This document shows, one piece after another, positions 1-44,034 of a stretch of DNA of 44,034 nucleotides; within the stretch, counting starts at the first letter, position 1, and the number at the start of each line of letters is the position of its first letter. Position numbers and translations under genes: made by a program. This DNA is from an uncultured Erysipelothrix sp. (GTDB taxonomy: Bacteria; Bacillota_I; Bacilli_A; Erysipelotrichales; Erysipelotrichaceae), in the NCBI GenBank assembly GCA_947631935.1, contig CANRNG010000006.1, positions 1 to 44,034 of the forward strand, read 5' to 3'. The notes beneath the pieces were generated by a model. The model had not been told where the DNA came from and made no database searches. It saw only the letters and a list, made by a program, of their open reading frames with translations.

Positions 1-486
1 GTTATTAGTAGGGTAGCACACGGAGTATATTACCATAAAGATTATATAATCGATATGATGCGAGTTTATCAAGTTAGCAACAGTACAATAGTTTATAGTC
101 ATGAGACTGCAGCTTATCTTCATAATCTTACAGATCGTTTTCCTAGAAAGTACTGTCTAACAGTTAAGCAAGGTACTAACTTAAGAAATAGAGAAGAATT
201 CAATATTTTTTATGTTAATCAGCAAACATATGATATGGGAGTTGTGACGGTTAGAAATAACTTAAATAATGATGTAGTTGCTTATGATAAGGAAAGAACA
301 GTGTGTGATATGATTCGAAGCAAAGATAGAGTTGAGCTACAAGTATACACTGATGTGATTCAAAACTATTTTAAAAATAAACCTAATATGAATAAATTGA
401 TTAAATATGCAAAGCATTTTAATATTGCTGAAAAAGTCTATGAGATTTCGTTTAAAATAAATTATATAGAGACTTCTATGTTTTAA
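1..486 (+). CDS. AbiEi-family (type IV TA) antitoxin-like protein, 5'-truncated by window edge
   Basis: Frame 1 is open from base 1 (VISRVAHGVYYHKDYIIDMMRVYQVSNSTIVYSHETAAYLHNLTDRFPRKYCLTV...DKERTVCDMIR). The GVY...YSHETAAYLHxLTDR pattern is typical of AbiEi/transcriptional regulator AbiEi proteins. Confidence 0.75.
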   Translation, partial: VISRVAHGVYYHKDYIIDMMRVYQVSNSTIVYSHETAAYLHNLTDRFPRKYCLTVKQGTNLRNREEFNIFYVNQQTYDMGVVTVRNNLNNDVVAYDKERTVCDMIRSKDRVELQVYTDVIQNYFKNKPNMNKLIKYAKHFNIAEKVYEISFKINYIETSMF

Positions 487-542
487 GGGGGTCTTTTTTT
501 GTGTTGATGAAATTTAAATTCTTACTCAAGGGAGTAAGATCG

Positions 543-590
543 TTGACATTCTACATGTACCTGTTATAATAATGCAGCAGGTACATGTAG
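543..590 (+). promoter_or_regulatory. Promoter with flanking inverted-repeat operators upstream of marR-ABC operon
   Basis: TTGACA (543-548), 16-nt spacer, TATAAT (565-570). 13-bp inverted repeat CTACATGTACCTG (551-563) / CAGGTACATGTAG (578-590) bracketing the -10. Confidence 0.8.
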
Positions 591-601
591 AAAGGAGTGG
601 T

Positions 602-1018
602 ATGATGCAGAGTGAAGAGAAAACAATAATGTATCAATTGGATCGTGTGAATCGTAATTTACGTAGAGGTAAAGGGAAGCCGCGTCGGGGGCATCGTCGG
701 ATTTTATCTTTGGTTTATAATAATCCTGAAATATCAACAAAGGATTTGGCGGAATTATTGGATGTGCGTGTTTCATCTTTAAATGAAAAACTGGCGCGTT
801 TTATTGAACGGGAATGGGTGATGCGCGAAAAGAATCCATTAGACCAAAGAAGTTATCTTTTATCCATTACACCCATAGGTGTATCGGTGTTGGAGAAGGT
901 GAATGCGGAAAATCTTGCTTTTCGTAAAAAAGTGGATGGTCTTTTAGATCAACAACAAAAAGAGAACTTGGTTGAACTTTTGAGTATTTTAGCGGATGGC
1001 TTGGAGGGTGAAGTTTGA
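602..1018 (+). CDS. MarR-family winged-helix transcriptional regulator
   Basis: wHTH sequence (HRRILSLVYNNPEISTKDLAELLDVRVSSLNEKLARFIEREWVMREKNPLDQRSYLLSITPIG). The start is moved to ATG 602 because the ORF-track start at 572 lies within the promoter/operator; RBS AAAGGAG precedes it. Confidence 0.85.
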   Translation: MMQSEEKTIMYQLDRVNRNLRRGKGKPRRGHRRILSLVYNNPEISTKDLAELLDVRVSSLNEKLARFIEREWVMREKNPLDQRSYLLSITPIGVSVLEKVNAENLAFRKKVDGLLDQQQKENLVELLSILADGLEGEV

Positions 1019-2823
1019 GTATGCGTGGGGGTAGGAGGGTCGCTTTCTTAAGTGAAGAAGAGAAACTAAACCGTCCCCAATTTACCTATGATTTGTTTAA
1101 ACGTATTACACGTTATCTCAGACCCTATTGGAAGCAGTTTTTAGTCATTCTTTTTATTATGGTTTTGATGTCGGGCATCAGTATTATGCCTTCTTTACTT
1201 ACGGGTAAGATTATTGATGAAGGCTTGATTAAACAGGATTTATCAGCATTGGTTTATTGGATTTCACTGAGTTTAATCATTACGATTGGCGGTAATATAT
1301 TGGGTGTGCTTCAAAGCTATTTGAGTGTTTGGATTTCTGAAACCATTGGTTATGAGATGCGAAACGAACTGTATCAGCACATTCAATCGATGTCTCATCG
1401 TTTTTTTACTTCGACCAATCAAGGTGAAATGATCACAAGAATGACCAGTGATGTGAGTGGGATTCAAAATGTGATTGCGAATACTTTGACCAGTATTATT
1501 TCCAATGTGTTGGTTTTGGTTGTTTCTTTAATTGCAATGATTAGTAAAAATGCCACTTTGGCGGCTGTGGGTATGGTTATTGTGCCTTTATTTGTTTTAT
1601 CTTCTCGAAGTGCAGGTAAAAGAAGATGGAGTATGACCAGGGAAGCCCAAGATAAAAGTGATTCCATGAATGGCATTTTAAATGAGACGCTTAGTGTGAG
1701 TGGGCAGTTGTTGGTGAAACTTTTTAATAAGGAAGCTTATGAGTATTCGAGATATGCTGCTTTAAATAAAGATATTTCTAAGCTTAATGTCAAACAAAGT
1801 ATGGCAGGTAGATGGTTTCGAGTGGTGGTTTCTTCCTTTTCAAGTATTGGTCCTATGTTGATTTATTTGCTGGGGGGTATTTTGATGATTCGATATAACC
1901 ATGATTTGACAGTGGGTGATATTGGGGTGTTGGTGGCGCTTTTATCTAAGATGTATCAGCCCATTAATGGTTTGTTGAATACGCAAGTAGAAGTGATTCG
2001 TTCAATGGCACTCTTTACGCGCTTGTTTGATTATCTTGATATGCCCATAGAGATTAAAGAGAAAGAAGATGCTCAGGATCTAGAAATTTTGGATACTGTC
2101 GTTTCTTTTGACCATGTGTCATTTCGCTATGAAAAGAAGCGTCCAATTCTAAAAGATATTAATTTTACTTTGAATGAACATGAGAGTTTGGCAATTGTTG
2201 GTCCTTCTGGTGGGGGTAAGAGTACCATCATTAATTTGATTTTGCGTTTATATGACGCGACTGAAGGTAAAATTATGTTTGGTAAACAAGACATCAAAGA
2301 CATCACGCTAAAGTCTCTAAGAGATGCGGTGGGTGTTGTGACGCAGGATACGTATCTTTTTAATGGCACTATTTTGGATAATCTTCTTTATGCCAATCCT
2401 AAGGCTTCTTTACATGAAATTGAAGTTGCTTGTAAACAAGCAAAAATTCATGACTTCATTGTAAGTTTACCAAAAGGGTATGATTCTATGGTGGGTAATC
2501 GGGGATTGAAGCTTTCAGGTGGGGAAAAGCAAAGGTTGTCCATTGCGCGTGTTTTACTTAAAAAACCGCACTTAATTATATTTGATGAGGCGACTTCTTC
2601 TTTGGATTCTATTGTTGAAAACGAAATACAAGAGGCCATTGAACCCATCTTAGCTTCCCAAACCAGTATTGTGATTGCACATCGTTTGTCGACCATTTTG
2701 TCGTGTGATCGCATTATGGTAGTTGAAAAGGGTGTTATTAAAGCCATGGGTAAGCATGAGGATTTATTAATAACCTCACCGCTATATAAAAAATTATTTA
2801 ATACTCAATTTAAAGTGTTTTGA
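1015..2823 (+). CDS. ABC exporter, fused permease and ATP-binding domains
   Basis: N-terminal TM helices; Walker A GPSGGGKST, signature LSGGEKQR, Walker B LIIFDEATSSLD, H-loop IVIAHRLST. Overlaps the marR stop. Confidence 0.95.
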   Translation: MSMRGGRRVAFLSEEEKLNRPQFTYDLFKRITRYLRPYWKQFLVILFIMVLMSGISIMPSLLTGKIIDEGLIKQDLSALVYWISLSLIITIGGNILGVLQSYLSVWISETIGYEMRNELYQHIQSMSHRFFTSTNQGEMITRMTSDVSGIQNVIANTLTSIISNVLVLVVSLIAMISKNATLAAVGMVIVPLFVLSSRSAGKRRWSMTREAQDKSDSMNGILNETLSVSGQLLVKLFNKEAYEYSRYAALNKDISKLNVKQSMAGRWFRVVVSSFSSIGPMLIYLLGGILMIRYNHDLTVGDIGVLVALLSKMYQPINGLLNTQVEVIRSMALFTRLFDYLDMPIEIKEKEDAQDLEILDTVVSFDHVSFRYEKKRPILKDINFTLNEHESLAIVGPSGGGKSTIINLILRLYDATEGKIMFGKQDIKDITLKSLRDAVGVVTQDTYLFNGTILDNLLYANPKASLHEIEVACKQAKIHDFIVSLPKGYDSMVGNRGLKLSGGEKQRLSIARVLLKKPHLIIFDEATSSLDSIVENEIQEAIEPILASQTSIVIAHRLSTILSCDRIMVVEKGVIKAMGKHEDLLITSPLYKKLFNTQFKVF

Positions 2824-2851
2824 TGGTATGGTGTAGATAAGGAGTGTTAGC

Positions 2852-3544
2852 ATGAAAAATATAAAAACATACAATCGCTACAATGATGCATCTAAAGTGG
2901 TGCGTTGTCCCAATGGAAAAGCGCAAATGAGAAATGAATTGAATAAGTATGCACAAGCTGCCATCAATTTGTATGGCATAATCAGTAAAAGGTAATTGGT
3001 CCAAATATTCAATGACCAAAACCCTAATTTCAATACAACGGTGGCAGAGCTTGAAGTTGTCTTATTGCCGTTGATATTAAAGAATCAGTTTTATGCTTTT
3101 TATAAGGATTATGTGCTTTGGTTTCCTTTTTATGAAATGGGGATTGAACATGCCAATAAATTAATTTTTGATCAGTCTCATAAACCCAGATTTATACCGT
3201 CGCCCGATGAATTTTTATTCTATAGAAATTATGATTATTTGAATGCCCATGTTAGAACTGAATTCTCTCAATTATTGGATAAACATTTTGGGAGAGATAC
3301 TGATTTTTTTACGATTAACAAAGTCGTTAATATATTTATGGATGACATTGAGTCGTTTCATTTGCACAAGGTTGTCTTTAATGCCTTATCTAAAAATGAT
3401 ATGGTTTTCGATAGTGAAAAGAAGCTTGAGCGCTTCCTTGAACAAATGATGAATATTATTAACAGTAGAAGGTTGTGGGAGAATAAGGCTAGTACGCCCA
3501 TTGAAGTTATGGCGAAGTCTTCTTTATTTTCTCATATCAATTAA
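2852..3544 (+). pseudogene. Conserved hypothetical protein interrupted by a single in-frame TAA (2993-2995)
   Basis: ATG 2852 (RBS AAGGAG) gives 47 codons, then TAA. The same frame then stays open from TTG 2996 to 3544 (182 aa). Confidence 0.55.
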
Positions 3545-3546
3545 TG

Positions 3547-3855
3547 TCACTTAAACATATCTTTGAGTCTATTGCAGATAAACAATCGTTCATAGTCTTC
3601 AATGGTATTTTGACTATAAATCAAAGCTTCCTTTTTTTCCTTGGGAAGTTTTTTTATTTTGTGTTCAAGTTGACTGGCGGATGAACGATCGATAGTTGAC
3701 CACAATGCTTCAATACTGACCACAGAATGACTTTTGGTGTAGCTGGCAGCCGTTTTCAATTTGTTGATGTGTTCGTTCAGTCTTTTCTCAATATCGCTTG
3801 TAATGCCGGTATAAAGGCTATTATCGTCGCACCTAAGCATATAAACATAATACAT
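3547..3855 (-). CDS. GIY-YIG domain protein (UPF0213/YhbQ-YazA-like)
   Basis: MYYVYMLRCDDNSLYTGITSDIEKRLNEHN...; characteristic small stand-alone GIY-YIG family. Confidence 0.9.
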   Translation of the reverse strand: MYYVYMLRCDDNSLYTGITSDIEKRLNEHINKLKTAASYTKSHSVVSIEALWSTIDRSSASQLEHKIKKLPKEKKEALIYSQNTIEDYERLFICNRLKDMFK

Positions 3856-3878
3856 ATAATCACTCCCATTTCTAAATT

Positions 3879-4274
3879 CTACTTCTTAATTGTTTTTTCG
3901 TACTCTCTCCAACTTGCATATTGGGTTATCTCAAATTGACCATCCACGATAAAAGGTTCAGCCAATAAACCAAAAACATAACTCCCATCATCAAGATAGA
4001 CTTTACCCAAAGTCAATCCCGTTGGTGTTGTATCCAAAAGTTTGGGTAAATTTTTCTTTGGAACAGACCAAATTTCTAAGTCTAGATTTGTGCCTTCGCC
4101 TGGGGTTCTCATGATGGCAGGATGTATGTCATAAATTGACCACATTCGATAACAATCATTGGTTCTTGCCTCACGCACAAAGGTCCCACCCAAATCTGTA
4201 ACATAGTAGTTCAACTCCATACCACGCATAAATGTCCCATTCACTCCCATTAATACACTATCTTCAGCCATCAA
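3879..4274 (-). CDS. Allophanate hydrolase C-terminal-like / gamma-glutamylcyclotransferase-like fold protein
   Basis: VNGTFMRGMELNYYVTDLGGTFVREARTNDCYRMWSI...GEGTNLDLEIWSVP...FEITQYASWREYEK resembles the AH_C (allophanate hydrolase-related) family. Confidence 0.6.
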   Translation of the reverse strand: MMAEDSVLMGVNGTFMRGMELNYYVTDLGGTFVREARTNDCYRMWSIYDIHPAIMRTPGEGTNLDLEIWSVPKKNLPKLLDTTPTGLTLGKVYLDDGSYVFGLLAEPFIVDGQFEITQYASWREYEKTIKK

Positions 4275-4667
4275 AGAAACCTCCTTGGAATCAAATAATC
4301 CGATGGATACATTATATCATTAAATAATGACGATTCGTAAAGATGAAGGGTATGATTTGAAAGATTTGATAAAAATATGAGATGCTGTCTAAAGCCCATA
4401 AAATAGCCAATAAACAGATAAAAGAGTCTAAAATGTGAAAAAAATAACCCAAAAGTGTATATATGCCCCAAAAATAAGCATAATACATCCATAATCGTAA
4501 AAATAATAACCCAAAACTTTGTTAGGGAAATCAAATTCTTAACAACTTTTTTATTGGGATCTGATGAAATATAGCAAGAATTTAGCCATGTTTCTTCATT
4601 GGGTCGAATGACTACTATTCATATATATTTAAGATATAATATAAGCACACAGAAAAGGGTGGTGAAA

Positions 4668-4850
4668 ATGGTACTTGATACCTTAGTCTTAAAGGATTTA
4701 CTCATAGAATACGGCATGGATGAAATCAATGCATTACACTTTCTTGCGAAACTTGAACAAATGATTGATCAAAACAAAGATGACATTACAATCCGTACAT
4801 CTATGGATGAATTTAAGCTGCAACTACAAAACCAAAAAGATTTAATATAA
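4668..4850 (+). CDS. Small hypothetical protein (60 aa)
   Basis: ATG 4668 preceded by AAAAGGGTGGTG. Followed by a clear terminator. Confidence 0.5.
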   Translation: MVLDTLVLKDLLIEYGMDEINALHFLAKLEQMIDQNKDDITIRTSMDEFKLQLQNQKDLI

Positions 4851-4852
4851 TC

Positions 4853-4897
4853 AAAAAAATAGTATCTCAGTGGCCTACCAGATACTATTTTTGTATA
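4853..4897. terminator. Rho-independent terminator
   Basis: AAAAATAGTATCT-cagtggcctacc-AGATACTATTTTT hairpin. Confidence 0.8.
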
Positions 4898-4922
4898 CTT
4901 TACTATAATGAGGTAGATATCC

Positions 4923-5198
4923 ATGAAAATTATTATCAATGAGGAAACATCGAAATGGTTTGAAGAAAATGTAGATTTCTCAGTGACGGCATACTTAAGA
5001 TTTTATCCAAGTTTATCTAGAGGATCAGATTCTGGTTTTTCCTTTGGAATTTTTCCACTGATTCCAACACGCCCCCATACAGTAACAGTCGTCAATGACA
5101 TTACTTACTACATTGAAGAAGGGGATCAATGGATATTTGAGAATAAAGATCTTGTGGTTACTTTGGGTGCGCGGGGTCCTGTCTATCGTTTTGAATAA
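4923..5198 (+). CDS. HesB/YneR-like (IscA-fold) protein
   Basis: MKIIINEETSKWFEENVDFSVTAYLRFYPSLSRGSDSGFSFGIFP...ITYYIEEGDQWIFENKDLVV resembles the Firmicutes YneR/HesB-like family. Confidence 0.75.
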   Translation: MKIIINEETSKWFEENVDFSVTAYLRFYPSLSRGSDSGFSFGIFPLIPTRPHTVTVVNDITYYIEEGDQWIFENKDLVVTLGARGPVYRFE

Positions 5199-5199
5199 A

Positions 5200-5227
5200 G
5201 CTTCCTATAAAAAGGGAAGTTTTTTTC
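5200..5227 (+). terminator. Rho-independent terminator
   Basis: AGCTTCC-tataaaaa-GGGAAGTTTTTTT. Confidence 0.7.
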
Positions 5228-5622
5228 TGTTCTGATCCTGTGATTTAAATTTTGTCTGAAAATAGGTTGAGTCATATTTAATCGTTGTTATGTAATTGGC
5301 TTTTAAAAATTATTTCAAATAGATTAATTTTTTTTAAAAAAAGTTTTATTTCTAAAAAACATATGATTTTGAACAAAGTATCTGATTTTATTATTTTTAA
5401 GTTAAATTTTGAAAAACCTCATTACCGTCTAAATAGTGTATATTTTAGGCGCCTCGATTTATAACACTAATAAGTAGATTAGTGATTTAAAATACTAACG
5501 AAAAGTCCACTGTTTAAGCCATTTTTTCGATTTTAATAGTTATTACGTTTAAGCGCTTGCAATGTATTTTTTTTATGTTAAAGTGTGAGTTAGAAGGTAG
5601 TTAATTTTTAGGAGGGTAACGA

Positions 5623-6768
5623 ATGAAAGATATTGTATCAATGATTTTTGATAATGCGCTCACAACTTTGGAAAGAAATGAAGTAAATAATTATATATAT
5701 TCTTTAATACCAGATATCGAGGAAAAATTGATAGCTCCTAACTTGAGCGATCTATTTGATGTTGAAACCTCTCCAATTTCATTTGAATTAAACTTTAATA
5801 TTGATAACGAAACTTACAATTGTATATTAAATCTCATTGTCAGTGCCTTTCCAAGAAATTTGTTTAGAAACACAAATTCTTGGGATGGCTTAAGAAAGTT
5901 TTATCAAAAAACTGTAACACCAATATTTACTGAAAATGAAAATGAAGTTTCTTCTGACAATCTTATTTCTGAAAGTAAAATTAAATTGGATAGATTTAAA
6001 AATATTCCAACAGGTTATGAATCTTTCGTCCATGGTGAATTTAACAATCAGTTTGATATGAATGATATTGTTTCAAGTGACAAAGGAATTTTTCATGAGG
6101 TCGTAGTTCTTGAAGATGGAAGTGCAGTTGGTCGAGGTAGCAACGTTTCTTGTCAGCTAGATTTTGATAAATCAAGTACGGACTATGTTGATGTCAAATG
6201 TGGTAGATTCTTTACTGCGCTACTCAAGAAAGATGGAACTGTAGACGTTCATGGCCTAACTTTAGATTACTTTATGAATATGAACCCACATAAGATTGGG
6301 GAATTGTTGAATTGGTACTATATCGGAGATTCATTCTTAGATGATTATGGTCCTGATAAGTACTACCCTAGAAATTTAAGATTCGTAGACATGCCACATG
6401 AGGAATTTGATGGATTCACAGACAATAAGATTCAAATTCTATCTACTAATGGTGAGGTAGTTAGAGAATATGGTGAAGTATCATTAAATACAATATTTAT
6501 GGGCACTTTCTTTAAAAACTTTTCGATGTATAGACAAATGATTGAATCTGAGTATACATATAAGTTTATGCCAGATTACGTTTGGGAAAGAATGACAACC
6601 CATAAGTTTACGACCAAATTGAACCATATCGCTTCAATAGAAGTTATAGATGATGCTTTATTCGCGATTGATAAAGAAGGAAACAAGTTAACATTATTGG
6701 ATGAAGATAAATTCTTCAATTCTTATACGGAATATTGTGATGAAAATTCGGATACAAATTTCTCTTAA
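5623..6768 (+). CDS. RCC1-repeat-like protein, first gene of defence cluster
   Basis: RBS AGGAGGGT. Residues ~155-211: GIFHEVVVLEDGSAVGRGSNVSCQLDF...YVDVKCGRFFTALLKKDGTVDVHG match the RCC1 blade consensus (GxxHxxxLxxDGxVxxxGxNxxxQL / V.CG..FTALL..DGTV...G). Confidence 0.65.
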   Translation: MKDIVSMIFDNALTTLERNEVNNYIYSLIPDIEEKLIAPNLSDLFDVETSPISFELNFNIDNETYNCILNLIVSAFPRNLFRNTNSWDGLRKFYQKTVTPIFTENENEVSSDNLISESKIKLDRFKNIPTGYESFVHGEFNNQFDMNDIVSSDKGIFHEVVVLEDGSAVGRGSNVSCQLDFDKSSTDYVDVKCGRFFTALLKKDGTVDVHGLTLDYFMNMNPHKIGELLNWYYIGDSFLDDYGPDKYYPRNLRFVDMPHEEFDGFTDNKIQILSTNGEVVREYGEVSLNTIFMGTFFKNFSMYRQMIESEYTYKFMPDYVWERMTTHKFTTKLNHIASIEVIDDALFAIDKEGNKLTLLDEDKFFNSYTEYCDENSDTNFS

Positions 6769-6863
6769 ATTGAAAATATAGTCATAACTTTATCTTAAAT
6801 GTTAAATATTGGCGTATTATGATAGAATTTAAATATGTATTAAATCAACGTGGAGGGTATTAA

Positions 6864-9647
6864 ATGAACATAAATTACGATGATCCAAGGTTCGCAAAAC
6901 CTATAAATTGGATTCAAGAGAATATTTTACAAGAACATCCATATGAGTTTATTAAAAATGGTCGTGGAAATAGCCAAGAGGACTTACATTCGTTTTTAGA
7001 TTTTATGACAAAATATCAAGATTGGGACATAGAGGTTCCTGAGTGGATTGAACTAGTGGATAGAGAATTTAAAGATAGTGAAGAAAGAAAAGCGTTTAAA
7101 GAAATTCAAGATAAATCTATCATTGTTTCGATTGGTGAGGATAATGGTCTTTCAGCTTCAAAGCACAATCAAAGTTCATGGCAAAAGTATAGAAGATTGC
7201 TAGAGCGCAAAAATTTTGATAAATATACGATTGACTCAATAGAACGAGATAGTGAAAGTATCCTAAGAAAACTTAGCACAAATACACAAGATAGCGATTC
7301 TATAAAAGGTTTGGCTGTTGGTAGTGTTCAATCAGGAAAAACAACAAATATGGCAGCTTTAATGGCTATGGCGGCTGATGTAGGATGGAATGTATTTATA
7401 GTGTTTTCAGGAACTATTGATAACTTAAGAGTACAAACAGAAAGAAGGCTTTATAACGAGCTTGCTTCGACAAACGGCAATGTTAATTGGGAGTTGATTG
7501 AAAAGTCTTCAATGGATGCGGCTAGCGCTAGGACTCCTCAAAATTTAGATTTTAATAACAATCAATATTTGATTGTTACTTTAAAACAAAAACAAAGACT
7601 TAAAAGGTTATATAAATGGCTTATATCTGACAAAGCAAAAGCCAATCAAATGCGAATACTGATAATAGATGATGAAGCAGACCAAGCGAGTGTAAATACA
7701 AGTGATTTAACTAAGGCTGAAAGAAATGCGATCAATAGAGAAATTGTTCGGCTTGTAAACAATGAAAATGACACTCAATTTAAATCTGTAAACTATATTG
7801 GGTATACCGCAACCCCTTATGCGAATGTTTTGAGTGAAAGTGCAGATGAATCACTTTATCCAAAAGATTTTATTGCTGTTTTAGAACAATCACGCAATTA
7901 TATTGGTCCAAGCCAAATTTTCGGAGTGGAGGGCGAGGACAATTATCCGGGAATGGATATTGTTAATGAAATTAATAAGATAAATCATTTAGAATTCAAC
8001 CAAATTGGAGATATTCATTTAGGTAAAGGAAATGATTTACCGAGGGCACTCAAAGAGTCAATCGCGTATTTTATTGCGGCATCAGCCTCGTTAAGGTTAC
8101 ACCGATTTGAAAGTCCAGTTAGCATGTTAATCCATACAAGTATTAAACAAGCACATCATGACAATGTAGGTAAGTTGATTCAAAATTGGTTGTCAAATGA
8201 AACTGAAGAAGTCCTAGAAATTTCTGAAAGAGTATGGAAAGAACAACATTCAAAGTTTACAATAGATCATTTTAAAGAAAGTGCAAGATTGTATTCTCAT
8301 AATATTGATACAACCAAAAAACCTCACAAATTCTCGGAGTTAGTTAACGAAGTTAGAAGTATCCTAAAAGATGTATCTCCGATAACTAGTATTGAAAAAG
8401 GGGAATATAGTTATCATGATGGATTGCATATTAGTATCGATAACAGTGCTTACAATAAAATTATAAATGAAGATGAAGTATACCGTTTACTTTACCCAAC
8501 CGATGAAGCGGTTCGAAATAAAACTCCGATATTTTTAGTTGTTGGCGGAGCAACACTTTCGAGAGGGCTTACTTTAGAAGGATTAATTTCTACGTACTTT
8601 GTTAGAAACTCAGGCCAGGCTGATACCCTTATGCAAATGGGAAGATGGTTTGGGTTTAGAATCGGGTATGAATTATATCCTAGAATTTGGATGAGTAGTA
8701 GCTCTATAGATCAATTTTCATATTTAGCGGACCTAGACTTTTCACTTAGAAAAGAAATAAAAGAACACAATGTACTAGGTTATACACCTAAGGATGTAGG
8801 GATTAAAGTAAAAACATCACCGAAAGCTATTAGATTAAAAGTTACCTCAGATAATAAAAGTCGAGGTAAAATCGAAAGTGATTTTGATTTTACAGGAGCA
8901 AGTATTCAATCAACTATTTTCATGAATGATGACGAAGTAATGGAAAGTAACTTGCAGCTATTAACTAATTTTATAGATGATTTGGGCTCTCCTAAAATTA
9001 TTCAAAGGGAAGGTATGAATTCTGTATATTGGGAAAATGTCGAATTCAATTTATTTAAGGACTATCTTCATAAGCTAAAATTTAGTGAACGATTCAGAAT
9101 GGGAAATAATATGGAAGCCTTTATTAACTGGGTTGATGATATGACTGAAAAAAGATTACTTGAAAATTGGAATGTAATTGCAGTTGGTAAAGGTGAAATT
9201 AACAGTCCTGAAAATAATTGGCACCAAAAACATTTTTCGTGGAATACAATCCAACGTTCAAAAGTTAAAGAAGCTCGTGTTGACGATATTAGAATTCAAT
9301 CATTAAGGGCTCCTTTGGATTTGTACAGAGATATTGATATATCAAAAATAGAAGAGTTAGATCTAATTGAAATGGTAAAGGGTGGTCATTCTTCGAACTA
9401 TATGGAAGTGAGAAGAAGACTTGGACTGTTAAAAACACCTCAAATAATGTTATATCGAATTGACAAAAACTCTAAAAATAGTACAAGCTCTAAAACTAGA
9501 GAAGACCTCAATACAAAATATGATTTAGCTGGTATTTATATTTCAATTCCTGGAGGAGTTAAAGGTCAAAATTATGTTACACACTTAACCATTAAAATTG
9601 ATGCCAATGACAAATTAATTGCAGAGTACGATATAGGGGATGATTAA
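6864..9647 (+). CDS. Z1 domain-containing superfamily II ATPase/helicase-like protein of restriction-modification-type system
   Basis: Walker A VGSVQSGKTTN; Walker B RILIIDDEADQAS; motif III YIGYTATPYANV; Z1-type GGATLSRGLTLEGLISTYFVRNSGQADTLMQMGRWFGFR. Confidence 0.92.
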   Translation: MNINYDDPRFAKPINWIQENILQEHPYEFIKNGRGNSQEDLHSFLDFMTKYQDWDIEVPEWIELVDREFKDSEERKAFKEIQDKSIIVSIGEDNGLSASKHNQSSWQKYRRLLERKNFDKYTIDSIERDSESILRKLSTNTQDSDSIKGLAVGSVQSGKTTNMAALMAMAADVGWNVFIVFSGTIDNLRVQTERRLYNELASTNGNVNWELIEKSSMDAASARTPQNLDFNNNQYLIVTLKQKQRLKRLYKWLISDKAKANQMRILIIDDEADQASVNTSDLTKAERNAINREIVRLVNNENDTQFKSVNYIGYTATPYANVLSESADESLYPKDFIAVLEQSRNYIGPSQIFGVEGEDNYPGMDIVNEINKINHLEFNQIGDIHLGKGNDLPRALKESIAYFIAASASLRLHRFESPVSMLIHTSIKQAHHDNVGKLIQNWLSNETEEVLEISERVWKEQHSKFTIDHFKESARLYSHNIDTTKKPHKFSELVNEVRSILKDVSPITSIEKGEYSYHDGLHISIDNSAYNKIINEDEVYRLLYPTDEAVRNKTPIFLVVGGATLSRGLTLEGLISTYFVRNSGQADTLMQMGRWFGFRIGYELYPRIWMSSSSIDQFSYLADLDFSLRKEIKEHNVLGYTPKDVGIKVKTSPKAIRLKVTSDNKSRGKIESDFDFTGASIQSTIFMNDDEVMESNLQLLTNFIDDLGSPKIIQREGMNSVYWENVEFNLFKDYLHKLKFSERFRMGNNMEAFINWVDDMTEKRLLENWNVIAVGKGEINSPENNWHQKHFSWNTIQRSKVKEARVDDIRIQSLRAPLDLYRDIDISKIEELDLIEMVKGGHSSNYMEVRRRLGLLKTPQIMLYRIDKNSKNSTSSKTREDLNTKYDLAGIYISIPGGVKGQNYVTHLTIKIDANDKLIAEYDIGDD

Positions 9648-9650
9648 TAT

Positions 9651-11714
9651 ATGTTAAATATAGAAATATTAGAAGTTGGAAAAAATGTTACGACTGGAAG
9701 TGGTGTGTTAAAAGTATTACAAAACTCTCACAGCCCTATTGCAGATTTATTTGTTAGAGAATCAATTCAAAACTCGTTGGATGCAGGAAACGAGCAAGGA
9801 AGCTTTGTTAATGTACGTTTTATAGTGGATAATTTTAACAACCATGACTTTTCTGACAATTTAGAAAAAATAGGTCCGATACTTAAAGAAAAATATAAAA
9901 AAGAAGAAAGTTTTTTGGCGATTAGAGATTCCGGGACAATAGGACTAACAGGTCCATTATCACATGATGATATGAATGGCCAAAATTTCGGGAACTTATT
10001 AAAATTGGTCTATGATCTCGCTAAACCACAAGAAAAACAAGGGGCTGGAGGTTCTTGGGGTTATGGTAAAACTATTTTCTATAGAATGGGAATCGGGCTC
10101 GTGATATACTACTCACGTATTAAATTACCGTCAGGAAAATACCAAGAAAGATTGGCTGTAGCGATGGTAGAAGATGAAGGTTTAGATGATGCAATAATAC
10201 CTCCATATAAAGGTGATACTCGGAGTGGTGTAGCTTGGTGGGGAGAAAGAACTACAACCAACAGTACTGAACCAATCACCGACAGTGAAGAGATAGAAAA
10301 AATACTAAGTATTTTTAATTTAGAAACATACTATGGTAAGGAAACTGGTACAACAGTTATTATTCCTTATATTAATGAGAAAAAAATTCTCCAACATAAC
10401 GAAATAGAAGCAAAGAACGGTAAAACTACTTCTACTATATATGATAGTTTGATTGATTACTTAAAAATTTCTGTGCAAAGATGGTATGCACCACGATTAA
10501 ACAATCATCAGTACAGCTATAACAAAAAGAAGTATTTGCGTGTAAAATTTAATAATGATGACTTAGATTCGCACGATCAAGATCCGTACTTTAGAGTATT
10601 ACTTGATATGTACAATTATGCAATCACCGATAATGAAAAAGCTATTAGTTATATCGATGATCGTAAGAAACTATTGAGGGAGACAATCTTTATCAATTCT
10701 TCAAGCGATGCAGCGCTAGACGAGAGAAATGTTGGTACATTAGTTTTCGGTGTATTCAACTATCAAGAATTGGGAATGTCTAGATCAAACTCACCACTTA
10801 ACCCTCATTTTTTATCAAATATAGAATTAACAGCTAATGACATTAATTCTACAATTGTAACTTTTTGTAGACAACCAGGTATGCTTGTAGATTACGTAGA
10901 TAAAGGGGATTGGGCGCATAACCTTCCTTCAAAAAATGAGGGTGAATATATAATCGCTTTATTTGTTTTGAATTCTAACAATAAAATTAGGTTTAATAAT
11001 GATAAATATGTTCCATTAGAAGAATATATTCGAAAAGGAGAAGAAGCTGATCACATTAGATGGGAAGATCATCAATCATATGGTGTTAATCCGAAAATAG
11101 TATCTAGAATTCAAAGTAATGTTATATCTAAATTGAGGCAAGCTTTTGATGAATTAGTTAAAGAAAAACCAATGGACAACGACAGTCGATTGTCTAGAAG
11201 AGCGGGCGATCTTATTCTGCCTGAAAATAACTTTGGTAATAAGGCAAGAAAAATACCAACGAAAAAAAGAGAAAATGCGGGATTATCAAGAAATACAAGT
11301 CATTGTAAAACAACTATTTTTAATGACAAAATAAAGTATAAAAAAGATGGTATAGAAATACCAATTCAATTTCAAGTTCTGAATAGTAACTTAAAAACCA
11401 TTTATGTTGACTTAGAAATAAAACAAGAATCGAGTAGCCTATCTATAGACAAGTTGGAAAAAGAAATTGATAAACCAAGCCCAATTTCAATTGGAAAGCT
11501 AAATTTAGTAAGCAATGACTCAACTTATATCTTCGATGAAAAAAACATTGATAAAGAAATTTCACTTTCTCGAACAAATTTCGGAACTGTATATCAAGTG
11601 CACCTATCCAAAAGTTTTAGTGTTGGTGAAATTTTATTAGGAACGATTTTTATTAGCGGAACATCCAAAGAATTTGTGCCGGTATTAAGGCTAAAATCAG
11701 CAAAGGGGGAATAA
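9651..11714 (+). CDS. GHKL-type (Hsp90/MutL/MORC-like, paraMORC) ATPase
   Basis: N-box FVRESIQNSLDAG; G1 box FLAIRDSGTIGLTGPL; G2 box GAGGSWGYGKTIFYRMG. Confidence 0.9.
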   Translation: MLNIEILEVGKNVTTGSGVLKVLQNSHSPIADLFVRESIQNSLDAGNEQGSFVNVRFIVDNFNNHDFSDNLEKIGPILKEKYKKEESFLAIRDSGTIGLTGPLSHDDMNGQNFGNLLKLVYDLAKPQEKQGAGGSWGYGKTIFYRMGIGLVIYYSRIKLPSGKYQERLAVAMVEDEGLDDAIIPPYKGDTRSGVAWWGERTTTNSTEPITDSEEIEKILSIFNLETYYGKETGTTVIIPYINEKKILQHNEIEAKNGKTTSTIYDSLIDYLKISVQRWYAPRLNNHQYSYNKKKYLRVKFNNDDLDSHDQDPYFRVLLDMYNYAITDNEKAISYIDDRKKLLRETIFINSSSDAALDERNVGTLVFGVFNYQELGMSRSNSPLNPHFLSNIELTANDINSTIVTFCRQPGMLVDYVDKGDWAHNLPSKNEGEYIIALFVLNSNNKIRFNNDKYVPLEEYIRKGEEADHIRWEDHQSYGVNPKIVSRIQSNVISKLRQAFDELVKEKPMDNDSRLSRRAGDLILPENNFGNKARKIPTKKRENAGLSRNTSHCKTTIFNDKIKYKKDGIEIPIQFQVLNSNLKTIYVDLEIKQESSSLSIDKLEKEIDKPSPISIGKLNLVSNDSTYIFDEKNIDKEISLSRTNFGTVYQVHLSKSFSVGEILLGTIFISGTSKEFVPVLRLKSAKGE

Positions 11715-11717
11715 AAC

Positions 11718-12656
11718 ATGAAAATTGATTTACCACTTTATCCGGTATTGAATGAAGAATTATTGGAATTAATTGATGTAAATTTAGAGAATATAGAATT
11801 TAAATTTCATAAAAAAATTAAGGTTAAAAATAGAGAAACAATATCTATTGAAAAAATCGAAGTAGAGGATAATCTATCAAGTGTAATTGAAATCAATGGT
11901 CCGTCAGTGACTTGGGATGTTGCATATGATAATTTAATAATTAATCAGAAACTTTATATTAAAAACCCGAAATTGTTGTTTGGGGATTATGGACTTGCTG
12001 AGAGCGGTGCAAAAATAGGTATAGGATTTGTTTGGTATTCAAGAGAGTCTAAACAAAGGGGTGCAAAACATATATCTAGCTTTTCATCAAATGATTCGGT
12101 AATAAGTGAAGCATTTGAAGTGTCTTTTGAACCTGGTCAATTACGTGGTAATTTACACTACGAAATAATCTTGTTTATTGATGAAATTGATGAATCCCGT
12201 AGTAGTTATCTTGCGAATGAGTATGGTACTGTTCTAGGTAATATTTATAGTGTGGAGTTAGTACTAGAAGGAAACTCTTCATCATTTCCTATTGTTTCGA
12301 TAGAGGATGATAATCAACCATTGTGGACCTTATATTGTAATTGGGGAGACCTTTCGGATCTGTTCGAAGACAGTGTTAGGTTGAGGTTAAATTTTAATCA
12401 TAAAGATTATGCACTTTTAAATGTTGAATCCAAAAAATACAATGATGAATTTTTTAAACAAATAATGATTAATGTTGTAGCAATAATAATTCAAACTGCC
12501 TTTGATAAGAACGAAATAGAACTCGTTGAAGAGACAGAATATTTTCAACCTGGAACCATGGGGTCTTTAATAAAGTATTATTTGGAAACTCACCAAGTTA
12601 AGTATGATACCCCCACGGACATCTTTTCTTCTGTTATGCGAAGTATCTGGAGGTAA
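11718..12656 (+). CDS. Uncharacterised protein of Z1/GHKL cluster
   Basis: 312-aa ORF directly downstream of the GHKL ATPase (3-nt gap), good RBS (AAAGGGGG), no recognisable catalytic motif. Confidence 0.85.
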   Translation: MKIDLPLYPVLNEELLELIDVNLENIEFKFHKKIKVKNRETISIEKIEVEDNLSSVIEINGPSVTWDVAYDNLIINQKLYIKNPKLLFGDYGLAESGAKIGIGFVWYSRESKQRGAKHISSFSSNDSVISEAFEVSFEPGQLRGNLHYEIILFIDEIDESRSSYLANEYGTVLGNIYSVELVLEGNSSSFPIVSIEDDNQPLWTLYCNWGDLSDLFEDSVRLRLNFNHKDYALLNVESKKYNDEFFKQIMINVVAIIIQTAFDKNEIELVEETEYFQPGTMGSLIKYYLETHQVKYDTPTDIFSSVMRSIWR

Positions 12657-12660
12657 TTAC

Positions 12661-13422
12661 ATGAACTTTAAATATATGTCAAAAATTGAAGCTGAGAAAG
12701 CTATGACTGAAGCAAAAGGTGATACAAAAAAATTACAAGCATTAAATAATAGTGAGTTTTATGAAAGACTAAGAAAAGAACTTCAACTTAGAAGTAGAAC
12801 TATTAAGTATAAATATTTTGGAGACCGAGGGGATATAAGTAAAAAACCAAAAATACAAGGATACAAATATGATTTACTATTTGGACTTGAACTATATGAA
12901 GTACTTACAAGTGAAGTAGAATTTAAAATTTCACTTCGAGAAGCATCTAATCCTGAATTTTGGATATACTTGTCAGTTGTTGGTATTCCTGATATTATAT
13001 CAGAAAGATGGGAAGGTCATAACTCGACTAGATTCTATTCCCAAAACACTAGAAATTGGCTCTATACATTATGGTGGTATATTCATTTGTCGTGGCAAGG
13101 AAGTATCGCTGATACAAAAAAAATAATTGAGAAAAACTCAACCGATACAATTTTAAACTTAGTAGAAAGAACATCACCAAAAGGATATAATATAAAATTA
13201 TATAGAACCTTAATGCATGAGTATTCTAAAATAAATAAGGCGTCTATCAAAAATAAAGGAAGAGATATTTTTAGAACGATTCAAGTAACGAACACTTCAC
13301 TAATTCAAACGATTGAACCTTCTTTGTTTAAGGGTGGAGAAATTACATATGTTAAGAAGCTGTTTAAATTAATAAATCTAGTAGAAGTAAATGGTGAATA
13401 TGTTGAAAAGGAGGAAGAATAA
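12661..13422 (+). CDS. Uncharacterised protein (DUF6339-like) of Z1/GHKL cluster
   Basis: ATG 12661 with RBS TGGAGG; ...NTRNWLYTLWWYIHLSWQGSIADTK... as I recall from DUF6339 proteins. The ORF-track start (12604) overlaps the previous gene. Confidence 0.75.
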   Translation: MNFKYMSKIEAEKAMTEAKGDTKKLQALNNSEFYERLRKELQLRSRTIKYKYFGDRGDISKKPKIQGYKYDLLFGLELYEVLTSEVEFKISLREASNPEFWIYLSVVGIPDIISERWEGHNSTRFYSQNTRNWLYTLWWYIHLSWQGSIADTKKIIEKNSTDTILNLVERTSPKGYNIKLYRTLMHEYSKINKASIKNKGRDIFRTIQVTNTSLIQTIEPSLFKGGEITYVKKLFKLINLVEVNGEYVEKEEE

Positions 13423-14336
13423 TGACCGAATTACTTAATGAAATTATTGAACACTTTATGACTTTTAAGATGGGTGCAAGACCTTTAGAAGGTTTTGATA
13501 AACAAAAATTAACCATCACTCTAAAACATCCTGAGTATTACGGAGTCGGAATTTTAAATGTTAATAATGTTCAGGTCAACGAAAAATTTGCAAATGTAAG
13601 ACTAGAAAATAAAACATTTAATATTAATGGTGAAGAAAACCCTTTCTTAGTCTTATCAAGCACATTATATGAGCATAAATCAAGTTTTGCGCGTCTTTGT
13701 GAAGAATTTTGTAATTTAGGTAAGGATGATTTCAATCGCAACTTAATCACGACCGAGCCCATCAAATGGTGGGAAAAATGGAAAGACTTACTAGGAAATG
13801 TAAGTACTAATAAAACTCCGTATTCTGTAATTGGTGAGCTATTGATTTATAAACAAGAGTTAGAAAAAAAACATGAAAATGTTACATGGGAAGGACCAAA
13901 AGCAAAAAACCATGATATCGAGGGTGATGAGTATCATATAGAAGTTAAGTCAACATTACTACAATATGCCAATGAGGTCACTATTTCTAGTCAATTCCAG
14001 CTGGATGGGAATTATGACTTATATTTAGTCTTACTTAAGATGCAAGAAAGCAGTGATGGTATCTCAATTAATAGCTTAGTTGATCAAATAATAAGTTATG
14101 GGGTGGATGTAGACGGTGTTGAAATAAAATTGGGTGCTTTGGGGATGGCGCATGGTAGTAACGTTAGAGAGAAAAAATTTAGAGTGGTAGAAGGACGAAA
14201 ATATAAAATTGACGAATCTTTCCCAGTTATTAATGCGGAGTCATTTAAAGGTGATCAAGTTCCGAGATATGTGAAAAAAATAAATTATACAATCGATCTT
14301 TCTTCGTTCGAGTATGATACAATTGAGTTTGACTAA
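13422..14336 (+). CDS. PD-(D/E)XK motif protein (DUF4420-like), putative restriction endonuclease
   Basis: HDIEGDEYHIEVKST (PD-(D/E)XK-like D...EVK signature); start overlaps the stop of the upstream gene. Confidence 0.85.
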   Translation: MTELLNEIIEHFMTFKMGARPLEGFDKQKLTITLKHPEYYGVGILNVNNVQVNEKFANVRLENKTFNINGEENPFLVLSSTLYEHKSSFARLCEEFCNLGKDDFNRNLITTEPIKWWEKWKDLLGNVSTNKTPYSVIGELLIYKQELEKKHENVTWEGPKAKNHDIEGDEYHIEVKSTLLQYANEVTISSQFQLDGNYDLYLVLLKMQESSDGISINSLVDQIISYGVDVDGVEIKLGALGMAHGSNVREKKFRVVEGRKYKIDESFPVINAESFKGDQVPRYVKKINYTIDLSSFEYDTIEFD

Positions 14337-14356
14337 TTAACGAATGGAGGATTATT

Positions 14357-15625
14357 GTGTTAAAAATTGTTGAGACATTCTCGGGAATTGGAAGTCAGGC
14401 AAAAGCTCTAAAAAACATAGGAATAGAATTTGAGGTACTAAATACTGTCGATTGGGATATAAATGCAATCTACGCCTATGATATCTTACATAACGGAGCT
14501 CAAGACCTTTCCTTGGTAGATAAATATACTAAAGAAGAGTTAGTTGAAATATTGTCTCGATACAGTTTGTCCTCGAATGGTAAAAATCCAATGAGTAATG
14601 ATTCTCTTGCAAGAATGAGAGAAGAAACATTAAAAAGGTTGTATGCTGCAATAATTAGAACAAAAAATCTTGTCAATATTCAGGATGTAAAAGCTGAAGA
14701 TTTGCCTTTTGAAGTCGACTTACTAACGTATTCTTTTCCTTGCCAGGATCTTTCTATTAGCGGATTTTGGCATGGAAATGCTGGTGGAATAGATAGGAAT
14801 AGTAATAACAGGTCAAGTATGCTTTGGGAAGTTGAAAGAATTTTGTTAGAATTAAATGAAAATGGTCATTCTTTGCCTAAGTTTTTGTTAATGGAGAACG
14901 TGACATCAATTAGGTCTGAACGACATATTGAAAATTTTGATGAATGGCGAAATATTTTAGTTGATTTAGGTTACGAGAATAAAGTTTATGATTTGTGTGC
15001 CTACGATTTTGGTGTACCTCAAATGAGAAAAAGAACTTTCATGATTAGTGTTTTTGTAGGAAATAATAAACAAAAAAGAAAAGTTGCAAGTAAATTTCTA
15101 GAGGAAACAAATCTCGAAGTACACTCTAAAAATAACCGTAAAAATCCAAACATATCTGATTTTCTAAGATTAGATTACTCAATAGATAAATATAAAGAAG
15201 AAGCATTAATAAGCACACCAAATGCAACCCCTTCGAGAAAGAAAATTCGCGAAGAAAATCCAGTCATCGTAGAAAACGGGAAAGCATTGTTGGATAGTGT
15301 GAGAACAATAACGACAAAACAGGACAGACATCCAAATTCTGGTGTTATTAAACATAATTTACATGGAAAAAAGAAAGTTATATACGATGGAAAAGGCGAT
15401 AAAGCTGACTTTAGATATTTAACCCCTCGTGAATGTTTCCTTTTTATGGGCTTTAGTGAAGATGATTATGATAACCTTATCAACAATAATTTTGAGTCCC
15501 GAAGTTCAACTAATTTTCTTACAAAAGATAAATTAATAAAATTAGCTGGAAATAGTATAGTTGTTAATGTACTAGAGGCGGTGTTTAAAAATATGGCCGA
15601 ATTAAATAAACTAATAAATGATTAA
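14357..15625 (+). CDS. DNA (cytosine-5-)-methyltransferase
   Basis: Motif I ETFSGIGSQAKAL; motif IV SFPCQDLSISG; motif VI LMENV; motif VIII QMRKRTFMISV; motif IX/X LTPRECFLFMGF...LAGNSIVVNVLEAVF. GTG start with RBS TGGAGG. Confidence 0.96.
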   Translation: MLKIVETFSGIGSQAKALKNIGIEFEVLNTVDWDINAIYAYDILHNGAQDLSLVDKYTKEELVEILSRYSLSSNGKNPMSNDSLARMREETLKRLYAAIIRTKNLVNIQDVKAEDLPFEVDLLTYSFPCQDLSISGFWHGNAGGIDRNSNNRSSMLWEVERILLELNENGHSLPKFLLMENVTSIRSERHIENFDEWRNILVDLGYENKVYDLCAYDFGVPQMRKRTFMISVFVGNNKQKRKVASKFLEETNLEVHSKNNRKNPNISDFLRLDYSIDKYKEEALISTPNATPSRKKIREENPVIVENGKALLDSVRTITTKQDRHPNSGVIKHNLHGKKKVIYDGKGDKADFRYLTPRECFLFMGFSEDDYDNLINNNFESRSSTNFLTKDKLIKLAGNSIVVNVLEAVFKNMAELNKLIND

Positions 15626-15626
15626 A

Positions 15627-15662
15627 ATAGAGTAATGGAATTAATTCATTATTCTTTTTTTA
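15627..15662 (+). terminator. Probable terminator of R-M-like operon
   Basis: AGAGTAATG-gaattaatt-CATTATTCT followed by TTTTTTT. Confidence 0.6.
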
Positions 15663-15735
15663 ATATAGTTTATAGTTACTTTTAAATCCATGAAACATTG
15701 GTTATAATAGTGGTAGATTTGATGGAGGGTTAACT

Positions 15736-16062
15736 ATGCATGAAATTATAGAGCGCATTACAAAATTTAATAATGACAGAGACTGGGATCAATTTCATAG
15801 CCCTGAAAACTTAGCAAAGTCAATTGCTATTGAAGCAGGAGAATTGTTGGAAAATTTTCAATGGAATTCAGGTTATGATAAAGAAAAAGTAGTGGATGAG
15901 TTGGCCGATATTTTGATATATGCTCTTACTTTATCCAAGAAGATTGGAATTGATGCCAAAGAAATTATTATGAAGAAAATTGATTTCAATGAAGAGAGAT
16001 ATAATGTTAAGAATTCAAAAGGAAATAGCAAGAAGTATACGGAGTTTGTAGATGAAGATTAA
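15736..16062 (+). CDS. MazG-like nucleotide pyrophosphohydrolase
   Basis: AIEAGELLENFQW...VVDELADILIYALTLSKKIGID (ExxE...ExxD of the all-alpha NTP-PPase family). Own RBS GGAGGG. Confidence 0.9.
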   Translation: MHEIIERITKFNNDRDWDQFHSPENLAKSIAIEAGELLENFQWNSGYDKEKVVDELADILIYALTLSKKIGIDAKEIIMKKIDFNEERYNVKNSKGNSKKYTEFVDED

Positions 16063-17737
16063 GAGTATGCCTTTTGATAAAGAAACAGCAAATAAATTAT
16101 CACAAAATGATATAGCGAGGAATTGGCCTGTAGTCTATATTCTCAATAATCGTAAAGAGGCTTATATTGGTGAGACAACAAGTGCATCAAATCGTTTAAA
16201 ACAGCATCTTGATAATGATGATAAAAAAAGATTGACGGATGTGAGTATAATTATAGATGATCGATTTAATAAATCTGCTGTTTTAGATATAGAATCAAAA
16301 TTGATTGAGTATATGTCTGCCGATCAACTTTTTGAGTTGCAAAATAGCAACAGTGGTATGCGTAATCATAATTACTACGATAAAGTGTTCTATGAAGCTT
16401 TGTTTCGGGATATTTGGAACAACCTAAAAAAGAAAAAGATTGTTAAGCATGATATAGATTTATTAATGAATTCAGATTTGTTTAAGTATACGCCATATAA
16501 GCAATTAACAACTGAGCAGTTTGATGTTGTTTTTGAAATTGTTTTGGATCTATTGATTTCAATTCAAATTGGGACTGATTTGACTGTGGTTGTGAATGGA
16601 GAATCTGGAACGGGTAAAACAGTCTTGGCCATGTATATCATGAAGATGGTAGCAGACAATAGTATGTTAGAACTCTTGGGTAGTATTGACGATCAATACA
16701 TTGAACGTTTTATTGAGATGCAAGAAAAGTTGAAGAACTTTTCTGTAGCATTGGTAGTGCCGCAAAGTTCCCTTAGAGCTTCTTTGAAGCGTGTTGCAAA
16801 AGAAATTAAGGGACTTAAGGCAAATATGATTATTGGCCCAACCGAAGCTGCTAGAGGTAATTATGATCTATTGATTGTTGACGAAGCCCACCGTTTGAAA
16901 CAAAGAAAAAATTTAGTAAATATGGGTTCATATGATCAATTGAATAGAGATAAGGGATATGCCATTGATACAACTCAATTAAAATGGATTATGGACGCAT
17001 CTCCTTATCAAATCCTTTTTTACGACGCTGAACAAAGTGTAATGCCCAGTGATGTAAGTGATGAAGAGTTCTTAAAAGCATCTACTGGGAAAAATAGTAA
17101 ACAATATGTTATTAAGTCGCAGTTAAGGGTTAAAGGTGGAAATGACTATTTAAACTACATAAAAAGTATTCTAAGTGATACGCCACCACTTCATCCAGTC
17201 ACTTTTGGTGAATATGATTTTGTGCTATTTGAGAATATTACGAGTATGAAAAATGAAATTTTAGATAAAGAGAACATGTTTGGGTTGTCTCGATTGGTTG
17301 CTGGGTACGCTTGGAAGTGGAATACAAAAGGACTGAATTACGAAGACGCACTTCGAAATAATGTTTATGATATAGAAATTGAAAATGAGCGTTTTATTTG
17401 GAACCAAGCAAATATTGGTTGGGTTAATTCGAAAAATGCAATTAATGAAGTTGGAAGCATTCATACCATTCAGGGGTATGACTTGAATTATGTGGGCGTG
17501 ATCATCGGTCCAGAATTGTCATATGATTTTTCTCGGAATGAATTTGTTGTTTACCCAGAAAAATATTTTGATAAAAACGGAAAAAGAACGGTAAAGGATA
17601 TGAATGAATTAAAGAATTATATCCTGAATATTTATAAGGTACTCCTTACACGAGCGATTGAAGGAACATACCTCTATGTTTGTGATGATAATTTGAGAAA
17701 GTATTTGAAGAGGTTTATAAAAATAAATGGTATATAG
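16052..17737 (+). CDS. GIY-YIG nuclease fused to SLFN-g3/DUF2075 helicase domain
   Basis: N-terminal VVYILNNRKEAYIGETTSASNRLKQHL...IESKLIEYM (GIY-YIG); Walker A VVNGESGTGKTVLAMYI; Walker B YDLLIVDEAHRLKQR; C-terminal HTIQGYDLNYVGVIIG and YKVLLTRAIEGTYLYV. Confidence 0.9.
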   Translation: MKIKSMPFDKETANKLSQNDIARNWPVVYILNNRKEAYIGETTSASNRLKQHLDNDDKKRLTDVSIIIDDRFNKSAVLDIESKLIEYMSADQLFELQNSNSGMRNHNYYDKVFYEALFRDIWNNLKKKKIVKHDIDLLMNSDLFKYTPYKQLTTEQFDVVFEIVLDLLISIQIGTDLTVVVNGESGTGKTVLAMYIMKMVADNSMLELLGSIDDQYIERFIEMQEKLKNFSVALVVPQSSLRASLKRVAKEIKGLKANMIIGPTEAARGNYDLLIVDEAHRLKQRKNLVNMGSYDQLNRDKGYAIDTTQLKWIMDASPYQILFYDAEQSVMPSDVSDEEFLKASTGKNSKQYVIKSQLRVKGGNDYLNYIKSILSDTPPLHPVTFGEYDFVLFENITSMKNEILDKENMFGLSRLVAGYAWKWNTKGLNYEDALRNNVYDIEIENERFIWNQANIGWVNSKNAINEVGSIHTIQGYDLNYVGVIIGPELSYDFSRNEFVVYPEKYFDKNGKRTVKDMNELKNYILNIYKVLLTRAIEGTYLYVCDDNLRKYLKRFIKINGI

Positions 17738-17772
17738 AAAAAAGATCCAGTGAGCATTGGATCTTTTTTCTT
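17738..17772. terminator. Rho-independent terminator (bidirectional-looking)
   Basis: AAAAAAGATCCA-gtgagcat-TGGATCTTTTTT. Confidence 0.85.
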
Positions 17773-17812
17773 AGATTTTCAATAATACAATACACTTACT
17801 AAGTGTAAAAAA

Positions 17813-19717
17813 CTATTCATTCTTAAATGTGAATATAAATTTATCGAAATCTTTGCAGTCTTTAAGTGTCATCACGATGGATGTTTCAGTTAAATAATGC
17901 ATTAATCCTTCAAAAATCAGCTGTAATTCTTTAAACTTGTCTTTTGACATTGCTATCAGAAATACAACATGAACGTTATTTTCGTCCCAATTAATCCCCT
18001 CTGTAGATAAGTAGACGCAAATAATGTTTTTATTTGCTTCTTGCGTAACCGTGTGCGGAATTGCAAAACCTTCATATCCTGTTGAAATAGCATTTTCACG
18101 CTCAATAACTTTGGCATAGAAGTTGTCATCCACATATCCCTGTTCGGATAGTGCATTTGAAAGAAGCTTAATAATTTCATATTTGTCTTTTAATTTTCCT
18201 TGCTCGATAAAGAATAGATCTCGATTGAAAAGGACATCCAAATTCAATTTGAAAAACTTAATTTTTTTATCGGTTTGTATTTCATTGATAATGCTTTTAA
18301 TTTTAATAATATCGTTAGTATTAAAAAATGGCGAGATAGTTATTGTCTTTTTGCTTAATTTAATATCTTTAACTTCAATTGTTGTAATCAATAAATCAAA
18401 GTTATAACAACCCAATAAATCAAGGCTATCAATTATATGTAGTGTATTTAATTCGTTACTAAAGTTAGATTCAATCTTTGCATATAATGTTTCGGGAATA
18501 TTAAGATATTCAGGTGAATAGATTAGAATGTCTAATAATTCGGAATTGGTTTCAAGTTGTTCTACTTCTAGTCCTAAGTGCAAAGCAATAAAGGAGATTT
18601 CATTTTCGTCAACTTCACTACTAATATTATATTCTTTGCTTATTCTTGAATAGATAAAAATTGCAATGTCATACAATAATGGAAATGATTTTTTTAAAGT
18701 TGCCGCCAGAGGATTCACTAATTTTTTGTTGTTGTTGACTCTGAAAATAAGGTTGTGGATATGTAACGTAAAATTTAACAATGAGGATTCTTCGAAGAAA
18801 TTCACATAATATTTTTCACTTACATCGTTGAATACTTCTTTTAAAAACTCAGTAAGAATTTGGATGTTTTCTTTATATTCATAATTCTCAATAAAGTTTT
18901 TAACATTAATGTTTGCTTCAAATAGTATTCTTATTTCTGTAATTTCTTCTTGATCAAAAGTAATGTTCAATATTTTTTGGATAGTGTTTATGTACTTGTC
19001 AGAAATGTAGGTCACACTCTCGTTAAAGTCAACAGCAAGCTCTATAGTATTATCAGAAAGGCGATGGCCGTGTTTAATTCTTGAAATAATTATTAATAAA
19101 TGCATGATAATATTGGTTCTAGAAAAGTCGTTAATGTAAAAATTGAATTCTTTTTGAAGCTCATTCAGTGTTTCTGTTACTACTTTTACGATATGAGACC
19201 CAAAAACTTCTGACAAATGATCGTTGGTAATAAATTTTTCAAAGTCTTCTGATTTAAGTATCTTCATTATTAAATTTCTTCTGTTTGTTTCGCTTCCAAC
19301 TATATCGATATAGTTATTGTTTGAAACTATTTTTAGATTATCTCTCTTATACTCTTTATTAAAATAAACCAAGTCTTTTCTCAAAAGAGAATCAGAAATT
19401 GACAGTTCCTCAGCTAAGTCGTATATGTTGACTTCTTCATTTGAAATTAAGAGTTTGGTTACGATAAAGTAAATTCTATTTTGTAATTCAAGTCCTTCGT
19501 TAGCTTTAATATCTAAATCAAAGTTCGCATCAATGTTTTTAATATAACCGTGCTTTGTTGATAGGATAATTGGATTATCATAGTATTGGTTAATTGTTTT
19601 AATATCGTTAATGATGGTTCTATTTGACACACCAAAAAAATACGCCAATTCCTTACTGGTAATTGATGTGTCTTTTGAAAATAAATACCTTATTATTTCA
19701 TTTTGTCTGCTGTTCAT
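17813..19717 (-). CDS. BglG/LicR-type transcriptional regulator with PRD and C-terminal PTS EIIA (mannitol/fructose-type) domain
   Basis: N-terminal HTH_11-like (RQNEIIRYLFSKDTSITSKELAYFFGVSNRTIINDI), PRD-type helical domains, EIIA region VIERENAISTGYEGFAIPHT. Confidence 0.88.
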   Translation of the reverse strand: MNSRQNEIIRYLFSKDTSITSKELAYFFGVSNRTIINDIKTINQYYDNPIILSTKHGYIKNIDANFDLDIKANEGLELQNRIYFIVTKLLISNEEVNIYDLAEELSISDSLLRKDLVYFNKEYKRDNLKIVSNNNYIDIVGSETNRRNLIMKILKSEDFEKFITNDHLSEVFGSHIVKVVTETLNELQKEFNFYINDFSRTNIIMHLLIIISRIKHGHRLSDNTIELAVDFNESVTYISDKYINTIQKILNITFDQEEITEIRILFEANINVKNFIENYEYKENIQILTEFLKEVFNDVSEKYYVNFFEESSLLNFTLHIHNLIFRVNNNKKLVNPLAATLKKSFPLLYDIAIFIYSRISKEYNISSEVDENEISFIALHLGLEVEQLETNSELLDILIYSPEYLNIPETLYAKIESNFSNELNTLHIIDSLDLLGCYNFDLLITTIEVKDIKLSKKTITISPFFNTNDIIKIKSIINEIQTDKKIKFFKLNLDVLFNRDLFFIEQGKLKDKYEIIKLLSNALSEQGYVDDNFYAKVIERENAISTGYEGFAIPHTVTQEANKNIICVYLSTEGINWDENNVHVVFLIAMSKDKFKELQLIFEGLMHYLTETSIVMTLKDCKDFDKFIFTFKNE

Positions 19718-19848
19718 AAATTTAGGATATCAAAACTTTAACGAAGTTTCAATTACAAAATTTCATCTAGCGACGAAGTTTTATATATTCGTCACATGAT
19801 GAAAAAGTATATTTTTGTTTTTTAAAAATCGAGACTACAATGTAAATG

Positions 19849-19864
19849 TAAAATTCGAATTTTA
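19849..19864. promoter_or_regulatory. 16-bp perfect palindrome, candidate operator for PTS operon
   Basis: TAAAATTCGAATTTTA, immediately upstream of the EIIB RBS. Confidence 0.45.
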
Positions 19865-19882
19865 AATGAAGGAGGAAGAATT

Positions 19883-20215
19883 ATGGACTCGGTTAGAATT
19901 CTATTGTGTTGTGGGGGTGGCTTCTCTAGTGGTATGCTTGCGCAAAAGACACGTAAAGAGGCGATTAAAAAGGGTATAAATGCAGTTGTAGATGCAAGAT
20001 CAGAAAGTCTTGTTTCGGAATACCTAGATGCTATTGATGTACTATTGTTAGGTCCCCATTATACTCAACAGTTAGATCATTTTACAAATTTGGCTTCTAA
20101 TTATAATGTTCCTGTTGCAGTTATACCGAACGATATATATGGAATGATGGACGCTGAAAGACTTCTTCAGTTTGCATTTCAAACGATAGAAATTTCGAAA
20201 GAAAAAGGAGAATAG
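19883..20215 (+). CDS. PTS lactose/cellobiose-type EIIB
   Basis: RILLCCGGGFSSGMLAQK phospho-Cys loop; size and context with EIIC/EIIA. Confidence 0.88.
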   Translation: MDSVRILLCCGGGFSSGMLAQKTRKEAIKKGINAVVDARSESLVSEYLDAIDVLLLGPHYTQQLDHFTNLASNYNVPVAVIPNDIYGMMDAERLLQFAFQTIEISKEKGE

Positions 20216-20216
20216 A

Positions 20217-21482
20217 ATGAAAAAGTTTATTGATTGGCTTACGAACAGTTTTGCACCGTCAGCGCAAAAATTCTTTGCTAGACCATATATCGCAGGTGTT
20301 TCAAGTGCTATGGTTAAAGTTTTACCGTTTATCTTAACTGGATCACTTATTTATATTTATCAAATTTTTGTAGGGTTTTTCCCGTCAGTATTTCCTGATT
20401 TAACAATTTTACTTAAATTTTCATTCAGGATGTTAGGTTTAATTACTGCATTTCTTGTTCCTCAACAAACTATGGAGAAGCTTGGATATAAAAATTATGC
20501 TATTAATGCAGGAATTACAGGTGTTCTCGTGTTCTTGGTATTTATGAATCCGCAATTTGATGAATCGGGTTTGTCAACAATTACATATGCTTATGCAAGA
20601 TTTGGACCAACAGGTATGTTTGGGGCATTGTCTGCAGGATTATTTACCACAGTTATCTTCCACTTTTGGGCAAAATTGAGAATATTGGAAAACAATACTT
20701 CGCTTCCAGATTTTATTAGTGACTGGTTTAGAAATATATTGCCAATTCTTACAAGTGTAGCAATTTCTACAGTGCTCGTGCTCGTGTTGAATATTGATAT
20801 CTTTAATATTGTAAATGATTTCTTCAAGCCTATTAGTAATTTTGCACAAACTTTACCTGGGTTTATGTTGCTATCTTTCTTGCAAGCAGGATTCTTTACT
20901 TTAGGTGTGTCTCCTTGGGTATGGGGCGCAATTCGTACTCCTATTTTCGCAACTGCTATTGCTGCAAATATTGCAGCTGTTGCCGCAGGTCAATCACCTG
21001 AATTCATCGTTACATATGAAGTAATGTTTACTTTAGGGTTATTGACCTTAGGTGGACAAGGAAGTCCACTTCCGTTGGTTTTAATGATGTTAAAGTCCAA
21101 AAGTAAAAAACTGCGTCAATTTGGGAAAGTCGTATTAGGACCTGCAATATTCAATATCAGTGAACCAATCATGTATGGCTTACCGGTTGTGTTTAATCCA
21201 ATCATGATGATTCCAATGTGGATAAACTCACTATTGGGAGCAGTTCTAATCTGGGTTACTATGAAAGCGAATTTGCTGGCCATTCCAAGTATTTCATTAC
21301 AGACTGGTTCGATTCCTGCTCCAATTAGCTCATTCTTGATTACTCAAGATTGGAGATCGGTAATTTGGTGGTTTGTATTTCTATTAGTGTATGGACTGGT
21401 GTGGTACCCGTTCTTTAAAGTATTAGAAAAACAAAAATTGGAAGAAGAAATTGCAGAAATAGAAGCAAACCAATTGAGTTAA
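20217..21482 (+). CDS. PTS lactose/cellobiose-type EIIC permease
   Basis: Multi-TM protein; FNISEPIMYGLPVVFNPIMMIPM is diagnostic for the Lac/Cel EIIC family. Confidence 0.93.
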   Translation: MKKFIDWLTNSFAPSAQKFFARPYIAGVSSAMVKVLPFILTGSLIYIYQIFVGFFPSVFPDLTILLKFSFRMLGLITAFLVPQQTMEKLGYKNYAINAGITGVLVFLVFMNPQFDESGLSTITYAYARFGPTGMFGALSAGLFTTVIFHFWAKLRILENNTSLPDFISDWFRNILPILTSVAISTVLVLVLNIDIFNIVNDFFKPISNFAQTLPGFMLLSFLQAGFFTLGVSPWVWGAIRTPIFATAIAANIAAVAAGQSPEFIVTYEVMFTLGLLTLGGQGSPLPLVLMMLKSKSKKLRQFGKVVLGPAIFNISEPIMYGLPVVFNPIMMIPMWINSLLGAVLIWVTMKANLLAIPSISLQTGSIPAPISSFLITQDWRSVIWWFVFLLVYGLVWYPFFKVLEKQKLEEEIAEIEANQLS

Positions 21483-21551
21483 AAACATAAAGAAAAATTT
21501 AGTGGTATTTTGAATTAAATACCACTTAGTGTTTATTAGGAGGTATAAAAA

Positions 21552-23343
<1,792 letters not shown>

Positions 23344-23345
23344 TT

Positions 23346-24251
23346 ATGGGTGTTTTCTCTTTTCAATTAGAAATGTTCGTAATTATATTGATTGGTTTTA
23401 TTTTGGCAAAGAAGAATGTGATAAATAGTCAAGTTAGAGAAGGGCTCACTGATATCATTATGTATTTGGTTCTTCCTTGTTCAACAATTATTGCTTTTGA
23501 TATAGAGCTTGATATTACTATAATTAAACAAGCAACAAGTGTACTCGTTGTTTCATTGTTTGTACAAATACTGTATTTAATCATCAACAAATTTAGTTAT
23601 GTTAAATTCGGGAAGGAAGAAAGAAAAATAGTGCAATATGCTACGATTGTTTCAAATAGTGGTTTCTTGGGACTTCCTTTATTGGATAGATTAATTGGAC
23701 CCATTGCATTATTATATGGTTCGATTGCACTTATACCTACAAGACTGGCGATGTGGACGTTTGGTTTATCAATATTTTCTGAGGAAAAAGAGAATCGGTT
23801 TAAAAAAATCTTACTTCACCCTTGCGTAGTTGCAATTTATATTGGTCTACTTTTAATGACTTTAAAAAGCAACGGCATCTTTATGCCTGCTGTAATTTTA
23901 AATCTTGTATCTAGAATAGGATCAAGTTTAACTTTGTTAAGTATGTTAATAATTGGTTCACTTTTAGTCGATCTCAAATGGGTGCATTTTTTCGAACGTA
24001 AACTAATCAAATATTCTTTCAATAGATTAATACTAATTCCTTTGATTGTTTATCTAGTTTTGAATCCACTTGGTTTGGATGACTTAATCATACAAGTTAG
24101 TGTTTTGCTAGTTTCAATGCCTGCTGGACCCACGGTTGCAATGCTCTCGGAGAAGTACGATAGTGATTCTGTGTTTGCATCGAAGGTTATTATCGTATCT
24201 ACATTACTTTCTTTGATAACACTACCTATTATTTTTTATGTTTTAATTTAG
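23346..24251 (+). CDS. AEC-family (auxin efflux carrier-type) transporter
   Basis: 10-TM-like protein; SNSGFLGLPLLDRLIGPIALLYGSI and MPAGPTVAMLSEKYDSD are AEC-family motifs. Confidence 0.8.
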   Translation: MGVFSFQLEMFVIILIGFILAKKNVINSQVREGLTDIIMYLVLPCSTIIAFDIELDITIIKQATSVLVVSLFVQILYLIINKFSYVKFGKEERKIVQYATIVSNSGFLGLPLLDRLIGPIALLYGSIALIPTRLAMWTFGLSIFSEEKENRFKKILLHPCVVAIYIGLLLMTLKSNGIFMPAVILNLVSRIGSSLTLLSMLIIGSLLVDLKWVHFFERKLIKYSFNRLILIPLIVYLVLNPLGLDDLIIQVSVLLVSMPAGPTVAMLSEKYDSDSVFASKVIIVSTLLSLITLPIIFYVLI

Positions 24252-24335
24252 TTTCAAAAATCGATTAAATATGGCAAGAGTTTATCATAGATATATCTAA
24301 CCCTATAAAGACAGTTATTTGAATTTACCTTTCGA

Positions 24336-24364
24336 AAAAGTCCAGATAAGACTGGATTTTTAAT
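24336..24364 (+). terminator. Rho-independent terminator of PTS operon
   Basis: AAAGTCCAG-ataaga-CTGGATTTTTAA. Confidence 0.7.
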
Positions 24365-24466
24365 ATAGATTTGCTAAAGTAAACCTATAGTTGACACAAT
24401 GAAATGCTGAATGTTCTTGTGGTATGGTTATGATTTGGTTATGTTTGATGTAGGAGGGTGACTTAT

Positions 24467-25567
24467 ATGACATTGGGTGAAAAGATTGCGTATTATCGTA
24501 AAGAGATGGGGATTTCTCAAGAGGCTTTGGGTGAGAAGTTGGGGGTATCACGTCAAGCAGTTTATAAATGGGAAGCGGATTTGAGTTTGCCTGACACACA
24601 TAATCTTATTGAGTTGAGTCGTATCTTTGGGGTGGATCTCAATATGTTGGTGAATAATGAAGTGAGTAAACCGCTCGCAAATAATGGGATTAAGGCAAGT
24701 TATAATAAAATTATTATTGCACTGACTGTCGCAATTGTGGTTCAGTTTCTAGGATTAGTTTGGTTAGCAAACAAAACATCTGTACTATCAGATGATTTGT
24801 CTACTTTGACTTCCTTTTACCATTACTTAAGTAGTTCTAATAATCAACAAAACCAGGATGAAATTTATGAAGTTTTTAATGATTATAGCATCACAGTTTC
24901 AAGGTTAGATTATGAAAACGATGAAATTGAACTCCTATATTCCTTTTCATTCAAAGATGAACCAAAGGATATGGTATTTAAGTTGTTGGCAAATGGTAAT
25001 GCTTCGATATTAGAGAAAAACGATGAGCATGGATATGAAGGTATACTCATTTTGTCTTACGCTAATACCTTGGACGTTAGTGTTGTGCTAGAAAGCCAAA
25101 CTTCCGTTAAAACATTACCTATTTTAGATGTCGCTAACATTGTCTATGAGTATTTCTTCAATGTTAGGGTTGAGAATGTTTTTATTGAAGATGGGTTTGT
25201 GAATATGTATTTAGATTACCGATTAAGTGATTACTATTATGCGCCATCAGAGGCAATTGTGAATCATTCAATTGAAATAAAAGATGATGCATTGGTGGTT
25301 AATGGAACCTACACCATCAATCGTATACGTTACGAATTTTTGGATGCGAATGATGTGGTTGTCGCAAATTGGTTTTATGATGAAGCGGTTGGATTTAAAG
25401 AACTATCTCACAACAGCTCGACACCCATAACGAAAGATAAATTTATAGAGGACGAAATATATGTAATTCGAACTACGATCACTGATAGTAGGGGTAATAA
25501 CTATAGTTATCAACAACCCAGTTTAAAATTTAAAAACGGAAATTTTGAACCCCTTAATTACGAGTAA
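24467..25567 (+). CDS. XRE-family HTH regulator with single TM segment and extracytoplasmic C-terminal region
   Basis: LGEKIAYYRKEMGISQEALGEKLGVSRQAVYKWEADLSLPDTHNLIELSRIFGV, then IIIALTVAIVVQFLGLVWLA. RBS AGGAGGG before ATG 24467. Confidence 0.88.
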   Translation: MTLGEKIAYYRKEMGISQEALGEKLGVSRQAVYKWEADLSLPDTHNLIELSRIFGVDLNMLVNNEVSKPLANNGIKASYNKIIIALTVAIVVQFLGLVWLANKTSVLSDDLSTLTSFYHYLSSSNNQQNQDEIYEVFNDYSITVSRLDYENDEIELLYSFSFKDEPKDMVFKLLANGNASILEKNDEHGYEGILILSYANTLDVSVVLESQTSVKTLPILDVANIVYEYFFNVRVENVFIEDGFVNMYLDYRLSDYYYAPSEAIVNHSIEIKDDALVVNGTYTINRIRYEFLDANDVVVANWFYDEAVGFKELSHNSSTPITKDKFIEDEIYVIRTTITDSRGNNYSYQQPSLKFKNGNFEPLNYE

Positions 25568-25613
25568 TCCCATTAATTTTAATGCTTCTTTTACAAGAGT
25601 ACATTTCTTGAAA

Positions 25614-25650
25614 ACAAAAACTGAATCTTCACACGAGATTCAGTTTTAAT
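25614..25650. terminator. Bidirectional rho-independent terminator
   Basis: AAAAACTGAATCT-tcacacg-AGATTCAGTTTT. Confidence 0.8.
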
Positions 25651-25658
25651 TTATCCAT

Positions 25659-26309
25659 TCAAATGTTTTCTTGATTGATTTCATAAACCGATTCATTGAG
25701 GCTATAGGAAGTATAGCCTTTTTCATTGAGCAAGTTTGAAGCAAGGTTGGAAAAAGCACAAAGTTTGCCTCTACAGTAGAGGATCACCTCTTTATCTTTG
25801 GGGATTTTATGAAGGTTTGCTTCCAGTTGATCAATGGGGATATTGATGGCATTTTTTAGGTGTTGATGGTGAAACTCATCTTCAGGTCTCAAATCAATGA
25901 GGGTGATATTTTGGTTTTTGAGTTTCTCTTTGGCTTCATCATGGGTGAGTATGTTTTGGGTTTGGTGATTGAAGTCATCTTGAATGTCTTGTATCTGAGA
26001 AAGTTGGTCTTGAGCAACATCCAGTAATAAGTAAACCAAGGTTCTAATTTTCTTTGAAGCAAGTTCATAAATGATGTTGTTTTTATCGCGCGTTGTTTTA
26101 ACGAGATTGGCTTCTTTGAGGATTTGAAGGTGTCTGGATGTGTTCGCAAAGCTCATGCCAGTTTGTTTCACGATGGCTTCCACAGTTTTTGGGCTTTGGG
26201 TGAGAATATTTAAAATTTCCAGTCTCTTCTCTGAAGCAATGGTTTTGGTGAGGGTTGATATTTCTTTGAATAAATCATTTTTATAGTTTTCGGCGATAGT
26301 TTTAAACAT
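25659..26309 (-). CDS. ArsR-family regulator fused to rhodanese domain
   Basis: wHTH SEKRLEILNILTQSPKTVEAIVKQTGMSFANTSRHLQILKEANLV; rhodanese LIDLRPEDEFHHQHLKNAINIPI...VILYCRGKLCAFS. Start set at ATG 26309 (RBS AGGAG) because the ORF-track extension covers the operator. Confidence 0.92.
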   Translation of the reverse strand: MFKTIAENYKNDLFKEISTLTKTIASEKRLEILNILTQSPKTVEAIVKQTGMSFANTSRHLQILKEANLVKTTRDKNNIIYELASKKIRTLVYLLLDVAQDQLSQIQDIQDDFNHQTQNILTHDEAKEKLKNQNITLIDLRPEDEFHHQHLKNAINIPIDQLEANLHKIPKDKEVILYCRGKLCAFSNLASNLLNEKGYTSYSLNESVYEINQENI

Positions 26310-26319
26310 GGTGGGTCTC

Positions 26320-26431
26320 CTATTCAATTACTTAATTAAATAGTATCGAAATTTGAAAGATGAGTCAATTTATTTGATAGGTGAGTTGTGATAATGGTAT
26401 AGTATATCTATTCAAGTGTTTAATTGAATAG
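26320..26431. promoter_or_regulatory. Divergent regulatory region with two ~24-bp related imperfect palindromes
   Basis: CTATTCAATTACTTAATTAAATAG (26320-26343) and CTATTCAAGTGTTTAATTGAATAG (26408-26431). The second abuts a TTGATA-N18-TATAGT promoter (26374-26403). Confidence 0.7.
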
Positions 26432-26443
26432 AAGGAGATTCCT

Positions 26444-26863
26444 ATGATAACTGAAACGATAAAACTTTCATGGACAGGGGGAACCCTGGGTAAGGGTGCG
26501 GTATCTAATGATAATGGTTCTGCTGTTTTTGCGATACCTACAAATCTTAAAGGGAGTGGTGAAGGGTTTTCGCCTAAAGAGTACATGATGGCAGCAGCTG
26601 CAACCTGTATGTTTACATCCTTGGTCTATTTGGTAGCGTCTCGTAAACTTCCTGTAACAGATATTGCGATGGAATCCACCATAATAAAAGACGATCAAGG
26701 TGCGTTCAGTATTGTTCATAAGCCAAAGCTGAAGGTAGTGGAAGGGGCCAGTGAAAACGAATGGGCCATGATATCGCGTGCCATTGATTCAGCAGACAGA
26801 GTGTGTGAGATTGGAAAAATATTGCGTGCAGGTGGTGTGCAGATTACGGTAGAGAAATCGTGA
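26444..26863 (+). CDS. OsmC-family protein
   Basis: GEGFSPKEYMMAAAATCMFTSLVYLVASRKL...SENEWAMISRAIDSADRVCEIGKIL; two-Cys OsmC architecture. Confidence 0.88.
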   Translation: MITETIKLSWTGGTLGKGAVSNDNGSAVFAIPTNLKGSGEGFSPKEYMMAAAATCMFTSLVYLVASRKLPVTDIAMESTIIKDDQGAFSIVHKPKLKVVEGASENEWAMISRAIDSADRVCEIGKILRAGGVQITVEKS

Positions 26864-27435
26864 ATATCACTTCCAAAGTCTATGAAGTGGGAATTTTGAT
26901 CGTGAGTTTACTCTTAGGATCTGCTTACTATTATTTTATAGATAACAAAAAAGATTTTATAAAAGAGATGGGCGATGTGATCTTTCAACTCATTATATTT
27001 GTGGTGGGTTGGAAACTTGTTTTGAATTTTAATTTTTTAATACAAGAGCCCATGTCAGTCTTGGTTTATCCCAGCAATGCTTTGAGTTTTTATTTGGGGA
27101 TTATTTCAACTGTGATTTACGTGTGGTTTAAAAACCGAGCATTACTAAAACGTGTGGATCTTTGGCTTCGTTTCTTATTACTGGTTTCTTTCTTCTATGA
27201 ATTTATGATGATTATATATTACAAGGATTATACCCGAATTTACTACTTGGTTTTATTGGGGTTATTGTTGATAAGGGGGCATAATTGGTGGTGGTTCAGT
27301 ATATGGCAGGTGGGGATTGTGCTTCTTAAATTATACTTGGGATCCATGTTAGTCTTTGGCTACAGCGTTAATATTTACTTTCATTTAATCTTTATGGTTG
27401 GAGGTCTTTTATGTTTGAAACAATCTCAGGGTTAG
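26860..27435 (+). CDS. Hypothetical multi-pass membrane protein
   Basis: Hydrophobic segments throughout; overlaps both neighbours in a tight operon. Confidence 0.75.
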   Translation: MNITSKVYEVGILIVSLLLGSAYYYFIDNKKDFIKEMGDVIFQLIIFVVGWKLVLNFNFLIQEPMSVLVYPSNALSFYLGIISTVIYVWFKNRALLKRVDLWLRFLLLVSFFYEFMMIIYYKDYTRIYYLVLLGLLLIRGHNWWWFSIWQVGIVLLKLYLGSMLVFGYSVNIYFHLIFMVGGLLCLKQSQG

Positions 27436-28142
27436 TGCTCGCTTTAGGGGCCGGTGCACTCTCGTTTCTATCGCCTTGTGTCTTACCCATTTTCCCGGGT
27501 TTTATGTCTTATGTGAGTGGGGTATCGCTTTATGCGCTGGATGAAAAACGCCATCGCAAGGTCATGATGACCCATGCCTTTTTCTTTATTTTAGGTGTAT
27601 CCTTGGTCTTCATGAGCCTGGGCATGGGCGCAACCTTCTTAGGAAATGTAATCAAGGGCTTATTTGTTGGAAACACGGGTTTACTCATCCAAAGAATTAC
27701 CGGGATCTTTATTGTGATCATGGGACTGTCCTTAGGGGGATGGATTGTGGTACCCTGGCTGTTAATGGAAAAAAGAGTCCAATATAAAAAAGAAGGTATC
27801 AGTTATTTGGGAACTTTCTTAGTAGGATTGGGCTTTGCGGCAGGGTGGACCCCCTGTATTGGACCCATCTTTGGATCCATTTTACTTCTAGCATCAACCA
27901 ACCCTTCCCAAGGCATCTTCATGACCTTATTCTATGTGATTGGATTTGCGCTCCCTTTTCTATTCTTAACCTTATTTATAGGAAAGGTAAAGGTTATTAC
28001 GAAATACAGTGGTGTTTTGGTGAAGGTGGGCGCTGTGATTTTAATCGTGATGGGTATTGTTTTATTTATGGGCTGGATGCCAATTATTTCTAATTTTATT
28101 TTAGACTTAATTGAGGGCACATGGCTCAGTAGACTGGGGTAA
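27411..28142 (+). CDS. ccdA: CcdA-type cytochrome c biogenesis / thiol-disulfide relay membrane protein
   Basis: LSFLSPCVLPIFPGFMSYVSG and GLGFAAGWTPCIGPIFGSIL paired Cys motifs. Confidence 0.93.
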   Translation: MFETISGLVLALGAGALSFLSPCVLPIFPGFMSYVSGVSLYALDEKRHRKVMMTHAFFFILGVSLVFMSLGMGATFLGNVIKGLFVGNTGLLIQRITGIFIVIMGLSLGGWIVVPWLLMEKRVQYKKEGISYLGTFLVGLGFAAGWTPCIGPIFGSILLLASTNPSQGIFMTLFYVIGFALPFLFLTLFIGKVKVITKYSGVLVKVGAVILIVMGIVLFMGWMPIISNFILDLIEGTWLSRLG

Positions 28143-28145
28143 GGT

Positions 28146-28685
28146 ATGGAAAAATATAAAAAAACAGGACTGATGATTGTGGTGGTCTTACTTTTGGGAT
28201 ATGTCTTTGTGGATTACTTTAGATCCGAAAGTCAGAAGACCGATTTAAATAAAGATATGGAAGTGGGTTTAAATATCGGTAATAAGGCACCGGACTTTGA
28301 AGTGACAACGGTTGACGGATCAGTTGTGAAGCTGAGTGATTATTATGGCGAACCCATTATGTTGAATTTTTGGGCATCTTGGTGTCCGCCTTGTCGCGCT
28401 GAAATGCCTGACATGGAAAAATTTCATCAAGAGACAGATATTAAAATCTTAGGCATTAACATGATTGAAAGTGAAAAATCAAGAGAAGATGTGGATGCTT
28501 TTATCAAAGAATTTGGACTTACTTTTGAGGTCTTGTTGGATCACAACAACAAGGGTGTAGGTTTGTATCAGGTTATTTCAATTCCAACTACCTATTTCAT
28601 AAATAAAGAGGGTGTGATATCCTATAAATCAGAAGGACCCATGAACTATGAACGCATGGTTCATGAATATTCGATAATTAAGTAG
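28146..28685 (+). CDS. TlpA-like membrane-anchored thioredoxin
   Basis: N-terminal TM, NFWASWCPPCRAEMPDMEKF active site. Confidence 0.93.
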   Translation: MEKYKKTGLMIVVVLLLGYVFVDYFRSESQKTDLNKDMEVGLNIGNKAPDFEVTTVDGSVVKLSDYYGEPIMLNFWASWCPPCRAEMPDMEKFHQETDIKILGINMIESEKSREDVDAFIKEFGLTFEVLLDHNNKGVGLYQVISIPTTYFINKEGVISYKSEGPMNYERMVHEYSIIK

Positions 28686-28696
28686 GTGATTTCACA

Positions 28697-29230
28697 ATGA
28701 TATATGTTGCACTTCTGAGAGGGATTAATGTTGGGGGTAATAATAAAATAGATATGAAGCTTTTGGAAGGAATGTTTCAAAACTTGGGGTATCAATATGT
28801 GCAAACATACCTTCATACAGGAAATGTTATTTTTTATAGCGAAGACACCCAACTTGAACCCACCATTCAAGATGAGATTTTAAAGATCTTTGGTTTAAAG
28901 ATAAGGGTATTGGTGATGAATTATAAAACATATAAATCAATTCACGACTTAATTCCCTCAACGTGGACTCAGGATAAAGATAATCGGTCTGATGTGATGT
29001 TTCTTTGGAATCCAATTTTAGATGTGATGCATAATGAAAAAGTGGATACTTTAATTTTTCACGACCAAGCGATCTTATGGACTGTGACACGTGAAAACTA
29101 CTTTAAATCTGGATTGCGTGATTTGTCTAAAAGTAAAGTTTATAAAGAAATGACGATTCGCAATGTGAATACAGTGCGTAAAATTATGAAGATTATGGAC
29201 AATACCCATGAGATAACGATGGAATTGTGA
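28697..29230 (+). CDS. DUF1697-family protein
   Basis: MIYVALLRGINVGGNNKIDMKLLEGMFQNLGYQYVQTYLHTGNVIF is the family hallmark. Confidence 0.93.
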   Translation: MIYVALLRGINVGGNNKIDMKLLEGMFQNLGYQYVQTYLHTGNVIFYSEDTQLEPTIQDEILKIFGLKIRVLVMNYKTYKSIHDLIPSTWTQDKDNRSDVMFLWNPILDVMHNEKVDTLIFHDQAILWTVTRENYFKSGLRDLSKSKVYKEMTIRNVNTVRKIMKIMDNTHEITMEL

Positions 29231-29251
29231 TACACTGTTAATAGATTTTTA

Positions 29252-29286
29252 AAACGCGAATCTTAATCAATTATGCGTTTTTTTAT
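29252..29286 (+). terminator. Probable rho-independent terminator
   Basis: AAAACGC...GCGTTTTTTT; overlaps the ORF-track 5' extension of the next CDS. Confidence 0.5.
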
Positions 29287-29311
29287 GGGTAGATTTGGAA
29301 GTGTGATAACA

Positions 29312-29872
29312 GTGAAAGAAAAACAAGTTGGAATACCATATAATTGGATTATTTTTAAATCTTTTTTATTGGCAGGGACCTTTACCTTTGCGGGTGGGAT
29401 TGCGATGTTGCCGACACTTAAAAGAGATTTGGTAGATAAATATGATTTTATGACTAAGGATACTTTTTATGACTACGCTGCAATGGCGCAGGCTGTTCCA
29501 GGCATCATTGGTCTCAACTTTGCTTTACTCATGGGGAAAAAGGTGAATGGGAAAGTTGGGATGGCTTTGGCGGCGTTCGGTACGATTTTTCCAGCCTTTT
29601 CATTGATGCTTGTTGCAACAATTTTGGCACAATTTATTCCAGAAGCAGGACCCATTCAATTTGCGATGTTGGGGGTTAGGGCAGCCTCTACTTCGGCTGT
29701 GTTTATGGCTGCCTATAGTTTGGCGCAATATTTGGTTAAAACCCAGGAACACTGGATTATGGTGTTGATCAGTTTCTTTGCGGTGGGTATTTTAGGTATA
29801 TCTTCACCCTATGTCATTTTGGTGGCAGCCTTTATTGGCTTTATTTACCATAAGATGGAGCGTGAATTATGA
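29312..29872 (+). CDS. Chromate transporter (ChrA/CHR) half subunit 1
   Basis: FLLAGTFTFAGGIAMLPTLKRDLVDKY...YAAMAQAVPGIIGLNFALLMG. GTG start chosen because the ORF-track start at 29273 lies in a hairpin. Confidence 0.88.
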   Translation: MKEKQVGIPYNWIIFKSFLLAGTFTFAGGIAMLPTLKRDLVDKYDFMTKDTFYDYAAMAQAVPGIIGLNFALLMGKKVNGKVGMALAAFGTIFPAFSLMLVATILAQFIPEAGPIQFAMLGVRAASTSAVFMAAYSLAQYLVKTQEHWIMVLISFFAVGILGISSPYVILVAAFIGFIYHKMEREL

Positions 29873-30408
29873 TTCTATTGATTAAAATTTTTCTGAGTTT
29901 CTTAAGAATTGGACTCTTGGGTTTTGGGGGTGGCTATGCGATGTTATCGATTATCATTGAAGACGCCATGAGTTATGGTTTAACCATCGCCCAAGTTACA
30001 GACCTCAATGCGCTTGATATGTTGGTTCCAGGTCCCATATCCATCAATGCTGCAACATATGTCGGTTATTTGGTGGCAGGATTTTGGGGAGCGAGTGTTG
30101 CTTCAATTGGCGTCAGTATCCCTTCCTTTATCTTTGTTTATCTTTTTGGGCGTTTAGAAGACGCCATGAAAGATGGCAGCGCCCTTCGTGTGATGTTGAA
30201 GGCTGTTAAAGTTGCTGTTGTGGGGGTTATCAGTGGATCGGTCTTTATGCTCTTAAGGGAACTTGTTTTAGAAGACCTTAACCGTGCTTGGTTTGTGTTG
30301 GTGATCTTTGTTGTAAGTATTGTGATACAGATAAAAAAAGATATCAATCCGATTTTTATCATCATCGCTTCTGGGTTATTGGGTTACCTATTATATTATG
30401 TTATTTAG
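29869..30408 (+). CDS. Chromate transporter (ChrA/CHR) half subunit 2
   Basis: FLRIGLLGFGGGYAMLSIIIEDAMS...LNALDMLVPGPISINAATYVGYLVAG; 4-bp overlap with the previous gene. Confidence 0.92.
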   Translation: MILLIKIFLSFLRIGLLGFGGGYAMLSIIIEDAMSYGLTIAQVTDLNALDMLVPGPISINAATYVGYLVAGFWGASVASIGVSIPSFIFVYLFGRLEDAMKDGSALRVMLKAVKVAVVGVISGSVFMLLRELVLEDLNRAWFVLVIFVVSIVIQIKKDINPIFIIIASGLLGYLLYYVI

Positions 30409-30433
30409 ATCTTTTGTATAAAGGTCTTTTCTT
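30406..30433 (+). terminator. Rho-independent terminator
   Basis: AGATCTTTT-gtata-AAAGGTCTTTTCTT. Confidence 0.6.
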
Positions 30434-30481
30434 ATGCCTTAATATTTGGTAGATTAGTAGGAGTGAGATTTGGAGGTGACG

Positions 30482-31474
30482 ATGATCAAAGGATATATAA
30501 AAGGATTGGTATTGGTGGGAGTGATCGCATTACTTGCGATGGTAGTCGATGGCTATTTCCCCAACAACCTAATGGGACCCTCTGTTTTTGCGTTGGTTTT
30601 GGGCATGCTTCTAAATCGATTTTATAGCAAAGATGATTCGTTTAAAAATGGTGTTGATTTTTCTTCAAAAACAATCCTTAGAATGGGCATCATCCTTATG
30701 GGAATTTCTTTGAGTTTTGGACAAGTTATGGTTGTGGGAAAGTACGCCCTTGTTTTAATGGCATTTACTTTAACGACCGCTTTTGGAGGGGGCTATTTAT
30801 TAGGAAAACTCTTTAAGGTGGACTGGAAGTTAACCAGTTTACTTTCAGTCAGCACCGCCATTTGTGGGGGGAGTGCTGTTGCAACCTTGGGTCCTGTTAT
30901 TGAGGCAAAGAATCGAGATATTGCGTATGCGATTTCTGCTACTTTTATTTTTGATATTTTAACCGTAATTTTATTTCCATATATGGGCATGCTATTGGGT
31001 ATGGGTGATACAGGATTTGGACTTTGGGTGGGAACAGCCATCAACGACACCTCATCCGTAGTGGCTGCAGGCTATGCTTTCTCAGATGTGGCTGGGAGCT
31101 TTGCGATGATCGTAAAACTAACAAGAACCCTCTTCATCGTACCCATTGTCTTAATCTACGCTGCCATCTACACAAAGAAGCAACAAATTAACAAAAAAGT
31201 ATCCATACGAACCATCTTTCCTTGGTTTATCTTGGGATTTATCTTGATGGTAGCCATTAGAAGTACAGGGATCCTTCCTATAAATAGCGTTAATGGTATT
31301 GCCAAGTTATCTAAGTTTCTCATGGTCATGGCCTTGGGGGCGATTGGATTGAAAACCAGTATTTCAGAACTTAAGGGCGTAGGCATCAAACCGATGGTGT
31401 TGGGTGTGAGTATCGATACCTTGGTGGTGGTCGTGGCCTTAGTCATGCAAGCAGTTTTATTAAAGTATCTCTAA
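30482..31474 (+). CDS. YeiH-family putative sulfate/sulfite exporter
   Basis: KTILRMGIILMGISLSFGQV...STAICGGSAVATLGPVIEAKNRDIAYAISATFIFDI...GTAINDTSSVVAAGYAFS. Start ATG 30482 (RBS GGAGGTGAC). Confidence 0.92.
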   Translation: MIKGYIKGLVLVGVIALLAMVVDGYFPNNLMGPSVFALVLGMLLNRFYSKDDSFKNGVDFSSKTILRMGIILMGISLSFGQVMVVGKYALVLMAFTLTTAFGGGYLLGKLFKVDWKLTSLLSVSTAICGGSAVATLGPVIEAKNRDIAYAISATFIFDILTVILFPYMGMLLGMGDTGFGLWVGTAINDTSSVVAAGYAFSDVAGSFAMIVKLTRTLFIVPIVLIYAAIYTKKQQINKKVSIRTIFPWFILGFILMVAIRSTGILPINSVNGIAKLSKFLMVMALGAIGLKTSISELKGVGIKPMVLGVSIDTLVVVVALVMQAVLLKYL

Positions 31475-31499
31475 CACGAATCATTTCGTGTTTTTTTAT
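31475..31499 (+). terminator. Rho-independent terminator
   Basis: ACACGAA-tcat-TTCGTGTTTTTTT. Confidence 0.85.
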
Positions 31500-31595
31500 A
31501 ATATAATCCTTTAAAAATATTGATAAATCTTGTCACAAAGAAAAGTGTTGTGGTTGTATTTATGATATGATACTAATTAGAAATGAGGTATAACT

Positions 31596-32627
31596 ATGTT
31601 TAATGAAAAAGAAACTTTAGATACATTGGTATCACTTTTAAAAATCAACAGTCCATCAGGATATACCAAAAATGCGATTGCTTTTTTGAAAGAAAAAGTG
31701 GATACACTTGGATACAAAACAGAGGTTACCCCCAAGGGTAACTTGATTGTGAGTGTCATAGGGAAAGACACGACTGTCACAAAGGGTTTGAGTGGTCATG
31801 TGGATACATTGGGACTGATGGTTCGTTCAATTAATGGGGATGGCACACTATCACTCACGACATTAGGCGGTCCTTTAACACCTACCCTAGATGGTGAGTA
31901 TTGCGATATTGTGACCCGTAGTGGAAAAGTATATACAGGAACGATTCTATCTAAATCGCCTTCAATTCATGTTTTTAAAGATGCTTCAACTAAAGCACGG
32001 GATATCGATAATTTAATCGTTAAGTTGGATGAACGTGTCAAAGATAATGAAGATGTGTTAAAACTGGGCATCTCAAATGGTGATATTGTGGCTTATGATC
32101 CCAAAGTGGTGGTAACCCCATCCGGCTTTGTGAAATCAAGATTTTTGGATGATAAAGCATCCGTATCAATTTTAATGGCGGTCTTAAAAACACTTAAAGA
32201 TAAAGAAATAGTGCCGGCAACCAATCTTAAATTCATCTTCTCAACCTATGAAGAAGTGGGGCATGGGGCTTCTTATATACCATCTGATATTTCAGAATTC
32301 TTAGCAGTGGATATGGGCTGTATTGGGTTGGATTTGGCCTGTACTGAATTTGATGTATCCATCTGTGCCAAAGATTCTTCAGGACCCTATGACTATGACC
32401 TTACATCAGAACTCATTGAATATGCAACGAAAGCAAAATTAAACTATGCGGTGGATATCTATCCCATGTATGGAAGTGACGCTTCGGCTGCCTTAAGAGG
32501 GGGAGCCAATATTAAAGCGGCACTCATTGGACCCGGGGTGGCCAGTTCACATGGTATGGAAAGAACCCATGTAGAAGCGTTAAAGAATACCTTTGATTTA
32601 ATTATGTTATATATTGGGGCTGTATGA
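31596..32627 (+). CDS. M42-family metallopeptidase
   Basis: GLSGHVDTLGLMV, FLDDKASV, FSTYEEVGHGAS, AVDMG, GVASSHGMERTH metal/catalytic motifs. Confidence 0.9.
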   Translation: MFNEKETLDTLVSLLKINSPSGYTKNAIAFLKEKVDTLGYKTEVTPKGNLIVSVIGKDTTVTKGLSGHVDTLGLMVRSINGDGTLSLTTLGGPLTPTLDGEYCDIVTRSGKVYTGTILSKSPSIHVFKDASTKARDIDNLIVKLDERVKDNEDVLKLGISNGDIVAYDPKVVVTPSGFVKSRFLDDKASVSILMAVLKTLKDKEIVPATNLKFIFSTYEEVGHGASYIPSDISEFLAVDMGCIGLDLACTEFDVSICAKDSSGPYDYDLTSELIEYATKAKLNYAVDIYPMYGSDASAALRGGANIKAALIGPGVASSHGMERTHVEALKNTFDLIMLYIGAV

Positions 32628-33316
32628 AATATAAAGTAATATTATTTGATGCAGACGATACGCTTTTTGATTTTCAAAAAGCAGAAGTCGTGGCCTTTGA
32701 GAACACGGTGAAAGCTTTTGGGATGGATTATGAAGCAAGTTATCACTATGAGATGTATCATCAAATTAACACTCAAATTTGGCATGAATTTGAGAAGGGA
32801 ATGATTACCCAAGAAAAACTCAAAGTTGAAAGATTTAGAAGGTTTTGTGAGCAAGCCCAAATAGCGGTGAATGCGAAAGATTTTGCGAAGTCATATATGG
32901 AACACTTGGGTCAATGTTCCTTCTTATTGGAAGGGGCGTATGGGTTGGTGGAACGTTTGAGTCAAACTCATATTTTAGGAATCATTACCAATGGTCTTAC
33001 GATGGTTCAAGAAGAAAGAATTAAGAAATCAAAGATTGCGAAATTTTTCAAAACCATTGTAATTTCAGAATCCATTGGGATTTCAAAGCCAGATCCCAAG
33101 ATATTTGAACATACCCTACAACAATTGGATGTATTTGAGAAAAAATCGGTGCTCATGATTGGGGATTCACTCACATCTGATATCAAAGGGGGTATCAATT
33201 TTGGGATTGATACCTGTTGGTATAATCCAAAGGGGATTGTGAATCACACTGATATCATTGCGACCTATGAGATTGAAAAATTTGAGTCTATTCATGAACA
33301 AATCACCCATCTTTAA
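32624..33316 (+). CDS. YjjG-family HAD nucleotidase/phosphatase
   Basis: ILFDADDTLFDFQKAE; ITNGLTMVQEERIKKS; ESIGISKPDPKIF; MIGDSLTSDIKGGINFGIDTCWYNP. Confidence 0.9.
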   Translation: MKYKVILFDADDTLFDFQKAEVVAFENTVKAFGMDYEASYHYEMYHQINTQIWHEFEKGMITQEKLKVERFRRFCEQAQIAVNAKDFAKSYMEHLGQCSFLLEGAYGLVERLSQTHILGIITNGLTMVQEERIKKSKIAKFFKTIVISESIGISKPDPKIFEHTLQQLDVFEKKSVLMIGDSLTSDIKGGINFGIDTCWYNPKGIVNHTDIIATYEIEKFESIHEQITHL

Positions 33317-33336
33317 GTAAAAGATGGGTGATTTTA
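33303..33336 (+). terminator. Rho-independent terminator
   Basis: CACCCATCTTT-aagta-AAAGATGGGTG then ATTTTAT. Confidence 0.7.
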
Positions 33337-33339
33337 TGT

Positions 33340-33372
33340 ATAAAAAAACGCCTATTACATAATAGACGTATT
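33340..33372 (-). terminator. Terminator of minus-strand tRNA operon
   Basis: Minus strand: ACGTCTATTA-tg-TAATAGGCGTTTTTTT. Confidence 0.75.
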
Positions 33373-33382
33373 ATCTTTTATA

Positions 33383-33458
33383 TGGTGGAGCTTATCGGGA
33401 TCGAACCGATGACCTCCTGCGTGCAAGGCAGGCGCTCTCCCAGCTGAGCTAAAACCCC
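33383..33458 (-). tRNA. tRNA-Ala (anticodon TGC)
   Basis: GGGGTTTTAGCTCAGCTGGGAGAGCGCCTGCCTTGCACGCAGGAGGTCATCGGTTCGATCCCGATAAGCTCCACCA; full cloverleaf with encoded CCA. Confidence 0.98.
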
Positions 33459-33476
33459 ATATATAGTTAAGATTAA

Positions 33477-33553
<77 letters not shown>

Positions 33554-33626
33554 ATTTCTTAACTGCTTTAATAATATACCACTGTAAATCGTGAATGTCA
33601 ACAGATTATTGAAGAATCTTACATTT

Positions 33627-34283
33627 TCAAAATAGAAGATCGTAAGGTGTGATAATTCCAAGGATGGCTTGGTGTTTTTTACCTGTTTCAGTCACTAAAA
33701 TAGTCTTGAGTTTGGGGTCTGCTTCATAGAGATCAAGGATTTGACCGTAAGGCATATTTTTAGGAATGTATAAATACTTTCCGGATTTTTCGTCGTTCTT
33801 TAAAACCTCTGAGATGGGGGTATCTTGAATATTAATTTCTTGGTTATTCATGTTTTTGGCCAACCAGTTGGCGATACCATTATCCGTCAACATACCTTGG
33901 ACGACTTTTCCTTTTAAAATGGGATATTGGTGAATATTGGTGTTTTCGATCGACTTTAATGCGTTGATTAGTGGTTCATCAATTTGAAACGATATGACAT
34001 TTTTGGTCATGAGTTCAAAAGCTTCTGCTTCTGTAGGTAATGTTGCAAGAAGATGATCTAAAAGGTGAATGGCTTTTTCATTGACTTCAAGGTAGTTAAT
34101 GGTTTCATTATGTGCAAAAACATTTCGAATACGATTTAAAGTATCCAAGGCAGCTCTATTATCTACAAGAAAAGGATGACGGCTCTCATTGATGGTTTGA
34201 GAAAGTGATTCGTTATCTTTGCCTTCTACTCTACGAACGAATTGTTCAAGTTTTCTAAATTTGTTTAAAAATTGTCGATTCAT
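33627..34283 (-). CDS. CBS-domain protein with N-terminal HEPN-like helical region
   Basis: C-terminal two CBS-like repeats (HQYPILKGKVVQGMLTDNGIANWL; LKTILVTETGKKHQAILGIITPYDLLF). N-terminal ALDTLNRIRNVFAHNE (RNxxxH-like). Confidence 0.75.
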   Translation of the reverse strand: MNRQFLNKFRKLEQFVRRVEGKDNESLSQTINESRHPFLVDNRAALDTLNRIRNVFAHNETINYLEVNEKAIHLLDHLLATLPTEAEAFELMTKNVISFQIDEPLINALKSIENTNIHQYPILKGKVVQGMLTDNGIANWLAKNMNNQEINIQDTPISEVLKNDEKSGKYLYIPKNMPYGQILDLYEADPKLKTILVTETGKKHQAILGIITPYDLLF

Positions 34284-34359
34284 AACCTTACCTCTTTAAA
34301 AAATATTATACCATAGTTGTGAACTTTGATATAATGATTTTAACAAAGGGGGTATTTTG

Positions 34360-35037
34360 GTGCACGATGTCAAAAATACGCGTAGAAATATTATTATTTA
34401 TTCTGTTTTAGCGATTGGGATTATGTTTGTGGTGGATGCGATAATTCAACCAGGATTTTGGATAAAATCGCTGATTAAGGTTTTCTTTTTTTTGGTGATG
34501 CCAATCTTTCTGTTTAAAGATAGAAGACATTTAAATTTTAAACAGATGCTCAAACCTACTTCTATGAAACAACTCTTAATTTCACTGATTTTGGGTATGA
34601 CTATCTTTGGGGTGATTGTGTTGGCTTATTTTGTGTTGGATGGGTATATTGACTTGGGATTGATTCAGGAAAAGCTGGGGACCAATTTAAATGTGAATGC
34701 GGATAATTTTATCTATATCGCTATCTATATTTCACTTTTCAATTCTTTATTAGAGGAGTTTTTCTTTCGTGGTATATTATTCTTGGGATTGAGAAACTTG
34801 GGCATGAAAGCGTATGGTTTGAGTGCGTTTCTATTTGCGATTTACCATGTCGCAATTATAGGTGGCTGGTTTTCTTGGGAGATTTATCTATTGGCCATGT
34901 TGGGATTATTTGTGGGGGGTCTTATATTTAATTTCATAGATAAGTGGGTGGGGAATATCTACCACTCTTGGCTTGTGCACGCCTGTGCGAATTTGGCCAT
35001 CAATTATGTGGGTATGATCATGTTTGGATTGTTATAA
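34360..35037 (+). CDS. CPBP-family (CAAX/bacteriocin-type) intramembrane protease
   Basis: NSLLEEFFFRGILFLGLRNLG; FAIYHVAIIGGW; HSWLVHACANLAINYVG. Confidence 0.88.
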   Translation: MHDVKNTRRNIIIYSVLAIGIMFVVDAIIQPGFWIKSLIKVFFFLVMPIFLFKDRRHLNFKQMLKPTSMKQLLISLILGMTIFGVIVLAYFVLDGYIDLGLIQEKLGTNLNVNADNFIYIAIYISLFNSLLEEFFFRGILFLGLRNLGMKAYGLSAFLFAIYHVAIIGGWFSWEIYLLAMLGLFVGGLIFNFIDKWVGNIYHSWLVHACANLAINYVGMIMFGLL

Positions 35038-35050
35038 TTTGTTTATTTAA

Positions 35051-35074
35051 GACCGCCTGATGGGCGGTTTTATT
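35051..35074 (+). terminator. Rho-independent terminator
   Basis: GACCGCC-tgat-GGGCGGTTTTATT. Confidence 0.75.
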
Positions 35075-35154
35075 GTGTTGTATCTTAATTTAATTTATGA
35101 TGCTTATAAAGTATAATGTTGGTAGCGGTTACACTTTTTAAAATTGTGTTAAAA

Positions 35155-35184
35155 TTGACTAGCGGTCAACATTTTTGCTATAAT
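35155..35184 (+). promoter_or_regulatory. Promoter with TetR-type operator upstream of tetR/V-ATPase operon
   Basis: TTGACT-N18-TATAAT with inverted repeat TTGAC-tagcg-GTCAA (35155-35169) overlapping the -35. Confidence 0.65.
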
Positions 35185-35206
35185 AACTGAGTGGCAGGAG
35201 ATGATT

Positions 35207-35815
35207 ATGACTGAATACAAAGAAAAAGAAGTTCGAAAACAAGAACTGGTAGAAGTCGCATTGCGCCTTTTCTCAATGCAAGGTTATGAAAAGACGACAG
35301 TCTCAGAAATCGCAAAAGCATCTGGAGTTGCGAAGGGTTTGGTGTACTATTACTTTTCGTCTAAAGAAGAAATTCTTGAAGCGGTCGCAAACTATGTGTG
35401 TTCTAGACATGTGGATAGACTGCATAAAAAACTCGAGAGTTCTCGGTTTGATTTCTTTGAACGACTCCTATTATTAATGGAAGCGTATTATGACATTCAT
35501 CCATATACAAAAAGTAAATCTGTACTTGGATGGCATCAAAATACTGTTTTTGCGGATGTGTTTCACCGCATCTATCTCAAACGTATTGATGAGATCTTGA
35601 GTGACATTGTGACTCAAGGTGAAACGGAAGGATATTTAAAATTAGAATATCCCAAACTGATGATTGTGATGACTTTAGAAGGTATCTTTGGATTGGGCCG
35701 CTATGAAGGGGTTAAAAAATCTGAAGTAATATTGCTGATTGAACAATCATTAAACCTACCGAAGCATTCTCTATTTAATAAAGGGAAGCAGCTTTTAACA
35801 CATTTTGAAAATTAA
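35207..35815 (+). CDS. TetR-family transcriptional regulator
   Basis: KQELVEVALRLFSMQGYEKTTVSEIAKASGVAKGLVYYYFSSKEEILEAV. Confidence 0.93.
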   Translation: MTEYKEKEVRKQELVEVALRLFSMQGYEKTTVSEIAKASGVAKGLVYYYFSSKEEILEAVANYVCSRHVDRLHKKLESSRFDFFERLLLLMEAYYDIHPYTKSKSVLGWHQNTVFADVFHRIYLKRIDEILSDIVTQGETEGYLKLEYPKLMIVMTLEGIFGLGRYEGVKKSEVILLIEQSLNLPKHSLFNKGKQLLTHFEN

Positions 35816-35825
35816 GGAGGCGATA

Positions 35826-36149
35826 GTGTTGAACGATAAGTTTGAAAAAATTCTTGAACTTGAAGCCGATATCAAAGGGCAAAAAACAGATCTTCCGCGT
35901 CGGAAGGAAGCCATTGTCGGTGAATATCGAAATAAAGCGCAACAAGAGATTGCGTCTATTTCACGTGAACTAGAACGCAGACATGAAGAACATATTCAAA
36001 AAGCGCTCGATGAAGCAGATGTTGAACGTGAAAAAATCATGGCGCATAAAGAAGCCATCATTGATCAAGTTTCAAAGGAGTATGAAAAGAATCGTGAACA
36101 AGTGATCGAAGATATTATTATGGAGGTGATGACCCATGGCCATCGTTAA
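35826..36149 (+). CDS. V-type ATPase peripheral stalk subunit (G/H; NtpF-like)
   Basis: Highly charged coiled-coil protein directly upstream of subunit I; RBS AAGGAGG overlaps the tetR stop. Confidence 0.75.
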   Translation: MLNDKFEKILELEADIKGQKTDLPRRKEAIVGEYRNKAQQEIASISRELERRHEEHIQKALDEADVEREKIMAHKEAIIDQVSKEYEKNREQVIEDIIMEVMTHGHR

Positions 36150-38061
36150 GATGAGTGAGTTTGATTTACTGATCCGTAATAAGGATGTGGATGCATTACT
36201 TTTGGCACTGCAAAGATATAAAAACGTTATGTTTAAGGATAAGGTGGCTGAAGTAGCGGGTTTTTCTCTCTATGAAAGTACTTATGATTTTGAAGATAAT
36301 GCGGATAAGCAAAACCATATTCAATCGATATTAAAAAGATTGGACGAGGTTAAGAAAAAAGCGGGTTCTAAAGGTAATCTATTTCAAGACTTGGGTCTAA
36401 AAACCATGAACTTTAATGAACTGGATCAAATTGTTTCGGATACAGACTTGGATAATATTTTGGATATGTATGCAGAACATTATGAGAGTGCTACCCATTT
36501 GGTTGAAAATTTTAATATTCATTTTCCTTGGGAAGATGCGGATTTTTCAACTGAACTTTTAAAGAGTTTGGAAAACGTTAAACCGATTATTGGTAAAGTA
36601 CCCAATGAGCATTTAGATGAATTGGTTGAAGTTTTAAGTGAACTTAAAGATATTTACTTTATGTATGAGCCCAAAAAAGAAGAAGAAGCTTCTATTATGG
36701 TGGTCATTCCAGCGCCAATTTACTGTGACAAAGTCTATGTCTTGGTTGATAAATATGAGGTGGAGTTGCGTTCATCGATTTCTTTACACATTGAAAAATA
36801 TTTAGAGGTGATGAAGATGTATCTGCGTCGTACGCTGGATAAGCGGGCCAATATGGATGATCGTATGTCTCGTTTGGGCTTGTATCAAGAAATTCTGAAA
36901 GCCCACTATGAAGCGCTTAGAAATGAGGCTTTGCGTGAAGAAAGCAAACAAAAATTCTTAAGCTCTGAACATGTTACGTATATGAGTGGTTGGGTTTATG
37001 AAGAAGATTGGGAAGCTTTTGAAGCCGTTGTTTCAAAGGTAACAGAATCTGTTTATGATTTATCACTTGAAAAAGCAGAAGCCACTTCACCAGAGATTCC
37101 AATTAAACTTAGAAACAATAAATTTGTATCCGCGTTTGAACCGATTACCAATATGTATTCACAACCACGATACGATGAATTGGATCCCACGCCACTTCTG
37201 GCACCATTCTATGCATTCTTCTTTGGGATGATGTTGGCGGATGTGGGCTATGGCTTGGTGATGGGGATTGTGATGTTTTTGGCTCAAAAATATTTGAACC
37301 TGAAAAAAGGCACCAAAGATATGGTCCGACTGTTGATGTACGTGTCCATTCCTACCGCATTTTGGGGATTGATTTATGGTTCCTTCTTTGGCGGTATTGT
37401 ACCCATGAAGGCGTTGGTGGATATTGGCAGTGAATATAATACAATCCTGGTTTTGGCACTTGGATTTGGGATTGTCCATCTCTTTTATGGATTGGCAATT
37501 AAAGGATATATTTATTTTAAAAATGATAAGAAACGTTACATTATTTATGATGTTATTCTTTGGTATATGACTTTACTGGGGGCGGTTGTGTTGGTATCAC
37601 AAATGTTTACGGATGTGATGGCACCTTATACGACCCTTGCCACCATTATAATGGTTATTGGGATGGTTGGGATTGTCCTTACCAATGGACGCGATGCGAA
37701 AACTGCGGGTGGTAAAGCCGCTTCAGGTCTTTATAGCTTATATGGTTTAACCAATTATATTGGGGATGTGGTTTCTTATTCAAGATTGATGGCACTGGGT
37801 CTATCAGGAGCCTCGATTGGATTGGCGTTTAATATGATGGTCGACATGGTTTCAGGTATGGGATTTATCGGGGTCATCTTTGGCGTTTTCTTGTTTATAG
37901 GAGGGCACACCTTTAATCTCTTAATTAGTGGTTTGAGTTCCTATGTGCACTCTGCGCGTTTAACTTATGTTGAATTTTTCGGTAAGTTTTTTGTGGGTGG
38001 CGGTCGAGCCTTTAAAGAGTTCATCGCAAAACCGACGTATATTGATTTAGAGGAGGAATAA
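36136..38061 (+). CDS. ntpI: V-type ATP synthase subunit I
   Basis: PLLAPFYAFFFGMMLADVGYGLVMGIVM; NYIGDVVSYSRLMALGLSGASIGLAFN; GHTFNLLISGLSSYVHSARLTYVEFFGKFF. Confidence 0.96.
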   Translation: MAIVKMSEFDLLIRNKDVDALLLALQRYKNVMFKDKVAEVAGFSLYESTYDFEDNADKQNHIQSILKRLDEVKKKAGSKGNLFQDLGLKTMNFNELDQIVSDTDLDNILDMYAEHYESATHLVENFNIHFPWEDADFSTELLKSLENVKPIIGKVPNEHLDELVEVLSELKDIYFMYEPKKEEEASIMVVIPAPIYCDKVYVLVDKYEVELRSSISLHIEKYLEVMKMYLRRTLDKRANMDDRMSRLGLYQEILKAHYEALRNEALREESKQKFLSSEHVTYMSGWVYEEDWEAFEAVVSKVTESVYDLSLEKAEATSPEIPIKLRNNKFVSAFEPITNMYSQPRYDELDPTPLLAPFYAFFFGMMLADVGYGLVMGIVMFLAQKYLNLKKGTKDMVRLLMYVSIPTAFWGLIYGSFFGGIVPMKALVDIGSEYNTILVLALGFGIVHLFYGLAIKGYIYFKNDKKRYIIYDVILWYMTLLGAVVLVSQMFTDVMAPYTTLATIIMVIGMVGIVLTNGRDAKTAGGKAASGLYSLYGLTNYIGDVVSYSRLMALGLSGASIGLAFNMMVDMVSGMGFIGVIFGVFLFIGGHTFNLLISGLSSYVHSARLTYVEFFGKFFVGGGRAFKEFIAKPTYIDLEEE

Positions 38062-38065
38062 AAGT

Positions 38066-38545
38066 ATGACAGTATCTGAATTTATCTTAAACTATGGGGG
38101 CCTAATCTTTGCATTACTGGGAATGGCTTTGGTTGTCATTATCCCAGGCTATAATTCTGGAGTTGGTGTTGGTATGGTGGGTGAGGCTACAACTGGACTT
38201 TTGATGGATGAACCAGAAAAGTTCGGTAAGAGTTTGCTATTACAAATGATGCCTGCATCACAAGGTCTATATGGCTTTGTTATCGCAATCATGACCTTGG
38301 GTCGTTTACATGTGGGAATGGGACTGCAAGAAGGATTGTATATTTTTGTGGCTTGTTTACCGATGGCAATTGTCGGGGGTCCGACTGCGTTAGCACAAGC
38401 ACGCGTTGCGGTATCTGGTGTACAACTCTTGGCCCGTAATGAAAATGAAATGACCAAGAACATTATCTATGCAGTTATGGTTGAGACATATGCGTTATTG
38501 GCGTTTGTTTCATCAATCATCTTGCTTAACCAGGTGGCATTCTAA
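38066..38545 (+). CDS. ntpK: V-type ATP synthase subunit K (rotor ring)
   Basis: GVGVGMVGEATTGLLMDEPEKFGKSLLLQMMPASQGLYGFVIA...IIYAVMVETYALLAF. Confidence 0.96.
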   Translation: MTVSEFILNYGGLIFALLGMALVVIIPGYNSGVGVGMVGEATTGLLMDEPEKFGKSLLLQMMPASQGLYGFVIAIMTLGRLHVGMGLQEGLYIFVACLPMAIVGGPTALAQARVAVSGVQLLARNENEMTKNIIYAVMVETYALLAFVSSIILLNQVAF

Positions 38546-39120
38546 TGACTACCAAAGGTATTGGCGCTCTCATTGATTCCATCAAAGAAGATGTCCAAGC
38601 CGCAATGGATGTGGAAATTAATTCCGCAAACGAAGCTGGTAAAAAGCTTTATCAAGAAATGATGGATGAAGCGAAAGAGCGATTTGAAAAAACAAAGAAA
38701 AAACAAGATGAAGAAGTCCTTGTCATCTATAAAAATGAAGTTAAGAAAAGTCACCATGAAGCCCAAATGGATGTAGATAATTACAAACATGAACTGGTAG
38801 ATCGTGTGATGGCAGAGGCCTTAGAAAGACTTCAAACCATGGACACAAAGGGTTTTATCACCAAGCTGGATGCCGTTTTGGCTAGAGAAAATGGTAAAGA
38901 AAAACCACGTATCTCAGTTGATTCAAGCTATTATCCTGCAGTCTTAAGTTCGCATGGTACAGAGTATCAAGTCTTAGAAGATACAGAGATGACACCTGGA
39001 TTTGTGTTGAAATTTAAGAATTATGATGTTGATTGTGAATTTAAACGCTTATTCCAATATAATTACGATACCATTGTGAAAATCACGTTGGTGAACTTAT
39101 TTGGAGAAGACAATGCGTAG
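38545..39120 (+). CDS. ntpE: V-type ATP synthase subunit E
   Basis: N-terminal charged coiled coil, position between K and C in an ntp-order operon. Confidence 0.85.
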   Translation: MTTKGIGALIDSIKEDVQAAMDVEINSANEAGKKLYQEMMDEAKERFEKTKKKQDEEVLVIYKNEVKKSHHEAQMDVDNYKHELVDRVMAEALERLQTMDTKGFITKLDAVLARENGKEKPRISVDSSYYPAVLSSHGTEYQVLEDTEMTPGFVLKFKNYDVDCEFKRLFQYNYDTIVKITLVNLFGEDNA

Positions 39121-39742
39121 TCAGTACTTACAAGAAAATGTTCAAGTGATGCAAATGGTTTCAAAATTGGATGACTTGAAAACAGAAGGGTCTGTGGATG
39201 CGTGGATTTCAAAGAAACGGATTGAAATGCGGGATTATCTTGAATCTGTAGCAGTGCCGACCCCTATTTTGAACATGCTTTATTATCCTGAATACATGGG
39301 ATTAAAAGCACTTAAAGATTCCCAAGTACTTGAACTCTTTGTGAATCATGAACCGGGGTCTGTTGCTGAGAATTATGGCAAGGTGCTGATAGATTTTTAT
39401 GCCTTGGAATATTTTTTGAGGCTTGGAAAAAGACCTGCCTTATCTCATGAGGGTTATATCCCAAAACATGAATTTGATGGGGCTAATAATGCAGCACAAG
39501 TTGCCTATAAATCACCCTACTTCAGATCCTTGGTGAACTTGTCTTTGGATACGTATCGTAAGGCCATGGACGAAGCGCTCTATAAAAGATTTAAACCTTT
39601 TTCAGAGGGTGCTATGGGATTGGATGGCATTGTGGCAAAAGCGATAATTTACAATCTCAAATTAGAGAATATAAGAATTAAAGAAAAGGCATCGGTATTA
39701 AAAGTAGATGCTGATAAGATTGTGAGGGATTTTTATGTCTAA
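39113..39742 (+). CDS. ntpC: V-type ATP synthase subunit C
   Basis: Operon position; ...IVAKAIIYNLKLENIRIKEKASVLKVDADKIVRDFYV resembles the C/d subunit C-terminus. Confidence 0.85.
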   Translation: MRSQYLQENVQVMQMVSKLDDLKTEGSVDAWISKKRIEMRDYLESVAVPTPILNMLYYPEYMGLKALKDSQVLELFVNHEPGSVAENYGKVLIDFYALEYFLRLGKRPALSHEGYIPKHEFDGANNAAQVAYKSPYFRSLVNLSLDTYRKAMDEALYKRFKPFSEGAMGLDGIVAKAIIYNLKLENIRIKEKASVLKVDADKIVRDFYV

Positions 39743-40037
39743 TGTTGTTTATTTAACATTCAATCAAAAAGAGCCCCTTATGGCCAGTTTTGGGATGGAT
39801 GTGGTGACTTTGAATAAAAGTGAACCCGCAATGGTGATGGATCGTGAACTGCGATCGCGTCGTGTTGAGATTGCTTATATGAGTAATGAAGTCTACCGTA
39901 CATACCAAGATTTTTTCACCAATTATGAAAAAGATTTGGCTTATATATTATTTGACAGTCAAGACCCAACCAGTTCGCTTGCGAAAAGAAGGTTGAAAGA
40001 TGTCTTGGCGTCATCCATTGGAATACAAACACGTTAG
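39735..40037 (+). CDS. V-type ATP synthase subunit F (NtpG)
   Basis: Operon position between C and A, ~100 aa, VAYILFDSQDPTSSLAKRRLKDVLASSIGIQTR. Confidence 0.8.
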   Translation: MSNVVYLTFNQKEPLMASFGMDVVTLNKSEPAMVMDRELRSRRVEIAYMSNEVYRTYQDFFTNYEKDLAYILFDSQDPTSSLAKRRLKDVLASSIGIQTR

Positions 40038-40048
40038 GAGGAAGATAA

Positions 40049-41812
40049 ATGGCATATGGTGTAATCACAAAAGTATCTGGTCCCTTGGTCGTAGCTGAAA
40101 ACATACCAGGCGCACGTTTATTCGATACTGTCTATGTTTCTGATAAAAAACTACTTGGAGAAATCATTGAAATTCGGGGGAGTAAATCTTCAATTCAAGT
40201 TTATGAAGAAACATCGGGTATTAAGGTAGGTGAGCCAGTAACATCACTCTATCGACCGCTCAGTATTACATTGGGTCCTGGGATTCTTTCCCAAATCATT
40301 GATGGCGTTGGCCGTGATTTGGGACAATACGAACAAGCATCCGGGAACTTTTTACAACACGGACTCCATTTTGAGTCTATTGATAAAGAAAAAAAATGGG
40401 AATTCATTCCCTTAAAAAAAGTGGGGGACTCAGTTAATCAAGGTGATATGTTGGGGTATGTTAATGAATACCACCTCAAACATTACATTATGGTTCCAGT
40501 CGGTATGTCAGGGGTACTTACCCACATTGAGGCAGGTTCATTTGATGTTACTCAAACTGTAGCCATCATTGATGATGGCACAAAACATGATGTTACCATG
40601 ATGGTCAGATGGCCCATTCGTAAAGCAAGACCCTATTTAAACAAACATTTGCCTACAGAGCCATTGATTACAGGTCAAAGGGTCATTGATACCTTTTTCC
40701 CTGTCGCAAAAGGGGGAACTGCTGCAGTACCTGGGCCCTTTGGTTCTGGTAAAACCGTAGTCCAACACCAAATTGCGAAATGGTCCAATGCGGACATCGT
40801 GATTTATGTTGGGTGTGGTGAGCGTGGAAATGAAATTACAGATGTGCTGAATGAATTTCCAGCCATCCATGATCCACGTAACAATGCCCCATTAATGAAT
40901 AAAACTGTTTTAATCGCAAACACTTCCAATATGCCTGTAGCCGCACGTGAAGCTTCCATCTATACTGGTATGACCATTGCTGAATACTTTAGAGATATGG
41001 GTTATCATGCCGCTATGATGGCGGATTCAACTTCAAGATGGGCCGAAGCCCTTCGAGAAATGAGTGGCCGTTTGGAAGAAATGCCAGGAGACGAGGGTTA
41101 TCCAGCCTACTTAAGTTCAAGACTGGCTGAAGTTTATGAACGTGCTGGCATTGTAACACCTTTGGGTGAGGATAAAGAAGTGGGTTCAGTAACCATGATT
41201 GGGGCAGTTAGCCCTGCAGGTGGAGATTTATCAGAACCTGTGACCCAAGCTACTTTAAGAATTGTAAAAGTCTTTTGGGCTTTAGATTCTGAACTTGCTT
41301 ATGCAAGACATTTCCCTGCCATTCATTGGTTGGATTCATATTCGCTGTATCAACAATCATTGGAGCGTTTTGTGCGTAAAATGGGAGGTAGAAATGTTTC
41401 TCGAAACCGCCAACAAGCCATGATGATATTGAAAGAAGAAAGTCGTCTACAGGAAATTGTACAACTCGTGGGTAGAGATACCTTGAGTAATGCTGATATT
41501 TTAAAATTAGAAGTTGCGCGCATGATTCGTGAAGACTTTCTACAACAAAATGCTTTCCAAGATGAAGACACTTATACTTCTTTTAAGAAGCAAGCTTTAA
41601 TGTTGTCAAATATTATTGAGTTTTATCATAAAGCCAATGATTATCTCAATCGCGATCATGTTTATATTGCAGATATTATGAATATGGAGTCGGTATACCT
41701 CATTTCAAGAATGAAGTATGTTTCAGATGATAATCTGAGTCCACTTGAATTGATTCCGCAAACCATTGAAAAAGAATTTGAAAAATTGGTTGAAGGGGGC
41801 GAATATGCATGA
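40049..41812 (+). CDS. ntpA: V-type ATP synthase catalytic subunit A
   Basis: Walker [73 protein letters not shown]. Confidence 0.98.
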
Positions 41813-43185
41813 GAAGTTATAAAAGTATTAGAGAAGTCGTAGGACCACTTTTAATTGTTGACCATGTTGAAGGGGTTGCCTATGATGAATTGGTTGAGAT
41901 CTACGTTGGTCATGATGATCGTCGTATTGGTCGTGTCCTAGAAATCGATGGCGATGCGGCAGTGGTTCAGTTATTTGAATCCAATATGGGAATTACACCC
42001 GAAGAAACACGGGTTCGCTTTATGGGTAAACCCATGACACTTCAAGTATCTGAAAGTATGATTGGTCGTGTTTATGATGGTAAGGGACAACTCAATGACA
42101 AGGGTCCTACCTTAATTTCATTTGAAGAACGTGATATCAATGGGGCAGTTATGAACCCAATGGCACGGAACTATCCTGATCAATTTGTACAAACTGGGAT
42201 TTCAACCATTGATGTCTTGAATACCTTGGTTGTGGGACAAAAACTCCCGATTTTCTCGGGTTCGGGATTGCCTCATAATGAGTTAGCAGCACAAATTGCA
42301 CGTCAAGCAACAGTTCTTAACGATGAAATTGAATTTGCGGTTGTGTTTTGTGCGATGGGTATTTCTTATGAAGAAGCCCGATTCTTTGAGGATGAATTCC
42401 AAAGAACGGGAGCCATTGATCGTACCGTTATGTTTATGAACCTGGCTGATGCTCCGGCTATTGAACGTATCATTGCGCCTAAAATGGCGATTACAGCCGC
42501 TGAATATTTGGCCTTTGAACAAGACATGAACGTAATTTTAATTATGTCGGATATGACCTATTATGCAGAATCACTTCGTGAGATTTCTGCTTCTCGTAAA
42601 GAAATTCCAGGACGTCGTGGTTATCCAGGGTATATGTATACCGATTTGGCAAGCCTTTATGAGCGTGCAGGAAGACTGAAGGGGAAACCAGGTTCCTTGA
42701 CCATGTTGCCTATTTTGTCGATGCCAGAAGATGATAAAACACATCCCATTCCTGACTTAACAGGATATATTACCGAGGGACAAATCATACTTAACCGAGA
42801 TCTAAATCGTTCGGAAATTGTACCCCCTGTGGATGTCTTACCCAGTTTGAGTCGTTTGAAGGATAAAGGAATTGGTGAAGGCAAGACCCGTGAAGATCAT
42901 GCGGATTTGATGAATCAACTCTTTGCATCCTATGCTCATGGTAAATCTGTGGTTGAAATGGCTTCGATTTTAGGAGAGAGTTCGCTTTCTAAATTAGACA
43001 AACTTTACGTTAAATTTGCGGATAGTTTTGAACAAGAATTTATCAAACAGGGATTCTATACCAATCGAACCATTGAACAATCCCTTGATTTGGGTTGGGA
43101 TTTATTGTCGATGCTACCCAAAGCTGAACTCAAACGGGTCCGTGATGTGTTCATTGAACGCTACTATCGAGATGATGAATCATGA
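41809..43185 (+). CDS. ntpB: V-type ATP synthase subunit B
   Basis: [74 protein letters not shown]. Confidence 0.98.
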
Positions 43186-43805
43186 CACGCCGCCTCAATG
43201 TGAATCCAACCCGTATGGTCCTCAATGATCTTCAAAAAAGAAGAGACATTGCCAAACAAGGTCATAAACTGCTTAAAGAAAAACAAGACTCTTTAATTCG
43301 TCAATTCATGGAGTATTATGATGATGCTCAAAATATGCGTCGAGAAATTGAGACTGATTTTGCTTTAATGAGTCAAGATTATGTTTATGCAAGTCTTGAG
43401 ATGGATGAAGAGATCATTAAAGAGAACCTCCAAGAGGTGAATGAATCGCTCCAAGTTGAGATGCGTAATGAGATGGTTTTTGGGATGAGTGTACCCAAAT
43501 TTGAAATTATATCAGAGAGTACACCGACACAGTCATCTTCCATTTTTAAATCGCATCATCGTATTGATAAAATGAAACAATCGCATCCAAAGGTTCGTGA
43601 GCGTTTAATCGCTTTGGCTGAACTTGAGAAAACGTGTTTCATCTTGGCCAATGAAATTCGTACGACACGCCGTCGTGTTAACTCGCTTGAGCATAGAACG
43701 ATTCCACAGCTGGATGTAACCATTACTTACATTAGGTTAAGAATTGATGATCAAGCCCGTTCACAACAAGCCCGTGTTATGAAAGTAACGGATAAAGTAA
43801 AGTGA
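43182..43805 (+). CDS. ntpD: V-type ATP synthase subunit D
   Basis: [61 protein letters not shown]. Confidence 0.96.
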
Positions 43806-43833
43806 GAAGAGGTAAAACTCTTCTTTTTTGTTT
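43806..43833 (+). terminator. Rho-independent terminator of V-ATPase operon
   Basis: AGAAGAG-gtaaaa-CTCTTCTTTTTTG. Confidence 0.85.
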
Positions 43834-43927
43834 TGTTAATTTTTATTAACAATTCATAAATTGTCTTTTATTATCTATAATTGTATAATTATAAAGACCT
43901 ATTATGGGATTAGGACTGGAGGACAAT

Positions 43928-44034
43928 ATGGCTTTATTTGGTATGGCTCCAAAATTAGAGTTAAATGTTATTTTAAGTGGTCTGGCACTGTTTATGATTG
44001 GGATACATTACTTAGGTGATGGGCTGACAGAAGC
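43928..44034 (+). CDS. Na/Pi cotransporter family protein, 3'-truncated by window edge
   Basis: MALFGMAPKLELNVILSGLALFMIGIHYLGDGLTEA; open to the window end, typical N-terminus of Na/Pi cotransporters. Confidence 0.75.
   Translation, partial: MALFGMAPKLELNVILSGLALFMIGIHYLGDGLTE

What the first reader, a model, noticed from the sequence alone, without database searches (positions are those of the whole stretch)
5623..6768. RCC1-like protein as leading gene of a Z1/GHKL restriction-modification-type cluster
The first ORF of the island carries a degenerate RCC1-type segment (residues ~155-211). It is followed by a less conserved C-terminal part (IEVIDDALFAIDKEGNKLTLLDE) that could hold further blades. 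I know of no established role for an RCC1-fold protein in this class of R-M system. RCC1 propellers generally bind proteins or nucleosomes, so a recognition, scaffold or regulatory subunit is possible. That it is a stable part of the system is inferred only from same-strand adjacency; a 95-nt AT-rich gap before the Z1 gene could carry its own promoter.
Basis: partly seen in the sequence, partly recalled or inferred. Interest (0 to 1): 0.8.

Follow-up and report, generated by a model that had tools for sequence, protein, structure and literature searches.

The report
RCC1-repeat orphan beside known R-M operon
A real but so far one-of-a-kind bacterial gene carrying about one and a half RCC1-type repeats sits just in front of an already described restriction-modification-like defence operon, and nothing outside this one genome links it to that operon.

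Summary
The ORF is real: window 5623-6768, 381 aa, strong ribosome-binding site. The RCC1-type segment is also real but covers only residues ~147-214 (about 1.5 repeats): 25.2 bits against RCC1 repeats from the host's bacterial family, versus at most 9.3 in 2,000 shuffles. No further blades are detectable in residues 1-146 or 212-381, and the only structure prediction (single sequence, pLDDT 34.7) is uninterpretable.

The cluster behind it is an intact Z1 ATPase / paraMORC2-type GHKL / two unknown genes / DUF4420 nuclease / C5-methyltransferase operon, matching restriction-modification-like systems described in 2008 (paraMORC2) and 2022 ('Type I' putative defence system).

In 27 distinct related operons with at least 3 kb read upstream of Z1, none has an RCC1-type protein; that position holds Vsr, HNH, AIPR or methyltransferase genes, or unrelated genes. 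No full-length homolog was found in roughly 900 genomes, plasmids, phages or viral contigs.

Best reading: a lineage-specific accessory gene in the variable slot ahead of a known kind of system, not a conserved subunit. Co-transcription remains possible: no terminator separates it from Z1.

The parts
5623..6768 (+). 381-aa orphan protein P0001, gene immediately 5' of the Z1 operon
   Evidence: ORF with AGGAGGG ribosome-binding site; no full-length homolog found
6061..6264 (+). RCC1-type segment, residues ~147-214, about 1.5 repeats
   Evidence: Repeat HMM 25.2 bits vs shuffle maximum 9.3; hhalign probability 95%; BLIP-II E 0.044; Pfam RCC1_2 E 0.0015
6769..6863 (+). 95-nt gap between P0001 and Z1; possible extended -10 TGATAGAAT at 6820-6828; no terminator
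   Evidence: Sequence, scans, gap table; the -10 is read by eye and untested
6864..9647 (+). Z1-domain ATPase/helicase, 927 aa (Walker A GSVQSGKT, DDEAD, QMGRWFG)
   Evidence: Pfam Z1 E 2.7e-52; MzaC-related; motifs and conserved columns
9651..11714 (+). GHKL ATPase of paraMORC2 type, 687 aa, with ExxxH (E464-H468)
   Evidence: Alignment A1 and 37-sequence conservation; definition from PMC2292703
11718..12656 (+). orf4, 312 aa, conserved in the related operons; predicted beta-sandwich with C-terminal helices
   Evidence: 34 related loci; AlphaFold2 pLDDT 88; no convincing fold match
12661..13422 (+). orf5, 253 aa (start reset from 12604 to fit its relatives), weakly like DUF6339
13422..14336 (+). 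DUF4420 PD-(D/E)XK nuclease, 304 aa (D165...E174-x-K176)
   Evidence: Pfam E 1.8e-28, catalytic columns; the slot is taken by NgoFVII PLD-B3 nuclease in L082 and L096
14357..15625 (+). C5 cytosine methyltransferase, 422 aa (PCQ, ENV, QxRxR)
   Evidence: Pfam E 8.9e-47, motifs
15736..17737 (+). MazG-like protein and GIY-YIG/Schlafen-group-3 helicase following the operon; membership in the system uncertain
   Evidence: MazG-like genes also lie near L060, L074 and L078

Best explanation
Shown: P0001 is an orphan 381-aa protein with about 1.5 RCC1/BLIP-II-type repeats in its middle, one gene ahead of an intact operon of a known kind (Z1 ATPase, paraMORC2 GHKL, orf4, orf5, DUF4420 nuclease, C5 methyltransferase). 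Inferred: the operon restricts unmethylated DNA; the methyltransferase marks self, the nuclease subunit recognises and cuts, the Z1 ATPase drives the complex as in CglI/NgoAVII, and the GHKL protein acts as an ATP-driven clamp. P0001 is not part of that machine. It occupies the variable slot 5' of Z1, where relatives carry Vsr, HNH, AIPR or methyltransferase genes, and is most likely a lineage-specific protein-binding accessory (sensor or regulator) that the core can do without.
For: No RCC1-type protein beside any Z1 gene in the related loci; 27 distinct ones have at least 3 kb read upstream of Z1. The upstream slot varies: Vsr (Pfam E down to 5.5e-25), HNH_4/HNH_2 and AIPR, methyltransferases. 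From Z1 to the MTase the gaps are -1 to 20 nt, but 95 nt separate P0001 from Z1. The recognition/nuclease role is already filled: DUF4420 swaps with an NgoFVII PLD+B3 nuclease, and in CglI/NgoAVII the R-protein recognises DNA while the Z1 N-protein hydrolyses ATP (PMC4267653). The core matches published systems. No full-length homolog anywhere searched.
Against: No terminator was found between P0001 and Z1, and terminator-like hairpins at 5197-5223 and 17736-17771 bound the same-strand run from P0001 to the Schlafen-like helicase; codon usage is island-like. Co-transcription and co-inheritance are therefore possible. With no homologs at all, absence beside other Z1 genes shows only that the gene is not conserved. 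0 of 27 still allows roughly a 10% frequency. No empty site was found to place the island's left boundary.
Confidence: 0.6

Rival explanations
1. P0001 is a dedicated subunit or regulator of this variant of the system: a degenerate propeller that senses a phage protein or scaffolds the complex, co-transcribed with it.
For: Same strand, adjacent, no terminator before Z1, terminator-like hairpins at both ends of the run; intact ORF with strong ribosome-binding site and island-like codon usage; RCC1 and BLIP-II propellers bind proteins (general knowledge).
Against: 0 of 27 related operons carry it; none of the 35 genomes with related systems has a full-length homolog; only 1.5 repeats detectable; 95-nt gap with a possible promoter.
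Confidence: 0.25
2. P0001 is a chimera or decaying gene in the island that captured a fragment of an RCC1-repeat gene and has no role in defence.
For: Repeat confined to ~65 residues with unrelated flanks; 1.5 repeats alone cannot close a propeller; orphan; RCC1-repeat genes occur in other genomes of the same family.
Against: 381 codons remain open with a good ribosome-binding site and native codon usage; no donor RCC1 gene in its own genome at E<=1.
Confidence: 0.15

Closest known systems
Type I putative defence system of PMC9523054 (Nat Commun 2022)
   Same: Z1 protein of ~925 aa, PD-(D/E)XK protein (the paper prints DUF4220), C5 methyltransferase plus three further genes, associated with repair endonucleases; here 927-aa Z1, DUF4420, methyltransferase, GHKL, orf4, orf5
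   Different: That the paper's three further genes equal GHKL, orf4 and orf5 is inferred; no RCC1-type gene is mentioned in the section read
paraMORC2 restriction-modification operons (Iyer et al. 2008, PMC2292703)
   Same: GHKL with ExxxH, SFII/Z1 helicase, RE-fold nuclease, C5 methylase, Vsr in relatives
   Different: P0001 has no counterpart in the text read (parts 1-2 of 4)
MZA (MzaABCDE)
   Same: Z1 protein (MzaC, E 2.6e-78) and PD-(D/E)XK protein (MzaD, E 2.8e-9)
   Different: Far below the NCBIfam cut-offs (264 of 1500 bits; 37 of 420); different GHKL; no AIPR in the window
CglI / NgoAVII (Z1 ATPase plus PLD-B3 nuclease)
   Same: Z1 ATPase with separate nuclease and C5 methyltransferase; L082 and L096 carry an NgoFVII-type nuclease in the same slot
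   Different: CglI/NgoAVII are three-gene systems without GHKL, orf4 or orf5
RCC1 / BLIP-II propellers
   Same: Residues 147-214 match RCC1-type repeats
   Different: Only ~1.5 repeats detectable; closed seven-bladed propeller not shown

Membership tests
paraMORC2 Z1 restriction-modification operon | GHKL ATPase with the conserved ExxxH motif in the S5 part | tested here: met
   E464 and H468 conserved in at least 90% of 37 aligned proteins; definition
paraMORC2 Z1 restriction-modification operon | SFII/Z1 helicase, RE-fold nuclease and DNA methylase in the same operon | tested here: met
Type I putative defence system (PMC9523054) | Core of Z1 ~925 aa, PD-(D/E)XK nuclease and C5 methyltransferase, six genes in all | tested here: met
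   identity of the three further genes inferred, their sequences were not compared
MZA | Scores above NCBIfam cut-offs for MzaC and MzaD | tested here: not met
   263.8 of 1500 and 36.6 of 420 bits
MZA | AIPR protein in the cluster | tested here: not met
   No AIPR among the nine window genes scanned
RCC1 propeller protein | RCC1-type repeat sequence | tested here: met
   25.2 bits vs shuffle maximum 9.3
RCC1 propeller protein | About seven repeats closing a propeller | tested here: not met
   Only residues ~147-214 detectable by sequence
RCC1 propeller protein | Beta-propeller fold of the protein | tested here: inconclusive
   Single-sequence AlphaFold2 pLDDT 34.7
Subunit of the Z1/paraMORC2 system | Conserved co-occurrence with Z1/GHKL | tested here: not met
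   0 of 27 distinct loci
Subunit of the Z1/paraMORC2 system | Requirement for restriction, or physical binding | not testable with these tools
   Needs a bench experiment

The most novel reading that the evidence does not exclude
P0001 is a highly diverged propeller that serves as a dedicated sensor or regulator of this one lineage's Z1/paraMORC2 restriction system, the first RCC1-type partner of such a system.
Probability: 0.18. Interest if true: 0.6.

Novelty: new member of a known kind. Interest (0 to 1): 0.28.

Why it matters
It separates a solid result (a complete Z1/paraMORC2 operon of a published kind, with a nuclease slot that swaps between DUF4420 and NgoFVII-type enzymes) from an attractive but unsupported one (an RCC1 propeller as part of the machine). 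The swap links these largely untested systems to the biochemically studied CglI/NgoAVII enzymes.

Tried and rejected
Homologs of P0001: class and family genomes, plasmids, phages, viral contigs (two queries), 35 genomes holding related systems, and a 339-genome draw from the phylum of one relative gave only RCC1-repeat matches or nothing. C-terminal blades: repeat HMM, hairpin matrix and hhalign gave no support; hairpin-like spots at 265 and 341 are spaced 72-76 residues from each other and from the one at 193, which would suit a ~37-residue period, but they score no better than shuffles and the spacing was noticed after the fact. The first shuffle controls failed technically and were redone. 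AlphaFold2 on P0001 alone was uninformative. Empty-site search in the genus: the chosen flanking gene is not in a syntenic place in relatives. A wider search for more operons in another phylum draw found only two already held. A recognition-subunit role for P0001 was rejected as first choice because the nuclease slot accounts for it.

Full report
OBSERVATION. The window encodes a 381-aa ORF at 5623-6768 on the + strand with a strong ribosome-binding site and codon usage like that of the genes behind it. The RCC1-type segment is genuine but short. Pfam RCC1_2 matches below its cut-off, BLIP-II matches at E 0.044, and RCC1-repeat proteins of the same bacterial family match residues ~139-222. A repeat HMM built from those proteins gives 25.2 bits over 164-211, against at most 9.3 in 2,000 shuffles of the protein. 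By hhalign against a multi-repeat family profile the significant match is confined to 153-212 (probability 95%).

WHAT IS NOT THERE. Residues 1-146 and 212-381 do not score above shuffles with the repeat HMM. Two hairpin-like spots in the C-terminus, at 265 and 341, are at the level of the best shuffled hits. AlphaFold2 without an alignment gave pLDDT 34.7, which says nothing either way. So a 1.5-repeat segment is shown; a propeller is not.

THE CLUSTER. Behind P0001 lie a Z1 ATPase, a GHKL ATPase, orf4, orf5, a DUF4420 PD-(D/E)XK protein and a C5 methyltransferase, with gaps of -1 to 20 nt and intact motifs. The GHKL protein carries the ExxxH motif that typifies paraMORC2. The operon fits the paraMORC2 restriction-modification operons of 2008 (PMC2292703) and the six-gene Type I putative defence system of 2022 (PMC9523054). 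It is related to MZA, but not a member by NCBIfam cut-offs.

COMPARATIVE TEST. One alignment-based scan of genome contigs gave 39 loci, and genome searches added more. The gene order Z1-GHKL-orf4-orf5-(MTase)-nuclease is conserved. The repeat HMM finds none in the 52 loci scanned except L059, which was fetched because of its RCC1 match and holds no Z1 cluster. The position next to Z1 on its 5' side holds Vsr (Pfam; several of these are divergently oriented), HNH or AIPR, methyltransferase genes, or unrelated genes. In L082 and L096 the DUF4420 slot holds an NgoFVII PLD+B3 nuclease, so target recognition and cutting can be assigned to that slot, as in CglI/NgoAVII, where the R-protein binds the site and the Z1 N-protein supplies ATP hydrolysis (PMC4267653).

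LINKAGE IN THIS GENOME. No terminator lies between P0001 and Z1. Terminator-like hairpins at 5197-5223 and 17736-17771 bound the whole + strand run; the total number of terminator-like sites is no more than shuffles give (3 against a mean of 3.9), although the 17736 hairpin, with 16 pairs, is strong. The 95-nt gap has an extended -10-like TGATAGAAT by eye but no promoter in the scan. Co-transcription is therefore open.

ORF4. A 35-sequence alignment gave a confident model (pLDDT 88.1, pTM 0.61): a beta-sandwich followed by helices. The best fold matches (RhoGDI, UNC119) have low TM-scores for the query (at most ~0.31) and are not a family assignment.

VERDICT. P0001 is best read as a lineage-specific accessory gene in a variable slot ahead of a known kind of system (0.6). 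Rivals are a dedicated subunit or regulator (0.25) and a chimeric or decaying gene (0.15). The GHKL-clamp and restriction steps are inferred from families and papers, not shown here.

Noticed in passing
L082:13661-14707 and L096:13635-14642: The DUF4420 nuclease slot of related operons is filled by NgoFVII-type PLD+B3 nucleases, tying these systems to CglI/NgoAVII.
   Followed up: partly
window 15736-16062; L060, L074, L078: MazG-like genes recur next to this class of operon; L074 also has a relative of the Schlafen-group helicase nearby.
   Followed up: partly
L002, L103, L109, L120 and others: A group of proteins of ~570-630 aa with an N-terminal HTH, an apparent transmembrane helix and RCC1 repeats is found in the host's bacterial family; function unknown.
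   Followed up: no
window 11718-12656: orf4, conserved across the operons and without a Pfam hit, has a confident beta-sandwich model (pLDDT 88).
   Followed up: partly
window 12604-13422: The mechanically listed start of orf5 is probably 57 nt too early; relatives and a ribosome-binding site favour 12661.
   Followed up: partly
L053 (G441): A genome of the same genus carries a Z1 cluster with a different, ~490-aa GHKL protein upstream of Z1 (MZA/MORC-like arrangement).
   Followed up: no

What the first reader, a model, noticed from the sequence alone, without database searches (positions are those of the whole stretch)
6864..15625. Multi-gene GHKL(paraMORC)/Z1/PD-(D/E)XK/5mC-methyltransferase defence system
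Six closely packed same-strand ORFs encode a Z1-type SF2 ATPase, a GHKL ATPase with intact N, G1 and G2 boxes, two orphan proteins, a PD-(D/E)XK protein and a full C5-cytosine methyltransferase. GHKL/MORC-like ATPases in R-M neighbourhoods with SF2/Z1 proteins were described by comparative genomics (Iyer, Abhiman and Aravind on MutL homologs in R-M systems and MORC origins). The class is therefore not new, but I know of little mechanistic work on it. The prediction is an ATP-driven restriction complex in which Hsp90/MutL-like clamp closure and Z1 translocation license the PD-(D/E)XK nuclease.
Basis: partly seen in the sequence, partly recalled or inferred. Interest (0 to 1): 0.75.

Follow-up and report, generated by a model that had tools for sequence, protein, structure and literature searches.

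The report
Clamp-ATPase restriction-modification operon
Six bacterial genes in a row appear to form an ATP-driven DNA-cutting defence that spares the cell's own methylated DNA; it combines pieces of two catalogued defence gene sets in an arrangement found in many bacterial phyla and in archaea but not named in the defence databases searched.

Summary
Six intact, tightly packed plus-strand genes at 6864-15625 encode a Z1 SF2 ATPase, a GHKL ATPase, two uncharacterised proteins, a PD-(D/E)XK protein (DUF4420) and a C5-cytosine methyltransferase. One start codon moves: the fifth ORF begins at 12661, not 12604. The five non-methylase genes form a conserved unit. I found 51 distinct loci with all five, in several bacterial phyla and methanogenic archaea; 46 of 48 order-scored loci have them in the same order on one strand. 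Catalytic residues are near-invariant. A cytosine methylase lies close by wherever the contig allows a check, and Vsr repair nucleases accompany 35 of 51. The GHKL carries ExxxHxxW in 60 of 60 relatives, matching the paraMORC2 signature of Iyer et al. 2008. The GHKL and the two orphans resemble PADLOC's stand-alone candidate PDC-M33; Z1 and DUF4420 are distant relatives of MzaC and MzaD of the MZA system, whose MzaB and MzaE are absent. Best reading: a methylation-guarded, ATP-dependent restriction system with a GHKL clamp triad plus a Z1/nuclease effector pair. No activity was tested. The class was foreseen in 2008, so this is a new variant of a known kind.

The parts
6864..9647 (+). Gene 1: Z1-domain SF2 ATPase, 927 aa, distant relative of MzaC; Shine-Dalgarno-like TGGAGGG before ATG
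   Evidence: PF10593 2.7e-52; NCBIfam MzaC 263.8 bits against cut-off 1500; PADLOC MzaC 1.4e-59; upstream sequence
7320..7343 (+). Walker A of gene 1 (GSVQSGKT, residues 153-160)
   Evidence: G153, V155, Q156, S157, G158, K159, T160 58/58
7668..7676 (+). Walker B / motif II of gene 1 (DDE, residues 269-271)
   Evidence: 57-58 of 58
8622..8654 (+). DTLMQMGRWFG (residues 587-597), fits the DThhQXuRhFG motif of the SFII helicase type described in 2008
   Evidence: motif wording in PMC2292703
9651..11714 (+). Gene 2: GHKL ATPase, 687 aa, paraMORC2 type, PDC-M33A-like
   Evidence: Profile alignment with PDC-M33A homologues over 339 columns, E=2.9e-19; weak PADLOC PDC-M33A 1.3e-6
9759..9785 (+). N box of gene 2 (ESIQNSLDA, residues 37-45)
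   Evidence: E37, Q40, N41, D44 60/60
9927..9953 (+). G1 box of gene 2 (DSGTIGLTG, residues 93-101)
   Evidence: D93, G98, L99, G101 60/60
10047..10070 (+). G2 box of gene 2 (GGSWGYGK, residues 133-140)
   Evidence: 59-60 of 60 for G133, G134, G137, G139 and K140
11040..11063 (+). ExxxHxxW (EEADHIRW, residues 464-471) of gene 2, containing the paraMORC2 signature ExxxH
   Evidence: E464, H468, W471 60/60; absent from R. etli MzaB
11718..12656 (+). Gene 3: 312-aa protein, predicted beta-sandwich with C-terminal helices; positional counterpart of PDC-M33B
   Evidence: AlphaFold2 pLDDT 90.2, pTM 0.68; weak RhoGDI/UNC119-type sandwich matches; profile match to PDC-M33B homologues only E=0.027
12661..13422 (+). 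Gene 4: DUF6339-type all-helical protein, 253 aa, PDC-M33C-like (start corrected from 12604)
   Evidence: Start conserved 58/58 with TGGAGG upstream; AlphaFold2 pLDDT 91.9; family model hits a PDC-M33C protein at 8.9e-10
13422..14336 (+). Gene 5: DUF4420 PD-(D/E)XK protein, 304 aa, distant relative of MzaD
   Evidence: PF14390 1.8e-28; MzaD 2.8e-9, 36.6 bits against cut-off 420
13836..13838 (+). Catalytic-type E139 of gene 5
   Evidence: 53/53
13914..13916 (+). Catalytic-type D165 of gene 5
   Evidence: 53/53
13941..13949 (+). Catalytic-type E174-V-K176 of gene 5
   Evidence: E174 52/53, K176 53/53
14357..15625 (+). Gene 6: C5-cytosine DNA methyltransferase, 422 aa, GTG start
   Evidence: PF00145 8.9e-47; motifs I FSGIG, IV PCQ, VI ENV, VIII QMRKR, X GNSI; closest solved chains 4dkj/8c56, E about 1e-44, catalytic core only

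Best explanation
The operon is an ATP-dependent restriction-modification system. Step 1 (inferred from family): gene 6 puts 5-methylcytosine on its own, unknown, DNA motif in the host genome. Step 2 (inferred): the triad of genes 2-4, a dimeric paraMORC2 GHKL ATPase with a beta-sandwich partner and a helical DUF6339 partner, closes as an ATP-driven clamp on DNA that lacks the mark. Step 3 (inferred): the clamp engages the Z1 SF2 ATPase (gene 1), which remodels or moves along the DNA, and the PD-(D/E)XK nuclease (gene 5), which cuts. Shown here: conserved linkage and co-inheritance of the five core genes, conserved catalytic residues, constant nearness of a 5mC methylase, and the triad's existence as a separate module elsewhere. 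Not shown: any activity, any physical complex, the motif, and which subunit reads DNA.
For: 51 distinct loci with all five core genes; 46 of 48 order-scored have the order Z1-GHKL-orphan-DUF6339-DUF4420 on one strand, 2 a permuted order. ATPase and nuclease residues near-invariant. Pairwise distance matrices of the five proteins correlate at r=0.89-0.97, Mantel p=0.001. A C5 methylase lies in the held flank of 45 of 51; of the other six, four (L059, L060, L062, L082) have one on the same contig 9-17 kb away, the Synechococcus plasmid has one 3.9 kb past its origin, and L039 ends at a contig edge. Vsr nucleases in 35 of 51 fit DNA that really carries 5mC. Independent direction: in 392 genomes the DUF6339 model finds 4 genomes, each with the match next to a paraMORC2 GHKL. 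Precedent: a paraMORC3-type GHKL-nuclease (VcSduA) blocks phage, and E27A or K557A abolish it (PMC12137116).
Against: No experiment. Stand-alone PDC-M33-type triads mostly lack a nearby methylase, Z1 or DUF4420, so the triad may have an activity of its own. In some Bacillaceae and Paenibacillus the methylase is 9-17 kb away, so it is not always in the operon. Correlated distances show co-inheritance, not contact, and shared ancestry inflates them. Sequence relation of gene 3 to PDC-M33B is weak.
Confidence: 0.6

Rival explanations
1. Abortive-infection reading: the triad and Z1/DUF4420 sense phage replication or odd DNA structure and stop the cell; the methylase is only a passenger or guards a few sites.
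For: Stand-alone triads without methylase exist; the related MZA arrangement carries AIPR/MzaE, which also matches AbiU.
Against: A C5 methylase is near the core wherever it could be checked and Vsr in 35 of 51; AIPR is in the flanks of only 4 loci.
Confidence: 0.17
2. Modification-dependent (type IV-like) restriction: the core attacks foreign modified DNA and the methylase belongs to something else.
For: Some loci have the methylase outside the operon.
Against: Stable methylase linkage would expose the host if its own mark were the target; the methylases next to the core co-vary with it (r=0.74-0.94).
Confidence: 0.08
3. A repair or mismatch-processing system of the MutL-Vsr kind rather than defence.
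For: GHKL+S5 proteins resemble MutL, Vsr is a frequent neighbour, and the 2008 authors thought some members might serve repair.
Against: Patchy distribution across distant phyla, rarity within the phylum (3 of 392 full systems), permuted and duplicated arrangements (L077, L087, L019).
Confidence: 0.06
4. Two separate systems lie side by side: a solitary or type II methylase, and a Z1/GHKL/DUF4420 system.
For: The downstream methylase co-varies less with the core (r=0.74-0.81) than core genes with each other.
Against: The correlation is still strong, an internal methylase sits between DUF6339 and DUF4420 in 16 loci, and the gap in the window is 20 bp.
Confidence: 0.09

Closest known systems
paraMORC2 / Z1-type SFII helicase / RE-fold nuclease neighbourhoods of Iyer, Abhiman and Aravind 2008 (PMC2292703)
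   Same: GHKL with ExxxH motif; SFII helicase with DThhQXuRhFG motif; RE-fold protein with E-D-ExK; frequent cytosine methylase and Vsr; Gram-positive and cyanobacterial hosts.
   Different: The held text does not list the beta-sandwich and DUF6339 partners, and its figures could not be read, so whether this exact operon is drawn there is unknown.
MZA system (PADLOC/NCBIfam MzaB-E models)
   Same: Z1 (MzaC) and DUF4420 (MzaD) homologues next to a GHKL gene and a cytosine methylase.
   Different: No MzaB or MzaE match; the GHKL is paraMORC2; gene 3 and DUF6339 are present where the R. etli MZA locus has AIPR.
PDC-M33 (PADLOC phage-defence candidate, genes A-B-C)
   Same: GHKL with ExxxHxxW, a protein of about 300 aa, and a DUF6339-like protein, in the same order.
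   Different: Stand-alone triad without Z1/DUF4420 in the loci read; sequence divergence is large (PADLOC finds only A, at 1.3e-6, in the window).
VcSduA, paraMORC3-type Shedu (PMC12137116)
   Same: GHKL ATPase coupled to a PD-(D/E)XK nuclease; ATPase and nuclease residues shown to be needed for phage defence.
   Different: Single fused protein, other nuclease family (DUF4263), no methylase or Z1.
M.MpeI (4dkj, 8c56), CG-specific C5 methylase
   Same: Closest solved catalytic core to gene 6.
   Different: The target-recognition region does not align, so CG specificity cannot be carried over.

Membership tests
paraMORC2 (Iyer 2008) | GHKL ATP-binding motifs intact | tested here: met
   N, G1 and G2 box residues 59-60 of 60
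[quoted passage not shown]
   E464 and H468 60/60; the S5 fold itself was not modelled
paraMORC2 (Iyer 2008) | S5 domain following the GHKL domain | not tested
MZA system | MzaC (Z1) | tested here: inconclusive
   Homologous, but 263.8 bits against an equivalog cut-off of 1500
MZA system | MzaD (DUF4420) | tested here: inconclusive
   36.6 bits against cut-off 420
MZA system | MzaB (GHKL) | tested here: not met
   No match up to E=10; R. etli control matches at 2.6e-108
MZA system | MzaE (AIPR) | tested here: not met
   No AIPR homologue among the window's ORFs; R. etli control matches MzaE at 3.3e-101
PDC-M33 | PDC-M33A, B and C models all match | tested here: not met
   Only A, at 1.3e-6, by the PADLOC models
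PDC-M33 | Homologous triad in the same order | tested here: inconclusive
   A: E=2.9e-19; C: 8.9e-10 by family model on L109, 0.0085 profile-profile; B: 0.027
Restriction-modification system | DNA methyltransferase with intact motifs linked to a nuclease | tested here: met
Restriction-modification system | Nuclease spares DNA carrying the methylase's mark | not testable with these tools
   Needs methylome and restriction assays

The most novel reading that the evidence does not exclude
The paraMORC2 + beta-sandwich + DUF6339 triad is an exchangeable ATP-driven DNA clamp that works alone in PDC-M33-type loci and, in this system, has been placed between a Z1 translocase and a DUF4420 nuclease to make a MutL-MutH-helicase-like restriction machine guarded by 5mC.
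Probability: 0.3. Interest if true: 0.7.

Novelty: new variant of a known kind. Interest (0 to 1): 0.5.

Why it matters
How bacterial MORC-like ATPases act is largely open, and eukaryotic MORC proteins are thought to descend from them (PMC2292703). This operon gives a defined five-protein set with named residues, many natural homologues to choose from, and a stand-alone triad for comparison, so the role of the GHKL clamp in restriction can be tested directly. It also shows that defence databases split one recurrent architecture into unrelated entries (MzaC/MzaD, PDC-M33A, type II methylase).

Tried and rejected
Single-sequence scan of genome contigs with the GHKL found nothing; an alignment query found 61 loci. 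I first took the ~640-aa weak GHKL hits for HtpG; reading them showed ExxxHxxW and PDC-M33-type neighbours, so that was dropped. Filing under MZA was rejected for lack of MzaB and MzaE. Predicting the methylation motif from M.MpeI was rejected because the recognition region does not align. Fold search for DUF6339 gave nothing at E below 0.001; for gene 3 only beta-sandwich resemblance with TM-scores up to 0.28 of the query among the listed matches. No close PDB sequence relative for Z1, GHKL or DUF4420. Phage records held no GHKL match. Viral contigs held Z1 relatives, most of them next to DUF4420, but no DUF6339. Searching 248 genomes of a Mycoplasma-like order, in the hope of finding a system next to M.MpeI, found none. 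Chromosomal insertion-site analysis was not possible: no close homologue of the flanking regulator in relatives.
Full report
Observation. The six ORFs are real, intact and almost without gaps. Pfam identifies Z1, DUF4420 and the C5 methylase clearly, DUF6339 only weakly, and the GHKL and gene 3 not at all. The GHKL boxes are plain in the sequence and conserved. The start of gene 4 is moved to 12661 by conservation and by the ribosome-binding-like sequence TGGAGG. The host genome has 1.56 Mb in 103 contigs and holds one copy of the GHKL and two C5 methylases, one of them in this operon.

Relatives. A second species of the same genus has all six genes in the same order (L018). Two further genomes of the class have the core, one with two methylases upstream (L039, L040). 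An alignment of five GHKLs then brought 61 loci from the GTDB genome collection. Models built from seed alignments and applied to all ORFs of these loci gave 52 loci with the five core genes, 51 after removing L080, a duplicate of L039. Of 49 loci whose order was scored (L077, L087 and L091 left out for duplications or split frames), 47 have one order on one strand and 2 a permuted order; without L080 that is 46 and 2. Hosts include Bacillota, Mycoplasmatota, Pseudomonadota, Chlorobiota, Bacteroidota, Verrucomicrobiota, Cyanobacteriota and Methanomassiliicoccales archaea.

Catalytic residues. In 60 GHKLs, E37, Q40, N41, D44, D93, G98 and the ExxxHxxW residues are invariant. In 58 Z1 proteins the Walker A and most motif residues are invariant. 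In 53 DUF4420 proteins, E139, D165 and K176 are invariant and E174 is missing once. The window methylase has motifs I, IV, VI, VIII and X. Related sequences are counted each, so these are not independent events.

Methylase link. In 45 of 51 loci a methylase lies within the held flank; motif checks pass in 43 of these 45, and the two failures (L056, L083) sit at a locus edge and have full-length genes in the genome search. The Synechococcus plasmid has one close to its origin, and L039 ends at a contig edge. Sixteen loci have a methylase between DUF6339 and DUF4420. Vsr occurs in 35 of 51 loci, though no Vsr was found in the window's own genome.

Co-inheritance. Protein distance matrices of the five core genes correlate at 0.89-0.97 and with the downstream methylase at 0.74-0.81. 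This shows the core travels together; it does not show contact. The GHKL tree places the window with L018 in a supported group of mostly Bacillota that also holds a Bacteroidota and a Mycoplasmatota sequence, which is compatible with transfer but not proof.

Test from another side. The same 392 phylum genomes were searched with the GHKL profile and, separately, with the DUF6339 profile. DUF6339 was found in four genomes, and in each the match lies beside a paraMORC2 GHKL. One of them, G049, holds only GHKL, a 288-aa protein and DUF6339. PADLOC names these PDC-M33A, B and C at 1.5e-216, 3.1e-92 and 1.4e-82; its contig ends just beyond, so missing partners cannot be excluded there. Thirteen further genomic stretches around GHKL hits showed PDC-M33-type GHKLs, nine of them with both partners recognised, none with a Z1 or DUF4420 match, two with a methylase within the stretch and one with Vsr. 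Several of these stretches are cut by contig or fetch ends.

Decomposition. The window GHKL aligns with these PDC-M33A-type proteins through the ExxxHxxW motif at E=2.9e-19. DUF6339 is linked to PDC-M33C by the family model (8.9e-10 on L109; 0.0085 in profile comparison). Gene 3 and PDC-M33B show only weak similarity (0.027, against 0.38 for a control comparison), so their equivalence rests mainly on position and size. Genes 1 and 5 are distant relatives of MzaC and MzaD. An MZA-type locus, R. etli p42f, served as control: it matches MzaB, C, D and E, whereas the window matches neither MzaB nor MzaE.

Structures. DUF6339 is predicted with high confidence as an all-helical protein without a solved look-alike. 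Gene 3 is predicted as a beta-sandwich with C-terminal helices; resemblance to RhoGDI and UNC119 is at fold level only. Neither has an obvious enzyme site. The helical protein has several invariant or nearly invariant arginines, which might touch DNA (inference).

Mechanism. The proposal follows the 2008 model, in which MORC and paraMORC proteins loop DNA and link recognition to cutting, by analogy with MutL and its partner nucleases and helicase. It is given more weight by VcSduA, where the GHKL Glu and the nuclease Lys are both needed for phage defence. Which subunit recognises the site is unknown; no separate recognition domain was identified in the core proteins.

Surroundings. No terminator-like site was found between the methylase and the next two genes, a MazG-like protein and a GIY-YIG/Schlafen-type helicase; one follows the helicase at 17736-17771, but the count of such sites in the region is not above chance. 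A homologue of this helicase also follows the methylase in L070. They may belong to the same transcription unit, but they are not part of the conserved core.

Verdict. The finding is real and well conserved. The class was foreseen in 2008. What is added is the extent of the conserved unit, the identity of the two orphans, the methylase link, the failed MZA membership and the relation to PDC-M33.

Noticed in passing
window 15736-17737: MazG-like gene overlapping a GIY-YIG / Schlafen-group-3 helicase gene directly downstream, with a terminator-like hairpin only after the helicase; a homologue of the helicase follows the methylase in L070, and a MazG homologue lies upstream of Z1 in L046.
   Followed up: partly
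window 5623-6768: 381-aa protein with a weak RCC1-repeat hint, 95 bp upstream of Z1; no homologue near the other loci.
   Followed up: partly
window 6000-18000: AT skew is clearly positive here and mostly negative elsewhere in the window, which may mark an acquired block or simply gene strand and composition.
   Followed up: no
L129 256-5820 and L019: Synechococcus plasmid carries two GHKL/DUF6339 units in opposite directions, one with Z1 and DUF4420 and one with a methylase.
   Followed up: partly
L077, L087: Loci with two GHKL genes: L077 has two GHKL-orphan-DUF6339-DUF4420 sets around one Z1; in L087 a second GHKL follows DUF4420.
   Followed up: no
L018 4514-5667: Two overlapping ORFs that read like an IS3-type transposase pair lie about 2.7 kb beyond the methylase end of the sister operon; judged by eye, not searched.
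   Followed up: no
window 33383-33553: tRNA-Ala and tRNA-Ile genes next to each other, as in rRNA operon spacers; rRNA was not looked for.
   Followed up: no
window 3547-3855: Small minus-strand GIY-YIG ORF, E=4.4e-14.
   Followed up: no
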